64,000 nucleotides of DNA, taken from positions 1 through 64,000 of the forward strand of contig CANFST010000010.1 of assembly GCA_947449695.1 (NCBI GenBank), in the 5' to 3' direction. Positions within the stretch are counted from its first letter, which is position 1. Each line of letters begins with the position of its first letter. Below, in pieces: positions 1 through 64,000 of this stretch. Made by a program: the position numbers and the translations under genes. The notes below the pieces were generated by a model. The model was not told where the DNA came from and did not search any database. It saw nothing but the letters and a program-made list of their open reading frames with translations. Origin of the DNA: Chitinophagales bacterium. GTDB taxonomy: Bacteria > Bacteroidota > Bacteroidia > Chitinophagales > CAIODY01.

Positions 1-3000
1 GGTGTATTCATGCAGATATTGTTCATAGATGGCGCTGCAAGGCTTACTGTTGGGGTGATTAATGGATTTACTATTAAACTTAATATTGCCATACTATCAC
101 AACCTGCGGCATTGGTTAAATGCAACGTATCATTACCTGCGGCATTCATGGTATGTCCTAAATGAGAATAAGGCAGTTGTGAAGAACAGATGGTTTGGGA
201 AGCAGTAGATTGCGTTGAGTTCGCAACTGTTAATACTAAATTAGCTGTACTATCGCAACCAGCAGCATTAACCAAATTTGGCACAGCCCAATTACCTGCA
301 AATGGAATACTAGTTCCATTCCAATAATAAGGCATTTGCGATGCACACACCGTTAATGGTGTGGTACTTGAGGTAGATTGCTTTACATGCAAATGCATGA
401 TGATGATACTATCACAGCCCATGTAATTTCCACCTGCCAAGGTATCGTAAAATGTACCAGCTGTATTGCATGTTATTCCGTTCCAAACAAATGGCAACTG
501 CGATGAGCAAATAGTAGAATCAATAGTTGATGTTGAAACTGGGTTTACCATTACACTCAAATTTACAATACTATCACAACCCAAATAATTGGTTCGTTTC
601 AATGTATCGGTTAAATGAGTAGCAGTAAATATTTTGCCTTGCCAAGTGTATGGTAATACACTACTACAAATATTCAACGCTACATTTGACGAAGTTGGTA
701 AACCAATATGCACATTAACTGAAAAACTCACAGCACAACCTAAAGCATTAGTAACTTGAACTGAATATAAGCCTGTTGATGAAGCTGTAATAGATGAAGT
801 AGTTGCTCCGCTTGGTGACCAAGTTATGCTGCTGTAAGCCACTGGCGTATTAACTGTTCGGGTTGCATTCACCATAGTTCCATTATTTCCATTACCAGAT
901 GAATCGGCTGCTATTGTACCTGTTGTATCATTAAATTCATAGTAAGCAGTTAATCCAACAGTATTATTTGGCAACGGGCTATTCATGGCATTTTGAATTT
1001 GTGTTTGCGTACGAGCAATGTTCCAAAAACGTACTTCATCCAAATTTCCTTTGAAATACTCATTATAAGGAAAGTTTGAACCAATATTTGTGTTGGCTGG
1101 TGTACCAAAATACACACTTCCAGTTTTATTATCAGTGCCTACTAATATTCCATCAACATACATTTTTCTTGTTGCGCCATCATATACTGCTGCTACATGA
1201 TGCCAGTTACCATCTGTAAAATTAGATGCAGTAATTGGCACATCCAATTCAGAATAGCCTGCTTGATTAACTGTGGCTAAACCAAATGAAAGTATAGTTC
1301 CATTATTCTGAAAACTTAAAAGAAAGTTTTGAGTTGTTGTGCCAGTTTGCTGACGGGCAATTTCATAATAAGTGTTGGTGATGATGTCAGTTGGTTTTAT
1401 CCAAGCTTCAATACTAAAGCTATTTGTGCCAGCATAATTTACATTGGGAATGCTCACATAAGCATTAGTACCATTGAATTGCATTGAGTTAGAATAATTG
1501 GGCGTATTGTCAATCAATGAAGTGCTTAACACTACGCTGCTGCCTGTGCAATTGGTAGTAGGTGCATTGGCTGAAATGATTGGGTAAGATGGATTGACCT
1601 TATAAGTAGTGAATAAAATAGCAAAACTATCGCAGCCATTTGAAGCGGTTAAATGCAAAGTATCATAACCAGCTTTGGTGATGTTATGCCCCAAATAACT
1701 ATAAGGTAATTGGCTATAACAAAGGCTTGTGGTGGATGTTGATTTTTTAAAAGTCAAATTTACGGTTAAATAAACCAAGCTATCAAAACCTAAATAACTT
1801 ATTCTTTTTAAAGTATCTGTTAAATGAGTGGCAGTAAATGTTTTGCCATTCCATACATAAGGCAATGCGTTGGGGCAAATGGTAATGTTTTGACCAGAAG
1901 AAAGAGCACATCGGGCTACATAATATTTACCACTGCTGTTGGTAAAAGCCCCAGCGGCATATACAATGCCCAAAGCATCAGTACAAATAGCATTGATAAT
2001 ACTATTAGCCGATAACCCATTCAAGCCACCTAATTCACTCCAACTGGTGCCATTCCATTTGGCTACATAACATTTTGAACTGCTGTTGGTAAAATTACCT
2101 GCAGCATATATATTCCCTGCCGCATCGGTGCAAAGCGTTCGAATTTGACCATTAGCCGCCAACCCATTCAAGCCGCCTAATTCTGTCCAGCTTGTTCCAT
2201 CCCATTTAGCTACATAATATTTTGAACTGCTGTTAAGAAAAAGACCTGCGGCATAAATATTTCCAGCAGCATCGGTGCAAATAGCACTAATGCTGCTATT
2301 GGCGGATAAGCCATTCAAGCCGCCTAATTCTGTCCAGCTTGTTCCATCCCATTTAGCTACATAATATTTTGAACTGCTGTTACGAAAAAAACCTGCTGCA
2401 TAAATATTTCCAGCGGCATCGGTGCAAATAGCAATAATGTTGCTATTGGCGGATAAGGCATTCAAGCCACCTAATTCTGTCCAGCTTGTTCCATCCCACT
2501 TGGCTACATAGCGTTTTGCGCTGCCGTTGGTAAAATAACCTGCTGCATAAATATTTCCAGCAGCATCGGTGCAAATAGCACTAATGCTGCTACTGGCGGA
2601 TAAGCCATTCAAGCCACCTACTTCACTCCAGCTTGTTCCGTTCCATTTGGCTACATAGCGTTTTGCGCTGCTGTTGGTAAAATTACCTGCAGCATATATA
2701 TTCCCAGCGGCATCGGTGCAAATAGCAATAATGTTGCTATTGGCGGATAAGGCATTCAAGCCACCTAATTCTGTCCAGCTTGTTCCGTTCCATTTGGCTA
2801 CATAATATTTTGAACTGCTGTTTTTAAAGCCACCTGCGGCATATATATTCCCTGCCGCATCGGTGCAAATAGCACTAATGCTGTTATTGGCAGATAAAGC
2901 ATTTAAGCCACCTAATTCAGCCCATTGGGCATTGGCTGGTTCAAAGCCCAGCATAATAAAAGTGATTAAACATAAGGAAGCCAATAATTGGCGAAATCTA

Positions 3001-3023
3001 AGGGTGTTGTACAGCTTGGTCAT
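1..3023 (-). CDS. Large secreted/surface repeat protein, partial (3' end beyond window edge); 49-aa tandem repeats, LamG-like domain, repeated 'CSSQLPY..W.G...GCDS' modules
   Basis: Open minus frame read by eye from ATG at 3023 (MTKLYNTLRFRQLLASLCLITFIMLGFEPANAQWAELGG...) to the window edge. Contains seven copies of 'ELGGLNALSANSNIIAICTDAAGNIYAAGNFTNSSAKRYVAKWNGTSWT', then a LamG-like segment (FSIEAWIKPT...NWHHVAAVYDG..KMYVDG). Missing from the ORF track, presumably because it has no stop in the window. Confidence 0.85.
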   Translation of the reverse strand, partial: MTKLYNTLRFRQLLASLCLITFIMLGFEPANAQWAELGGLNALSANNSISAICTDAAGNIYAAGGFKNSSSKYYVAKWNGTSWTELGGLNALSANSNIIAICTDAAGNIYAAGNFTNSSAKRYVAKWNGTSWSEVGGLNGLSASSSISAICTDAAGNIYAAGYFTNGSAKRYVAKWDGTSWTELGGLNALSANSNIIAICTDAAGNIYAAGFFRNSSSKYYVAKWDGTSWTELGGLNGLSANSSISAICTDAAGNIYAAGLFLNSSSKYYVAKWDGTSWTELGGLNGLAANGQIRTLCTDAAGNIYAAGNFTNSSSKCYVAKWNGTSWSELGGLNGLSANSIINAICTDALGIVYAAGAFTNSSGKYYVARCALSSGQNITICPNALPYVWNGKTFTATHLTDTLKRISYLGFDSLVYLTVNLTFKKSTSTTSLCYSQLPYSYLGHNITKAGYDTLHLTASNGCDSFAILFTTYKVNPSYPIISANAPTTNCTGSSVVLSTSLIDNTPNYSNSMQFNGTNAYVSIPNVNYAGTNSFSIEAWIKPTDIITNTYYEIARQQTGTTTQNFLLSFQNNGTILSFGLATVNQAGYSELDVPITASNFTDGNWHHVAAVYDGATRKMYVDGILVGTDNKTGSVYFGTPANTNIGSNFPYNEYFKGNLDEVRFWNIARTQTQIQNAMNSPLPNNTVGLTAYYEFNDTTGTIAADSSGNGNNGTMVNATRTVNTPVAYSSITWSPSGATTSSITASSTGLYSVQVTNALGCAVSFSVNVHIGLPTSSNVALNICSSVLPYTWQGKIFTATHLTDTLKRTNYLGCDSIVNLSVMVNPVSTSTIDSTICSSQLPFVWNGITCNTAGTFYDTLAGGNYMGCDSIIIMHLHVKQSTSSTTPLTVCASQMPYYWNGTSIPFAGNWAVPNLVNAAGCDSTANLVLTVANSTQSTASQTICSSQLPYSHLGHTMNAAGNDTLHLTNAAGCDSMAILSLIVNPLITPTVSLAAPSMNNICMNT
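1907..2936 (-). repeat. Seven tandem copies of a 147-bp (49-aa) coding repeat
   Basis: 'cctaattctgtccagcttgttcc' and 'gcatcggtgcaaatagca' recur every 147 bp. Confidence 0.9.
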
Positions 3024-3248
3024 CGTAATTTTGATATTGTAGTGATTTTAAATAGGCGGCGAAAATACATTATTCATTCTACTTTAGAGATGAAGAGTTT
3101 GATTTGTGGATAAATTTTGAGTTAACAAAAATGGATTATTGAACCTTTGTTTCATCTTCCTTGTATTGTGTTCAACATTGTTCCGCCATTCAGCCATCGC
3201 TGATGTTTGTTCACCAACGATTCAATGATGTTGGCGGTGGGCTAAAAA

Positions 3249-3480
3249 TCATCCTTTCAAAAATCCCAATTCATATACCATGGGTTGCAACTTCTCGGTG
3301 AGGGCATTGTAGGCTTCTTTGAAGGCGGCAAAACTGACTGGTGGAAAATCGCCGCTGGCATTTCGGGCTTCGAGGGCTTTGCGGATTTGATACCAACCTA
3401 CATCGGCTCGGTTGAGTTTTAATTCATCACGTACGGTGTGTACATCAGTTTGTGCAAAGTAAGCTTGCCATAGTTTTTTG
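3249..3480 (-). pseudogene. C-terminal remnant of an unidentified protein; the 5' part of the called ORF (to 3620) is repeat-derived
   Basis: The C-terminal ~75 aa (LLEGKKLWQAYFAQTDVHTVRDELKLNRADVGWYQIRKALEAR...) look protein-like. The N-terminal ~40 aa translate the palindrome array at 3528-3692. Confidence 0.4.
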
Positions 3481-3527
3481 CCTTCGAGTAGCACAGCGTT
3501 GGCTTCGGGGCTGAGTGAATCTTTGCC

Positions 3528-3692
3528 TCGGTTAGTGTCCTCACTAACCGAAACAGTTGATGTTCGTGGGGACACGAACCTCGGCAGAGCAGAGCCTTTT
3601 GTGTTCCAACGAGTTTGCAACTCGTTGTTGTTGTCTGACGATTTAAAATCGTCTATTACCTATGCCGAGTTACAAACTCGGCTGAACATCAA
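3528..3692. repeat. REP-like cluster of five hairpins inside an outer inverted repeat
   Basis: tcggttagtg/cactaaccga (3528-3551), gttcgtg/cacgaac (3562-3579), caacgagtt/aactcgttg (3607-3627), gacgattt/aaatcgtc (3637-3653), gccgagtt/aactcggc (3664-3682); outer ttgatgttc (3557-3565)/gaacatcaa (3684-3692). Confidence 0.85.
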
Positions 3693-3814
3693 GTGCGACT
3701 GGAACTACTTGGTTCAAAAAAAATGAACAAAAACAGATTGAATCAGGCAGTCACCAAGCCCCAACGCTCAAATGCTATACGGCAGCTTGGCGACAACGAA
3801 CAACAGCTTAGTGC

Positions 3815-4156
3815 TTACGGGGTCCCAATATTGTCAAGCCACTTTTTAAATGCGAATGAATGATACTTTAATTCTTTGCCAAGAACAATTCTTTTGATTG
3901 TCAACAAAACGAGTGCAAGAATGAAAACGAATGTTGTCATGATTAAGTCCAAGTAAAATTTGAATCCTTTAATCAGTAAAGAATAAGTGTCTGTCCCATT
4001 GTATGTTAAGTGAGAAGCACTGTATTTTTCTATGTCTTTCGCTCTGTTATTTTCATAATCGTCAAAAGTTGGATTGTATTTGTGCATCATTTCATGCCAT
4101 CCAAATTGCCATAAAATTTTAAAATCGCTATTTTCATTTGAGGTATCTAACCCCAA
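3815..4156 (-). CDS. Hypothetical membrane protein
   Basis: ORF track, TTG start; one predicted hydrophobic helix (FYLDLIMTTFVFILALVLLTI). Confidence 0.45.
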   Translation of the reverse strand: MGLDTSNENSDFKILWQFGWHEMMHKYNPTFDDYENNRAKDIEKYSASHLTYNGTDTYSLLIKGFKFYLDLIMTTFVFILALVLLTIKRIVLGKELKYHSFAFKKWLDNIGTP

Positions 4157-4171
4157 ACTTAAAAAATAGGA

Positions 4172-4723
4172 TTATAAAGTCTGCTTTGGTTTTGTTAGTT
4201 CGCTTATTGGCATATCAACCTTTCTTTCAGTAACATCAGATACTCGAACTTCTTTTGTGTTTGTTGTTTCATGCTGCTGTTCATCAGAGTTATGAATAAT
4301 TTTTTCTTCGCCAGTTCTTGGATATTGATTATACCTTAAATCTTTTGTCCCATTCCTTAAATTTTCGTTGATATTGTAGATGTCCCAAAGTGAGACCACA
4401 CTAACATTTTTATTTAAGTTAGATGAAAACAAAAAACTTACAAGAGTTAAAAGCCCTATCAATGTTAATGTTTTGATGTCTGCAACTTGGTTAACTTGAA
4501 TTTGTCGCCAAATAAAAAATAAAAGAAAAAGGGACAGCAATAGAATGATAAATTTATACTGAAGATAAAAAGTAAAGTAGTAAAATTCTTCTGTTATTGC
4601 ATTGCCTATCATCCCCGTTCCACTACGACTAAACTTATGGTCAATAGGGTTACTGCCAGGTAAGATTCCAATAAATTCAATAGCTAAAATGATGATGGTA
4701 AAAGCAATGATTATTTTTTTCAT
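4172..4723 (-). CDS. Hypothetical membrane protein
   Basis: 183-aa ORF with N-terminal and internal hydrophobic segments. Confidence 0.55.
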   Translation of the reverse strand: MKKIIIAFTIIILAIEFIGILPGSNPIDHKFSRSGTGMIGNAITEEFYYFTFYLQYKFIILLLSLFLLFFIWRQIQVNQVADIKTLTLIGLLTLVSFLFSSNLNKNVSVVSLWDIYNINENLRNGTKDLRYNQYPRTGEEKIIHNSDEQQHETTNTKEVRVSDVTERKVDMPISELTKPKQTL

Positions 4724-4917
4724 TTCGTCATTTTATTGTCGAGGTTGATAGTTGTCCGTCTGGTAGTTTTGCATCGCCGCTAACTTGTATATAGGTTGTC
4801 ACCTTATGTCACAAAGCCGTCCATTTTTTGTTGGCTTGTGGCAACTGTCTGTGTTTTCTTATTTCTATCACAAATATTGTGGTTATTATTTTATTTTACG
4901 AATTATTTTGCAATATC

Positions 4918-5232
4918 ATTAGCTCAATATCATCGGGGGTTCATTTTGTAACAGCCGTAATCCCTTCCACCGCAAACCTAATTCAGCTTGTCGTTTCCGC
5001 ATTTCTTTTTATCATGAAGGTAATTGCGTTTATTGTTAAAGGAATCACGGTTATAATAAAAGCAATTCTTTGTGTTATCAACCTAATTACGGCAACCATA
5101 AAAGGTGTTCGGTTTGTTACAAACGGAATTCCTTTTGTCGCATCCTGCATTCCGGTTGTAATAAACGGAGTTCAGTTTATCACATCCTGAATTACTTTTT
5201 TTATACACTGAATTGCTTTAAGGGCAGCCACC
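4918..5232. repeat. Degenerate tandem array of fifteen 21-bp units (approximate consensus RTTCnnTTTRTnAnAnnCngA)
   Basis: Units start at 4918, 4939, 4960, 4981, 5002, 5023, 5044, 5065, 5086, 5107, 5128, 5149, 5170, 5191, 5212. T at position 2 in all 15; T at position 3 in 13 of 15; TTRT-like core at positions 8-11 in most. Confidence 0.8.
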
Positions 5233-5400
5233 ATAGCCTGTTTTACGACTATTTAACATTTGTTTGCATCACCACGTGAAACATTTTTAAAATCGCTCCG
5301 TATTACAATATATAAAATTGAGTATTTCATTTTTAACTTCAAAAAATTAATAGCTGCATGATGTAACATTTACACTCCAAATACAAATACGGAGATTAAA

Positions 5401-6018
5401 ATGAATAAAGTTAAGATTAGTGTTGGCTTCGGCGAATACCCCGATGCCAGACTGCTTGTGAAATCCAAGCACATTAGCCAGTCGATGACTGGTAACAGCA
5501 ATTTCCCCACCCCTTCACCCACTTTAGCTGTGTACAACGCAGCTGTGTTAGCTTACGAAACAGCCCTGGGCAATGCAGAAAACGGTAGTGTTAACGACAC
5601 CGCCATTAAAAACGATGCCCGTGCTACTTTAGAAAATTTAATGCAGTCATTGGGTTTGTATGTGCAATTAAATTGTGCTAACAACCTCAACAAAGCCACC
5701 AGCAGTGGTTTCGACGTGCATGCAGCACCTACATCGGCTGTGGTGCCTGCTATCCCTTCTAATGTAAAAGGTGATGCAGGTACGCATACAGGCGAAGTGG
5801 ATGCCTCTTGCGATTCGGAACCTGAAGCTGATTTTTTCATCTTGCGCTATTCGTTAAACATCACCGCTCCGGTATGGGTGGTTATGTTGGCGCAAAAAAG
5901 CAGAAAGTATACCATCACGGATTTAACTCATGGTAAGGATATTTTAATCAGCATGTGTGCCGGAAACACAGCAGGGGTAAGCGATTGGAGCGATTCAACC
6001 ACCGTGTTGGTGTATTGA
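5401..6018 (+). CDS. Fibronectin type III-like small protein, conserved Bacteroidota family
   Basis: 205 aa; N-terminus VSVGFGEYPDARLLVKSKHISQSMTGNSNFPTPSPTLA..., 'LGLYVQLNCANNLN...SSGFDV', FN3-like C-terminus (YTITDLTHGKDILISMCAGNTAGVSDWSD). Confidence 0.8.
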   Translation: MNKVKISVGFGEYPDARLLVKSKHISQSMTGNSNFPTPSPTLAVYNAAVLAYETALGNAENGSVNDTAIKNDARATLENLMQSLGLYVQLNCANNLNKATSSGFDVHAAPTSAVVPAIPSNVKGDAGTHTGEVDASCDSEPEADFFILRYSLNITAPVWVVMLAQKSRKYTITDLTHGKDILISMCAGNTAGVSDWSDSTTVLVY

Positions 6019-6115
6019 ACACTTGGATAGGTGGTTTTTAAAAAGCGATTTGCATGGGGTGGTGCAGGTCGCTTTTTTGTTTTTGGAAACCTTGCTTAAA
6101 ATAATAAAATCTGAT

Positions 6116-6207
6116 GGGGCTAAAGCCCAAACTTCATCAGTTTGTTCAGTAACCCCAGCCTTAAGGCTGGGGTTACAAAAATCAGTCCTATCATGGGCTT
6201 TAGCCCC
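6116..6207. repeat. Nested palindromic element
   Basis: Outer arms ggggctaaagccca (6116-6129)/tgggctttagcccc (6194-6207), perfect over 14 bp. Inner perfect 28-nt palindrome gtaaccccagccttaaggctggggttac (6149-6176). Confidence 0.9.
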
Positions 6208-6389
6208 GTTTGAATATTATGAAAGGAAAAAACATTCGGTCATTCAGCAGGAAACTATTTGGAGATTTGTACATAATTCAAAACAGATTCTTCCAGAATG
6301 ACCACAATATAAACGATGTTAGCAAAAGCGTTTTTGGGAATTAATTTGCCTTTACTAATAACCAATAACTAGCAACAAGTAACTTCTCC

Positions 6390-8249
6390 TTACCTCCCCA
6401 TAAATATCATCAACACCTGCACGTCGCTGGGTGAAACCCCACTTATTCTACTTGCCTGACCTAAAGTAGTAGGTTTGATTTTCGTCAGCTTCTCTCTCGA
6501 TTCCATCGAAAGCGAACTTAATTTATGATAGTTGAATGTTTCAGGAATCACCACATCTTCCAGGCGTTGCATTTTCATCACCAATTCCAACTCTTTGGCA
6601 ATGTAGGTTTCGTATTTCATTTGTATTTCTGCCTGCTCTCTTTCTTCCAATGTGAAAGGCTCTAAAAATGATTTAACGCTGGGTATTTTATTTAAGTCTT
6701 CTATTTTCACTTGTGGACGGAGAGCAATGAGTGCCAGTTTTTGCCTTTGGGTCAGCTCAGCACTGTTCAGGCTCAAAAGCAATTCATTGATTTCCGGCGG
6801 TTCAACACTTGTTTTTTCAAAATGCGAAATTATGGCTTTTGCGTTGTTTCGCTTTTTTTCTGTTTTTTGCATTCTGTCCTCTTTTGCCAATCCGAGCTTA
6901 TAGGATAATTCTGTCAATCTTAAATCGGCATTATCTTGTCGCAAAATCATTCGGTATTCTGCTCGGCTGGTAAACATGCGGTAGGGTTCTTCCGTTCCCT
7001 TGGTGATTAAGTCGTCAATCAACACCCCGATATACGCATCGTTTCTTCCTAAAATAAATGGCTGTTCTTCTTTCACCGCCAAGTGTGCATTGATGCCAGC
7101 CATCAATCCCTGGCAGGCCGCTTCTTCATAACCTGTTGTTCCGTTTATCTGCCCTGCAAAAAACAGGTTCTTCACCAACTTCGTTTCTAAGGTGTTTTTT
7201 AATTGCGTTGGAGGAAAATAATCGTACTCGATGGCATAGCCAGGGCGGAAGAATTTTACGTTTTCAAAGCCTGGCACTTGTTGCAAAGCTTTGTATTGTA
7301 CCTCTTCTGGTAATGATGTTGAGAAACCATTCACATAAATTTCCACCGTATTCCATCCTTCGGGTTCTACAAATATCTGGTGACGGTCTCTTTCGGCAAA
7401 GCGATTGATTTTATCTTCGATGCTGGGGCAATATCTTGGTCCTACGCCGTCAATTCTACCTGCATACATTGGCGAACGGTCGAATCCTGTTTTTAAAATG
7501 TCGTGTACGTTTTGGTTGGTGTACGTTATCCAACAACATCTTTGTTTGGTTGGCTTGGGAATATCCATATAAGAAAAGCCCACGATTTCTTCATCGCCAT
7601 CCTGCACTTCCATTTTGGTATAGTCCAACGAACGCCCATCAATCCGTGGTGGCGTTCCTGTTTTTAGTCTGTCGGCATCAAAACCCAACGATACTAATTG
7701 TTCGGTAATTCCTGTGGCTGCTTTTTCGGCTAATCTGCCACCGCCAAATTGTTTTTCGCCAATGTGAATGATGCCATTTAAAAAGGTTCCACTGGTTAGT
7801 ACTACCGATTTTGCTTTTATCTCCATTCCCATTCCCGTTTTCACACCACAAACCTTTCCGTTTTCTACCATTAAATTCACCACCATGTCTTGAAAAAAAT
7901 CAACGTTAGGTGTTTGCTCCAACATGTTTCGCCACTCCGCAGCGAATAGCATTCTGTCGTTTTGCGTTCTTGGGCTCCACATGGCTGGCCCTTTCGAGCG
8001 GTTCAACATTCTGAACTGAATCATACTTTTGTCGCTCACAATTCCCGAATAGCCACCCATGGCATCTATCTCTCTTACTATTTGTCCTTTTGCCACACCA
8101 CCCATAGCAGGGTTGCAACTCATCTGTGCGATGGTTTGCATATTCATGGTTATCAATAAAACTTTGCTGCCCATATTGGCAGCGGCAGAGGCGGCTTCGC
8201 ATCCTGCATGACCAGCGCCTGCAACTATAACATCGTAAGAGTTAAACAT
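6390..8249 (-). CDS. mnmG: tRNA uridine-5-carboxymethylaminomethyl(34) synthesis enzyme MnmG (GidA)
   Basis: 619 aa; YDVIVAGAGHAGCEAASAAANMGSKVLLIT, NPAMGGVAKGQIVREIDAMGG. Confidence 0.98.
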   Translation of the reverse strand: MFNSYDVIVAGAGHAGCEAASAAANMGSKVLLITMNMQTIAQMSCNPAMGGVAKGQIVREIDAMGGYSGIVSDKSMIQFRMLNRSKGPAMWSPRTQNDRMLFAAEWRNMLEQTPNVDFFQDMVVNLMVENGKVCGVKTGMGMEIKAKSVVLTSGTFLNGIIHIGEKQFGGGRLAEKAATGITEQLVSLGFDADRLKTGTPPRIDGRSLDYTKMEVQDGDEEIVGFSYMDIPKPTKQRCCWITYTNQNVHDILKTGFDRSPMYAGRIDGVGPRYCPSIEDKINRFAERDRHQIFVEPEGWNTVEIYVNGFSTSLPEEVQYKALQQVPGFENVKFFRPGYAIEYDYFPPTQLKNTLETKLVKNLFFAGQINGTTGYEEAACQGLMAGINAHLAVKEEQPFILGRNDAYIGVLIDDLITKGTEEPYRMFTSRAEYRMILRQDNADLRLTELSYKLGLAKEDRMQKTEKKRNNAKAIISHFEKTSVEPPEINELLLSLNSAELTQRQKLALIALRPQVKIEDLNKIPSVKSFLEPFTLEEREQAEIQMKYETYIAKELELVMKMQRLEDVVIPETFNYHKLSSLSMESREKLTKIKPTTLGQASRISGVSPSDVQVLMIFMGR

Positions 8250-8305
8250 TGTTGTTAAATCTATTTATTTGATGGTGTTTGTTTTTTAAAAAGTTATAAC
8301 GTCTG

Positions 8306-8321
8306 CGTTTCACGTGGAACA
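8306..8321. promoter_or_regulatory. parS-like site CGTTTCACGTGGAACA
   Basis: One mismatch to TGTTTCACGTGGAACA. Confidence 0.65.
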
Positions 8322-8397
8322 TTGGGCTGGGCTTGTTTAGGGATGGCTAGGAAAACCCAAGACCATTATTTTGCTACCCTGTGTTCTGTTTAAGTCT

Positions 8398-8413
8398 TGT
8401 TTCACGTGGAACA
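8398..8413. promoter_or_regulatory. parS-like site TGTTTCACGTGGAACA
   Basis: Reverse complement is TGTTCCACGTGAAACA, the classical B. subtilis parS 16-mer. Confidence 0.75.
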
Positions 8414-8441
8414 AAAGCACAAAGCCATGATTATCAACTAA

Positions 8442-9566
8442 TTACTCCCATTTAAAGGTTTTTATTGCCACGGCATAAACCACTACTCCCCAGGCTAACA
8501 TAATCAGCAATTGGATTTTTACATCCCACAAATTCAACCCGTCGAAAGCAATTTTTCGCATTGCTTCGTTCATATAAGTCAGCGGTAAAGCTTTACTGAT
8601 TGGCTGCAACCATTTCGGAAAAACCTCAACAGAAAAAAATGTTCCAGCTAACAAAAACTGTGGCATCGTAATAATATTTGCCAACGGCGGAATGCTTGCT
8701 TCATTTTTAGCTAAACCGCTAATAATAAACCCAAACCCCATGAAAATGATTAATCCAAAGGCACATAAAAAAAGCATTTCGAGCACCGTGTATATGCCGT
8801 GAACCAAGGTAAAATGAAAGAAAAATTTTCCAATCAAAATAATTATCAAGGCGGCGGTGAGTTGAAAAATAAGTCTGCTCATCATTTCTCCTATAATAAT
8901 ACTTGTCTTTGAAACAGGTGTTGCAAAAAATCTTTTAATCACCAATGTTTGCCGCAAACTAAAAAACACAAATGCTGCCCCAAAAACCCCGGCACTTAAC
9001 ATTGAAAAACCTATTTGGCCTGGTAAAATAAAATCAATAGTTTGATACACCCTGGCTTGAACTGGTGGAGGGGTTTGGGTAATTGCAAACTTTGGTAAAT
9101 TCGGCATGGCACTTTCTGAAATTTTAGAAACAACCTCCTTAACAACACTGCGAAACAATTGGCCGTTTTGCATGCTCACTGTTGAATTCTGAATAATAAT
9201 GGTGTAAACCGGAGATGACGGGGCAGTAGTATCATCAATTTGTGGATTCTTTTTTATCTCCACAATCGCATCTAATTTACCCTTAAGAAGTGCTGCGTTT
9301 TTTTCTTCGTTTGTTCCAGAATGAATAATAGTGTTCGAATCAGCGCACATCCATTGGTAAATCGGATTAAGTGTGTCGCTATTCTGTGTAATTGCAATAT
9401 CGAAATGGTAATTATTTCTTCCGCCAATAAAGCCAAAAACTAAAATAAAAATAATTGGAAACGCTAAGCTGAAAACAACAGCCGATGGGCTTCGTAGCAT
9501 ACTACGCAAACTGGCTTTAGTAATAGCCAGTGTCGCCTTTACATGATTATACTTCTTTTCTTCCAT
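8442..9566 (-). CDS. ABC-2 type transporter permease
   Basis: ORF 8442-9593; likely start at the internal MEEKKYNHV (9566). N-terminal TM, large extracytoplasmic loop, C-terminal TM block. Confidence 0.85.
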   Translation of the reverse strand: MEEKKYNHVKATLAITKASLRSMLRSPSAVVFSLAFPIIFILVFGFIGGRNNYHFDIAITQNSDTLNPIYQWMCADSNTIIHSGTNEEKNAALLKGKLDAIVEIKKNPQIDDTTAPSSPVYTIIIQNSTVSMQNGQLFRSVVKEVVSKISESAMPNLPKFAITQTPPPVQARVYQTIDFILPGQIGFSMLSAGVFGAAFVFFSLRQTLVIKRFFATPVSKTSIIIGEMMSRLIFQLTAALIIILIGKFFFHFTLVHGIYTVLEMLFLCAFGLIIFMGFGFIISGLAKNEASIPPLANIITMPQFLLAGTFFSVEVFPKWLQPISKALPLTYMNEAMRKIAFDGLNLWDVKIQLLIMLAWGVVVYAVAIKTFKWE

Positions 9567-9572
9567 TTTGAT

Positions 9573-9611
9573 TAATCCACAATTTACCCACAAATGTAGT
9601 GTTTAACCACA
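9573..9611. promoter_or_regulatory. Cluster of three DnaA-box-like 9-mers
   Basis: TAATCCACA (9573-9581), TTACCCACA (9584-9592), TTAACCACA (9603-9611): each one mismatch from TTATCCACA, same orientation. Confidence 0.4.
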
Positions 9612-9675
9612 ATTGATGCGTTTTGTTTTGGTAGAGAAATTATATTTGCGACGAAATAAACAGAACAACCCAACA

Positions 9676-10251
9676 ATGGAAAAAATTCAACAACAAATAG
9701 AGGCATTAATTTTTTCAGCTGAAGTGCCACTTACTATTAAAGATATTCAGGAATGTTTGAGTAAACGTTTTGGCTTGTTTGTAGCCGATGCTGATATTCA
9801 GGCAGCTGTAAATAATTTAATGGAAAAATATCAGAACGATAATTTTGCTATCGAAATAAAAGGCATTTCAGAAGGCTATCAGTTTTTCACAAAGGAACAA
9901 TACTACGAAACCGTTTCGGTATTGATGAAAGAAAAAAATGTAAAACGATTGACTACTGCTGCCATGGAAACCTTAGCTATCATAGCTTATAAACAACCCA
10001 TCAGCAAAGGTGAGATTGAACAAATCCGTGGCGTAAGTGTGGATTACTCTATTCAAAAATTATTAGAAAAAGAGTTGATTGTTCCTGCTGGCAGGAGCGA
10101 AGGATTGGGAAAACCAATGCAATACGCTACCTCACAACAATTTATGGATTATTTCGGTATTAGTTCTGTGGGTGATTTACCAAAGCTGAAAGATATTCAA
10201 CCAATGGATGAAACGTCGAGCGCTGGTACACCAGTTGAACAATTAAACTAA
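9676..10251 (+). CDS. scpB: SMC-Scp complex subunit ScpB
   Basis: MEKIQQQIEALIFSAEVPLTIKDIQECL...TTAAMETLAIIAYKQPISKGEIEQIRGVSVDYSIQKLLEKELI; the ORF track extends upstream to 9613. Confidence 0.93.
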   Translation: MEKIQQQIEALIFSAEVPLTIKDIQECLSKRFGLFVADADIQAAVNNLMEKYQNDNFAIEIKGISEGYQFFTKEQYYETVSVLMKEKNVKRLTTAAMETLAIIAYKQPISKGEIEQIRGVSVDYSIQKLLEKELIVPAGRSEGLGKPMQYATSQQFMDYFGISSVGDLPKLKDIQPMDETSSAGTPVEQLN

Positions 10252-10256
10252 TCATT

Positions 10257-10832
10257 TTGAAAATCGGTTTATTCTTTGGTTCGTTCAATCCTATCCATGT
10301 AGGGCATTTGATTATCGCTAATCATCTGGCTGAATACACTGATTTGAAGCAGGTTTGGTTGGTTGTATCGCCACAAAATCCATTAAAAGAAAAAGAAACT
10401 TTATTGAATGAATATCATCGACTTGATTTGGTGAACACCGCTATTGAAGGCAACAATAAATTAAAGTCGTGTGACATTGAATTCAAATTACCAAAGCCAA
10501 GTTACACCATTGATACTTTGCAATACTTAAAAGAAAAACATCCCAAACATCAGTTTTGTATCATTATGGGAAGCGATAATATTGCTTCGTTTCACAAATG
10601 GAAAAATGCTGAAACGATTTTAAACAACTATCCAATTTACGTTTACAAACGCAGTGGTGATGAGGTTTTTCAATTGCAAAAAAAATATTCACAAGTTCAT
10701 TTTTTAGATGTGCCTTTGTTAGATATTAGTTCTTCTTTGATTAGAAAAATGATTAAAGACAAAAAATCTGTTCGCTATCTGTTGCCTGAAAACGTTTATG
10801 AACAAGTGATTCAAGGTGGTTATTATAAGTAA
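10257..10832 (+). CDS. nadD: Nicotinate-nucleotide adenylyltransferase
   Basis: KIGLFFGSFNPIHVGHLIIANHL, IMGSDNIASFHKW, DISSSLIRKMI; TTG start. Confidence 0.94.
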   Translation: MKIGLFFGSFNPIHVGHLIIANHLAEYTDLKQVWLVVSPQNPLKEKETLLNEYHRLDLVNTAIEGNNKLKSCDIEFKLPKPSYTIDTLQYLKEKHPKHQFCIIMGSDNIASFHKWKNAETILNNYPIYVYKRSGDEVFQLQKKYSQVHFLDVPLLDISSSLIRKMIKDKKSVRYLLPENVYEQVIQGGYYK

Positions 10833-10960
10833 CTGGTTGCTTGTTATTAGTTTCTATAAAAAAATGTATTCACAAGTAACCAGAAACTAGCCACCAGTAA
10901 CACTTTTACCAACTTACCAACATGTTGTTAAATTTAGTGTGTGAATACCGTGTTCTTAAA

Positions 10961-11228
10961 TGTTGATAAAAAGTGTTTGTTAAAAAGCCTAAAGTTATGC
11001 CTGTTGATAACCGATTTACGAACCAAAAATATATAGTTACGGACAGAGATTGTGCATAAAAATGAAAAGTATTTATACACATTTATACTTTACACACAAG
11101 CTGTTAATAAACTAAAAAAGTGAGTAAAATCAATAGTTTGAAGTGTGGATTACGAAGTTAATAAGTGTTTTAAAATTGGATAACTCCTAAAGCAAGTGAA
11201 AATAAAAATTGTTTCGCACTAATCCACA
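10961..11228. promoter_or_regulatory. AT-rich intergenic region with a cluster of DnaA-box-like 9-mers; candidate oriC
   Basis: TGTTGATAA (10961, 11002), TGTGCATAA (11051), TTATACACA (11073), TGTGGATTA (11144), TAATCCACA (11220): each one mismatch from TTATCCACA/TGTGGATAA. Confidence 0.45.
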
Positions 11229-11329
11229 GCCCTAATAATAAACAACAATAATCTACTTTAAATATTAATTACTAATTAGAACGTGAGGAGTGAGTTTGTA
11301 AATCAAATTTTGTTGTGAATATTTGCAGC

Positions 11330-12307
11330 ATGAATTTAGAAAAAATAAAACAAACAGGATTTGTGAATGAAGCGATTGACCCAACTTTAGATTTGTTTGA
11401 AGAAATAAAAAAATTAAAAAAAGAAAAAAATGCGGTGCTGTTGGCGCATTACTACCAAGATGCCGACATTCAGGACATCGCAGATTTCATAGGCGATAGT
11501 TTACAACTTTCACAAGAAGCTGCCAAAACAAATGCCGACATGATTGTGTTTGCTGGTGTGCATTTCATGGCTGAAACCGCAAAAATAATTTCACCACAAA
11601 AAAAAGTTGTCTTACCTGATTTAAAAGCTGGTTGCAGCTTAGCTGATAGTTGTCCAGCAGATTTATTTGCAAATTTCAAATCAAAATATCCTGACCATGT
11701 GGTGGTGAGTTACATCAATTGTTCGGCTGAAATAAAAGCTTTGACGGATATTGTTTGCACATCAAGCAATGCAGAAAAAATTATTAATTCCATTCCAAAA
11801 GACAAAGGAATCATTTTTGCACCCGATAAAAATTTAGGGGCATATTTGATTAAGAAAACGGGAAGAGAAATGATTTTGTGGAATGGTGCTTGCATGGTGC
11901 ATGAAATTTTTTCGTTGGAAAAAATAATCAAATTGAAAGAGCGAAATCCAAAAGCAAAATTATTAGCGCATCCCGAATGTGAAGAAGCAGTTTTAAATCA
12001 TGCTGATTATATCGGTTCTACAACTGGCATTTTAAAATATTCCCAAGAAGATTCTTGCAACGAATTTATTGTTGCTACTGAAATAGGCATTTTACATCAA
12101 ATGATGAAAGCCTCACCCAACAAGACTTTTATACCTGCTCCGCCAAATAATAATTGTGCTTGTAATGATTGTCCGCACATGAAATTAAACACGTTGGAGA
12201 AAATTTATTTGTGCATGAAATACGAACAACCCGAAATTACTTTAGATGAAACCATGCGCAAAAAAGCAAAGGGAAGTATTTTGAGAATGTTGGAAATAAG
12301 TAAATGA
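11330..12307 (+). CDS. nadA: Quinolinate synthase NadA
   Basis: [44 protein letters not shown]; the ORF track starts at GTG 11315. Confidence 0.96.
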
Positions 12308-12373
12308 TTTTTAAGACAGAGAAATAAATCATTTACAAAAACTATTTTTGTAAAAATAATTATAACCATTAAT

Positions 12374-12916
12374 ATGATTTTATCTGATGTGAAAATTTTA
12401 GAGGAAATAGAAAAAGGAACAATTTTAATTGAGCCATACGATCGAAATTGTTTGGGTACAAATAGTTATGATGTCCATTTGGGGAAATATTTAGCATGTT
12501 ATACGGATAGAATTTTAGATGCTAAAAAACATAACCAAGTAGAGCATTTTGAAATTGGTGAAGATGGTTTTGTGTTGCAACCCAACACATTATATTTAGG
12601 TGTTACTGAAGAATATACTGAAACACATGCTCACGTTCCATTCTTAGAAGGAAAGAGTAGCATTGGCAGATTAGGAATTGATATACATGCCACTGCTGGA
12701 AAAGGCGATGTTGGATTTTGTAATCATTGGACTTTGGAAATATCTGTAGCACAGCCCGTTCGTGTATATGCTGGTATGCCTGTGGGACAATTAATTTATT
12801 TTGTAGTAGATGGTAATATTGAAAACTTTTATAACAAAAAACAAAATGCCAAATACAACTCCCGAGGAATAAAACCAATGGAAAGTATGATGTGGAAGAA
12901 CTTTTTGAAAAAATAA
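12374..12916 (+). CDS. dcd: dCTP deaminase
   Basis: NSYDVHLGKYLACYT, FLEGKSSIGRLGIDIHATAGKGDVGFCNHWTLEIS. Confidence 0.93.
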   Translation: MILSDVKILEEIEKGTILIEPYDRNCLGTNSYDVHLGKYLACYTDRILDAKKHNQVEHFEIGEDGFVLQPNTLYLGVTEEYTETHAHVPFLEGKSSIGRLGIDIHATAGKGDVGFCNHWTLEISVAQPVRVYAGMPVGQLIYFVVDGNIENFYNKKQNAKYNSRGIKPMESMMWKNFLKK

Positions 12917-13899
12917 AAAACAAATTGAAAAAAATATTTTTCCTCTTTTTATTTCTGTTGATAACATTCAATTTTTTTGGATGTAAATATTTTACACCAA
13001 AGGATGAGAAAGACTTTGCGGTTAACGATACAGCATTAATTCAAAAAATATTTATTACCGATAAAGGCAAGCACCAAATTTTATTGACTCGAGAAAAAAA
13101 TATTTGGAAAGTAAACAAAAAATATATTGCCCGAAAAGACGCTATAGATTTATTGTTGGCAGGTATGCAAGATATTAGAGTTAATCGCCCAGCCTCTATT
13201 TCTGAACATAATAATGTTGTAAAAGAAATGGCATCATCAGCATTAAAAGTTGAAATATTTACAAAAGAAAAAGAACCCGTTAAAACCTATTATGTGGGCT
13301 CTATTGCAAAAAACTACCAAGGAAATTATTATCTAATGGAAGGAAGTGAACAACCTTATGTGGTTGAGATACCAGGCTTTAATGGTGAAGTTAGTGTGCG
13401 CTATATTAAAGATGAAATGGATTGGAGAGACCGAACAATCTGCAAACTATTACCATCCGAAATTAAATCAGTCGAAGTAACTTATTTTGATGAAAGAAAA
13501 AGCGAATCATTTAAAATAGAAGAAAAAAATTTAAATGAGTTTATTATTTCTCCAAACGGAAAACCAGACCAAAAAAAATGTTTTTCGTTGTTTGGTGAAT
13601 TCAGAAAATTAAATTCCCTCGGCTTTGTTTTAGATATTCCTGAAATTGAACCTTATAAAAATAAACCGCCTTTTGTTGTTATAAATATTATTACAAACGA
13701 GGGCAACCATCAAACACTTGAGCTGACGCATGTTCCATTGGGTAAACGCAGCAAAAAACAATATGACGCTTTTGGTAAACCAATGAGTTTTGATAGTGAA
13801 AATTATTATGGGTGGATAAACAACCATACTGATTTTATAATGATTCAAGATTTTTCGTTGCGCAATATTTTAAAATTGAGAAAAGATTTTTTGAAATAA
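12892..13899 (+). CDS. DUF4340-like protein
   Basis: N-terminal hydrophobic segment ending FFGC; body resembles the DUF4340 family. Overlaps the dcd 3' end by 25 bp. Confidence 0.65.
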   Translation: MEELFEKIKNKLKKIFFLFLFLLITFNFFGCKYFTPKDEKDFAVNDTALIQKIFITDKGKHQILLTREKNIWKVNKKYIARKDAIDLLLAGMQDIRVNRPASISEHNNVVKEMASSALKVEIFTKEKEPVKTYYVGSIAKNYQGNYYLMEGSEQPYVVEIPGFNGEVSVRYIKDEMDWRDRTICKLLPSEIKSVEVTYFDERKSESFKIEEKNLNEFIISPNGKPDQKKCFSLFGEFRKLNSLGFVLDIPEIEPYKNKPPFVVINIITNEGNHQTLELTHVPLGKRSKKQYDAFGKPMSFDSENYYGWINNHTDFIMIQDFSLRNILKLRKDFLK

Positions 13900-13908
13900 A
13901 TCCCACAC

Positions 13909-14763
13909 ATGTTTAACGATTTAAAAAATGATATTCGCAAAGGTGGCGCACTAACCATGCTGATTGCAGCCATCATAATCATTTATGTAGTCGCAAATGT
14001 TTTTCCTTTTTTAATGGGTTGGCAAAATGAATCAACCACATTCATTCATCAATATTTAGCACTTCCATCTTCGTTTCATCGCTTCCTTCAACATCCTTGG
14101 ACAATCATTACTTACGCCTTTTTTCATGCTGATGTGTTTCATATTTTGTTCAATATGTTTGCCCTTTATTACTTTGGTGATGTATTACAAGATTTCATTG
14201 GTAAGAAACATATTGTGCCTGTTTTTATTATTGGTAGCATTAGCGGAGCATTGCTGTACATGCTGTTTTACAACATTTTTCCATTTTTTCAAAGTGCTGT
14301 TGCTAATGCTGATTTGATTGGTGCAAGTGCTGGTGTGATGGCAATTTTATTAGCAGCAACTTCCATCACACCCGAATTGCCAATTGGGTTTTTGATTTGG
14401 CGAGATTTGAAATTGAAATATGTTGCGCTTATTTTTTTAGTGATTGATTTAGTAAGTATTGTTTCTTCTAATGCAGGTGGGCATATTGCTCATTTGGGTG
14501 GTGCAATTTTGGGTTATTTTTACATTAAGCAATTGCAAAACGGAAATGATTTTGGAAAGTTATTTCAGTTTAATTTTTCAAAATGGAGAAACAGAAAACG
14601 ATTTAAAGTGCATCGAAATCAGCCACCGGCGAATGTTTCAACAAAAGAAAAAAAATCGGATGAACAAACTTTGAATAAAATTTTAGAAAAAATTTCTGCT
14701 TCGGGTTATGAAAGTTTGAATAAAACCGAAAAAGAATTCCTGAAAAACTACAACGAGCAATAA
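13909..14763 (+). CDS. Rhomboid family intramembrane serine protease
   Basis: HADVFHILFNMFALYYFG, GASAGVMAILL, GGHIAHLGGAILGYFY. Confidence 0.94.
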   Translation: MFNDLKNDIRKGGALTMLIAAIIIIYVVANVFPFLMGWQNESTTFIHQYLALPSSFHRFLQHPWTIITYAFFHADVFHILFNMFALYYFGDVLQDFIGKKHIVPVFIIGSISGALLYMLFYNIFPFFQSAVANADLIGASAGVMAILLAATSITPELPIGFLIWRDLKLKYVALIFLVIDLVSIVSSNAGGHIAHLGGAILGYFYIKQLQNGNDFGKLFQFNFSKWRNRKRFKVHRNQPPANVSTKEKKSDEQTLNKILEKISASGYESLNKTEKEFLKNYNEQ

Positions 14764-14765
14764 TG

Positions 14766-16142
14766 TTATTTTGAAGTTGCTAAAACAATTTCATCCAGTG
14801 AAAGTGCTTGCTGTTCGCCAGTTTCCATATTCTTTAATTGAAATTTTTCAACCTTCATTTCTTCATCACCAAGCAACACCACAAACGGAACTTTTTTGCG
14901 ATGAGCATATTCCATTTGCTTTTTTATTTTATCGTTGGATGGATACAATTCGGCTACAATATTTTTTTGTCTCAATTGCTGAACCTGTTGAAAGGCGTAC
15001 ATTTCAGGCTCATTTCCAAAATTTATAAATAATACCTGAACGCCAGTTTGCAAATTTTCTGGAAACAATTTCAACTCGTCCATTACTTCATAAATTCTAT
15101 CTAAACCAAATGAAATGCCCACACCGCTTACATTGGGCAAACCAAAAACACCAGTTAAATCATCGTATCTGCCGCCGCCGCCAATGCTGCCCATTTGCAC
15201 ATCTTTAGCTTTCACTTCAATAATAATTCCTGTGTAATAATTCAACCCACGAGCCAATGTTAAATCTAAAACTAAGGAAGCATTAGGTCGCAGGGTTTCA
15301 GTTTGTTTCATCACAAAAAATAATTCCTTCACCCCTTTCAATGCTTCTTCATTGTCGGCAAAAATATTTTTCAGTTGCGTAAAACGCTCTTCGGTTGTGC
15401 CTTGCAACGAAAGAAATTCTACAATCTTATTGATTTGTTCTTCGTTGAAATTATTTTTTTGCAATTCTAATCGTACGCCTTCGATGCCGACTTTATCCAA
15501 CTTATCAATAGCAATGGTCATGTCCATCATTTTATCTGTTGCGCTAATTAGTTGTGCTAGGCCAGCTAAAATTTTTCGGTTGTTCAATCGCAATTCGAAA
15601 TTTTTTAAACCCAACTTCTCAAAAACTTCGCGATAAATATTCAGCAATTCAATTTCTAAAATCAACGATTTGCTGCCTACCACATCGGCGTCGCATTGGT
15701 AAAATTCACGGAAACGTCCCTTCTGTGGTCTATCGGCTCTCCACACAGGTTGCATTTGATAACGACGAAATGGAAACACCAAATTATTTCTGTTCATTAC
15801 CACAAATCGAGCAAAGGGGATGGTTAAATCATAACGCAATGCTTTTTCGGAAACAACTGTAGCTGGGTTTTTCAATTCAATTTCACCAGTTTTTTGTTGG
15901 TGAAGTATATCAGAAACATTATCCCAAATAATTCCATTATTCAAAATGCGAAACATGAGTTTATCACCTTCATCGCCATACTTTCCAGTCAACGTTTCAA
16001 TGTTTTCCATGGCTGGTGTTTCCAAAGGTTCAAAAGCATATTTTTCAAAAACATTTTTAATAATGTTCATAATGTAATAACGCTTGCGCAATGTTTCGGG
16101 CGCAAAATCACGAGTTCCTTTGGGTATGCTAATTTGAATCAT
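14766..16142 (-). CDS. hisS: Histidine--tRNA ligase
   Basis: IPKGTRDFAPETLRKR, MQPVWRADRPQKGRFREFYQCDAD, GGGGRYDDLTGVFG; ORF track start 16169, likely start at MIQISIPKG. Confidence 0.96.
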   Translation of the reverse strand: MIQISIPKGTRDFAPETLRKRYYIMNIIKNVFEKYAFEPLETPAMENIETLTGKYGDEGDKLMFRILNNGIIWDNVSDILHQQKTGEIELKNPATVVSEKALRYDLTIPFARFVVMNRNNLVFPFRRYQMQPVWRADRPQKGRFREFYQCDADVVGSKSLILEIELLNIYREVFEKLGLKNFELRLNNRKILAGLAQLISATDKMMDMTIAIDKLDKVGIEGVRLELQKNNFNEEQINKIVEFLSLQGTTEERFTQLKNIFADNEEALKGVKELFFVMKQTETLRPNASLVLDLTLARGLNYYTGIIIEVKAKDVQMGSIGGGGRYDDLTGVFGLPNVSGVGISFGLDRIYEVMDELKLFPENLQTGVQVLFINFGNEPEMYAFQQVQQLRQKNIVAELYPSNDKIKKQMEYAHRKKVPFVVLLGDEEMKVEKFQLKNMETGEQQALSLDEIVLATSK

Positions 16143-16186
16143 GTTGCAAAAGTAATTATCTGAAAACAAAATTGCTCAAAAGAAAA

Positions 16187-17239
16187 TCAAGCCAAATACT
16201 TTCTAAACTCTTCCATTTTTCTTTCAATTTCTGTTTCTGTTTGCTTGGATATTTTTTCAAAGGGAAAAACTTCTGTTTTTAATTTCTTGCCTGTAATGGT
16301 TCGTTTCCAGGTACCGATAATTTTTCCATCTTGCACAATCATGGGTTTGAAAATACCATTATTGGTAAACACTTTCGGTGCATTATTTTTATCAACAACA
16401 TCAAGGCGATGATTATAGCTGATGATATATTCGTCAAATGCAGGAAGCAGGTGGATTTCAGAGTTCGGTTTTATTTTTTCATTTGATTGAAGAACAAAAT
16501 AAGTTTGTTCACCCACTTCAATTTGCTCTAAATTTTTTGAAATAAAATCAATGGCTTTTTTTGCATCGGTTTGGTTTAAACCACTCCACCAACTAAAATC
16601 TTTGAGCGTTGCAGGCGAATGACTTTGAAAATAAATGGTTGCTAATTTTGCCAACGCTTCTTCACGATTAATTTTTTTTGTTTGCGGAATTCTTTCATCC
16701 AACAGAGCATAAGTGATGTCTTTTCCTTTTCTGATTCCATTGCAAACCACTCCATTCAACTCCGCATGAAACATGATGTGTGCTGAACGCAAATCAGTGG
16801 TATTGATTTTTTCTTTTTGCAAAACACTCATAATTTCATCACGAGTGCAATGATTGTTTTTTGCTAAAACTTTCAAAATTATTTTTTCTGCTTTGACTAA
16901 AGTTTTAGCACCTAACCCCACTTGTTTGCAATAGGAGTTTAGTGTCTTAGTTAATTGCGGAGCCGATAAATCCATCATCCAGCGCAGGTTTTCTGCCGAA
17001 ACGATATGCCATGTGGGGCGAAGAATATGAGTACGAATTAGTTCCCCATTGTTTAATGCCGTTTCGATTTTATTTTCATTTGCATTGGGCAAACGCAATG
17101 CCACAGCCCATTTGCTCATTTCATAATCTTGCGCTTGCATAGCACCCATCCAATTCAACAATTCATTCGGTTTTTGAAATTGTTGTTGCGCAATTTGTTG
17201 TTTGTGTAAGCGGTGGTGTGGAATGATATTTCTATACAT
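16187..17239 (-). CDS. Winged-helix DNA-binding domain protein (HTH_42 / YcaQ-like)
   Basis: LLNWMGAMQAQDYEMSKWAVALRLP...LIRTHILRPTWHIVSAENLRWMMDL. Confidence 0.85.
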   Translation of the reverse strand: MYRNIIPHHRLHKQQIAQQQFQKPNELLNWMGAMQAQDYEMSKWAVALRLPNANENKIETALNNGELIRTHILRPTWHIVSAENLRWMMDLSAPQLTKTLNSYCKQVGLGAKTLVKAEKIILKVLAKNNHCTRDEIMSVLQKEKINTTDLRSAHIMFHAELNGVVCNGIRKGKDITYALLDERIPQTKKINREEALAKLATIYFQSHSPATLKDFSWWSGLNQTDAKKAIDFISKNLEQIEVGEQTYFVLQSNEKIKPNSEIHLLPAFDEYIISYNHRLDVVDKNNAPKVFTNNGIFKPMIVQDGKIIGTWKRTITGKKLKTEVFPFEKISKQTETEIERKMEEFRKYLA

Positions 17240-17425
17240 AGAGAATTACATAAAGCCTTTTACTTCTAAAAAAAGTATACCCGTTTATTTATTTGATTTA
17301 ATCGCATTCTTATTAAATTAGATTTTATCAGCGTGATTAACTATAAAATGAATGTTTACCAGACCTATCGTGGCATCGGTCTAATTTTTTTAAAACATCA
17401 TTTATTTTTTTAAAATTTAATTTAT

Positions 17426-18454
17426 TTAGGGCCTAACTAACAATTTTTTTAAATACCCCCAACATCTGTTTTTTATTGGATGAAGAACATATTTTACTGA
17501 ATTGCCAGGAACTTCAACCGTTCCAAATCGGCGTTTAAATTGTGAAATACCAGCAAACTTTTGATTTTCGGTTGATGAGTTTTCGTGTTTTGTTACTTGT
17601 CCAAAAAAATACTTTGTAAAACTTTCTTTTTTTAACATCAAAATAATTTCCCAGTGTAAATAATTTCCAGCCCCTAAGTTGTTGGTGACAGTGCCACCAA
17701 AGGAGTAATAAGAATACTTACCAAAGGTGGTAATAAAAGCCCCAGCAAGTGCTTCGTTTTGGTGATAGGCAAAAACCAATTTAGCAAAGCCTAATTTTTT
17801 CAAAGTTGTATAGTTATGTTTTATATATTGAAAGTTCGGAGCTTTTTCGGGCTGATTCTTGTAAGTGCTTTTTAATAAATCAATAAATAAATCTATGTCA
17901 TCTGATAATTGTATTTTGAGTTCTTCTTTTTGTCCTTTTCTTATACTATTTCTGTGTTTTGGGTGCAGCCCACCCCACAATTCATCGGCAGATTTTTTTA
18001 GTTCAATGTAGGCAATATTAAATTCAGAATGTTTTACAGCCGGATATGAAATATCAAATTGGCTTAAATGGTCGCCATAAAAAGAAGAGACTGAACCCGT
18101 AGTGGGATTTATTTTTTCTATCGCCTCGTTTACTAATTGATTTAATTGCTGAACAATTTCAACATTGTCTGTAGAGTAATGCTGGTTTAAAATTGGTTCT
18201 CCAAAAAAAACAATATTCCTACTAATTGATTTAATGATTTTTGGCAACCTGGCCGATTCCCAAAAATAAAATTTATAACCAGCCACTAAAGTATTATTAT
18301 CATACAATTCGATGAAGCAGGGCTTTTGATTAAAAAACGATTGCACATTATCGTAATGAACCGATTGAAGTAAATTATTATTTTCTAACACTAAAGTCTC
18401 CCATTCTACTAAATTGGTTGGGTGGCTTTCAACTATTTTAAATTTAAAACTCAT
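17426..18454 (-). CDS. GNAT/FemAB-like acetyltransferase
   Basis: LKKSADELWGGLHPKHRNSIRKGQKEELKIQ..., ALAGAFITTFGKYSYYSFGGTV... Confidence 0.75.
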   Translation of the reverse strand: MSFKFKIVESHPTNLVEWETLVLENNNLLQSVHYDNVQSFFNQKPCFIELYDNNTLVAGYKFYFWESARLPKIIKSISRNIVFFGEPILNQHYSTDNVEIVQQLNQLVNEAIEKINPTTGSVSSFYGDHLSQFDISYPAVKHSEFNIAYIELKKSADELWGGLHPKHRNSIRKGQKEELKIQLSDDIDLFIDLLKSTYKNQPEKAPNFQYIKHNYTTLKKLGFAKLVFAYHQNEALAGAFITTFGKYSYYSFGGTVTNNLGAGNYLHWEIILMLKKESFTKYFFGQVTKHENSSTENQKFAGISQFKRRFGTVEVPGNSVKYVLHPIKNRCWGYLKKLLVRP

Positions 18455-18631
18455 ACTGATATTCGAATACTTTTAATTCAAAGTTTTTTTCAATTATTAG
18501 AAACCAAAGTTAGATAAATAAACTCTTTAGCCTCTGTTTTTAATCTCGTTTAAATAGCACCATTTTAATTTTCGTTTTGTTCAGAATCTTCATTTCTAAA
18601 AAGCGCTATTGTGAACCATTAATTAAGTATT

Positions 18632-18811
18632 CTAAAATTCTTCCGTTTTATTTTCATTAGCCTCTGGCAAACGCAACGCCACAGCCCATTTGCTCATTTC
18701 ATAATCTTGCGCTTGCATAGCACCCATCCAATTCAACAATTCAATTGGTTGCTGAAATTGTTGTTGTGAAATTTGTTGTGTGTGCAGTCGGCGGTGTGGA
18801 ACGAAAGACAT
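18632..18811 (-). pseudogene. Truncated duplicate of the 5' end of the HTH_42 gene at 16187-17239
   Basis: MSFVPHRRLHTQQISQQQFQQPIELLNWMGAMQAQDYEMSKWAVALRLPEANENKTEEF* aligns with the first ~57 aa of the intact gene; a near-identical nucleotide block is shared. Confidence 0.85.
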
Positions 18812-18819
18812 AAATGAGT

Positions 18820-19326
18820 TTATTGATTCCTATTAATTACATAAAAATGCCGCCGTCTTCTTTCATTATCTTCATCTACGACATAATCCATCAATTGAAT
18901 CTTTTGGATGTATTCCTGTGGAAGCTGATTTTCTATTGCGCCAGTTAAAATGTATTCTTTATACCAATCATAGGGTAATAAATTGTTGTTTACAGAACCT
19001 TCATCTGCGATATAAACTTGGGCTGCTATTCTAACAATGTTTGAATTCAGAAACTCAAGAGTTGTTTCATTATAGCCATTTCCTAATCCTTCAACACGGT
19101 CTAAATCAGGTTTTTGATTATTATTGATTTCAAAAATTACACCCCAAACTACATCTTCAGAATTATTTGTAAAAACAATATTGCCTTTAGTTGAGCCATC
19201 TGTGCTAACTTTATTGCATTGTAACTTGTAGCCAATTATGTATGCGTTGCAAACTTTAATTGCAGAAGAAACTCTTTTTTGAAGCCGCATTTGATTCATG
19301 TTTGAACCATAAGCAAAAATATTCAT
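18820..19326 (-). CDS. Gamma-glutamylcyclotransferase-like protein
   Basis: MNIFAYGSNMNQMRLQKR...WGVIFEINNNQKPDLDRVEGLGNGYNE. Confidence 0.8.
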   Translation of the reverse strand: MNIFAYGSNMNQMRLQKRVSSAIKVCNAYIIGYKLQCNKVSTDGSTKGNIVFTNNSEDVVWGVIFEINNNQKPDLDRVEGLGNGYNETTLEFLNSNIVRIAAQVYIADEGSVNNNLLPYDWYKEYILTGAIENQLPQEYIQKIQLMDYVVDEDNERRRRHFYVINRNQ

Positions 19327-19337
19327 TGTTATTCGTT

Positions 19338-21317
19338 TTAATAATTCACTAACTTCTCCAAACTCTCTTTCAGTCTTGCTTTGGCAAGGAAATTATTTTC
19401 TAATGGAATAGCAAACGGAACAGGCGTATCTAACGAAGCACAACGCATCACAGGTGCATCAAGGCTTTCAAAGCAATGCTCATTAATCCATGCAGAAATT
19501 TCTCCACCAATACCACCAATCAAAGTGTCTTCATGCAACACTAAAACTTTGCCTGTTTTATTTACTGTTTTTTCAATCGCTTCATAATCTAATGGGGCTA
19601 ACGTTCTCAAGTCTAATATCTCAACACCCACCTCTAACGTCTTTGCGATTTCCAACGCCCAATGTACTCCAGCGCCATAAGTAATAATAGAAACATCATT
19701 TCCTTCCTGCACTACATTGGCTTTGCCAATTTCAATTTCATAATAATCGGTCGGCACCATGCCACTTACACTTCTGTATAAAGCTTTGTGTTCAAAGAAC
19801 ATCACAGGATTTGGGTCATTGATAGCCGCAATCAACAAGCCTTTTGCATCTGCTGGTGTAGATGGATAAACCACTTTCAAACCCGGCACTTTAGTAAACC
19901 ATGCTTCATTGCTTTGACTATGAAACGGCCCAGCACCAACGCCTGCGCCTGTAGGCATACGCACCACCACATCAGCATTTTGTCCCCAGCGATAATGAAT
20001 CTTTGCTAAGTTGTTTACTATCTGATTAAAGCCTTCTGTCACGAAATCTGCAAATTGCATTTCCATCACCGCTTTATATTTTTCTAAACTCAAGCCTAAT
20101 GAAATGCCAATGATGGCGCTTTCGCAAAGCGTTGTGTTGCGAACTCTTTCTTTACCAAATTCAGCAACAAAACCATCTGTGATTTTAAATACACCACCAT
20201 ATTCAGCCACATCCTGTCCCATCACAATCAGGTTAGAGTGCTTTTGCATACTTTGTTTCAAGCCTTCGCTAATAGCATCTACCAATCGCATTTCCTTTGT
20301 TTCTGATGACTGATTACTGATAGCCGATAACTGTTTATGCGGCGCAAAAATATCGTTCACTTCTTCTTCCGTATTAGCAACAGGTTCGGGCGATGCAAAA
20401 CATTTTTCCAAATTGATTTCAATTTCATGTTTGAAATTGGCTTTGGTTTCATCCACAAAATTTTGCGAAATAATTTTTTCTTCCAACAAATAGTTTTCAA
20501 AATTCATCACTGGGTCTAACTTTCCCCATTGTTCGAATAATTCTTTCGGCACATATTTCACACCGCTGGCTTCTTCATGTCCTCTCATTCTGAAAGTCAT
20601 GCATTCTACCAAAATCGGTTTTTGCTCACGAATGCAATATTCACGAGCTTCCTGCATGGTATGATAAACCTCTAAAATATTATTGCCTTCAATCGTAATA
20701 CCCTTCATGCCATAACCAATAGCTCTGTCGGATAATTTTTCGCAAACAAATTGTTCGTTAGTTGGCGTTGATAAACCATAACCATTGTTTTCAATTACAA
20801 AAATCACAGGTAAACCCCATACGGCTGCGGTATTCAAGGCTTCATGAAAGTCTCCCTGACTGGTGCCACCATCACCTGTAAATGCCACACTTACTTTATT
20901 TTCTTTGCGTAATTTATAAGCTAATGCCGCCCCATCAGCCAATGAAAGTTGTGGACCCAAATGCGAAATCATACCACAGATATGATGTTCGGCACTTCCG
21001 AAATGAAAACTTCTTTCACGGCCTTTGCTGAATCCATTTTTTTTGCCTTGCAATTGCATAAACAATTTATCTAAAGGCATTTTTCGGGTAGTAAAAATTC
21101 CAAGATTACGATGCAATGGCATTACCCATTCATCATGTTGTAAAGCGCAGGCAACGCCTACAGATATTGCTTCCTGACCAATGCCGCTAAACCATTTGCT
21201 TACTTTTCCTTGACGCAAAAGCAGCAACATTTTTTCTTCGATTGCTCGTGGTAGGGCAATGTTCTTGTATAATTCAATCAGCTTTTCGTTGCTAAGATTT
21301 TTTTTGTCGAATTTCAT
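19338..21317 (-). CDS. Fused alpha/beta 2-oxo acid dehydrogenase E1 component
   Basis: N-half E1alpha (FTGDGGTSQGDFHEALNTAAVWGLPVIFVIENNGYGLSTP), C-half E1beta (ALSEGLKQ-like, PTGAGVGAGPFHSQSNEAWF, VLHEDTLIGGIGGEISAWI). Confidence 0.93.
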   Translation of the reverse strand: MKFDKKNLSNEKLIELYKNIALPRAIEEKMLLLLRQGKVSKWFSGIGQEAISVGVACALQHDEWVMPLHRNLGIFTTRKMPLDKLFMQLQGKKNGFSKGRERSFHFGSAEHHICGMISHLGPQLSLADGAALAYKLRKENKVSVAFTGDGGTSQGDFHEALNTAAVWGLPVIFVIENNGYGLSTPTNEQFVCEKLSDRAIGYGMKGITIEGNNILEVYHTMQEAREYCIREQKPILVECMTFRMRGHEEASGVKYVPKELFEQWGKLDPVMNFENYLLEEKIISQNFVDETKANFKHEIEINLEKCFASPEPVANTEEEVNDIFAPHKQLSAISNQSSETKEMRLVDAISEGLKQSMQKHSNLIVMGQDVAEYGGVFKITDGFVAEFGKERVRNTTLCESAIIGISLGLSLEKYKAVMEMQFADFVTEGFNQIVNNLAKIHYRWGQNADVVVRMPTGAGVGAGPFHSQSNEAWFTKVPGLKVVYPSTPADAKGLLIAAINDPNPVMFFEHKALYRSVSGMVPTDYYEIEIGKANVVQEGNDVSIITYGAGVHWALEIAKTLEVGVEILDLRTLAPLDYEAIEKTVNKTGKVLVLHEDTLIGGIGGEISAWINEHCFESLDAPVMRCASLDTPVPFAIPLENNFLAKARLKESLEKLVNY

Positions 21318-21440
21318 TTGATGAAATAAATTGAATAACAAAGGTAGTTCAACGAATTAAGATTGGCGAACTATAAAACAAAATGTGGCAAGCGTTTTGC
21401 ACAAAAAAAGCTACATTTATTTTCTAAAAAAATCTAAAAA

Positions 21441-22172
21441 ATGAAACTCAATTTCACCGTTGTTATTTGTGCAGTGGCTGCTATTATTTGCGCCACTATT
21501 GTTGGTAATGCTTACAAGTATAAATTTAAAACTACCGAAACCATCTCTGTTACCGGGCTTGCAGAAAAAGAATTTGAAAGCGATAAAATTGTTTGGAATG
21601 CCAACTATTCTAAAAAAAGCATGGATTTAAAATCTGCTTATGCCGAGTTGAAAGATGATGAAAGCAAAATAAAATCGTACTTGGTAAAAAAAGGAGTAAC
21701 CGAAAATGAAATGGTTTTTTCTGCCATCACCATCACAAAAGATTTTGAACCAAAAATTGATGCCAATGGAAGGCAGTATGGTACTGAATTTACAGGCTAT
21801 TCGCTTTTACAAAGTGTAAATGTGGATTCAAAAGAAATTGAAAAGGTCGAAAAGATTTCGAGAGAATCCACCGAATTAATTGAAGATGGTATCGAATTAA
21901 ATTCATCGGCGCCATCTTATTATTACTCAAAATTATCGGAACTGAAATTGGATTTATTAGCCAAAGCCAGTGCTGATGCGAAGCAACGAGCCGAAGTGAT
22001 TGCAAAAAATAGTGGAGGAAATTTGGGTGACATTAAAAAATGCAACATGGGTATTTTCCAAATTACAGGATTAGACACAAATGAAGATTTCAATTCAGGT
22101 GGTGCATTTAATACTACATCAAAAAGTAAAAAAGCAACCATTACAGTACGAATTGATTTTGGGGTGAAATGA
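21441..22172 (+). CDS. SIMPL (DUF541) domain protein
   Basis: ETISVTGLAEKEFESDKIVWNANYSKKS...SADAKQRAEVIAKNSGGNLGDIKKCNMGIFQIT. Confidence 0.85.
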   Translation: MKLNFTVVICAVAAIICATIVGNAYKYKFKTTETISVTGLAEKEFESDKIVWNANYSKKSMDLKSAYAELKDDESKIKSYLVKKGVTENEMVFSAITITKDFEPKIDANGRQYGTEFTGYSLLQSVNVDSKEIEKVEKISRESTELIEDGIELNSSAPSYYYSKLSELKLDLLAKASADAKQRAEVIAKNSGGNLGDIKKCNMGIFQITGLDTNEDFNSGGAFNTTSKSKKATITVRIDFGVK

Positions 22173-22186
22173 ATTTTTTAAAACTC

Positions 22187-22222
22187 AAAAAAGCCCAACT
22201 GTTCAATACAGAGGGCTTTTTT
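22187..22222 (+). terminator. Rho-independent terminator downstream of the SIMPL gene
   Basis: aaaaaagccc ... gggctttttt hairpin followed by a T tract. Confidence 0.75.
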
Positions 22223-22485
22223 TATTACTTATTGGGTTCAAGGATACGCTAAAGAATTGATGTTTCGCTATGCTAACGCTGTGAACAAAGCGAAAACAGT
22301 TAACAAACAAACCATGTAAATTGTAAAAGGAACTGATTTCATAAGTATTAGTTTTGTTGATGTAAATTTAATAACAGAAGACTTGAAATATTGAAAAGTA
22401 AACAGCGTAAAAGCATAAGGTTTTGAACGTAGAGTTTTAAAAGTGTCTATTTTAATTAAATTTGAGCCAACAATTTTTTAACGAA

Positions 22486-23454
22486 ATGAAGAAGATTTTT
22501 TTAGTGTTGTTTTCTGTTTTCTGTTTTGCATCCATGCTTTATGCGGCCGATAAAATAGAAAAGCAAATTCCGCCAAAAGCCGCTTTTGAAGATGCTTCTA
22601 AGAGAACAACAATTGTTGTGTTGTTGAGTGAAGACCCAAAAAAAGTGTTGCAACTAAAGAAGAAAAAAGATGATTTGGTTTTTTACCAAGAAGATGTGCA
22701 ATACTTTAATCAGCAATTAAAATTAGCAGTTGAAAAATATTGGAAGTTTACCGAAAAGGTAGAATTTCATACAATGGCTGAAGTGAAAAAAATGATTGTC
22801 GGAAAAAAAGCAAAGGATTATTTGTTGTTGCAATGGCTTGAACAAACTGATAAACCCTTGCCTTCACCCAATCCAAAAGTTGAAATCGAAATTGGTTTAC
22901 CATTTAAAAAATTATCCAATAATGAAAGATGGGGATGTTTTGAATTGCGTTTGGCGGAAATGTTAATGCCCGGAAAGCCTGAATTGTTCAGCACCCGAAC
23001 AAATCTAATCGCACCTCTTTATTTGGATGACGCATATTCGATGATGATTTTGCAATACGAATTAAATAATCGTTTGCAGGGTTTGAAGGAAGGCGATGTG
23101 AAAAAAAATATTGCAGCGAATGCAAAAATGTTGAGCACTAAAACATTGCTGATTGATAAAAAAGATATTGACCAAAATAAATTTGGTGATGGCAGAGTTG
23201 ATAAATCATTTTATCCTTACGAAACGCAGATTGATAATGCGGACTCAATTTTTGTAAAACTGCAACAGGCCAATTTGGATTATGCAGTGTTAAAAATAAT
23301 TCCCAATGACAACAATGAATTGGTTCACTATTTTATAAGCTGCGAAGATGCTGTATTCTGCAACGTGTATGTTTCTAAATATGATGCGAAGTTAAAACGC
23401 AAACAACGCATCAATGCTGATGTTTTGAAGGGCTACACTAAAAGCATCAAGTAA
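22486..23454 (+). CDS. Hypothetical exported protein
   Basis: 330-aa ORF (track start 22462); MKKIFLVLFSVFCFASMLYAADK signal peptide. Confidence 0.7.
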   Translation: MKKIFLVLFSVFCFASMLYAADKIEKQIPPKAAFEDASKRTTIVVLLSEDPKKVLQLKKKKDDLVFYQEDVQYFNQQLKLAVEKYWKFTEKVEFHTMAEVKKMIVGKKAKDYLLLQWLEQTDKPLPSPNPKVEIEIGLPFKKLSNNERWGCFELRLAEMLMPGKPELFSTRTNLIAPLYLDDAYSMMILQYELNNRLQGLKEGDVKKNIAANAKMLSTKTLLIDKKDIDQNKFGDGRVDKSFYPYETQIDNADSIFVKLQQANLDYAVLKIIPNDNNELVHYFISCEDAVFCNVYVSKYDAKLKRKQRINADVLKGYTKSIK

Positions 23455-23465
23455 AATTCGCTCCT

Positions 23466-24554
23466 ATGAATGTTGAATTTTTCAGAAAAGTATTGTTGAA
23501 TTGGTTTGACACCAATCATCGCCCGATGCCCTGGAAAGGTTCGAAAGATGCTTACACGGTATGGTTGAGCGAAGTCATTTTGCAACAAACCCGTGTTGAA
23601 CAAGGCCTGCCTTATTTTGAAAAATTTATTGAAAAATATCCAACAGTTGAAAGTCTGGCAAAAGCCAAAGATGATGATGTGATGAAGATTTGGCAAGGCT
23701 TGGGATATTATTCACGGGCAAGAAATTTGTTGGTAACAGCAAGAGAAATCAACGAAAAATTCAACAATCAATTTCCGCAGGATTACGAAGAATTAAAAAA
23801 ACTAAAAGGCATCGGAAGTTATACTGCCGCTGCTATCTCATCGTTTGCTTTTGATTTGCCTCATGCCGTTGTGGATGGAAATGTTTACAGAGTTTTAAGC
23901 CGAATCAATGCAATTGAAACGCCCATTGATTCAACAAAAGGGAAAAAACAATTTGAACAATTAGCCAATAAATTTTTAGATAAAAAACATCCAGCACATT
24001 ACAATCAGGCAATGATGGATTTTGGTGCAACGCAATGCACACCCAAAAATCCGAAGTGCGATGATTGCATTTTTAAGAAAAATTGCAAAGCCTTTGAACT
24101 AAATCTGGTGGCTGATTTGCCAGTGAAAGAAAAAAAACTGAAACGAAAAAACAGATACTTCAATTTTTTCTACATCACTGATGGAAAATATATTTTGATT
24201 GAAAAAAGAACACAAGAAGATATTTGGCAAAATCTTTTTCAGTTTCCATTAATTGAAACCGAGAAGCAATTCAGCAAAGATGAGTTGATGAAATCAAAAC
24301 TGATGAAACAGCATCCGCTGTTTAAAAATTTTAAAAGAACAGATAAAAAAAATCTTCGTCAGGGAATTTTAAAACAACAAGATTTAACGCATCAAAGATT
24401 ATTTATTCAGTTTTATCTTTTAAAAACCGAAAACGTGAAAACCTTGATGGCAGAAGGTTTTTCATTTGTCAATTCGGAATTAATTGAAGTACATGCCTTT
24501 CCAAAAACCATTGCAGAATTTTTAAATGGTTTGAAAGAAATGACGTTGTTTTAG
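23466..24554 (+). CDS. mutY: A/G-specific adenine glycosylase
   Basis: WLSEVILQQTRVEQGLPYFEKF, LKGIGSYTAAAISSFAF, C-X6-C-X2-C-X5-C cluster (CTPKNPKCDDCIFKKNC). Confidence 0.95.
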   Translation: MNVEFFRKVLLNWFDTNHRPMPWKGSKDAYTVWLSEVILQQTRVEQGLPYFEKFIEKYPTVESLAKAKDDDVMKIWQGLGYYSRARNLLVTAREINEKFNNQFPQDYEELKKLKGIGSYTAAAISSFAFDLPHAVVDGNVYRVLSRINAIETPIDSTKGKKQFEQLANKFLDKKHPAHYNQAMMDFGATQCTPKNPKCDDCIFKKNCKAFELNLVADLPVKEKKLKRKNRYFNFFYITDGKYILIEKRTQEDIWQNLFQFPLIETEKQFSKDELMKSKLMKQHPLFKNFKRTDKKNLRQGILKQQDLTHQRLFIQFYLLKTENVKTLMAEGFSFVNSELIEVHAFPKTIAEFLNGLKEMTLF

Positions 24555-25102
24555 TTTTTCTTCACCAAATTCATTTGCCATTTATTATTGTACAAATCAA
24601 AAGTTGATTTGCTATTAAACAACATCGGGATTCCCCAAATTAAAGCAGCAGGAACAAACAGCAACGAGCCGATTCCTCCAAAGCAACTCTGGAAGCCGTT
24701 TTTATTGTTGTTGGTTAAACTATAAGCAAACAACGATGCAAAAGCCACAGCTGGAATGGTGATTGCTGCACCAGTCCATTTTTGTTTTCGATAAGCCGCA
24801 TCCGATTTTTTAAAAGCGATGGAGCGAATTAAATTGTATGAAATTTTTTGACTGTCAATCATCAAAAAAGTATCAGCTACCTGTTGCACCAAACCATTGT
24901 AGGTAAACAGCTCTGTAACAACTTTTGCTTCGTGATTTGCTAACAAAAAATACGATTCACGTACATTTTCTTTATCGCTTGATTTTGTTCTGTAAATTTC
25001 CAAAGCATTTTGTGCTTGACCATTCAGCGAAATGAAAATAAAAAGTAAGCCAATGGTTTTTGAAAAAATATTTTTCATTTTTGTTGTAACTTTTTGTTGC
25101 AT
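24551..25102 (-). CDS. Hypothetical exported/membrane protein
   Basis: 183-aa ORF with a signal-like N-terminus; stop overlaps the mutY stop. Confidence 0.6.
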   Translation of the reverse strand: MQQKVTTKMKNIFSKTIGLLFIFISLNGQAQNALEIYRTKSSDKENVRESYFLLANHEAKVVTELFTYNGLVQQVADTFLMIDSQKISYNLIRSIAFKKSDAAYRKQKWTGAAITIPAVAFASLFAYSLTNNNKNGFQSCFGGIGSLLFVPAALIWGIPMLFNSKSTFDLYNNKWQMNLVKKN

Positions 25103-25171
25103 TAAAAGTAAAATTTATCGGCTAATTTTATTCAAACATTTTATTTTTATAAAACTCTAAAACCAATCGTC

Positions 25172-26404
25172 ATGAAAAAATTGTTTTTATTTCTTCCGTT
25201 TTTGTTTTCATTTTCGTCGCCAGATAAGCAAATAAAAACTTTGCAACAGTTTTCGGCTACCATGCTTCAAAAATTAAATTCGATGAGTGAAGGCAGCTAC
25301 ACAATTAATTACTCTTTTAGTGAATATACAGATACGGGCAAGGCCGTTGTTTTTAAAAGCATCGACAAAGTATATTATAAACGCAACCTGTCAGATAGCT
25401 TGTCACCAGTGGTTTTTAAAGATTTTTCACAGGATGGTATCTGGTATTTAGATGGTAAAAATTGTGCTGTAATTGATAGTGCAAAAAAAACAATTCGCTA
25501 TGCAAAAATTGAAGCCAATCGATTGATGGAATGGAGAGAAAGAAATTATCGACAAAATAATCGATTGCTTAAAATTTTGATGAACCCGGTAAATTTCAGC
25601 TATTACGTTGATAAAAAAAATTGGGATAAAATCACTTTCATTAACGACACCATTTACAAAAATACGCATTGCTATTATTTAAAGAGTTTTGTAATTGATA
25701 CTGATTATGTAAACAATATTATTTCTGGACCATTTTACAATGAAATATTTGTTGATAAAAAAACAATGTATCCAATTAGATTTATTGATTTTCAGAATTT
25801 GGAAGGCACAGCTTCAATTAAAGAAATAGATTTATCAAACATCACTACAGAAAAATTTACAACCAATTTTTTTACAGCACCAACTGATTTTTCAAGCTAT
25901 AAAAATTACACCATAATTAGTACAGTTGAAGAAGCCGAAAAACATGAAGAAGAATCATTGAAAAGGCAAAAAAGTGATACTTCAAAAATTGGGCAACTTG
26001 CAAAGCCTTGGCAGGCAAGCACTTTAGATGGTAAAGTAATTAGTAGTAATGATTTTAAAGGTCAATATCAACTCATTGATTTTAGTTATACTACTTGTTT
26101 TTATTGTGTAAAGTGTATTCCTTTTTTAAATGAATTGGCTAATAAATACAGCGATGTAAGAGTGTTTTGGTTAGATGCTCATGAAACCAATAGTGTCATT
26201 ATTCAATCTTTCTCAAAAAAGAAAAATTTACAATTCCCTATTTATTACAAAGCGGAAAAAGCCGAGCAAGATTATGGTGTTTATGGCAACCCTCATTTGT
26301 ATTTAGTAAATCCAGAAGGAAAAATTATTTACTATTTGCCAGGGTATAACGAACAAGGAGAACATGCAATTGATTCATTATTGCAAGTTTTGCATAAACG
26401 CTAA
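25172..26404 (+). CDS. Exported thioredoxin-like (TlpA/redoxin) protein
   Basis: C-terminal thioredoxin fold with CXXC-like YTTCFYCVKCIPFLNELANKY. Confidence 0.8.
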   Translation: MKKLFLFLPFLFSFSSPDKQIKTLQQFSATMLQKLNSMSEGSYTINYSFSEYTDTGKAVVFKSIDKVYYKRNLSDSLSPVVFKDFSQDGIWYLDGKNCAVIDSAKKTIRYAKIEANRLMEWRERNYRQNNRLLKILMNPVNFSYYVDKKNWDKITFINDTIYKNTHCYYLKSFVIDTDYVNNIISGPFYNEIFVDKKTMYPIRFIDFQNLEGTASIKEIDLSNITTEKFTTNFFTAPTDFSSYKNYTIISTVEEAEKHEEESLKRQKSDTSKIGQLAKPWQASTLDGKVISSNDFKGQYQLIDFSYTTCFYCVKCIPFLNELANKYSDVRVFWLDAHETNSVIIQSFSKKKNLQFPIYYKAEKAEQDYGVYGNPHLYLVNPEGKIIYYLPGYNEQGEHAIDSLLQVLHKR

Positions 26405-26406
26405 GC

Positions 26407-26730
26407 CTAGCTTTTCCAAATCATGTAAGCAAAATAGCAAAGCGCCAAAGCTAATGTAACACCAACTATGCCTTGCATTTGAAAATCTCTTCGCTGCTTT
26501 CGAGCCACAGCAAATGGAAGCAAATTGCAGCAAACACTCATCACCACCATAAACTTAAAAGAAAACCCTGCATAGCTTGGCAGCACCCAACCCCTTAAAA
26601 CATCGCTTAATTGCGAAAGAAATAAATAGCCAAGCAATGGAAAAACAATCGCCAAAATAGCGCCCATCCATGCTTTGTCAATTTTAAAGAAATTCATTTT
26701 TAAATTAAATTTTAAAACACATAGGCACAA
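26407..26730 (-). CDS. Hypothetical membrane protein
   Basis: 107-aa ORF with three hydrophobic segments. Confidence 0.55.
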   Translation of the reverse strand: MCLCVLKFNLKMNFFKIDKAWMGAILAIVFPLLGYLFLSQLSDVLRGWVLPSYAGFSFKFMVVMSVCCNLLPFAVARKQRRDFQMQGIVGVTLALALCYFAYMIWKS

Positions 26731-26868
26731 TAGAAATTCCGATTTATCGGAACTAATGTTTTACTATTTCATTTCTGATATTTATTCAAAGTGAAAATAG
26801 AAGATGAATCTTTTATCATAGAAAGCAAAGAAATTATTTTTCTAAAATTTCTATGTGTCTATGTGGTT
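26715..26868. repeat. Imperfect long inverted repeat with internal hairpin
   Basis: aaacacataggcacaatagaaatt (26715-26738) versus aatttctatgtgtctatgtggtt (26846-26868); internal ttccgat-tt-atcggaa (26737-26752). Confidence 0.6.
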
Positions 26869-26883
26869 AAATGTTTTTGTTGT

Positions 26884-27654
26884 TTAGTCTATTAAAATTT
26901 TTGTGATAGCAGCAATATGTTGATGCGCCGTTAAATCAAATTGCACTGGCACTACCGATACAAAACCGTTTGCCAAAGCCCATTCATCAGTATCTTCAGC
27001 TTTATCATTGCTCTCAAATTTTCCTGTGAGCCAAAAATATTTTTTGCCTCGTGGGTCACGTCGTTCATCAAATTCTTCTACCCAATTGGCGTAAGCTTGT
27101 CGGCAAACCTTCATTCCTTTTATCTCATTCAAATTTAATTTCGGAATGTTCACATTCAGCAACGAATTTAATGGCAAGCCATGTTGCAAAACTCTTTCAG
27201 CAACTTTTGTAACAAAATGTTTCGATGCCGAAAAATCAGCATCAAAATCATAATCCAATAATGAAAAACCAACAGATGGAATGCCATCAATTGCCGCTTC
27301 TATGGCTGCACTCATGGTGCCGCTATAAATTACATTGATAGAAGCATTGCTGCCATGATTAATGCCGCTTACACACAAATCAGGTTTGCGGTGTAACACT
27401 TTATCAATCGCCAATTTCACACAATCGGCAGGTGTGCCACTGCATTGATAAGTTTCAATACCTTTAAATAAATCCACTTTTTCTAATCGCAACGGACTGC
27501 CAATAGTGATGGCATGACCCATACCACTTTGCGGCGCATCAGGTGCAACAACTATTACTCTACCCAAATGTGAAACCGCTTCCACCAAGGCTTTGATGCC
27601 TGGTGCAGTAACACCATCATCATTCACTACTAAAATTAATTTTTCTTGATTCAT
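26884..27654 (-). CDS. surE: 5'/3'-nucleotidase SurE
   Basis: LVVNDDGVTAPGIKALVEAV, GTPADCVKLAID, VSGINHGSNASINVIYSGTMSAA. Confidence 0.96.
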   Translation of the reverse strand: MNQEKLILVVNDDGVTAPGIKALVEAVSHLGRVIVVAPDAPQSGMGHAITIGSPLRLEKVDLFKGIETYQCSGTPADCVKLAIDKVLHRKPDLCVSGINHGSNASINVIYSGTMSAAIEAAIDGIPSVGFSLLDYDFDADFSASKHFVTKVAERVLQHGLPLNSLLNVNIPKLNLNEIKGMKVCRQAYANWVEEFDERRDPRGKKYFWLTGKFESNDKAEDTDEWALANGFVSVVPVQFDLTAHQHIAAITKILID

Positions 27655-27694
27655 TTATTTTTTTCTTTACAAACTTTAAGAACTTGATGAACTT

Positions 27695-30022
27695 TTAGCT
27701 TTTCTTTTTCTGTGCTTTATCCATCCACAACAACAAACTTGGCAATAAAGTTAAGTTGGTAATCATGGATAAAATTAAGGTTAATGAAGTGAGCAAACCC
27801 AACGCAATAATACCTCCAAAGCCGCTAATGATGAAGATAAAGAAACCTGCAAACAAAATTAGTGAAGTGTAAATGATGCTTACGCCGGTTTCATGCACCG
27901 TGAATTTTACCGTGGTTGGAATATCGAAATTATGTGTGATTAATTCTTGTTTGTAATTCACTAAAAAGCGAATCGTAACATCAATAGCAATGCCGAGTGA
28001 AATGCTGAAAATCAATACTGTTGAAGGTTTCAAGGGAATGCCTAACCAACCCATTACACCTGCTGTGATTAATAAAGGCAAAATATTTGGTAATAATGAA
28101 ATCAATAAAATGCGCCAGCTACGCATCAACCAAAGCATACAAAACACAATGGTGATGAATGCTAAAATCAAACTATCGCGAAGTGAACTAACAATAAATT
28201 TTGTGCCTTCCAAAAAAACAACGCTTGTTCCAGTGAATGTAACATGATATTTTGAAGAGTCGAAAATGGCATCCACTTTAGGTTTCAGGCTATCAACAAT
28301 TTGTGGCAAACGATTACTGCCAGCATCAATCATGCTCACACTCACTCTTGTAAATTGTTTTGTTGAATCAATAAACGAACCTAACAACTTATTCATGTCG
28401 TTATTTTTCCCCCCTTTATTTTTCAGTAAAGCACCATAAACGAATGCTTGCTCAAATTCATCACCTGGCACATGAAATTGATTTGGGTCGCCGTTGTAAT
28501 AAGCCTGTGTAGCGAACTTTACGCCCTGTGTTAAACTTAATGGTTTTGCAAATTCTGGAAATTGTGCCAATACTTTTTCCAATTCATCCACCTTCTTAAA
28601 AGTCTTTGGTAATGATGCTTGTTTTTTCTTTTTGCAATCAATTAAAATTTCAAAAGGCATAATGCCTTTAAATTCTTTTTCAAAAAATTTTAAGTCGAGA
28701 TACAGTGCATCTTTTTTTGGCAAATCATCCACAATATAACTCAACGCTTTTAAACGCATAACGCCCAAAATGCTGATGATTGCTACAATCATCGATATAC
28801 CATACACATATTTCCGATGATGAAAAACCCACAACTCTAATTTATCTAAAATATAAGTGAGCCATTTGTTTTCCATGTAATCCGAATGCTTTTCATGCGG
28901 TGCTGGCAAATAACTTAATGCACACGGAATGAAAATTAATGACACTACAAAAATCAAAATGATATTGATACCAGCCACCATTCCAAACTCTAACAAAATG
29001 GAACTTTTTGTGAAAACAAAAACTCCAAAACCCACTGCTGCCGTGAGGTTGGTGAAGAGTGTAACTACGCCCATTTTTTCAATCGTGTTGTGCAGCGCCA
29101 ACATTTTATCTTTTGTTTTTCCAAATTCGATGTGAAATTTATTGATGAGATAAACACAATTTGGAATGCCGATGACGACAATCAAAGTTGGAACCAATGC
29201 AGTTAATAAAGTGATTTTATAACCTAACAAAACAACAGTTGCTAGTGAAAAAACAACGCCAATCCCGACTGTGATGAGTGATAAAAACATAGCCGTCCAA
29301 GAGCGAAAGAAAAGCAGCAAAATCAAGGCCGTAAGCACTAATGAAACAATGGTAAACAAAGTACTTTCTTTAGAGATTTTCTTCGCAATTAATGTTCTTA
29401 ACAAAGGCAATCCACTTAAGTGAGGCTCAACATTTTGTGCAATTGAAAAGCGCTCAACGGCTTGCTGAATGTTGTTTACAAGCAATGTTCGCTTGGGCGA
29501 ATTCATCACTTCCTTATTGATTTTTATGGCCATTAAAATGGCATGACTGTTATCGTTGTATAACAACCCTTTGTAAAAAGGAAGTGTATTAAATAATTTC
29601 CAGCAACTATCCAATTCAGCTTGTGAAGCCACTTTTGAAGGAAATATTTTTTGTGTAATAAATTTTTGAGTCGCTGTATCTTTAATCACATTCAGCGATT
29701 TGCTGAAACACAAAACATCTTCCACCGCTTCAATTTTTTTTATAGAATCGCATAAGTTTTGAATTTGATTAAAAAAATCTTTCAGGAAAATTTTATCAGT
29801 TTTAAAACCGACCACCATCACATTTCCATCTTCACCAAATTTCTTTTTGAAATCCATGTAAGCCAAATACTTAGGGTTGGTGATAGGAATACTTTTATTA
29901 AACTCGTTGGTGATTTTTACTTGTGCTGCGAAAAAGCTCATCAATGCTGTTGTTGCAGCTAACAACAACAAAAGCAGCAAACGATTTTTCAAAATAAATT
30001 GAGCAATCTTATTCCAAATCAT
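27695..30022 (-). CDS. MMPL/RND family transporter
   Basis: 775 aa with two RND-like TM repeats and large periplasmic loops. Confidence 0.85.
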   Translation of the reverse strand: MIWNKIAQFILKNRLLLLLLLAATTALMSFFAAQVKITNEFNKSIPITNPKYLAYMDFKKKFGEDGNVMVVGFKTDKIFLKDFFNQIQNLCDSIKKIEAVEDVLCFSKSLNVIKDTATQKFITQKIFPSKVASQAELDSCWKLFNTLPFYKGLLYNDNSHAILMAIKINKEVMNSPKRTLLVNNIQQAVERFSIAQNVEPHLSGLPLLRTLIAKKISKESTLFTIVSLVLTALILLLFFRSWTAMFLSLITVGIGVVFSLATVVLLGYKITLLTALVPTLIVVIGIPNCVYLINKFHIEFGKTKDKMLALHNTIEKMGVVTLFTNLTAAVGFGVFVFTKSSILLEFGMVAGINIILIFVVSLIFIPCALSYLPAPHEKHSDYMENKWLTYILDKLELWVFHHRKYVYGISMIVAIISILGVMRLKALSYIVDDLPKKDALYLDLKFFEKEFKGIMPFEILIDCKKKKQASLPKTFKKVDELEKVLAQFPEFAKPLSLTQGVKFATQAYYNGDPNQFHVPGDEFEQAFVYGALLKNKGGKNNDMNKLLGSFIDSTKQFTRVSVSMIDAGSNRLPQIVDSLKPKVDAIFDSSKYHVTFTGTSVVFLEGTKFIVSSLRDSLILAFITIVFCMLWLMRSWRILLISLLPNILPLLITAGVMGWLGIPLKPSTVLIFSISLGIAIDVTIRFLVNYKQELITHNFDIPTTVKFTVHETGVSIIYTSLILFAGFFIFIISGFGGIIALGLLTSLTLILSMITNLTLLPSLLLWMDKAQKKKS

Positions 30023-30159
30023 GAATAGAAAATTTTTGCGAAGATAAAGCGTTAAAACGAAGTGAATTTAATATTAGACAAACGAAATGTGTTGTCAGTT
30101 TGTTGTTTCTGATGCGTCATGGTTTTCGTTTAACTTTGTTTTTCTTTTAAACCTCAGTC

Positions 30160-32394
30160 ATGTCATCCGATATAAAAAAATACATCAAATATTTTTGGTA
30201 TTCCTACTTAGGAGCAATCTTACTTTTTTGTTTGATTTTATTAATGGTCAACTTTGGTTTATTTGGTAAAATGCCCGACTGGCAAGAGCTAGAGAATCCT
30301 AAATCAGCTTTAGCGACGGAAGTAATTTCAACCGATGGAAAAGTTTTAGGCAGATATTATTTAGACGAAAACAGGACCAATGCAACATTAACCGAGCTGA
30401 ATACAAATGTAGTTAACTGTCTGAAAGCCACAGAGGATGTACGTTTTGATGAACACAGTGGTATTGATGTAAGAGGGTTGATGAGGGCTGTATTTGGTTT
30501 TGGGCACGATGGCGGCGCAAGTACACTAACACAACAATTAGCAAAAAATTTATTCAAACGACATCATACAAAATTGATGTTACCATTTGATAAACTTCGT
30601 GAGTGGCTGATAGCAGTGCGTTTGGAGCGAAAATATACCAAAATTGAAATTCTGAATTTGTATTTAAACATTGTACCATTTAGCGAAAATGCTTATGGCA
30701 TTAAAACCGCTGCACAAACATTTTTCAGCAAACCTGTTGATTCATTAAAGGTAGAAGAAGCTGCTGTGTTGATTGGTATGTTGAAAGGACCGGGCATTTA
30801 TAATCCACGAACCAATATGCCAAAAGCTTTGCTGCGTCGGAATACTGTATTGATGCAAATGGTAAAATACGACTACTTAAAAAAGGAGGAATACAATAAA
30901 CTGAAAGAAAAACCAATTGCATTGGTGTATAATAAATCAACGCATAACGAAGGTTTGGCGCCTTATTTCCGTGAGTTTCTCCGCATGGATTTACAAAAAT
31001 GGATTAAGGATAATCCAAAGCCTGATGGTAGTTATTATGATTTGTATAAAGATGGATTAAAAGTTTATACCACCATCAACAGCAAAATGCAAGGGTATGC
31101 TGAAGAGGCTATGACAAAGCACTTAACCGAACATCAAAAATTGTTTTTTGCACAATACCGCAACAAAAACCCGTTTGAAGGACATCCCAATGAATGGAAC
31201 AACGCCTACCATGGATGCGACAGATACAGGGCTTTGAAAGCACAAGGGTTGAGTGAAAAAGAAATTGAAGAAAATTTTCAAAAACACATTCGTATGAAGG
31301 TGTTTACTTGGGTTGGCGAACGAGATACCATCATGAGCCCATGGGATTCTATTATTTATCATCGCGAATTTTTACAAACTGGCTTTATGGTGATGGATGC
31401 TCAAACAGGTGAAATCAGAGCTTGGGTGGGTGGCATCAATCATAAATATTTTCAGCTCGACCATGTGAATGTGAACACCAAAAGGCAGATTGGTTCTACG
31501 TTTAAGCCATTTGTTTATACCGTAGCCATTGATAATGGTTGGTCACCATGTATGCAAATACCCAACGAACCTGTGGTGTTTACTGCTTATAACAATTGGA
31601 CACCAAAAAATTCTGATGGAAAATATGGTGGCTCCATGAATATGTTTAGAGGGTTGGCAAATTCGGTGAATTGTATCACTGCTTATTTAATGAAACAAAT
31701 TGGTCCACGACCTGTGGCTGAAATGGCGCACAAAATGGGTGTTACTTCACAAATTGACCCATTCCCAAGTATTTGCCTCGGAACACCTGATATATCAGTG
31801 TTTGAGATGGTTGGTGCTTACAGCACCTTTGCCAACAAAGGTATTTGCAGCAAACCAATTTATATCACTAGAATTGAAGATAAATATGGAAATGTGATTA
31901 AAGAATTTGTACCACAACAAACTGAAGTCATCAGCGACCAAACTGCTTTTGTGATGAATAAATTATTGCAAGGGGTAGTGCAGCATGGCACAGCTGTTCG
32001 TTTATTAAATTTAGGATTGAACTGTCAATTAGCTGGCAAAACTGGCACCACACAAGGGCATACCGATGCTTGGTTTATGGGCATGACACCGCAATTGGTG
32101 GGCGGTTGTTGGGTTGGTTGTGAAGACCCTATTTTGCATTTTACCAGCATGGCTGCTGGACAAGGCGCTGCTTCGGCTTTGCCAATTTGGTCTAATTTTT
32201 TGAAAAAAGCTTATGCCGATAAATCGTTGAAGCTCGACAATGAAGCCACATTTCCAACACCCGAAACCGAATTAACCATCGAAATGGATTGTAGCCACTA
32301 TAAAGGCGGCAGCACCAAACCAACCGAAGATGCTGGCACACACGGCGGTGGCGGTGGCAATAGTGGTGATGATTATACGCCAATGGAAGATTAA
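30160..32394 (+). CDS. Penicillin-binding protein 1A-like (transglycosylase/transpeptidase)
   Basis: ATEDVRFDEHSGIDVRGLMRAVFG, GGASTLTQQLAKNLF, RQIGSTFKPFVYTVA, AGKTGTTQGHTDAWFMG. Confidence 0.95.
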   Translation: MSSDIKKYIKYFWYSYLGAILLFCLILLMVNFGLFGKMPDWQELENPKSALATEVISTDGKVLGRYYLDENRTNATLTELNTNVVNCLKATEDVRFDEHSGIDVRGLMRAVFGFGHDGGASTLTQQLAKNLFKRHHTKLMLPFDKLREWLIAVRLERKYTKIEILNLYLNIVPFSENAYGIKTAAQTFFSKPVDSLKVEEAAVLIGMLKGPGIYNPRTNMPKALLRRNTVLMQMVKYDYLKKEEYNKLKEKPIALVYNKSTHNEGLAPYFREFLRMDLQKWIKDNPKPDGSYYDLYKDGLKVYTTINSKMQGYAEEAMTKHLTEHQKLFFAQYRNKNPFEGHPNEWNNAYHGCDRYRALKAQGLSEKEIEENFQKHIRMKVFTWVGERDTIMSPWDSIIYHREFLQTGFMVMDAQTGEIRAWVGGINHKYFQLDHVNVNTKRQIGSTFKPFVYTVAIDNGWSPCMQIPNEPVVFTAYNNWTPKNSDGKYGGSMNMFRGLANSVNCITAYLMKQIGPRPVAEMAHKMGVTSQIDPFPSICLGTPDISVFEMVGAYSTFANKGICSKPIYITRIEDKYGNVIKEFVPQQTEVISDQTAFVMNKLLQGVVQHGTAVRLLNLGLNCQLAGKTGTTQGHTDAWFMGMTPQLVGGCWVGCEDPILHFTSMAAGQGAASALPIWSNFLKKAYADKSLKLDNEATFPTPETELTIEMDCSHYKGGSTKPTEDAGTHGGGGGNSGDDYTPMED

Positions 32395-32451
32395 TTTCTT
32401 TTTATTACTACTTTAAACTCTTACCTTCGCACTCCCAAAAAATAATTTTGA

Positions 32452-33939
32452 ATGAGCGAACGAAAAATTAATTCCATCCTGATTTCTGTTTTTGATAAAG
32501 AAGGTTTAGATACGATTTTAGAAAAACTAAATGAGCAGCAAATAAAAATTTATTCCACTGGCGGCACTTACGAATTTATACGCCAGAAAGGGTTTAATGC
32601 TATTGAAGTAGAGAGCGTAACTGGCTATCCATCTATATTTGGTGGCAGAGTGAAAACTTTGCATCCTGCTATTTTCGGTGGCATTTTATCGCGAAGAAAT
32701 AATGCACAAGACAAAGATGAATTGGAAAAATATGGCATCCCGATGATTGATTGTGTGGTGGTTGATTTGTATCCGTTTGAGAAAACAGTAGCCACATCAA
32801 ATGATGAGGAAGCAATTATCGAAAAAATTGACATTGGTGGAATTTCATTGATTCGTGGCGCAGCAAAAAATTTTAATGATGTCGTAATCATCCCATCCAA
32901 AGCGCATTATAAGTCTTTAGAAAATATTTTAGCCAATCAAAATGGTTCATCAACTTTAGCACAACGCAAACGTTTAGCTGCCGAAGCTTTTGGTGTTACA
33001 TCACATTATGATACTGTGATTCATAACTGGTTTAACCCTGGCACAATTTTAAGATATGGTGAAAACCCTCATCAGCAGGGCTTTTTCAAAGGTGATTTAG
33101 CTGAATTGTTTGAGCAACTGAACGGTAAAGAAATTTCTTACAACAATTTGCTCGACATGGATGCCGCTATGGGCTTGATTGTAGAGTTCAGCAAACCAAC
33201 GGTTGCAATTTTAAAACACAACAATGCTTGCGGTTGTGCAAGTGCTGAAAACATTTGCGAAGCTTGGAAACGTGCATTAGCAGGCGACCCTGTGGCTGCA
33301 TTTGGTGGTGTAGTAATTTGTAATGGGCATATTGATTTGAAAACTGCCGAAGAAATTCACAAAGTTTTTATCGAAGTTTTAATTGCCCCAAGCTATGATG
33401 ATGATGCTTTAGCTTTATTGAAAGAAAAAAAGAATCGCATTATTTTGAAGCAGAAAAAATTATATGTGCCACAAAATAAAACTACACGTACAGCCTTGAA
33501 CGGTTCATTGATACAGGATTACAACAATAAAGTAATTACAGAAGCCGATTTTAATTATTGCACCAACAGCAAACCAACTGAGGGTGAAACTCGTGATTTA
33601 TTATTCGCCAATATCATCAACAAACATTTAAAATCGAATGCGATTACGTTGGTAAAAAATGAGCAATTGATTGGTAGCGGTTGCGGTCAAACCAGTCGTA
33701 TTGATGCTTTGAAAGGAGCAATAGAAAAAGCTAAAAATTTCGGATTCGATTTGAAAGGTGCAGTAATGGCAAGCGATGCTTTTTTTCCTTTCCCTGATTG
33801 TGTACAAGTAGCGCATGAAGCAGGAATCAGTGCTGTAATTCAGCCTGGAGGTTCGGTAAAAGACAAAGAAAGTGTTGGTTACTGCAACGCTAATAATTTA
33901 GCGATGGTGATGACTGGGGTTAGGCATTTTAAACATTAA
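32452..33939 (+). CDS. purH: Bifunctional AICAR formyltransferase/IMP cyclohydrolase
   Basis: ALISVFDKEGL-like start, GGRVKTLHPAIFGGIL, RYGENPHQQG, KHNNACGCA, C-terminal VMTGVRHFKH. Confidence 0.97.
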   Translation: MSERKINSILISVFDKEGLDTILEKLNEQQIKIYSTGGTYEFIRQKGFNAIEVESVTGYPSIFGGRVKTLHPAIFGGILSRRNNAQDKDELEKYGIPMIDCVVVDLYPFEKTVATSNDEEAIIEKIDIGGISLIRGAAKNFNDVVIIPSKAHYKSLENILANQNGSSTLAQRKRLAAEAFGVTSHYDTVIHNWFNPGTILRYGENPHQQGFFKGDLAELFEQLNGKEISYNNLLDMDAAMGLIVEFSKPTVAILKHNNACGCASAENICEAWKRALAGDPVAAFGGVVICNGHIDLKTAEEIHKVFIEVLIAPSYDDDALALLKEKKNRIILKQKKLYVPQNKTTRTALNGSLIQDYNNKVITEADFNYCTNSKPTEGETRDLLFANIINKHLKSNAITLVKNEQLIGSGCGQTSRIDALKGAIEKAKNFGFDLKGAVMASDAFFPFPDCVQVAHEAGISAVIQPGGSVKDKESVGYCNANNLAMVMTGVRHFKH

Positions 33940-33950
33940 ATGATGTCACA

Positions 33951-34829
33951 TCATGAATTAATGTAACCTAATTTTTGTAGCTTCAAAGTATTGTCAATCC
34001 AGTTTTCTTGCACTTTTACAGTCAACTCTAAAAATACTTTTTTGCCTACAAATGCTTCAATTTCTTTCCTTGCAGCGGTACCCAATTTTTTTAATGCCGT
34101 TCCGTTTTTACCGATGATAATGCCTTTGTGAGTTTCTCTGTTGACAATAATTGTTGCTTTAATCACATCAATATCTGGCTTCTCTTTATATTCAGTAACC
34201 ATTACATCGCTGTGGTATGGGATTTCTTCTTTGTATTGTAAAAATATTTTTTCACGAACCATTTCGCCAGCAAAAAATCTAACATTTCTATCGCTGATAT
34301 CATCCTTTGAAAAATATGGTTCGGCTTCAGGTAAATACTTTAAAATCTTTTCAATCAGTTCATTCAAATGATAACTCTCTAATGCCGAAACACCCAATAC
34401 CTCAGCCACTCCAGGATGATTACGCCAATAGTTTAATTTTATTTCCAACATACCTTCGCCTATCAAATCAACTTTGTTGATGACCACAAAAATTGGTGCT
34501 TTGGTTTTTATCATTTGCATCCAACCAGCCGCAACTGCTTCATTCATGCCTGGCTCCAATAAATAAATCAATACGTCTGCATCTTCCATGCTTTCCGCTA
34601 TTGCAGCAGTCATGGTTTCCTGCATTTTGTAAGCAGGTTGTAAAATGCCAGGCGTATCACCAAATACTATCTGACACTTTTTATGATTAAAAATTCCTAA
34701 AATTCTTTTTCGGGTAGTTTGGGCTTTGGGCGAAACGATAGATAATTTCGTGCCCAACAAAGCATTCAAAAGCGTTGATTTTCCTACGTTTGGCAAGCCG
34801 ATGATATTAACAAAGCCTGATTGATGCAT
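33951..34829 (-). CDS. era: GTPase Era
   Basis: GFVNIIGLPNVGKSTLLNALLG, SPKAQTTRKRILGI, KH-domain GKNGTALKKLGTAARKEIE. Confidence 0.96.
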   Translation of the reverse strand: MHQSGFVNIIGLPNVGKSTLLNALLGTKLSIVSPKAQTTRKRILGIFNHKKCQIVFGDTPGILQPAYKMQETMTAAIAESMEDADVLIYLLEPGMNEAVAAGWMQMIKTKAPIFVVINKVDLIGEGMLEIKLNYWRNHPGVAEVLGVSALESYHLNELIEKILKYLPEAEPYFSKDDISDRNVRFFAGEMVREKIFLQYKEEIPYHSDVMVTEYKEKPDIDVIKATIIVNRETHKGIIIGKNGTALKKLGTAARKEIEAFVGKKVFLELTVKVQENWIDNTLKLQKLGYINS

Positions 34830-34844
34830 AAGTATTTAAGAGTT

Positions 34845-35522
34845 TTATTTCAAGAATTCTTCCACAACATTAATCAAAAAGTGGCTCAAATTTTCAATTG
34901 ATTTTTTCATTTCCCATTTTGCTTTGTTTCGCTCACCAATAAAATTTGATGCTACTCTGATTTGTTTGAAAGCGATTTTCTTATGTAACATGATGTGATG
35001 GAATGCAGCACCTTCCATACTTTCAGCATCGCAATGAAATTTTTGATTCAATTTTTCCAACCGATTTTCAGCGGCCTCAATTAAATTAACTGACCTTCCA
35101 ATTGCTTTTTTAATCGGATGAAATGGAATAGGAAATTTAGAATCATTTGCCAACATTGTTTTTGAAAATGGAAATTCATTTTCGTTCATCAAATTCAAAT
35201 CAAACAAAGTTTTGTAATTATCATTTTCATAAGCCCCATTATCAGCAAAGCAATCTGCAACTATTTCAAATGTATTTCCCAATTCGATAAAATTTTCTTT
35301 TACTCCTGCAAAACCACCTTGAATAGCTGCATCGGGGCGATGATGCAGCAAATATTCCATCACATGAAAAGTGAAAATTGAGCCCCCGATACCTGCAATC
35401 AAGAGATCAATTTGTTTGTGATTTTTTTGAAACGAAAAAATATTTTTCTGTTGCTGAAACTCAAAATGTTCGAGCAATGGCTGAATTTCGTGAACGGTGG
35501 CCGATACAATTAACAATCGCAT
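34845..35522 (-). CDS. mqnB: Futalosine hydrolase-like nucleoside hydrolase
   Basis: Nucleosidase-like DLLIAGIGGSIFTFHVMEYL, CDAESMEGAAFHHIML, RVASNFIGERN. Confidence 0.8.
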   Translation of the reverse strand: MRLLIVSATVHEIQPLLEHFEFQQQKNIFSFQKNHKQIDLLIAGIGGSIFTFHVMEYLLHHRPDAAIQGGFAGVKENFIELGNTFEIVADCFADNGAYENDNYKTLFDLNLMNENEFPFSKTMLANDSKFPIPFHPIKKAIGRSVNLIEAAENRLEKLNQKFHCDAESMEGAAFHHIMLHKKIAFKQIRVASNFIGERNKAKWEMKKSIENLSHFLINVVEEFLK

Positions 35523-35582
35523 GGAACAAAAATAATGCGTTGCAACTACTTTTTACGCTTCCTAAATTTTAATTTCGCCATT

Positions 35583-35987
35583 ATGTTTTATTTAACTAGA
35601 AGAGAGCATTTTAACGCAGCACACAAGCTTTACAACAAAAACTGGAGCGATGAAAAAAATCTGGAAGTATTCGGAGGCTGCGCCAATCCTAATTGGCATG
35701 GGCACAACTATGTTTTGTTTGTAACTGTAAAAGGTGAAGTAAATCCTGAAACGGGTTATGTGGTGAACATGAAAGACATTAGCACATTAATCAGAACCAA
35801 TATTTTGGATAAAGTTGACCACAAAAATTTAAACTTGGATGTTGACTTTTTAAAAGACATTGTTCCTTCGGCCGAAAATTTTGCAAAAGCAATTTGGGAT
35901 GAATTAAAACCACACATTAAAGACTGCGAATTGCATTGTGTGAAATTGCAGGAAACAGAAAATATTTATGTAGAGTATTTTGGGTGA
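35583..35987 (+). CDS. 6-carboxytetrahydropterin synthase (QueD/PTPS family)
   Basis: REHFNAAHKLYN, NPNWHGHNYVLFVTVKG, DHKNLN; ORF track start 35535. Confidence 0.88.
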   Translation: MFYLTRREHFNAAHKLYNKNWSDEKNLEVFGGCANPNWHGHNYVLFVTVKGEVNPETGYVVNMKDISTLIRTNILDKVDHKNLNLDVDFLKDIVPSAENFAKAIWDELKPHIKDCELHCVKLQETENIYVEYFG

Positions 35988-35990
35988 TAG

Positions 35991-36071
35991 AACACAGATT
36001 ATTATGATGGTTATGATTTACGCAGATTCAAATCTTAATCAATCATAAAAATCAGCGTCATCAGCGTTCAA
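35991..36071. repeat. Imperfect palindromic intergenic element
   Basis: aacacagattattatgatggttatgatttacgcagatt versus the reverse complement of aatcttaatcaatcataaaaatcagcgtcatcagcgtt. Confidence 0.55.
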
Positions 36072-36085
36072 TCAAAAAATTAAAA

Positions 36086-38596
36086 ATGGAAGAAAAAATT
36101 ATACCAACACAAAACAACAATCACGAAGTTGATACCGTAACCGACCTCTACAAAGGTTGGTTTTTAGATTATGCATCTTATGTAATTCTCGAACGTGCTG
36201 TGCCTGCGGTGGAAGATGGTTTGAAGCCTGTGCAACGCAGAATTTTGCATGCCATGAAAGAAATGGACGATGGCAGATTCAATAAAGTGGCGAATGTAAT
36301 CGGGCAAACCATGCAATATCATCCGCATGGTGATGCTTCAATAGGCGATGCCATGGTGGCAATCGGACAAAAAGAATTGTTGATTGAAACACAAGGAAAC
36401 TGGGGCGATGTACGAACTGGTGATGATGCAGCTGCGCCAAGATATATTGAGGCTCGATTGTCGAAGTTCGCATTGGATGTAGCTTTTAATGCAAAAACAA
36501 CGCAATGGCAATTGAGTTATGACGGCAGAAAAAATGAGCCAGTTGCTTTGCCAATGAAGTTTCCATTGTTATTGGCACAAGGCGTTGAAGGGATTGCAGT
36601 GGGTTTGGCAACGAAAGTTTTACCTCATAATTTTTGCGAATTAATTCAGGCTTCTGTTCAATATTTGAAAGGAAGAAAATTTGAATTATACCCAGATTTT
36701 ATGATGGGTGGAATGATTGATGTTGCTAATTACAATGATGGCAAACGTGGTGGCAAACTACGTGTCAGAGCCAAGATTGAGGAATTGGACAAAAAAACTT
36801 TGTTGATAAAAGATATTCCATTTGGCACTACAACCACTTCAGTGATGGAAAGTATTGTTAAGGCAAATGATAATGGAAAAATCAAAATCAAAAAGATAGT
36901 TGACAATACGGCAGCAGCTGTTGAAATTGAAGTGCAGCTGGCTCAGGGTATTTCGCCTGATGTAACGATTGATGCATTGTATGCATTTACCGATTGCGAA
37001 GTTTCTATTTCGCCGAATGCTTGTGTAATTGTAAATGATAAGCCCGTATTCATTGGTGTTTCGGAATTGTTGAAAATTTCTACTGACAACACAATGGATT
37101 TGTTGAAGAAGGAATTGGAAATAAAATTGAGTGAACTAAACGAAAAATGGCATTATACTTCATTAGAGAAAATTTTCTTTGAGGAAAAAATTTATAAAGA
37201 ATTAGAGAAGAAACACGATACTTGGGAAGCTGTGATTTCCGCCATAGACAAGGCTTTTGCGCCATTCAAAAAAAATCTGAAAAGAAATATTGAACGGGAA
37301 GACATTTTAAAACTGACAGAAAAACCTGTTCGTCGGATTTACAAATTAGATATTGATGAGTTGATTGAACAAATCAACAACATCGAAAATGACATCAAAC
37401 AAACGCAACACGATTTAGAACATTTACGAGATTTCACGATTGCTTATTTTGAAAATTTATTGAAAAAATATGGAAAAGGCCGTGAACGTAAAACTGAAAT
37501 CCGTACGTTTGACAATATTCAGGTAGCGGCTGTAGCCATTGCCAATACTAAGTTGTATGTGAATTGGAATGAAGGATTTATTGGAAGCGGTTTGAAAAAA
37601 GATGAATTCTTGTTTGATTGCAGCGACCTAGATAATATCGTTGTTTTCCGTAAAGATGGAAAAATGATTGTTACCAAAGTGAGCGACAAAACCTTTGTAG
37701 GCAAGGATATTATTCATGTTGAAATTTTCAAAAAGAATGATGAACGAACAACTTACAACATGGCTTATGTAGATGGTGCTTCTGGAATTACTTATGTGAA
37801 GCGCTTTCAGGCTGGTGGTGTAACCCGTGATAAAGAATATGATTTAACAAAAGGCGACCCGAAATCGAAGGTTTTATATTTTTCATCAAACCCGAATGGT
37901 GAAGCTGAAAAAGTGAATGTGGTGCTGAAACCTACAGCCAGTGCAAGAATCAAGGTATTTGATTTTGATTTTACTGAATTGGAAATTAAAGGACGTGGCA
38001 GCAATGGAAATCAACTGACTAAATATGCGGTTCATAAAATCACGTTAAAAGAGAAAGGGAAATCAACTTTGAGCGGCATCAAAATATTTTATGATGATGA
38101 AGTGGGCAGATTGAATACTGATGGCAAAGGCAAGCTGCTGGGCAATTTCGAGGGCGATGATAAAATAATTGCGTTGTATAAAGATGGCACATATGAATTA
38201 ACGAATTATGAATTGACCAATCGATTTGAAAGCAATCAAACATTGGCAATTGAAAAATTTGATTCGCAAAAACCAATCAGTTGTATTTATTACGATGCTG
38301 AAATGAAGTGTTTTAATGCCAAAAGATTTTTGATTGAAACACAAACTTTGAACACCAAATTTTTATTTATAAAAGAAGGTGATAAAAATGAATTGTTGTT
38401 GGCAACCACACAAGCCAAGCCAATTGTGAGATTGAAAGCCGGTAAAAAGAAAAGTGAAGCAGTGGAATACAAAACTGATTTATCAATGGTAACAGAAGTA
38501 AAAGGCTGGAAAACCGTTGGTACAAAAATAGGCACCGATATTTTAAGCGCTGAATTATTTGTGGAAGAAGAGCCGAAGACTGGGGAGTTGTTTTAG
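36086..38596 (+). CDS. parC: DNA gyrase/topoisomerase IV subunit A (ParC-like)
   Basis: ASYVILERAVPAVEDGLKPVQRRILHAM, HPHGDASIGDAMVAIGQ, R-Y catalytic 'AAPRYIEARLS'. Confidence 0.92.
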   Translation: MEEKIIPTQNNNHEVDTVTDLYKGWFLDYASYVILERAVPAVEDGLKPVQRRILHAMKEMDDGRFNKVANVIGQTMQYHPHGDASIGDAMVAIGQKELLIETQGNWGDVRTGDDAAAPRYIEARLSKFALDVAFNAKTTQWQLSYDGRKNEPVALPMKFPLLLAQGVEGIAVGLATKVLPHNFCELIQASVQYLKGRKFELYPDFMMGGMIDVANYNDGKRGGKLRVRAKIEELDKKTLLIKDIPFGTTTTSVMESIVKANDNGKIKIKKIVDNTAAAVEIEVQLAQGISPDVTIDALYAFTDCEVSISPNACVIVNDKPVFIGVSELLKISTDNTMDLLKKELEIKLSELNEKWHYTSLEKIFFEEKIYKELEKKHDTWEAVISAIDKAFAPFKKNLKRNIEREDILKLTEKPVRRIYKLDIDELIEQINNIENDIKQTQHDLEHLRDFTIAYFENLLKKYGKGRERKTEIRTFDNIQVAAVAIANTKLYVNWNEGFIGSGLKKDEFLFDCSDLDNIVVFRKDGKMIVTKVSDKTFVGKDIIHVEIFKKNDERTTYNMAYVDGASGITYVKRFQAGGVTRDKEYDLTKGDPKSKVLYFSSNPNGEAEKVNVVLKPTASARIKVFDFDFTELEIKGRGSNGNQLTKYAVHKITLKEKGKSTLSGIKIFYDDEVGRLNTDGKGKLLGNFEGDDKIIALYKDGTYELTNYELTNRFESNQTLAIEKFDSQKPISCIYYDAEMKCFNAKRFLIETQTLNTKFLFIKEGDKNELLLATTQAKPIVRLKAGKKKSEAVEYKTDLSMVTEVKGWKTVGTKIGTDILSAELFVEEEPKTGELF

Positions 38597-38607
38597 AATG
38601 ATGAATT

Positions 38608-39153
38608 ATGGAACGGAAATCAAGAATAGAATATTTAAAGTTAAAAGAGTTAAGAAATAAAACTCTTGCTGATGTCGTAGATTTTTTTTCTGCTTTTTCA
38701 AATAGCACAATCATGGAAAGCAATTGTATTACGATTGAAGAAATGAATGCCCTGAAAGAAAATTATTTAACTAACATTGAAAAACTAGATGTAGAACTTG
38801 AAGTTTGTATGCCTTATGAAAAATTAGAATTGTTCAATTCAATCTTAAATGAGATTAAGTCAACTTTTTTTACCAAAGAACAATATTTTTCAACCTACCA
38901 ATATTATAACCGATTTTGGTTTAAAGTTAATTGCGGCTTTGTAATTGAAAACTACGAAACCATTATTTATGGTAATTCTGATGATATTTACATTTTTGAT
39001 GCTCTTATAAAAAATAGTATAAAAATTGAGCCAATGGAAGAGCATTGGGACAAAAAAGAAAAATATTTTTTTACTCCAGTTTTAAAAATTAGAGGAGTTG
39101 AATGGATTGATGTTGCTATTAATGTTTTGAAAAATCATCCGAAAAAGAATTAG
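38608..39153 (+). CDS. Hypothetical protein
   Basis: 181-aa ORF; no family recognised. Confidence 0.5.
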   Translation: MERKSRIEYLKLKELRNKTLADVVDFFSAFSNSTIMESNCITIEEMNALKENYLTNIEKLDVELEVCMPYEKLELFNSILNEIKSTFFTKEQYFSTYQYYNRFWFKVNCGFVIENYETIIYGNSDDIYIFDALIKNSIKIEPMEEHWDKKEKYFFTPVLKIRGVEWIDVAINVLKNHPKKN

Positions 39154-39279
39154 AAGAAATAGAAAAATCAAACGAGCAATTCAAAAAAGAGGAGCAGGTG
39201 CGAATGCTGATTTGGACTGGTTTGTAGCGATTTTGTTTATAAGCAACATTTTTATTTATCTTTACAAAAACAATTTTTT

Positions 39280-39462
39280 ATGCTCAACAAAGCCATTGTT
39301 TTAGATTCCATCAATAAATTGCCGAATTCATTTTCATTAGATGAAATTGTAGAAGAGTTGATTTTGCTCAATAAAATTCAAACAGGAATGGAGCAATCAA
39401 AAAACAACGAAGTCATCAAACATGATGAAATGAAAAACAAGGTTGAAAAATGGTTCAAATAA
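39280..39462 (+). CDS. Putative antitoxin of a type II TA module
   Basis: 60-aa ORF ending 13 bp inside the downstream toxin-like ORF. Confidence 0.65.
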   Translation: MLNKAIVLDSINKLPNSFSLDEIVEELILLNKIQTGMEQSKNNEVIKHDEMKNKVEKWFK

Positions 39463-39755
39463 ATTGGACTACACAAGCGCAAAACGATTTGGAAGAAATC
39501 AAAAATTACATTTCGTTTGATTCGGTAAAATATGCTGAAGCTGCTGTTTTCAAGTTGTTTCACTCGGTTGATATTTTACAAACCAATTCTGCAATTGGCA
39601 GAGTTGTGCCTGAAATTCAAAATGAAAATTTGAGAGAACTTATCAAAGGCAATTACAGAATTATTTATTGGATAGTGGATGCAAACAGAATTGATATTCT
39701 CACGGTTCATCATGCAAAAAGATTGTTGGAAAACAATCCGCTTTTCTTTCAGTAA
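39450..39755 (+). CDS. RelE/ParE superfamily toxin
   Basis: INWTTQAQNDLEEIKNYISFDSVKYAEAAVFKLF...GRVVPEIQNENLRELIKGNYRIIYWIVDANRIDILTVHHAKRLL. Confidence 0.88.
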   Translation: MVQINWTTQAQNDLEEIKNYISFDSVKYAEAAVFKLFHSVDILQTNSAIGRVVPEIQNENLRELIKGNYRIIYWIVDANRIDILTVHHAKRLLENNPLFFQ

Positions 39756-39783
39756 CTTTATGAAAATTTAAACCACTTCAACA

Positions 39784-41346
39784 ATGAAACAGAAAAGTAT
39801 TTTTCTTTTAGCATTCCTTTTTGCAGCAAATGTTATACAACTAAATGCACAAACGATTTATAAAGATGTAGCGCCGATTTTTTATAACAATTGTACCAGT
39901 TGTCATCACAACGGAGGAATAAAATTTTCATTGACGCATTATTCAGATGTGGTAGCAAATAGTTACTCTATTTCGGCTGATTTGCTAAGCAACAGAATGC
40001 CACCTTGGCCGCCTGACGCTAATTACAAGCACTATGCTCATGAAAGAATTTTAAGTGCAACTGATAAAGCCACTTTAATAAATTGGCTGAATGGTGGCTT
40101 GTTAGCAGGTGATACCACATTAGCTCCGCCTGTACCTAACTATACCAAAGCTGAATTGTATGGCACACCCGATATGATTGTGAAGTTTCCAAAATTCACC
40201 AGCACATCTACCACTACCGATAAATACATTTGCTTGAATATTCCAATTAATTTGCCTCAAGACCGCTATATACGTGCATTTGAATATGTTCCAAGCAATC
40301 GTGCCATCATTCATCATGCAGTGATAACGATTGATACAACCAACACCGCTGTTGATGATTTATCAGGTAACTGTTATAATTTTCAAGGACAAATAAATAT
40401 TGGTGATTATGCGCCAGGTATGGGACCAACTGTGTTTCCAGGTGTTGCACCCACTAAATTAGGGATTAGATTAAAGGGTTCTTCAACGCTTTCGTTGCAA
40501 TTGCATGTGCCTGAAAATACAGCAGGGCAGCAAGATAGTTCAGAGGTCCATTTCTTTTTTTATCCTGTTAATGAACCTAATGTAAGACCGATGTATTTTG
40601 AAACAGTTTTACAAAATTGGAATTTTACAGTTCCTGCAAATTCAGTAACTACAGCCAATGCATATTTCCCCACATCTGGTACTATGCCTTATAGTGTTTC
40701 GCTTTATTCTTCTTTTGTGCATTCGCATAATACCTGCACAAGTATTATCAATTATGCATTTAAAGGCATTGATACGATTCCGTTAATCAAAGTTCCGCAT
40801 TGGAATTTTCATTGGCAAGGGCAATATACTTTTACTAAAATGGTGAAATTGCCAACTAGTTATCGATTGTTTTCGCAACATGTTTATGATAACACGATAA
40901 ATAATCCTTTGACACCAAATCATAATGCAGCGGTTAATCCTGGGTATTTTACAACTGATGAAATGTTATTTGACAGCTATCTCTATACAGCTTATCAAGC
41001 TGGTGATGAAAATGTAGATATCGCTTCCATATTGGCTGCTGACCCTTTGTTCTATCCAACAGGAATTACAAATAGCAGCAATACTATTTTGAAAACAAAT
41101 GTGTATCCAAATCCTTCTGACAATATTTTCAATATTGAATATGCTTTGCAAACTGCGCAATATGTTCAGTTGAGTATTTATAATTTAGCAGGAGAAGAAG
41201 TGAGCAAAATTATGAGTGGCATTGAAGCCGCAGGAAATCATGTACATCAATGGAATGCGAATGAAAAAAAATTAGCCAAAGGAATTTACCTCTATCAAAT
41301 AAAGGCTGGTAAAGAGTTAAAGAGTGGTAAAATTGTGCTGGAGTAA
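39784..41346 (+). CDS. Exported T9SS-sorted protein with cytochrome c-like CXXCH motif
   Basis: Signal peptide, NNCTSCHHNGGIKFSLTHYSDV...RMPPWPPD, C-terminal sorting domain (VYPNPSDNIFNIEYAL...GIYLYQIKAGKELKSGKIVLE). Confidence 0.85.
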   Translation: MKQKSIFLLAFLFAANVIQLNAQTIYKDVAPIFYNNCTSCHHNGGIKFSLTHYSDVVANSYSISADLLSNRMPPWPPDANYKHYAHERILSATDKATLINWLNGGLLAGDTTLAPPVPNYTKAELYGTPDMIVKFPKFTSTSTTTDKYICLNIPINLPQDRYIRAFEYVPSNRAIIHHAVITIDTTNTAVDDLSGNCYNFQGQINIGDYAPGMGPTVFPGVAPTKLGIRLKGSSTLSLQLHVPENTAGQQDSSEVHFFFYPVNEPNVRPMYFETVLQNWNFTVPANSVTTANAYFPTSGTMPYSVSLYSSFVHSHNTCTSIINYAFKGIDTIPLIKVPHWNFHWQGQYTFTKMVKLPTSYRLFSQHVYDNTINNPLTPNHNAAVNPGYFTTDEMLFDSYLYTAYQAGDENVDIASILAADPLFYPTGITNSSNTILKTNVYPNPSDNIFNIEYALQTAQYVQLSIYNLAGEEVSKIMSGIEAAGNHVHQWNANEKKLAKGIYLYQIKAGKELKSGKIVLE

Positions 41347-41498
41347 AAATTTACCAAATAAATTCCCATAGTTATTTAAAGGGAATTTGAAGAAATAAAA
41401 AAAAGATAAACAATTGTACCTGCTGATTTCTGTTGGGTTTATGGCTATTATGCTGTCTTTGTTAATCTAATTGGTTTCACATTAAAAACAGGAATCGC

Positions 41499-41530
41499 AA
41501 AAAAGCACTTTAAAAAACAAGTGCTTTTTT
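41499..41530 (-). terminator. Terminator downstream of glmS (possibly bidirectional)
   Basis: aaaaaagcactt/aagtgctttttt, perfect 12-bp arms. Confidence 0.85.
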
Positions 41531-41547
41531 GTAAATAAATGGTCGAT

Positions 41548-43386
41548 TTATTCTACTGTTACACTCTTTGCCAAATTCCTTGGCTGGTCAACATTGCAAC
41601 CCCTCATCACAGCAATGTGATAAGCTAGTAATTGCAACGGAATACTAGAAAGCAGGGCAGAGAAAGGTTCTTCGGTGCTTGGTATTTCGATAGAATATTC
41701 ACTTAGCTTTTTTACTTCTTTATCACCTTGTTCTACAATACTGATTACACGACCTTTTCGAGCTTTTACTTCTTGCACATTGCTCACAATTTTTTCATAA
41801 GCACTTTGATTGTTGCATAAAAACACAACTGGCATTTGTTCGTCAATCAAAGCAATTGGCCCATGTTTCATTTCGGCTGCAGGATAACCTTCAGCATGTA
41901 TGTAGCTGATCTCTTTCAGCTTTAATGCACCTTCCAAGGCAACAGGAAAATTATATCCTCGGCCTAAATACAAAAAGTTTGCGCTATCTTTAAATTCATA
42001 AGCAATCTCACGAATCAAATTATCTGCTTTCAAAACTTCTTTTACTTTTTCAGGAATGTTTTCTAATTCATTCAACAACTGATGATAACGCGATTCAGTA
42101 ATGGTGCCTTTGCTGTGTGCAATCTGCAATGCCATCAATGCTAATACTGTTACCTGACTAGTGAAAGCTTTTGTTGATGCTACGCCAATTTCAGGACCAG
42201 CATGTGTATAAGCACCGGCATGCGATGCTCGTGGAATGCTGCTTCCAATCACATTGCATACACCAAAAATAGTTGCGCCTTTTTGTTTAGCTAATTCAAT
42301 AGCCGCCAAAGTATCAGCAGTTTCACCACTTTGCGAAATAGCAATCACCACATCTTTTTCGGTGATGATTGGATTGCGATAGCGAAATTCACTAGCGTAT
42401 TCTACTTCAACAGGAATCCTAGCTAAATCTTCAAATAAATATTCAGCCACCAAAGCCGCATGCCAACTCGTGCCGCAAGCTACAATGATGATTCTATCGG
42501 CATTAACAATTTTCGATTCATACTCAATCAGTCCACCTAATTTTATGAGGCCTCTTTCAGCATTAATTCTTCCTCTCATCGTGTCATGAATAGAACGAGG
42601 CTGTTCGTAAATTTCTTTCAGCATGAAATGTTCGTAGCCACCTTTTTCAAGCTGCTCCAATTTCATCTCTAATTTTTGTATGTATGGAGTCTTGGTTTGG
42701 TTCTTAATGGTTTTGACAGAAAGCTGCCCATCTAAAGTAACCACAGCAATTTCTTCATCATCCATATAAATTACATTCTTGGTGTATTCAACAATTGGTG
42801 TGGCATCAGAGGCAATAAAAAATTCTTTTTCGCCAATACCAATCACCATTGGGCTGCCTTTTCTTGCACAGATTAATCTATCATTATTTTCTTTTGAAAT
42901 AATTACAATGGCATAAGCGCCATGCACTTCATTCAATGCAATTCTTACGGCTTCTTCCAAATCAACTTTTTCATTTTGCTGTATATCCTCAATCAAATGC
43001 ACCAATACTTCTGTGTCAGTGTCACTAATGAATTTATGACCACGACTCATCATCTCTTCTTTTAATGGCGCATAGTTTTCAATGATACCATTATGAATAA
43101 TCGCTAAATTTTTTGATTCACTGTAATGTGGATGAGCATTGATGTCATTTGGTTCGCCATGTGTTGCCCAACGTGTATGCCCAATACCGATGGAGCCTTG
43201 CACATCTTTACCTTCGGTATGTTTTTCTAAATCAGAAACTTTTCCAACACACTTATACGTTTTCAAATCGCCGTTTAATAATGCTACACCAGCACTATCA
43301 TAACCACGATATTCTAATCGCTTCAATCCTTTTATTAAAATAGGATACGCTTGTCTTTTGCCGATATAACCAACAATTCCGCACAT
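41548..43386 (-). CDS. glmS: Glutamine--fructose-6-phosphate aminotransferase
   Basis: MCGIVGYIGKRQAYPILIKGLKRLEYRGYDSAG, SGETADTLAAIELAK, C-terminal DQPRNLAKSVTVE. Confidence 0.98.
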   Translation of the reverse strand: MCGIVGYIGKRQAYPILIKGLKRLEYRGYDSAGVALLNGDLKTYKCVGKVSDLEKHTEGKDVQGSIGIGHTRWATHGEPNDINAHPHYSESKNLAIIHNGIIENYAPLKEEMMSRGHKFISDTDTEVLVHLIEDIQQNEKVDLEEAVRIALNEVHGAYAIVIISKENNDRLICARKGSPMVIGIGEKEFFIASDATPIVEYTKNVIYMDDEEIAVVTLDGQLSVKTIKNQTKTPYIQKLEMKLEQLEKGGYEHFMLKEIYEQPRSIHDTMRGRINAERGLIKLGGLIEYESKIVNADRIIIVACGTSWHAALVAEYLFEDLARIPVEVEYASEFRYRNPIITEKDVVIAISQSGETADTLAAIELAKQKGATIFGVCNVIGSSIPRASHAGAYTHAGPEIGVASTKAFTSQVTVLALMALQIAHSKGTITESRYHQLLNELENIPEKVKEVLKADNLIREIAYEFKDSANFLYLGRGYNFPVALEGALKLKEISYIHAEGYPAAEMKHGPIALIDEQMPVVFLCNNQSAYEKIVSNVQEVKARKGRVISIVEQGDKEVKKLSEYSIEIPSTEEPFSALLSSIPLQLLAYHIAVMRGCNVDQPRNLAKSVTVE

Positions 43387-43389
43387 AGG

Positions 43390-44736
43390 CTAATGAATTT
43401 TAGTGTAACTAATTTTTAATTTAATTTTTTTGGAGTAATTATTTCCTCCTCCTAAGACAATTTGATAGGGGCGTTGTGCTGCATTATACATTTCAACAAA
43501 AAAGCCATCATTAGTATAAGTACCACTAATTAATTTTTGTAAATATCTGGCAATATTGAAAGTATAGCTACCATCATGATTTCGGATGCCCCCATAATAT
43601 AATTCAGATGATAAACCATACACCGGAGAGCCTTCGGTTAAATCTTCTAAGCTATAACCAGTTTTGGTAGATGCATCATATCGAGTGAGCAATAAATTTG
43701 TTGGCGGGCTAAATAAACTTGCCGTGTCTTTTAAGTCAACATCTTTTAGTGTAAGTGTAGCTCTATTGATAACGATATTTTTCAGATTGCTTAAACCAGG
43801 AATGTATAATTTGCCTCTTACACCTGCATTTCCAGTTACATAGATAACACTATCGTTTCCAGTTGAATTGTTGATGGCTTGCAATACTTTGCTACCTGTA
43901 AAATTATGTGAAAAATGGCTAACAGTCCCATTTGCATTTATCCCAAATAATAACGTTAAAGAATCTGCAGAAGAAGTGTGATAATAAACTTTTAAGCCTG
44001 AAATGCTAGCATTGTTTGTTGCTAATTGCATCAATGCATTAGTTGTTTGTGGTGATGTAATATTGAGATAAACACCATTTAAAAAATCATGAAAATTGGT
44101 ATTATTAGCATATGCCCCAGTGCTGCTTTGGTTTTTCAGCATTTGAATAAACGCTGCATCTTTAATAGGAATACGAAGTTGAGGCATTTCTTTGGTTGCA
44201 TATACTTTTACACTATCCTTTAATTTCATTGGCACATTATTAAGAGTGACAAGGGGTGTTGATTTTAAAGTAAAATTATCTGTAGAGTAATATGTTTTAT
44301 CATTTGCATCGTTGTTGATTTTATTTGCGGATGAAGCATCAACAAGTGTTACGGTCAAATTCATTTTTGACAAAGTATCGCCATAAGTGCCAACATAAGG
44401 AAAACAAATAAAAACAGAATCTAAAACGGCGGAAGTGTCAAAACTAAATGAATTGGCTGGCAAATTGAATTGTGCATATAAAGTAGATACACAATTACCA
44501 TAGGTTAGGTTGTTGCTTAAAGCTCCTAAAACTGGTGTTGATAAGCCATAAGAGGGAATAGAATCGTGATAAACGGTTCGGCTAAAAATTTGAAAAGAAT
44601 CGGTTTGTGCGCCAATCAAATTATCGGTAGATGGAGCCAAATGCGTTGCCAAATAAGGGTTTTGATTGCATGAAGCAAACAAATACATTAAACCAATTAA
44701 AATAAAAAAGTGCTTTTTAAAATTCGATAATTTCAT
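43390..44736 (-). CDS. DUF4270 family lipoprotein
   Basis: Lipobox LMYLFASC; DUF4270-like body and genomic position. Confidence 0.8.
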   Translation of the reverse strand: MKLSNFKKHFFILIGLMYLFASCNQNPYLATHLAPSTDNLIGAQTDSFQIFSRTVYHDSIPSYGLSTPVLGALSNNLTYGNCVSTLYAQFNLPANSFSFDTSAVLDSVFICFPYVGTYGDTLSKMNLTVTLVDASSANKINNDANDKTYYSTDNFTLKSTPLVTLNNVPMKLKDSVKVYATKEMPQLRIPIKDAAFIQMLKNQSSTGAYANNTNFHDFLNGVYLNITSPQTTNALMQLATNNASISGLKVYYHTSSADSLTLLFGINANGTVSHFSHNFTGSKVLQAINNSTGNDSVIYVTGNAGVRGKLYIPGLSNLKNIVINRATLTLKDVDLKDTASLFSPPTNLLLTRYDASTKTGYSLEDLTEGSPVYGLSSELYYGGIRNHDGSYTFNIARYLQKLISGTYTNDGFFVEMYNAAQRPYQIVLGGGNNYSKKIKLKISYTKIH

Positions 44737-44826
44737 TTTTCTTTTGTTAATAGTTATTCGTTATTAAGTTATTTGGTAAAACGGTTTTACCAATAACAAT
44801 TAACCATTAACGAATAACTGCTTCTA

Positions 44827-45642
44827 CTATTTTCCAGCCATTAATTTTTTGTAAAAATCAACATACTCGGTCAAATAACCATCTTCCATGTTGAAATCTA
44901 ATGTTGGTTTTTTCTTTTGCAATTTTAAAAATTCTAAAACCTTTTTGTCGGTTTCATTATCGCCCATAATCACTGCATCTGAATAATGAATAGCACCTTC
45001 TAACAAAGCCTGATTGGTAGCTTTTTTATACAATTCAAATTCTTTAGCTACAATAGTTTCGCCCATGCCCAACTCGGCAAAATTTTTATTCAATGTTTCA
45101 GTAAAATCATTTTTATAGAACGAAGTAATCACTTTTGATTTTAAGAAAACCGGTTCTTTTTTATAAGCCGTTTTCATGTACAACGGAATCAAACTAGTCA
45201 TCCAGCCGTGGCAATGAACCACATCTGGCGGCCAAGCAAATTTTTTCACAATCTCCATCGCACCTTTGCAGAAGAACACCATTCGTTCAGCATTATCAGG
45301 ATAAAATTTTTCTTTTTCATCGCGTAAATCAGTTTTACGTTTGAAAAATTCTTCGTTATCTAAAAAATAAACCTGAATGCGAACACCTGGCATGCTTGCT
45401 ACTTTAATTATCAAAGGCATATCGTCATCGCCCATCACAATGTTGATACCGCTTAATCTTACTACTTCGTGCAACTTATGTCGGCGTTCGTTAATATTGC
45501 CAAAACGTGGCATCAGGATACGCATTTCAACGCCTTCATTCAATAAATGTTTGGGCAATGCGTTGCAAATTTTGCCCATGTTGGTGTAATCTAAATAAGG
45601 ATTAATTTCTTGTGATACAATCAAGACTCTTTTCTTTCTCAT
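44827..45642 (-). CDS. Glycogen/starch synthase, GT5 N-terminal domain only
   Basis: KRVLIVSQEINPYLDYTNMGKICNALPKHL...DVVHCHGWMTSLIPLYMKT; 271 aa. Confidence 0.85.
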   Translation of the reverse strand: MRKKRVLIVSQEINPYLDYTNMGKICNALPKHLLNEGVEMRILMPRFGNINERRHKLHEVVRLSGINIVMGDDDMPLIIKVASMPGVRIQVYFLDNEEFFKRKTDLRDEKEKFYPDNAERMVFFCKGAMEIVKKFAWPPDVVHCHGWMTSLIPLYMKTAYKKEPVFLKSKVITSFYKNDFTETLNKNFAELGMGETIVAKEFELYKKATNQALLEGAIHYSDAVIMGDNETDKKVLEFLKLQKKKPTLDFNMEDGYLTEYVDFYKKLMAGK

Positions 45643-45787
45643 GTAAAATTTTGGTGGCTGTTTTGGCCTTTTTTAATTTTTCAGAAATGAAATATTAAGT
45701 AGTAGTTTTCGGCGTTTTTTAAAAAGGATTGCAAAGATAATAAAAGAAAATCTCAATTTTCACAACAAAAAGTTTTAAAATTGTTTC

Positions 45788-46630
45788 ATGCAGATTGTCA
45801 GAAATAACGTTGAATTATTCAATGCCTTAGCTGTAGCTCGTTTGCAAGGCAAAACTATTGGTTTTGTACCAACCATGGGTGCATTGCATCAAGGGCATTT
45901 GAGCTTGATTGCTGAATCGCAAACGACTTGCGGCATCACTATTTGCAGCATTTTCGTAAACCCTACGCAATTCAATGATAAAAACGACTTGGAAAAATAT
46001 CCACGAACTGAAGAAGCTGATTTAAAAATGCTATCGGCTGTAAACTGTGATGTAGTCTATCTGCCAACGGTTGAAGATATTTATCCAGAGGATTGGATTT
46101 GCCCTGAATTTGATTTTGGTGATTTAGATAAAGTGATGGAAGGTGCACATCGCCCGGGACATTTTAAAGGAATGAGTCAAGTGGTGCATCGCTTATTGTG
46201 GTTGGTACAGCCTGATAAATTATTCATGGGGCAAAAAGATTTTCAGCAGCAAACCATCGTTAAAAAAATGTTGGAATTGTTGCATTGGAAAACTGAATTA
46301 GTGCGTTGTGAGATTGTTCGTGAAACTGATGGACTTGCAAAGAGCAGTCGAAATGTTCGACTCAACAAAGAAGAACGTCAGCAGGCATTGACCATTTCTC
46401 AAGTTTTATTTCAGTTGAAAAAAGAAAATTTTCCATCGCCCAATAATTTTTACAAATGGGCAATTGCAGAGTTGGAAAAACAATCGCTGATAAAAGTAGA
46501 GTATGTTGAAATAGTTGATACCACTACATTACAAGCTGTTGATAATTGGAATACGAAACAAGAATTGGTTTGTTGCATAGCGGCAAAAGTTGGTGAAGTA
46601 AGATTAATTGATAATGTTTTGATAAAATAA
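45788..46630 (+). CDS. panC: Pantoate--beta-alanine ligase
   Basis: GFVPTMGALHQGHLSLI, SIFVNPTQFNDKNDLEKYPRT, GQKDFQQ. Confidence 0.97.
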   Translation: MQIVRNNVELFNALAVARLQGKTIGFVPTMGALHQGHLSLIAESQTTCGITICSIFVNPTQFNDKNDLEKYPRTEEADLKMLSAVNCDVVYLPTVEDIYPEDWICPEFDFGDLDKVMEGAHRPGHFKGMSQVVHRLLWLVQPDKLFMGQKDFQQQTIVKKMLELLHWKTELVRCEIVRETDGLAKSSRNVRLNKEERQQALTISQVLFQLKKENFPSPNNFYKWAIAELEKQSLIKVEYVEIVDTTTLQAVDNWNTKQELVCCIAAKVGEVRLIDNVLIK

Positions 46631-48306
46631 TGCCCTTCCTTTTCAAAATATATTTTGCTGCTATGTTGCACTATTTTGGTGCAGTGCCAGCCACTTTGAA
46701 ATATGGCAATAACTATCCTCAATTCATTCAATCGCCATTAAATATTCCAATTGAATTAGCCGGCAATTTTGGTGAAATTCGTGAAAATCATTTTCACACA
46801 GGGTGGGATATTAAAACACAAAACAAAGAAGGTTTGCCTGTAAAATCAGCAGCTATAGGCTTTGTAAGCCGAATAAAAATTTCAGCAACAGGTTATGGCG
46901 TTGCAATTTATGTTAAACATCCGCAAGGCTTTGTAACGGTTTACGGTCATTTGAATCGTTTAGAAAAACGCTTTGCTGATTTGGTAGAAGCAGAACAATA
47001 CCGTCAAAAAAGTTTTGAAGTTGACATTAAATTTCCTGTCCGTAAATTAATTGTAAAAGCTGGTGAAACCATTGCATACAGCGGCAACAGCGGCGGAAGC
47101 ACTGCACCGCATTTGCATTTTGAATTGAGAGATGCTTTCACCGAAGAAGCGATTAACCCGGCATTTTTTGGTTTGCAATTGGAAGATAACATTGCGCCAA
47201 AATTGCATCAATTGGGCATTTATAGCTGGGATGAAACTTTTGCTTTTCATGAATTTAATATGGAAAAACATTTTGAAAAGCGTAATGATACTTTGTTTTT
47301 AAATCATAAAATTGAAATAAAAAATCCTTGTGTTGCTTTTGCTATCAATGGTTTCGACCATAACAACGGTAGCGAAAATGATTTGGGGATTTTTAAAAAC
47401 GAATTGTATGTAAATGGAAAATTAGAACAACAAATTGTGTTTGACAGATTAGTTTTTGCTGAACAAAACATGATTAACGGCATGATTGATTTTGAACAAC
47501 AACGCTTACGAAATATATATTGGTTAAGACTTTTCAGATTAGATGGCGTAACACATCAAGCCATAAAAATAAAAAATAGCGGTGTGTTGAAATTGAAAAA
47601 TGGTGAATCGAAAAATGTTTCGATTGTGTTGACGGACGAAAAAGGCAATAGACAAGTGATGTGTTTTGTGGTGGAATATCAAAGTGAACATCATAACAAA
47701 ATCAATCAACAAAAATGGTTGAAATATGCAGAAGCTTATTACGACCAAATTCCAGCTAACACTTTTTTCAACGATGTGCCTTTGCGGATGTTTGAAAAAA
47801 TTTCTTCTAAGAATCAAACATCCGAATTAATTATTGACACCAAAAACAATCCACCGAAAAACAAATTCAAAGTAAGAATTAAAGCTGCTAAAAATTTAGC
47901 TAATTCTTCTAAAACATTGATGGTTAGTGAGTCTCGAGCTTATGGAAAAACATATCATACGGTTGGATGGAAAAATGATACAGCGCTTGCCAACGTGAAA
48001 GAATTTGGGAAATTTTATCTTACAAAAGATGAAATTGCACCTGAAATTAGTTGGCAAAATCAGCAACAAAATTTTGAAACTAGCAAGCAGTTATTTTTTA
48101 AAATAAATGAGAAAGAAAGTGGTATCAAAAAATTTGAATTGCTTGCAAACAATGAGTGGAAGCTGCTTTCATACGATGCTAAAAATAAATTATTAACTGC
48201 AACAGTAGATGAATATTGGCAATCAGGCGAACAAAAATGTCAACTAATTGTTGAAGATTTTGCTGGCAACAAAACTGTAAAACAGTTTTCTTTTTCACTC
48301 AAATAA
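46630..48306 (+). CDS. M23 family metallopeptidase
   Basis: HFHTGWDIKTQNKEGLPVKSAA, HPQGFVTVYGHLNR, HLHFELRDA. Confidence 0.9.
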   Translation: MPFLFKIYFAAMLHYFGAVPATLKYGNNYPQFIQSPLNIPIELAGNFGEIRENHFHTGWDIKTQNKEGLPVKSAAIGFVSRIKISATGYGVAIYVKHPQGFVTVYGHLNRLEKRFADLVEAEQYRQKSFEVDIKFPVRKLIVKAGETIAYSGNSGGSTAPHLHFELRDAFTEEAINPAFFGLQLEDNIAPKLHQLGIYSWDETFAFHEFNMEKHFEKRNDTLFLNHKIEIKNPCVAFAINGFDHNNGSENDLGIFKNELYVNGKLEQQIVFDRLVFAEQNMINGMIDFEQQRLRNIYWLRLFRLDGVTHQAIKIKNSGVLKLKNGESKNVSIVLTDEKGNRQVMCFVVEYQSEHHNKINQQKWLKYAEAYYDQIPANTFFNDVPLRMFEKISSKNQTSELIIDTKNNPPKNKFKVRIKAAKNLANSSKTLMVSESRAYGKTYHTVGWKNDTALANVKEFGKFYLTKDEIAPEISWQNQQQNFETSKQLFFKINEKESGIKKFELLANNEWKLLSYDAKNKLLTATVDEYWQSGEQKCQLIVEDFAGNKTVKQFSFSLK

Positions 48307-48377
48307 TTATGAACGAATCAATAGCAAAGACAATTGTTTTTTTAGCAAATCCGTTCTTACAACTATTTCACAAAAGC

Positions 48378-48830
48378 ATGACAAAAATTAAAACAGGCGC
48401 TAAAGCCCCCGATTTTAAAGGCGTTGATCAACATGGCAACGAAATTAAATTGAGCGATTACAAAGGCAAAAAAGTGATTTTATATTTTTATCCAAAAGAT
48501 GATACCCCAGGTTGCACAGCGCAGGCTTGCAACTTGAGGGATAATTATTCTGCCTTGCAAAAAAAGGGTTACGTTGTGTTGGGGGTGAGCAAAGATAACG
48601 AAAAGGCTCATCAAAAGTTTATCAAAAAATATGATTTGCCTTTTAGTTTAATTGCTGATACCGATTTAAAAATCAATGAAGCATACGATGTATGGCACGA
48701 AAAAAAATTTATGGGCAGAACCTTTATGGGAACCGTTCGCACCACTTTTGTAATTGATGAAAAAGGAAAAATTGAAAGTGTGATTGAAAAGGTGGATACC
48801 GCAAATCATACCGAGCAGATTATTGGTTAA
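48378..48830 (+). CDS. bcp: Thioredoxin-dependent thiol peroxidase (Bcp)
   Basis: TGAKAPDFKGVDQHGNEIKLSDYKGKKVILYFYPKDDTPGCTAQACNLRD; ORF track start 48309. Confidence 0.93.
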   Translation: MTKIKTGAKAPDFKGVDQHGNEIKLSDYKGKKVILYFYPKDDTPGCTAQACNLRDNYSALQKKGYVVLGVSKDNEKAHQKFIKKYDLPFSLIADTDLKINEAYDVWHEKKFMGRTFMGTVRTTFVIDEKGKIESVIEKVDTANHTEQIIG

Positions 48831-48896
48831 TCTTTTTTATTCTACAACTTAAAATTTATTGGTGGCAATTTTTTGTAAACCTTTATCAGCAATGGT

Positions 48897-49754
48897 TTGT
48901 ACAATATTATTTTTGCCTGTTCGTTATTAATCCAATTGAAAACAGTCAGAAATATTTTATTGGCAATTGCTTTTATCAGCAGCACTTCAGTGTATGCTCA
49001 ATTTGATGAAGTGGGCATAGAGGGCGGCATTGCCAACTATTTTGGCGATTTGAATATTGGTTCAAGTTTTAAAGATTATAAACCAGCAGTAGGTGTTTTT
49101 TATCGCCGAAATCTGTCCCCCTATTTCGCATGGAAATCAAATTTGAATGCAGGGCAATTGGCTTTTGATAGTAAGCTAAATAGCAATGCTTATTGGCAAT
49201 ATCAAAATTTGAATTTCAGAGCAACCTTCGCCGAAGCCACTACTGTTATGGAGTTTAACTTTTTCAAGTATAAATCAAACAAAGTAAAAGATTGCCGCTG
49301 GAGTCCTTTTGTATTCTTTGGTTTTGGTATGATGTATTACGATTTGCAAGGTAAATATGACGGCAAATGGATTGCTTTGCCGCCTTTAGCTACCGAAGGG
49401 AAATCTTATAATACATTACTGTTTGTGTTGCCATTTGGCGGCGGATTGAAATTCAATATTGCAAAGTATATTACGTTAGAAATTGAAGAAGTATATCATC
49501 ACACTTATTCTGACCATTTAGATGATGTAAGTAGCAACTATACTGGCAAAGCAATTTATGTAAATAATAACCCAACCAATATTGCTGACCCTTCCAATCC
49601 TGCTAATCCCTTGAGTCATTTATCAGGCAAGCAACGGGGTGAACAATTCAAAGATAAATATCTGCTCACTTTCATTTCATTAAGTTATACTTTTCATACG
49701 CCGCATTGCCCCAACCCTGATGTAAATGATGGTTTTGAGATTTTTGATAAATAG
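48897..49754 (+). CDS. DUF6089-like outer-membrane beta-barrel protein
   Basis: DEVGIEGGIANYFGDLNIGSSFKDYKPAVGVFYRRNLSPYFAWKSNLNAGQL...; true start uncertain. Confidence 0.75.
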   Translation: MYNIIFACSLLIQLKTVRNILLAIAFISSTSVYAQFDEVGIEGGIANYFGDLNIGSSFKDYKPAVGVFYRRNLSPYFAWKSNLNAGQLAFDSKLNSNAYWQYQNLNFRATFAEATTVMEFNFFKYKSNKVKDCRWSPFVFFGFGMMYYDLQGKYDGKWIALPPLATEGKSYNTLLFVLPFGGGLKFNIAKYITLEIEEVYHHTYSDHLDDVSSNYTGKAIYVNNNPTNIADPSNPANPLSHLSGKQRGEQFKDKYLLTFISLSYTFHTPHCPNPDVNDGFEIFDK

Positions 49755-49884
49755 CATTTCAGCTTTTTTGGAAATTATTATTGCTCAAAATTTCTAACAC
49801 TTGTTTTTAAATGTGTGTAAGAAAATGTTTTGTTTTTGAATTGCAAGCTGCTTCAATTTAATTTAGCACTCACAAAATTTGTTT

Positions 49885-51195
49885 ATGGAATCAACAGCAT
49901 TCGAAGTTATTGGCGGAAAAAAATTAAGTGGCGAAATCACACCACAAGGCGCAAAGAATGAGGCTTTGCAGATTATTTCAGCCGTATTATTAACCGAAGA
50001 AAAAATAACGATTAGTAATATTCCGCAGATTCGTGATGTGCTGGCGTTGATTGATTTGATGAGAGATTTTGGTGTGGTGGTGAATAAAATTGCTGACGAC
50101 ACTTATTCCTTCGAGGCAAAAGATGTGAATTTAGATTTTATGCAAAGCGAAGCATTTCGCAAAAAAGGCGGCGCACTTCGTGGCTCCATCATGATTCTTG
50201 GACCATTATTAGCTCGATACAAAAAAGCATTTATGCCAAAACCAGGCGGTGATAAAATTGGCAGACGCCGCTTGGATACTCACTTTATAGGCTTTCAAAA
50301 TTTGGGTGCAAAATTTAATTTTGATAGCAACGATGGCTTTTTTAGCATTGATGCAAAAGAATTAAAGGGATGCTACATGTTGCTGGATGAGGCTTCAGTA
50401 ACTGGCACAGCCAATATTATCATGGCGGCAGTGATGGCAAACGGCAAAACAACAATTTTCAATGCCGCCTGTGAGCCTTATCTACAGCAGCTTTGCAACA
50501 TGTTAAATAGAATGGGCGCAAAAATTTCGGGCATTGGCAGCAATTTAATTTCGATTGAAGGCGTTGAAAAATTGGGCGGTACCGAACATCGTTTGTTGCC
50601 CGATATGATTGAAGTAGGTAGCTTTATTGGCTTGGCGGCAGTTACACAATCTGAAATAAAAATTAAAGGAACTGGCTACGAACATTTGGGTTTGATACCC
50701 ACCGTTTTCCGCAGATTAGGAATTGACTTTGAAGAAAAAAATGATGACATAATTGTGCATGGTAGCAAACCTTATGAGATTCAAACCTTTATTGATGGCT
50801 CGATTCTGACGGTGGATGATGCGCCATGGCCTGGCTTCACCCCCGATTTAATTAGTATCGTTTTAGTAACTTCTATTTTCGCAAAAGGCTCGGTGTTGAT
50901 TCATCAAAAAATGTTTGAGAGCCGATTATTTTTTACTGATAAATTAATTGAAATGGGCGCACAGATTATTTTATGCGACCCACATCGTTGCACGGTGATT
51001 GGAAACAATCGCTCACATCAACTTCGTGGCATCAGCATGACAAGCCCCGACATCAGAGCTGGTGTGGCTTTGCTGATTGCAGCTTTATCAGCCAATGGAA
51101 AATCTACCATTCATAACATCGAACAAATTGACCGCGGTTATCAATTTATTGATAAACGATTAATGGCTTTGGGAGCAGATTTAAAAAGGATTTAA
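49885..51195 (+). CDS. murA: UDP-N-acetylglucosamine 1-carboxyvinyltransferase
   Basis: AFEVIGGKKLSGEITPQGAKNEALQIISA, SPDIRAGVALLIAAL. Confidence 0.95.
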   Translation: MESTAFEVIGGKKLSGEITPQGAKNEALQIISAVLLTEEKITISNIPQIRDVLALIDLMRDFGVVVNKIADDTYSFEAKDVNLDFMQSEAFRKKGGALRGSIMILGPLLARYKKAFMPKPGGDKIGRRRLDTHFIGFQNLGAKFNFDSNDGFFSIDAKELKGCYMLLDEASVTGTANIIMAAVMANGKTTIFNAACEPYLQQLCNMLNRMGAKISGIGSNLISIEGVEKLGGTEHRLLPDMIEVGSFIGLAAVTQSEIKIKGTGYEHLGLIPTVFRRLGIDFEEKNDDIIVHGSKPYEIQTFIDGSILTVDDAPWPGFTPDLISIVLVTSIFAKGSVLIHQKMFESRLFFTDKLIEMGAQIILCDPHRCTVIGNNRSHQLRGISMTSPDIRAGVALLIAALSANGKSTIHNIEQIDRGYQFIDKRLMALGADLKRI

Positions 51196-51197
51196 AA

Positions 51198-52154
51198 TTA
51201 TTTTCTTTCTTTATAAATAGAATATAAAATTGCAATGCCTAATGCCATCAAAATAATCATTAAGGAAAGCAAAGTAGTGATGTGAATGTTGAAAATTTCT
51301 AACAGCATTTTAGCCCCAATAAAAATTAAAACTATTGAGATACCTTGTTGCAAATAATTAAAACGCTTGATAATATTACTCAATAAAAAAAACATCGAGC
51401 GCAAGCCCATCACGGCAAAAATATTACTGCTGTAAATGATTAATTTATTTTGTGTAACACTAAAAACAGCCGGAATACTGTCAATCGCAAAAACCACATC
51501 AGTGGTTGCAATTATCCAAATAACAAGAAACAGTGGGGTATAAATTTTTTTACCATGTTCATTTATCCTAAATGAAGTGGTAGTTACATCATTGCTAAAA
51601 GGCAAATATTTTTTCAACCACCTATAAATAATATTTGTTTCGGGTGAATAATTTTCATTTTCGTTTTCCTCTTTTTCAAAAAATATTTTTGTGCCTGTGT
51701 AAATCAATATTGCACCAAAAACATATAAAACAAAGTGGAATTGCTCAATTAATACACTGCCTAAACCAATAAAAATGCCTCGGAAAATGATTGCTCCAAT
51801 TATGCCCCAAAACAAGATTCGTTGATGTAAGCTTTGCGGCATTTGAAAATATTTTAATATAAGAATAAATACAAAAATATTATCAGTTGATAGGCTCCAC
51901 TCCATTAAATAGCTGCTGAAAAATTGAGCACCAGTTTCATTCCCTTGAGTTACCCATAAAATAATTCCAAAAAGAACAGCAGTGGTAAACCAGAAACCTG
52001 TTTGTAAAAGTGTGTTTTTAAATGTTGGGATATGATGTCGATTTTGAAATAATCCTAAGTCAAGCAAAATTACAATGATTAGCAAAATAGCGAATCCAAT
52101 AGCAAAGCTGTTTGCGCTAATATTTAAAGCAGATAAAAATAGTTGGAGTAACAA
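51198..52154 (-). CDS. TerC/Alx family membrane protein
   Basis: MEWSLSTDNIFVFILIL, TDVVFAIDSIPAVFSVTQ, FAVMGLRSMFFLL. Confidence 0.92.
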   Translation of the reverse strand: MLLQLFLSALNISANSFAIGFAILLIIVILLDLGLFQNRHHIPTFKNTLLQTGFWFTTAVLFGIILWVTQGNETGAQFFSSYLMEWSLSTDNIFVFILILKYFQMPQSLHQRILFWGIIGAIIFRGIFIGLGSVLIEQFHFVLYVFGAILIYTGTKIFFEKEENENENYSPETNIIYRWLKKYLPFSNDVTTTSFRINEHGKKIYTPLFLVIWIIATTDVVFAIDSIPAVFSVTQNKLIIYSSNIFAVMGLRSMFFLLSNIIKRFNYLQQGISIVLIFIGAKMLLEIFNIHITTLLSLMIILMALGIAILYSIYKERK

Positions 52155-52279
52155 TGTGGTGGCAAAATTATCATTTCCGATTGGTATTTGTTTTTAAAAA
52201 TTGTGATAAAAAAGTTTAGGATAAAAAAATTTATTTTACCTTCGATAAAGCAAATGTTGATTAACAACAAATCAGTTGA

Positions 52280-52729
52280 ATGAAAATTTTAAAAATCATT
52301 AAATCGTCTGTTCCGCAACCTATTGAAGTGGAAGCCATGCTGAATTTATTGTATTCATCCAATTGGGTTTTATCAAGTTTGAACAAACATTTCAAGCCTT
52401 ATGGTATTACGCAGCAGCAATATAATGCATTACGAATTTTAAGAGGGCAGTATCCCAAACCAGCCAATGTAAGATTAGTTCGTGAACGATTGTTGGTGAA
52501 ATTAAGCGATACATCACGATTAGTTGACCGCTTGGTAAAAAATGAATGGGTTACCCGAAAAATTAATAAAAGTGATGGGAGGGCTGTAGATATTATCATC
52601 ACCGAAAAAGGATTAGCCTTATTGAAAACAATTGATGAAGCGGAGCCATTAATGCTAAAAATTATGCAAAATCTTTCCGAAGCCGAACTGCATCAACTCA
52701 GTAAATTATTAGAAACTTTAAGAGGCTAA
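52280..52729 (+). CDS. MarR family transcriptional regulator
   Basis: YGITQQQYNALRILRGQYPKPANVRLVRERLLVKLSDTSRLVDRLVKNEWVTRK. Confidence 0.88.
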   Translation: MKILKIIKSSVPQPIEVEAMLNLLYSSNWVLSSLNKHFKPYGITQQQYNALRILRGQYPKPANVRLVRERLLVKLSDTSRLVDRLVKNEWVTRKINKSDGRAVDIIITEKGLALLKTIDEAEPLMLKIMQNLSEAELHQLSKLLETLRG

Positions 52730-52976
52730 AAACTCCTATGTTTTCTCGTTGAAATGTTGACAAAATGTGGACAATTGATTTTGTTATTTTTTGGTGTAGG
52801 GTATGTTTTAGTGTTAAATTGCTTAGGTTTTTAAGTAAAAAAACGTAAAGTAATGTTAAACATTACATAATACAAAACACGATGATAAATCAATGATTTA
52901 TAACAAATTTTGCATCTTATTTTAGAATACACTATTTACAAATCCCAAACCCTATCAACTAAAAACATTCATCCTC

Positions 52977-55900
52977 ATGAAACGAAACCTTACCCGTTCG
53001 CTTTTAGCTACCGCTTTCTTGTTTATTTTCTGTTCGGTCTCTAACATAAGTTGGGGGCAAACAACGGCTTTTGTTGATGCTTTCGGAAGAAGCAGCTTAA
53101 CAACAAGCGCACCCACAACTTACAGCGTTTCTGGAAGTGGAACACAGGCAATTGCTGCAAGTTTCAGTTCTTCACAAGGTAATTCCTTACAATTAAAAGG
53201 TGCAGCATCAACAACAGGGAATGAATATGTGAGTGGTTTAATTTCTTCATTTTCTTCTTTCAATTCGGTTTTGTCGTCTAATTCAGGTCTTGTAACATGG
53301 ACTGTTAATGTTAATACTACGAGAAGTTCTACCTTATCTGGAATCAGCACCTCTGGTGCATCCTCTTATGGACAAGCCGTTATACTTGCAGGAACGAGTG
53401 GAACATTTTCAAGTGGAAATGGTTACGCACTTGTCTATGGACCCTCAGGATCAAGAAATTATGAGTTAATATCTTACAATGGAGGAATTGCTACAACAAA
53501 GACTGTAATCATTAACTCTGGTACAAATGATTTTTCTGGCGCAACTAATTATGTTTCCCTTAAAGTTACTTACAATCCATCAGGTAATTTATGGTCATTG
53601 TATGTCAGAGATGATGGATCAAGCGATTGGACGGATGCTGGAACAGGAACATTTACACAAATTGGTTCTGCAACAGCTAATACAGATTACACGAGCTCTA
53701 CCATGGTTGCCTTTGGATTTTTTTGTAACCATTCCAATCCAGCAAGTCCACCAACGTTTAATTTCGACAATTTTAAAGTAACAGTTCCAACAGTAGCTAC
53801 TAACTATTATTGGAATGGCAGCAATACATCAGCATTAAGTGGTAACTGGAATGCTAGTTCAAATTATTTTAGCACACCAACTGCAACAACAACATTAGCC
53901 CCTTGGGTAGATGGTTCATCTAATATTGCCAATTTTCAAACGACCAATGGCGGTACAGTTACTTTGGTAGCCAATCGTACTTTTAATCAAGCCAATATAT
54001 CGGGAACTAATTTTATTTTCTCGACAGCCAATGGTGGTGGTTCGGGTTATCAATTAAATGGACCAATTGTTTTGGCTGCTAGTGCTGCACTTCAAATGCC
54101 TGTTGATAATAGTTTAACCAATGATGCAACATTAGATTTATTAGGGAATCTATCAGGGGGAAGTTCATCGGCATTAAATATTCGTTGTAACACCACCACT
54201 GCTGGTAGTTCATCACGTATAAATTTAGCAGCAAACAACGTGGCTGTTTCAGTTCCTACAGTTAATATAACAGGTTCAAGTACATCACAAGCAGGTTTTG
54301 TAGCCACTGCCACTGGCACTGCTGTTTCATCAAATATTGTAAATAATTCATCTGCTGCAACTATGATTGGTGCTACAGGTAGCAATGATATTACAGTAAC
54401 AGGAAACATGAGTGGCAGCGGTTCGGTTTTGTTTGCTGCAGGGCAAAATGGAGGTAATGGAAACATTACATTAACCCCATCTACTAGTAATACTTATAAT
54501 GGCACCACTTATTTTAATGGCGGAACTGGAACAGTTAAATTAGGCAATGTAAATGGATTGTCGTCTTCATCCGATATTGTGATGGGAGCTAATTCTACAT
54601 TTGGGCAAACATTAGATTTGAATGGTTATAGTCCAACTTTTCAATCATTAGCCTCAAATGGTGGAACAGGAAATATTACCAACAACTCAACTACTGCCAA
54701 CAGCACATTAACTGTGAATCAAACCAGTACAAAAACGTTTGGATTAGTAATTAGCGATGGTTCAAATAAAACAACTGCGGTAACAAAATCTGGTTCGGGT
54801 TCACTCACCTTAAGTGCTGTTAATACCTACACAGGCGGAACATCAGTAAGTGGTGGAACATTAGTGGTTTCAGGCAATACCTCTGCTTCAGGTGCTTATA
54901 CAGTTTCAAATGCAACGCTGAATATTACAGGGACGCCTACAGTTCCTGCAAGCTTTAACTTAAACTCAAATGGTATTTTATTAATCCCAGGTCATGCTAA
55001 TACTGGAACAAACCCAACAAGTTTTACTGCTGGATATCTTACTATGAATGGTGGAACAATCCAATGCAATGGAAGCGGAATTGATTTTAGTAATTCATCA
55101 GCAAAATATAAAGGAATTACATTGAGCAGTGGCGGTGGCACAATGGATGCAAATGGTGCAAACACCATCACATTGCAACCAACAATTTCGGGAACTGGTG
55201 GGTTAACACTCACCAACACTGGTGCTGCAGGGGGTATTGTTTTGGTAAACCAAGGCTCAAATAATGGTACAGCAAACACCTCGGCGCATACCTATTCTGG
55301 AGGAACAACAATTAATGGAAACACTAATGGCATAACTGTAAGAGTAGGCGGCGCTAATGCTTTCCCAACTACAACTGCATTAAACTTGAGCACATCAAAT
55401 GCTACTTTAGATTTAACCAATAATGGTGCTGGAAATTATAGCACTCAGGTAGGTTCATTAACTGGAAGTGGAAATATTACTTTAGGAAGTGCAACACTAA
55501 CCGTTTCGGGTACATCAAGCACTTCTTACTCAGGAGTAATGAGTGGTACTGGAGGTTTAACAAAAGCCGGAAGCAGTACATTGACACTATCTAATTCAAA
55601 TACTTATTCAGGTGCAACCAGTATTAATGGGGGTGCAATTTCAGTGAGTGCAGACAATAATTTAGGAACGGCCCCGGGTTCAGCAACTGCTGGAAATATT
55701 GTGTTGGGTGGCGGCACTTTATCTGCATCAGCTGGATTTACTTTAAATAGTAACCGCGGCATTGCTTTAACTGCTTCAACCAGCAGCGCAATTGATGTAG
55801 CAACTTCTCAAACGCTTGTTTATGGTGGAATTATTTCAGGTGGAGCATCAGGAAACCTTTCAAAAACATCAGCAGGTACATTAACATTCAGTGGAACAAA

Positions 55901-58900
55901 CACATATCCTGCAACAACTACTGTAAGCGCTGGTACTTTGAATTTGACTGGAAGTTTAGCTTCAGCAACAACTATTAACAGCGGCGCAACTTTGAGTGGA
56001 ACTGGCTCTACAAGCGGAACTTGCAGCATTTCAGGGACAATAAGTCCTGCTACATCAGGCACAATAGGCACCTTAAGCACTGGAAATTTTTCTATGGCTA
56101 ATGGAAGTGCTTATACTTTGGATATCACAGATGTTGGAACCTTAAATACTAATTGTGATAAAATTGCAGCAACAGGCACTTTTACAATTGCTCCCACCAC
56201 CACTATTAATGCAACTTTCAGCGGAAATGGAATTTCAAATTTTGTTCCCAACGCCACTTATAGTTGGGTTATTGGAACATATACTTCTGGCACACCTTCA
56301 ATTGGAACTGTTAATGTGAATGTAAGCGGAATTACTCCTCAAGGCCAATTCACAGTGAGTGCAAGTGGCGGCAATATAGTTCTGACCTATACCCCAACTA
56401 CATTAACCATTTCATCGCAAGCCGCAACAGCTACAAATTTAACACAAAACAGTACCAACAACAATATTTATACTTTGATTGGAACGGCATCAGGAGCTAC
56501 AGTTACAGTTAATGCGGTAACTTTTACTGGAATTTATACTGCAGCTGATTTAACTAATTTCAAATTATATTACAACACAACTGGAACATTCGGGACTACA
56601 ACTCAATTAGGAAGCACAATTACTTCAATTCCTGCAAGTGGAAACACAATAACTTTTTCAGGATTGAGTCAATCAATCGCAGTTGGCACACCTAGCTATT
56701 TTTATTTAACTGCCGATATTCCTTGTGCTGCAACTGGTGGAAATACTTTACAAATCAATGCTGTAGCTACAACCGATGTTGGTACAACATCTGCTGTAGC
56801 TGGCACAACATCAGCCGGTTCAAGTTTGAGTGTGGTAACAACAACACCTAACAATGTGGGTTCGGTTACGCCAACAGCTGGCAATAATCAAGTTTCCGTT
56901 GCTTTTGCAACGCCAAGCGGCTGTTATAGTGAAGTGATGATAGTTGCTACATCCACTAATGCCAACAACAATGGTACACCAACAGGCAATGGAAATAGCT
57001 ATACTGCCAGTTTAACTTATGGTAGCGGAACTGCTTTTGGAAATGGATTTGTTGTTTACAAAGGCTCAACCTCACCACAAGTGGTTACAGGATTGACTAA
57101 CGGAACTTTGTATTATTTCAAAGTATTTACAAGAAATGGAACATCCTGGAGTAGTGGTGTAGAATCAAGTGCAACACCTGCATTGATTCCTACAACCATT
57201 TATTCACAAGGATTTGAAACAGGAACATTATCAAGCCCTAACTATTCAGGCGGTGCTACAATGGATGCAAACTTGAGCAGTTCAAATTGGAGCGTTGCTT
57301 CTACAGCAGTTTTATTCACTGGAAGTGGTGGCTCAGGAACAAATGCGTTAGGCGTTAATCCATCAGCAACAAACGCTTCGCCATATACTTTAACATTTAA
57401 TGTTGCAAGCGGCTATCAACTTTCTGTAACAGCTTATAATTATTGGCGACAAACATCTACAAATGGAGCGTCAGTAACTTCAATCACTATTAATGGAACA
57501 ACTATCACTACTGGTTCTGTTACATGCCCTACTGCAGGTGCAAATATTGGCTCAACAAGTGTTGCCAATACAATATCAGGATTAACAGGAACAATAACTG
57601 TTTTGGTAAATATTAGTGGTAGTGGCTCATTTAGATTAGATGATTTTACTTTAATAGGAAATGTAACCACTGTTCCGAATTATTATTTAGCGACTAATTC
57701 AGACCCAACAATAGCTGCTAATTGGAGCACCAACACCAATGGAATTGGGGGAACTCAACCTACATCAATGTCTGTTGCTGGAAATTGGTATGTAACACAA
57801 AACAGCAATACACCAACCACAGCATGGGCAAATAGTTGGACACCAAGTGGAACTGTTTATATAGCTGCAAGTTCAACTTTTAACATTGCTGGCACGATGG
57901 ATTTAAGTAGCTCAACCCAAATAGTTGCTTTAGGTTCATCAGCAACTATTAACGCTACGGCAAATGGATATATTAAAACCAGCAACAGCAACGGGTTTTA
58001 TGGTAGTACATCTACTTCCATCAGCAATTCAAACAGCCCAACAATCAGCTTGAACACAGCATCAACAGTTGAGTACAATAGCATAAGCACACAATCCGTA
58101 ACCACAAGTGTTACTTATGGAAACGTGAAATTCACGGGGAGTGGTGGTACTTACAATATTTCATCGGCTTTAGGAACAAGTGGTTCGCCTTATGTTTTTG
58201 CCAATGGAACTTTGTCTTTATTGGCCGGAACGCTTTATTTATCAACTGCGGCGGCGAATACAAGTTATATTTCAGTAGGAAATGTTTCCATCACTGGTGG
58301 TACTTTAGATAATTTATCAACTGCATCTGGCACATCATGTTATTTGTATATAAGTGGTAACTGGTCGCAAAGTGCAGGCATAGTCCAGTTTTCAGGCAGT
58401 GGCTATGGCAAAATAATTTTTAGTGGTGGAGCTTCATCTACCTATTCAGGATTAACTTCCAGCTCAAGTTTTACTTATTGGTTAATGCAAGTTACTAACT
58501 CAACAACATTGACTTTGAACAGCAATGTGGCGTTAAATGGATTTACAAATGGCACCAATGTTTTTACACTTGATTTAAGCTCAACTTTGATTGATGGCGG
58601 ATATACAATTTTAGCGAACAACTCAAGCGGAACCACCAGTGGCAATGCTTTTGTGATTAGCGGCAATTATAAAGCAAGCAACAAAAATGGTTTTTCAGGA
58701 ACAGTGTCAACAACTATTTCAACTTCATCAACCTCATTGCAACTTAGCAGCAGCACTTATAATTTAATTTCATTAGGAAGTTCATCAACTGTTGAATATG
58801 CAGCAACAACAGGCACACAAACAGTTAGCGCAAGAAGCGATTACAACAATATGACATTATCAGGTGGCAGCGCAAAAACATTAGGCGGTGCATCAACTGT

Positions 58901-61900
58901 GTCAGGCGTTTTAACTTTGACAAATGGAATTTTGACAACTACTTCCACCAATTTATTAACGATGACAAATACTGCAAACACTGCAATATCAGGCGGTTCA
59001 ACTACTTCATTTATTAATGGACCAATCACTTGGACTTTAGGGACTGCGTCATCAGGCACTTACATTGTTCCTGTTGGCGGAAACTCAACTTATTACCCAA
59101 TGGCATTTACAGCAGGAACAATTTCTAGTGGAAGTCCAACAATCAATGTGCAAGCATTTGCATCTGCACCAACTGGAACTGCCGATGGAAGCACCATTGC
59201 AGCCGTTGGAACAGAATATTGGAAAGTTATAACTACTGGTTCAACATTTTCTGCTTCATCTTTTTCATTAGCAAAAACTATAAGTTTAGGCTCAATGAAT
59301 GTTATTGCTAAAAGCATTACCAATGGGGCTTTGAGCTTTTCAAGCTTTGGCGGAAGTTCGGGAACTGTGAGCAGCACAACAGGGTTGGTGAACAGCAGCA
59401 GTGGCTTGAATGGTGCATCAACACTGTATTTGTGCTTTGGCCAAACATTTCAAACTTATTATTTAAAATCTGGGGGCGCTACAAATAATTTGACAGATTG
59501 GTTTAGCAACAGCAACGGAACTGGCTCTAATCCTACATCTTTTACAGGTATTGGTATTTATTGGAACGTCATTAACAACACTTCAGTAACTAATGCAGCA
59601 GCTTGGGCTTTGGGCAGCAATTCAAAAATAATTGTAGGCGACGGAACAAATGCAACAGCATTCACCATTCCATCATCAGCTGCCATTACAGGTACAATGG
59701 ATGTTTTAAACAATGGTAATTTAATTATTCAATCATCCACTACCCCAACTTTAGGAACAATTTCAACAGGAAGTACTGTAACCTATGATGGCACATTGGC
59801 TCAAACTATTACAGCTACAACTTATCATAACCTAGTAATTTCAGGAAACCGTGGCACAAATGCAATTACCTTGCCTTCGCGACAAATAACTGTTAACAAC
59901 ACCTTTGACCCAAGCACTTTTAGTTCAACAGCAACAACACCTGTGGTTGTAAATACAGATACCTTCAATTTCAGTAGTGCAAGTTCACAAACAGTTCCTG
60001 CATTTTATTATGGCAGATTAAATTTAGGAACAGGACCTAGAACTTGGGCTTCCAGCGGCATTATTGATATCAATCAAGGATTTACGCCAACTTCAGGAAC
60101 CAATACAATAACTGGTAGTACAATTCGATATTCTTCAACTTTATCAGGTTGGATTTTATCTTCATTCACTACCAACTTTTCAGGTTATCAATATTACAAC
60201 TTAATATTTTCAGGCAGCGGTTCTTGGTCAATGAATAATTTAGCATTGAAAGTTAAAAATGATTTAACGGTTTCAGCAGGAACATTAATCTTGAATGGCT
60301 CATCATCCAATTCCAATGCGGTTTTCATTGTGGATGGAAAAGTAACTTTAAGTGGCGGAACAATTTTAACAAACAGCAATACTACATATTCATCAACATT
60401 TAATATAGGCGGAGATTTTACTTTGAATGGCGGAACGCTTACTCGTTCAGCAGGTGCAGCTGCGGCTTCTTTGGTTTTTAATAGCCCATCATCAATACAA
60501 AGTTATTCGCAAACATCTGGAACAATTTCTGGAACAATGTCAATTAATGTAGGAACCGGCTCGACAACGAACACCTTAAAATTATCTACTAACATGACTT
60601 TGGGATCGGCAACAAGCAATAATATCACTGTAAATGTTTTGAATGGTTCAGCGATTGATTTCGGAACAAATATTCTTACGCAAAACTCAACTGGCGGAAT
60701 TTTTAATTTGCAAAGTGGTGCCAATTTGTATTCGGGAAATGCAAATGGAATTGTGGCATCAATTCCAAATTCTGGTTCTGTGCAGGTTTCAAATATTACT
60801 TATAGTACTGGTGCAAACTATATTTTCAACGGCAGCGTTAATCAAATCACTGGAACTGGTCTGCCTGCTACAGTTAATAATTTAACAATTAATAATTCAG
60901 CATCAAGCGGTATTGTTAGTTTAACAGTTTCTACATCACCTAACAATTTATTTTTGAATGGTGGCTTTTTCAAAATTCCTTCGAGTGTTAATTTAAATAT
61001 CCCAACAAGTGTCGCCATTAGTTCAAATGGCGGCGATTTTGAATCTTCATCAACAGGCAATGTGAATTTTGCAGGAAGTAATTTGGTGAGTGGAACCGTC
61101 AATTTTTATCCAACCATCAACATCAACGGAACAGTAGATTTTGGAAGTGCTTCAGCAATTTATAGCACTATGAAAATGAATAATGGTGGCAGTATAATTA
61201 ATAACCCACCAGTTTATATTACTGGATCAACATTGCAGTATAACGCATCCGCAAATCGCGGATTAGAGTGGAGTGCTACCATCAATCAAGGGTATCCTTA
61301 TCATGTTCAAATCAGCAACAATTCAACATTTAATGTAAGTGGTGGAACCCCTTCTACAGCTCGTCAATGTGGTGGAGATGTTACAATTGACAATGGATCA
61401 ACATTCACCATGAATTCAACTGCTGATCAAATGACTGCGCCGGTAACTATTAAAGGAAATGTCAATATCAATGGAACACTTGAATTATCAGGTGTTTCAA
61501 GCGGTGATTTAGTTGTAAATGGAAACTGGACAAGAGCCAACGGAGCAACATTTACTCAACATCAAAGAAAAGTAACTTTCAACGGTGCTACACCGCAAAC
61601 TATCACTGCCGCTGGTGCTACAGCCGAAACTTTTGGGGCTATCGAAATTAATAATACATCTTCATTAACCGCAGCTAACAATGGCGTATTGATGGCAGCT
61701 GGTACTAACCTAATTATCAACGATAGTATTATTTTAACGCATGGCAAATTAAATGTTGGCAGTGGCGAATTACAGATTCAAAACACCAATACCAATGCTA
61801 TCAAAGGGCACCAAGCTATTTCGGGCAACCCGAATTCTTCACCATCTTTTGTAGTAGGAGCTATTCGCCGAAAAATTTCAACATCGGCTACTGATTATGA

Positions 61901-62981
61901 TTTCCCATTAGGCACTGATGCAGGCAACTATGAAGTAGCTAAAATAATAGTAAACAGCAATTCAAATGTTGATAATTTAAAAGCTACCTTTAATCAGTTT
62001 TCAAATAGCGGATGTAGCTATAGTGCTAATTTACCCAACTTTGCTGCACCTCCGCCAAGCAATGGTGGCAATCACAATTCAGCCATTACTGATATGTTGA
62101 ATTATGGCTATTATCAGGTTGAGCCTTATGATATCAGCAATGCCTTAATGACTTCTTACAGCATTAATTATGATGCTCAAATGACTTTCAACGGGCATAC
62201 CAATGGTTTAGTGGGTAGCAATGCTACAGGTGCTGTAGGTTATACTTTAATGAAACAACCATCATGTGGCAATGCTTGGGGTATGTATGGTGGCACTTAT
62301 AACAACACCATGCAATTAGCCAGCAATTCGCCTACTTTAAACACACCCGTTACTTTAAAATTATTTGGCTTGCAAGGCTTCTCCATCTTTGGTGGTGGCT
62401 TTAGCCCCGATGAAGTATTGCCAATTGAATTGGTTGATTTTACTGCGCAGCAATTAGGCAATGATGCTTCGTTGAATTGGACTACAGCCTCTGAAAAAGA
62501 TAATGATAAATTTGATATTGAACGCAGCACCGATGGCATTGCTTTCGAAAAAGTGGGTAGCGTACAAAGTAGAGGCAATATGGCTAATAACTACAATTTT
62601 ACCGATGCCAATATCACTAATTTAAATAGCGATATTATCTACTATCGCTTGCGTCAGGTAGATATGAGTGGCACATTTAATTATTCGCCCGTTCGCAGCA
62701 TCACCATCAATGCCGATGCCAACGGTTTCACGGTAAATAGTTTTTACCCTAATCCGTTTAGCAATAGCGTTCAGTTGCAATTATCAGCAGGGCAGGCTGC
62801 CACAGCCCACTATCAATTGTTTGATACCAAAGGCACAATGGTATTACAAGCCGATGCACATTTCAACAAAGGCAACAATGTTTTAACTATTGATGGCTTA
62901 AGCCAGTTGGCTAATGGTATTTATTTATTAAAAATAAATAGCGGTAACCAAAGCTACACAACCACTTTGCAAAAGCAATGA
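52977..62981 (+). CDS. Giant (3334 aa) T9SS-sorted surface protein with autotransporter-associated beta-strand-like repeats and an FN3-like segment
   Basis: Signal peptide; repeated GGLTKAGSSTLTLSNSNTYSGATSINGGAI-type motifs; FN3-like 'VVYKGSTSPQVVTGLTNGTLYYFKVFTRNG'; C-terminal FYPNPFSNSVQLQL...NGIYLLKINSGNQSYTTTLQKQ. Confidence 0.93.
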   Translation: MKRNLTRSLLATAFLFIFCSVSNISWGQTTAFVDAFGRSSLTTSAPTTYSVSGSGTQAIAASFSSSQGNSLQLKGAASTTGNEYVSGLISSFSSFNSVLSSNSGLVTWTVNVNTTRSSTLSGISTSGASSYGQAVILAGTSGTFSSGNGYALVYGPSGSRNYELISYNGGIATTKTVIINSGTNDFSGATNYVSLKVTYNPSGNLWSLYVRDDGSSDWTDAGTGTFTQIGSATANTDYTSSTMVAFGFFCNHSNPASPPTFNFDNFKVTVPTVATNYYWNGSNTSALSGNWNASSNYFSTPTATTTLAPWVDGSSNIANFQTTNGGTVTLVANRTFNQANISGTNFIFSTANGGGSGYQLNGPIVLAASAALQMPVDNSLTNDATLDLLGNLSGGSSSALNIRCNTTTAGSSSRINLAANNVAVSVPTVNITGSSTSQAGFVATATGTAVSSNIVNNSSAATMIGATGSNDITVTGNMSGSGSVLFAAGQNGGNGNITLTPSTSNTYNGTTYFNGGTGTVKLGNVNGLSSSSDIVMGANSTFGQTLDLNGYSPTFQSLASNGGTGNITNNSTTANSTLTVNQTSTKTFGLVISDGSNKTTAVTKSGSGSLTLSAVNTYTGGTSVSGGTLVVSGNTSASGAYTVSNATLNITGTPTVPASFNLNSNGILLIPGHANTGTNPTSFTAGYLTMNGGTIQCNGSGIDFSNSSAKYKGITLSSGGGTMDANGANTITLQPTISGTGGLTLTNTGAAGGIVLVNQGSNNGTANTSAHTYSGGTTINGNTNGITVRVGGANAFPTTTALNLSTSNATLDLTNNGAGNYSTQVGSLTGSGNITLGSATLTVSGTSSTSYSGVMSGTGGLTKAGSSTLTLSNSNTYSGATSINGGAISVSADNNLGTAPGSATAGNIVLGGGTLSASAGFTLNSNRGIALTASTSSAIDVATSQTLVYGGIISGGASGNLSKTSAGTLTFSGTNTYPATTTVSAGTLNLTGSLASATTINSGATLSGTGSTSGTCSISGTISPATSGTIGTLSTGNFSMANGSAYTLDITDVGTLNTNCDKIAATGTFTIAPTTTINATFSGNGISNFVPNATYSWVIGTYTSGTPSIGTVNVNVSGITPQGQFTVSASGGNIVLTYTPTTLTISSQAATATNLTQNSTNNNIYTLIGTASGATVTVNAVTFTGIYTAADLTNFKLYYNTTGTFGTTTQLGSTITSIPASGNTITFSGLSQSIAVGTPSYFYLTADIPCAATGGNTLQINAVATTDVGTTSAVAGTTSAGSSLSVVTTTPNNVGSVTPTAGNNQVSVAFATPSGCYSEVMIVATSTNANNNGTPTGNGNSYTASLTYGSGTAFGNGFVVYKGSTSPQVVTGLTNGTLYYFKVFTRNGTSWSSGVESSATPALIPTTIYSQGFETGTLSSPNYSGGATMDANLSSSNWSVASTAVLFTGSGGSGTNALGVNPSATNASPYTLTFNVASGYQLSVTAYNYWRQTSTNGASVTSITINGTTITTGSVTCPTAGANIGSTSVANTISGLTGTITVLVNISGSGSFRLDDFTLIGNVTTVPNYYLATNSDPTIAANWSTNTNGIGGTQPTSMSVAGNWYVTQNSNTPTTAWANSWTPSGTVYIAASSTFNIAGTMDLSSSTQIVALGSSATINATANGYIKTSNSNGFYGSTSTSISNSNSPTISLNTASTVEYNSISTQSVTTSVTYGNVKFTGSGGTYNISSALGTSGSPYVFANGTLSLLAGTLYLSTAAANTSYISVGNVSITGGTLDNLSTASGTSCYLYISGNWSQSAGIVQFSGSGYGKIIFSGGASSTYSGLTSSSSFTYWLMQVTNSTTLTLNSNVALNGFTNGTNVFTLDLSSTLIDGGYTILANNSSGTTSGNAFVISGNYKASNKNGFSGTVSTTISTSSTSLQLSSSTYNLISLGSSSTVEYAATTGTQTVSARSDYNNMTLSGGSAKTLGGASTVSGVLTLTNGILTTTSTNLLTMTNTANTAISGGSTTSFINGPITWTLGTASSGTYIVPVGGNSTYYPMAFTAGTISSGSPTINVQAFASAPTGTADGSTIAAVGTEYWKVITTGSTFSASSFSLAKTISLGSMNVIAKSITNGALSFSSFGGSSGTVSSTTGLVNSSSGLNGASTLYLCFGQTFQTYYLKSGGATNNLTDWFSNSNGTGSNPTSFTGIGIYWNVINNTSVTNAAAWALGSNSKIIVGDGTNATAFTIPSSAAITGTMDVLNNGNLIIQSSTTPTLGTISTGSTVTYDGTLAQTITATTYHNLVISGNRGTNAITLPSRQITVNNTFDPSTFSSTATTPVVVNTDTFNFSSASSQTVPAFYYGRLNLGTGPRTWASSGIIDINQGFTPTSGTNTITGSTIRYSSTLSGWILSSFTTNFSGYQYYNLIFSGSGSWSMNNLALKVKNDLTVSAGTLILNGSSSNSNAVFIVDGKVTLSGGTILTNSNTTYSSTFNIGGDFTLNGGTLTRSAGAAAASLVFNSPSSIQSYSQTSGTISGTMSINVGTGSTTNTLKLSTNMTLGSATSNNITVNVLNGSAIDFGTNILTQNSTGGIFNLQSGANLYSGNANGIVASIPNSGSVQVSNITYSTGANYIFNGSVNQITGTGLPATVNNLTINNSASSGIVSLTVSTSPNNLFLNGGFFKIPSSVNLNIPTSVAISSNGGDFESSSTGNVNFAGSNLVSGTVNFYPTININGTVDFGSASAIYSTMKMNNGGSIINNPPVYITGSTLQYNASANRGLEWSATINQGYPYHVQISNNSTFNVSGGTPSTARQCGGDVTIDNGSTFTMNSTADQMTAPVTIKGNVNINGTLELSGVSSGDLVVNGNWTRANGATFTQHQRKVTFNGATPQTITAAGATAETFGAIEINNTSSLTAANNGVLMAAGTNLIINDSIILTHGKLNVGSGELQIQNTNTNAIKGHQAISGNPNSSPSFVVGAIRRKISTSATDYDFPLGTDAGNYEVAKIIVNSNSNVDNLKATFNQFSNSGCSYSANLPNFAAPPPSNGGNHNSAITDMLNYGYYQVEPYDISNALMTSYSINYDAQMTFNGHTNGLVGSNATGAVGYTLMKQPSCGNAWGMYGGTYNNTMQLASNSPTLNTPVTLKLFGLQGFSIFGGGFSPDEVLPIELVDFTAQQLGNDASLNWTTASEKDNDKFDIERSTDGIAFEKVGSVQSRGNMANNYNFTDANITNLNSDIIYYRLRQVDMSGTFNYSPVRSITINADANGFTVNSFYPNPFSNSVQLQLSAGQAATAHYQLFDTKGTMVLQADAHFNKGNNVLTIDGLSQLANGIYLLKINSGNQSYTTTLQKQ

Positions 62982-63010
62982 GCATATTAGCGGTTAAATA
63001 AATTTTATTT

Positions 63011-63045
63011 AAAACCTTCCAAGTTGCTGCAACTTGGAAGGTTTT
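63011..63045 (+). terminator. Terminator after the giant T9SS gene
   Basis: aaaaccttccaagttgc/gcaacttggaaggtttt, perfect 17-bp arms, followed by a T tract. Confidence 0.85.
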
Positions 63046-63150
63046 TTATTTCAACTAATTTATTGACTCCAACGGCATTAAACATAGAACCATACATGTA
63101 TTTTTCGCCTCAACTGAATTTCATTTATTTACATTTAATTATGATTTGCT

Positions 63151-63400
63151 CAATCGGAAGTTTCCGATTGGGTTCGGAATACATAAATGCTTCGACTGGA
63201 AGTTTCCGATTAAGTAATTAATTTATTTACCAATGTAAGTGAAGTTATACTATGGTAATTCAAAGCTTCGCTTTGAAATTTGCTTGGTTTAAAAGAAAGG
63301 GCTAAATTTGAAAGATGAAAAGCATAACTGAATCATGCAGTAACAAAACTCCAAAGCTGAAAGGCTATGCTTCAGTTGTCGGAGAACAAACTCCGACAAC
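63151..63400. repeat. Series of REP-like hairpins
   Basis: caatcggaa-gt-ttccgattg (63151-63170); ttcaaagc-ttc-gctttgaa (63259-63277); gttgtcggag-aacaaa-ctccgacaac (63375-63400). Confidence 0.8.
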
Positions 63401-63440
63401 GGCTATGCTTAATTCAACGCATTTGAAGCAACACCAACAA

Positions 63441-63692
63441 TGGCTGAAAAGGGTTTTGCATTAACCAGTGTCCATGAGCTCGAAACACGAAAGTGTTTTG
63501 CATTCAGTTACGTTTAGGAGCTCGAAACACAAAAGTGTTTTGCATCCAACGATGTCCATGAGTCCAAAACACAAAAGTGTTTTGCGTTCAGTGATGTCCA
63601 TGAACTCGAAACACAAAAAGGAATTGCATTAACCAATGCTTGGGAACAAGAAACACAAGTAACAAATGTATTCATAGGTTTTTGGGAGCAGC
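63441..63692. repeat. 42-bp tandem repeat, about six degenerate copies
   Basis: 'aaacac' recurs at 63483, 63525, 63567, 63609, 63651 (exact 42-bp spacing); 63441-63482 aligns as an additional leading copy. Confidence 0.85.
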
Positions 63693-63825
63693 AATGTTAT
63701 TTGATTATAAAATGTGCGTAACCAATTAAATACTGTTAATAAATATTTTACTGGCTGGTGGGTGCAAATACACTTTTAGGGCGTAGGTTTGGTTAATGAA
63801 TCTACTTAAAATTAGTGGGGTTGTC

Positions 63826-63996
63826 GGAGGACAAACTCCGACAACGGCTCTGCACAATTCAACGCTTTCAAAACAACACCAACAATGGCTGAGAATTTCT
63901 TCTGATTTTGAAAATGGCATATACATTTGCATTATCACTAATCAAATTACCAATCAACAGCAAATCAGAAAATTAATCATTCAAAAAGATGAATAA
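63826..63996 (+). pseudogene. Putative C-terminal T9SS sorting-domain fragment fused to a repeat-derived N-terminus
   Basis: ORF ends ...ISSDFENGIYICIITNQITNQQQIRKLIIQKDE, resembling T9SS CTD tails. It is preceded by gttgtcggaggacaaactccgacaac, a near copy of the hairpin at 63375-63400. Confidence 0.45.
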
Positions 63997-64000
63997 ATTA

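Follow-up and report, generated by a model that had tools for sequence, protein, structure and literature searches.

Arrays of phased 21-bp palindromic units upstream of an uncharacterized FN3-like gene family in Chitinophagales and other bacteria

Introduction

ParR-parC centromeres consist of tandem repeats of about 20 bp that lie upstream of the par operon, have a locus-specific sequence and are bound by ribbon-helix-helix dimers. Plasmid iterons are direct repeats placed about two helical turns apart and bound by one protein, and the multi-site operators of dimeric repressors present dyad-symmetric sites on one face of the helix upstream of a gene. The specificity of the ParR-parC interaction is the subject of PMC9426499. 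REP/BIME elements are intergenic palindromes of 20 to 40 bp (PMC3733652), and intergenic tandem heptamer repeats are noncoding sequences that are abundant in prokaryotes and whose function has not been established (PMC6344855).

The array analyzed here lies in a stretch of 64,000 nt (the window), which is part of the 81.8-kb contig C10 in the 3.14-Mb genome of a Chitinophagales bacterium, and it precedes the gene of a small FN3-like protein. With ParR-parC it shares tandem sites of about 20 bp, corresponding to two helical turns, a gene downstream and a locus-specific repeat sequence. However, neither a ParM/ParA-type motor nor ParR was a recurrent neighbor (108 loci, within 2.5 kb), and the present arrays are chromosomal, occur many times per genome and adjoin a protein with a predicted FN3 fold. 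Direct repeats at about two helical turns are also a feature of plasmid iterons, but no replication initiator was found among the recurrent neighbors, and many unrelated arrays occur in one genome. As in the operators of dimeric repressors, the units are dyad symmetric and their spacing ahead of a gene is helically phased, although the number of sites is about 16, their sequence is private to the locus and no known regulator fold is adjacent as a rule. Like REP/BIME elements, the arrays are built of intergenic palindromes of the 20- to 40-bp class, but they are tandem, keep a fixed 21-bp period and are locus private, the window motif being found only at C10, C39 and C27. Heptamer repeats are likewise noncoding tandem DNA; three heptamers make up 21 bp, and 7-bp arrays occur at some loci of the family, yet the array in the window lacks a 7-bp sub-period. 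CRISPR and guide arrays, too, are tandem repeats adjoining a gene; in the window array, however, the units are contiguous, degenerate and 21 bp long with no division into constant repeats and variable spacers, as a preliminary description of this DNA had noted, and no cas gene was among the recurrent neighbors at related loci. By analogy, the array may work like multi-site operators and partition centromeres, yet it lacks the partition and iteron features that we tested.

Results

The 21-bp periodicity at positions 4918 to 5232 was confirmed. Autocorrelation over this region gave matches of 0.49, 0.55, 0.53, 0.48 and 0.47 at lags of 21, 42, 63, 84 and 105, respectively, whereas 1,000 dinucleotide shuffles, a control that the preliminary description had proposed, gave at lag 21 an average of 0.27 and never more than 0.35, and no match above 0.40 anywhere between lags 10 and 59. 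The region also represents the maximum of the lag-21 signal in the whole window, and the signal at lag 42 exceeds that at lag 21, which indicates that the units alternate. Fifteen units without indels had been proposed; fourteen of them (Table 1) scored 2.8 to 5.8 s.d. over background and showed no indel across 294 bp, while the first proved marginal, and the units adjoining the array fade in score. TRF picked up the best-preserved part alone, positions 5114 to 5193, as a 42-bp period, and autocorrelation revealed no 7-bp sub-period within the fourteen units. Their consensus, TTCCGTTTAT.ATAAACGGAA, is a complete 21-bp palindrome with 10 of 10 pairs matched about the center, a property that had been missed in the preliminary description. 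The palindrome score of 0.51 (null, 0.37; z, 5.4) was not reached in any of 1,500 column permutations, and the mirror symmetry of the column profile, used as a control, was at chance level.

Table 1. Positions of the array and associated features in the window
Feature	Positions	Strand	Basis or remark
21-bp array, 14 degenerate units	4939-5232	.	Autocorrelation, unit scores, palindrome score and consensus
Marginal first unit	4918-4938	.	2.0 s.d. above background
Best-preserved single palindromic unit, TTCGGTTTGTTACAAACGGAA	5108-5128	.	3 mismatches to the consensus
Second well-preserved unit, TTCCGGTTGTAATAAACGGAG	5150-5170	.	3 mismatches to the consensus
Array-to-start-codon spacer, 168 bp	5233-5400	+	Coordinates; no promoter motif found
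FN3-like gene, 205 aa; predicted N-terminal helical domain and C-terminal FN3 fold	5401-6018	+	AlphaFold; sequence and fold matches
Heptapeptide-repeat ORF	4828-5190	+	Judged a by-product of the 21-bp period, not a gene; arrays as a class without coding bias
Second window array of 42-bp period, with palindromy at 42 bp (p 0.009)	63418-63698	.	291 bp before the gene with a type IX sorting domain

For the protein encoded downstream of the array, AlphaFold predicted with a mean pLDDT of 96 three main N-terminal helices (residues 15-29, 42-59 and 64-91) and a C-terminal beta domain. Sequence profile and fold both identify the C-terminal part as a predicted FN3 domain: PF00041 matched 43 of 60 family members, the protein itself staying below the Pfam pass level, and the best fold match had an E value of 1.3e-6. 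The N-terminal domain matched no PDB fold below an E value of 1.2, which ruled it out as a known DNA-binding fold, and a search of Pfam found no family recurring among the members for this domain. The weak matches to Pfam, PHROGs and PADLOC, each obtained by only one to three family members, were put down to chance. The family is unannotated and joins a new N-terminal helical domain to an FN3 domain.

The gene has relatives in Bacteroidota, Verrucomicrobiota and Acidobacteriota. About ten or more (a dozen or so loci) occur in the same genome, and of the 296 genomes sampled from the same class, about 40 contain strong relatives (E < 1e-20). A phage or mobile-element origin was ruled out, as no relative was found in phage records or viral contigs. 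A conserved partner gene was also ruled out; the largest recurrent neighbor family, a collagen-like protein encoded downstream, was present at 7 of the 108 loci within 2.5 kb. Collagen-like or tail-fiber-like proteins are encoded 3′ of the family gene at loci of Verrucomicrobiota, L128 among them. The closest paralog in the same genome (L002/L015; 65% identity) carries a frameshift near the gene start and may therefore be a pseudogene with an intact array.

The periodicity recurs upstream of homologs, where the preliminary description had suggested that it be sought. Once duplicates were removed, 93 distinct relatives had 800 bp of sequence ahead of the gene; 70 of them carried an array at −800 to 0 (threshold 0.55, all lags from 15 to 69 allowed), and its period was always 20 to 22 bp or a multiple thereof, whereas the other bins near family genes gave 0/22, 7/64, 8/103, 2/72 and 1/50 (0 to 11%). 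In a looser set of 103 upstream regions, which includes a few duplicate loci, 78 scored above 0.52 with all lags from 15 to 69 allowed; their best lags were 21, 42 or 63 (70 regions), 44 (4), 62 (3) and 60 (1). The downstream control gave 9 of 109 above 0.52, with mixed lags. About a quarter of the family genes have no detectable array. Arrays were seen at about 20 of 24 loci in Verrucomicrobiota and at one of two in Acidobacteriota. The gene 5′ of the array has no preferred orientation (35 co-directional and 31 opposed), so that the array belongs with its downstream gene. The 107 arrays that we delimited, using only lags near multiples of 20 to 22 bp, had a median length of 338 bp, about 16 sites and a median distance to the start codon of 176 bp; period variants of 20, 22 and 41 bp exist. 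The Bacteroidota promoter motif TAnnTTTG was not enriched between array and start codon. Two further observations concern these loci: contigs in some cases end near family genes, and assemblies may break inside the arrays; and tandem arrays of 7 bp, of which 21 is a multiple, occur by family genes with the units AGCGAAT, ATTAACA and ACAATTA (L050:1475-1621, L068:1640-1735 and upstream in L063).

Palindromy is general among the arrays, while the unit sequence differs from locus to locus, as exemplified by TTTGTACAAGA (L090), TACTGnnnnCAGTA (L099 and L101), TTTCCCAGTCTTGGGAAGTC (L123) and GGGCACTGTGCCC (L187). By column permutation, 80 of 102 arrays were palindromic at p < 0.05, compared with 5 of 102 in the mirror-symmetry control, and column conservation was symmetric about the dyad (r 0.32 versus −0.06). 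If transcribed, such an array could form a row of RNA hairpins serving as a leader, a decoy or a small-RNA precursor, since palindromic units would fold as hairpins and a 5′ leader could occupy the position of the array. The stem mismatches, however, are about equally GT and AC (55 versus 64), the gene strand is skewed in neither GC nor AT, and the complement match within a unit (0.455) is not above that with the next unit (0.459), after which it declines slowly as in direct matching. Selected hairpins should show compensated changes, and as the within-unit complement match is no higher, a consensus read in double-stranded DNA is favored; Rfam likewise gave no credible match at positions 3600 to 6100. 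We consider the hairpin explanation improbable, and of the roles raised in the preliminary description, structured RNA yields to protein-bound double-stranded DNA, given no strand asymmetry and no pairing covariation. Membership of a structured RNA family found no support, the covariation being flat and a credible Rfam match lacking.

Similar arrays also occur away from the family. In our survey of the same genome, which sampled 1.12 Mb in stretches, 18 of 21 or 22 noncoding arrays had periods of 20 to 21 bp or multiples thereof, a tally that includes a few short coding repeats, and several of the arrays unlinked to the family, among them the second one in the window, stand before genes that carry a type IX sorting domain. 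The association between array and gene is consequently strong but not exclusive. In three other family-bearing genomes, 357 kb of sequence distant from family genes contained no array with a period of 20 to 22 bp or a multiple; G013 had no such array in 240 kb, and 400 kb of G003 contained three, each close to the start of a contig. The second array of the window is noncoding and contains AAACAC-GTGTTT palindromes, and the next gene, which carries a type IX secretion sorting domain, starts at 63989. Elsewhere in the genome, the motif of the first array was found only in unlinked arrays on C39 and C27, and no dispersed single sites were found outside the array at 3 mismatches. The arrays at L199:1958-2324 and upstream in L018 have a 41-bp period and share the motif GAACAAAGTTC plus CATGA; unlike the L018 array, that of L199 has no linked FN3-like gene. 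Two other repeats were noted, a REP-like dispersed palindrome, GTTGTCGGAG...CTCCGACAAC, which is repeated in the genome (63376-63402 of the window and intergenic regions such as L004), and a 147-bp tandem repeat at 1914-2918 of the window with 6.8 copies and an 84% match.

In Sphingobacterium (L090 and L099), the array and the FN3-like gene are preceded by what we take to be a small HTH-like gene and followed by one that we take to be DUF5675-like. The exact motif sites of Sphingobacterium faecale are confined to two arrays, one of them apparently without an FN3-like gene, which suggests that some solo arrays may be remnants. In this second cassette copy, L292 (G349:C13:431180-434195), the downstream gene comes immediately after the array and the FN3-like gene is apparently missing; it is perhaps a solo array left after gene loss.

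In several species pairs, both the spacing and the consensus columns proved to be constrained. In the Sphingobacterium pair L094/L099, the most conserved third of the columns differed at 14% and the least conserved at 59%, with 28% in the 3′ flank, and the ordering was the same in most other species pairs; in the ortholog pairs L013/L049 and L148/L162, the most conserved columns were not less diverged than middling ones, the column classes being derived in every comparison from one of the two arrays. The array held no gap columns in L052/L074 and L099/L101, compared with 266 and 112, respectively, outside it. Related species can thus retain the unit spacing with few or no indels, which bears out the earlier impression that spacing is more constrained than sequence. 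Array similarity fell with protein identity, from 0.90 (above 85%) and 0.77 (70 to 85%) to 0.67 (45 to 55%), against a background of about 0.62. Some closely similar proteins nevertheless have unrelated arrays. The paralogs L110 and L119 have proteins that are 85% identical and an array similarity of 0.64 (background, 0.62), and these unrelated arrays imply that the protein need not set site specificity. The L110 array is a hybrid in which 14 units of one motif are followed at the 3′ edge by a remnant of the L119 motif; it resembles a replacement caught midway and suggests that arrays are replaced via amplification of a drifted unit. Among close pairs, no clear pattern of protein residues tracking array change was found.

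These data bear on two further explanations. A functionless minisatellite, arising neutrally from slippage or palindrome-templated mutation, would accord with the turnover of unit sequence between paralogs and with the other noncoding arrays of the genome, most of which have periods in 20- to 21-bp multiples. Against it stand the concentration of arrays before one family in several phyla and their rarity elsewhere nearby, the lack of such arrays in the 357 kb mentioned above, and the column-specific conservation with few indels in several species pairs, so that neutral origin, too, carries little probability. A DNA structural element (a cruciform, curvature or a nucleoid anchor), in which phasing matters and sequence does not, could explain why all arrays stay near a two-turn period whatever their sequence; palindromes can extrude, and the period variants of 20, 22 and 41 bp are also compatible with it. 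Pure structure, however, does not need the locus-specific consensus columns that are kept between species, compensatory changes are absent, and some arrays, such as L187, are GC rich, unlike A-tract curvature. We regard this explanation as very improbable. That the array encodes a heptapeptide-repeat protein is scarcely credible: an open frame with a VRFVTNG-type repeat is present, as the preliminary description had reported, and begins with TTG, but stop codons interrupt the window array at the unit ends it had named, no more than 48 of 107 arrays are open in any of the six frames, with neither strand preferred (gene strand, 32; antisense, 35), and 41-bp arrays shift frame with every unit, all in line with its view that the array is not selected as protein.

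Discussion

We favor, with moderate confidence, the view that the array is an operator-like row of phased, dyad-symmetric sites in double-stranded DNA, bound by a putative dimeric protein that controls the adjacent gene. The tandem sites would follow each other at about 21 bp, or two helical turns, a spacing that would place all of them on one face of the helix. Along about 300 bp, they would be occupied cooperatively by a homodimeric or oligomerizing DNA-binding protein, which would control the gene downstream of the array. Phased protein binding, which the preliminary description had raised as a possibility, appears to be the likeliest function, and we infer it from dyad symmetry that comes without strand asymmetry or pairing covariation. 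A site sequence private to each locus would be expected if related copies must not cross-talk.

The adjacent FN3-like protein is a candidate binder, which would amount to autoregulation; we regard this as doubtful, the protein being only mildly basic and without a recognizable DNA-binding fold. It is similarly unlikely, in our estimation, that each member of the family binds its own private palindrome array and that the arrays form a pan-phylum chromosomal system with many orthogonal addresses per genome. If true, private-array binding by FN3-like proteins would constitute a new class of DNA-binding protein, acting in gene control or chromosome organization.

Phased arrays of dyad sites are already known; for the present set and its association with this gene family, we found no earlier account in the open-access literature, subscription journals and preprints lying outside the scope of the search. 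The association suggests that these are DNA docking arrays of a kind not yet described. Its combination of fixed architecture and free sequence is unusual, in that a two-turn period and dyad symmetry are accompanied by a different sequence at almost every locus. In Bacteroidota, in Verrucomicrobiota and in at least one genome of Acidobacteriota, the arrays precede one uncharacterized family, and if each array is read by a protein, they would provide natural orthogonal pairs of array and reader as well as a route to the function of the FN3-like family.
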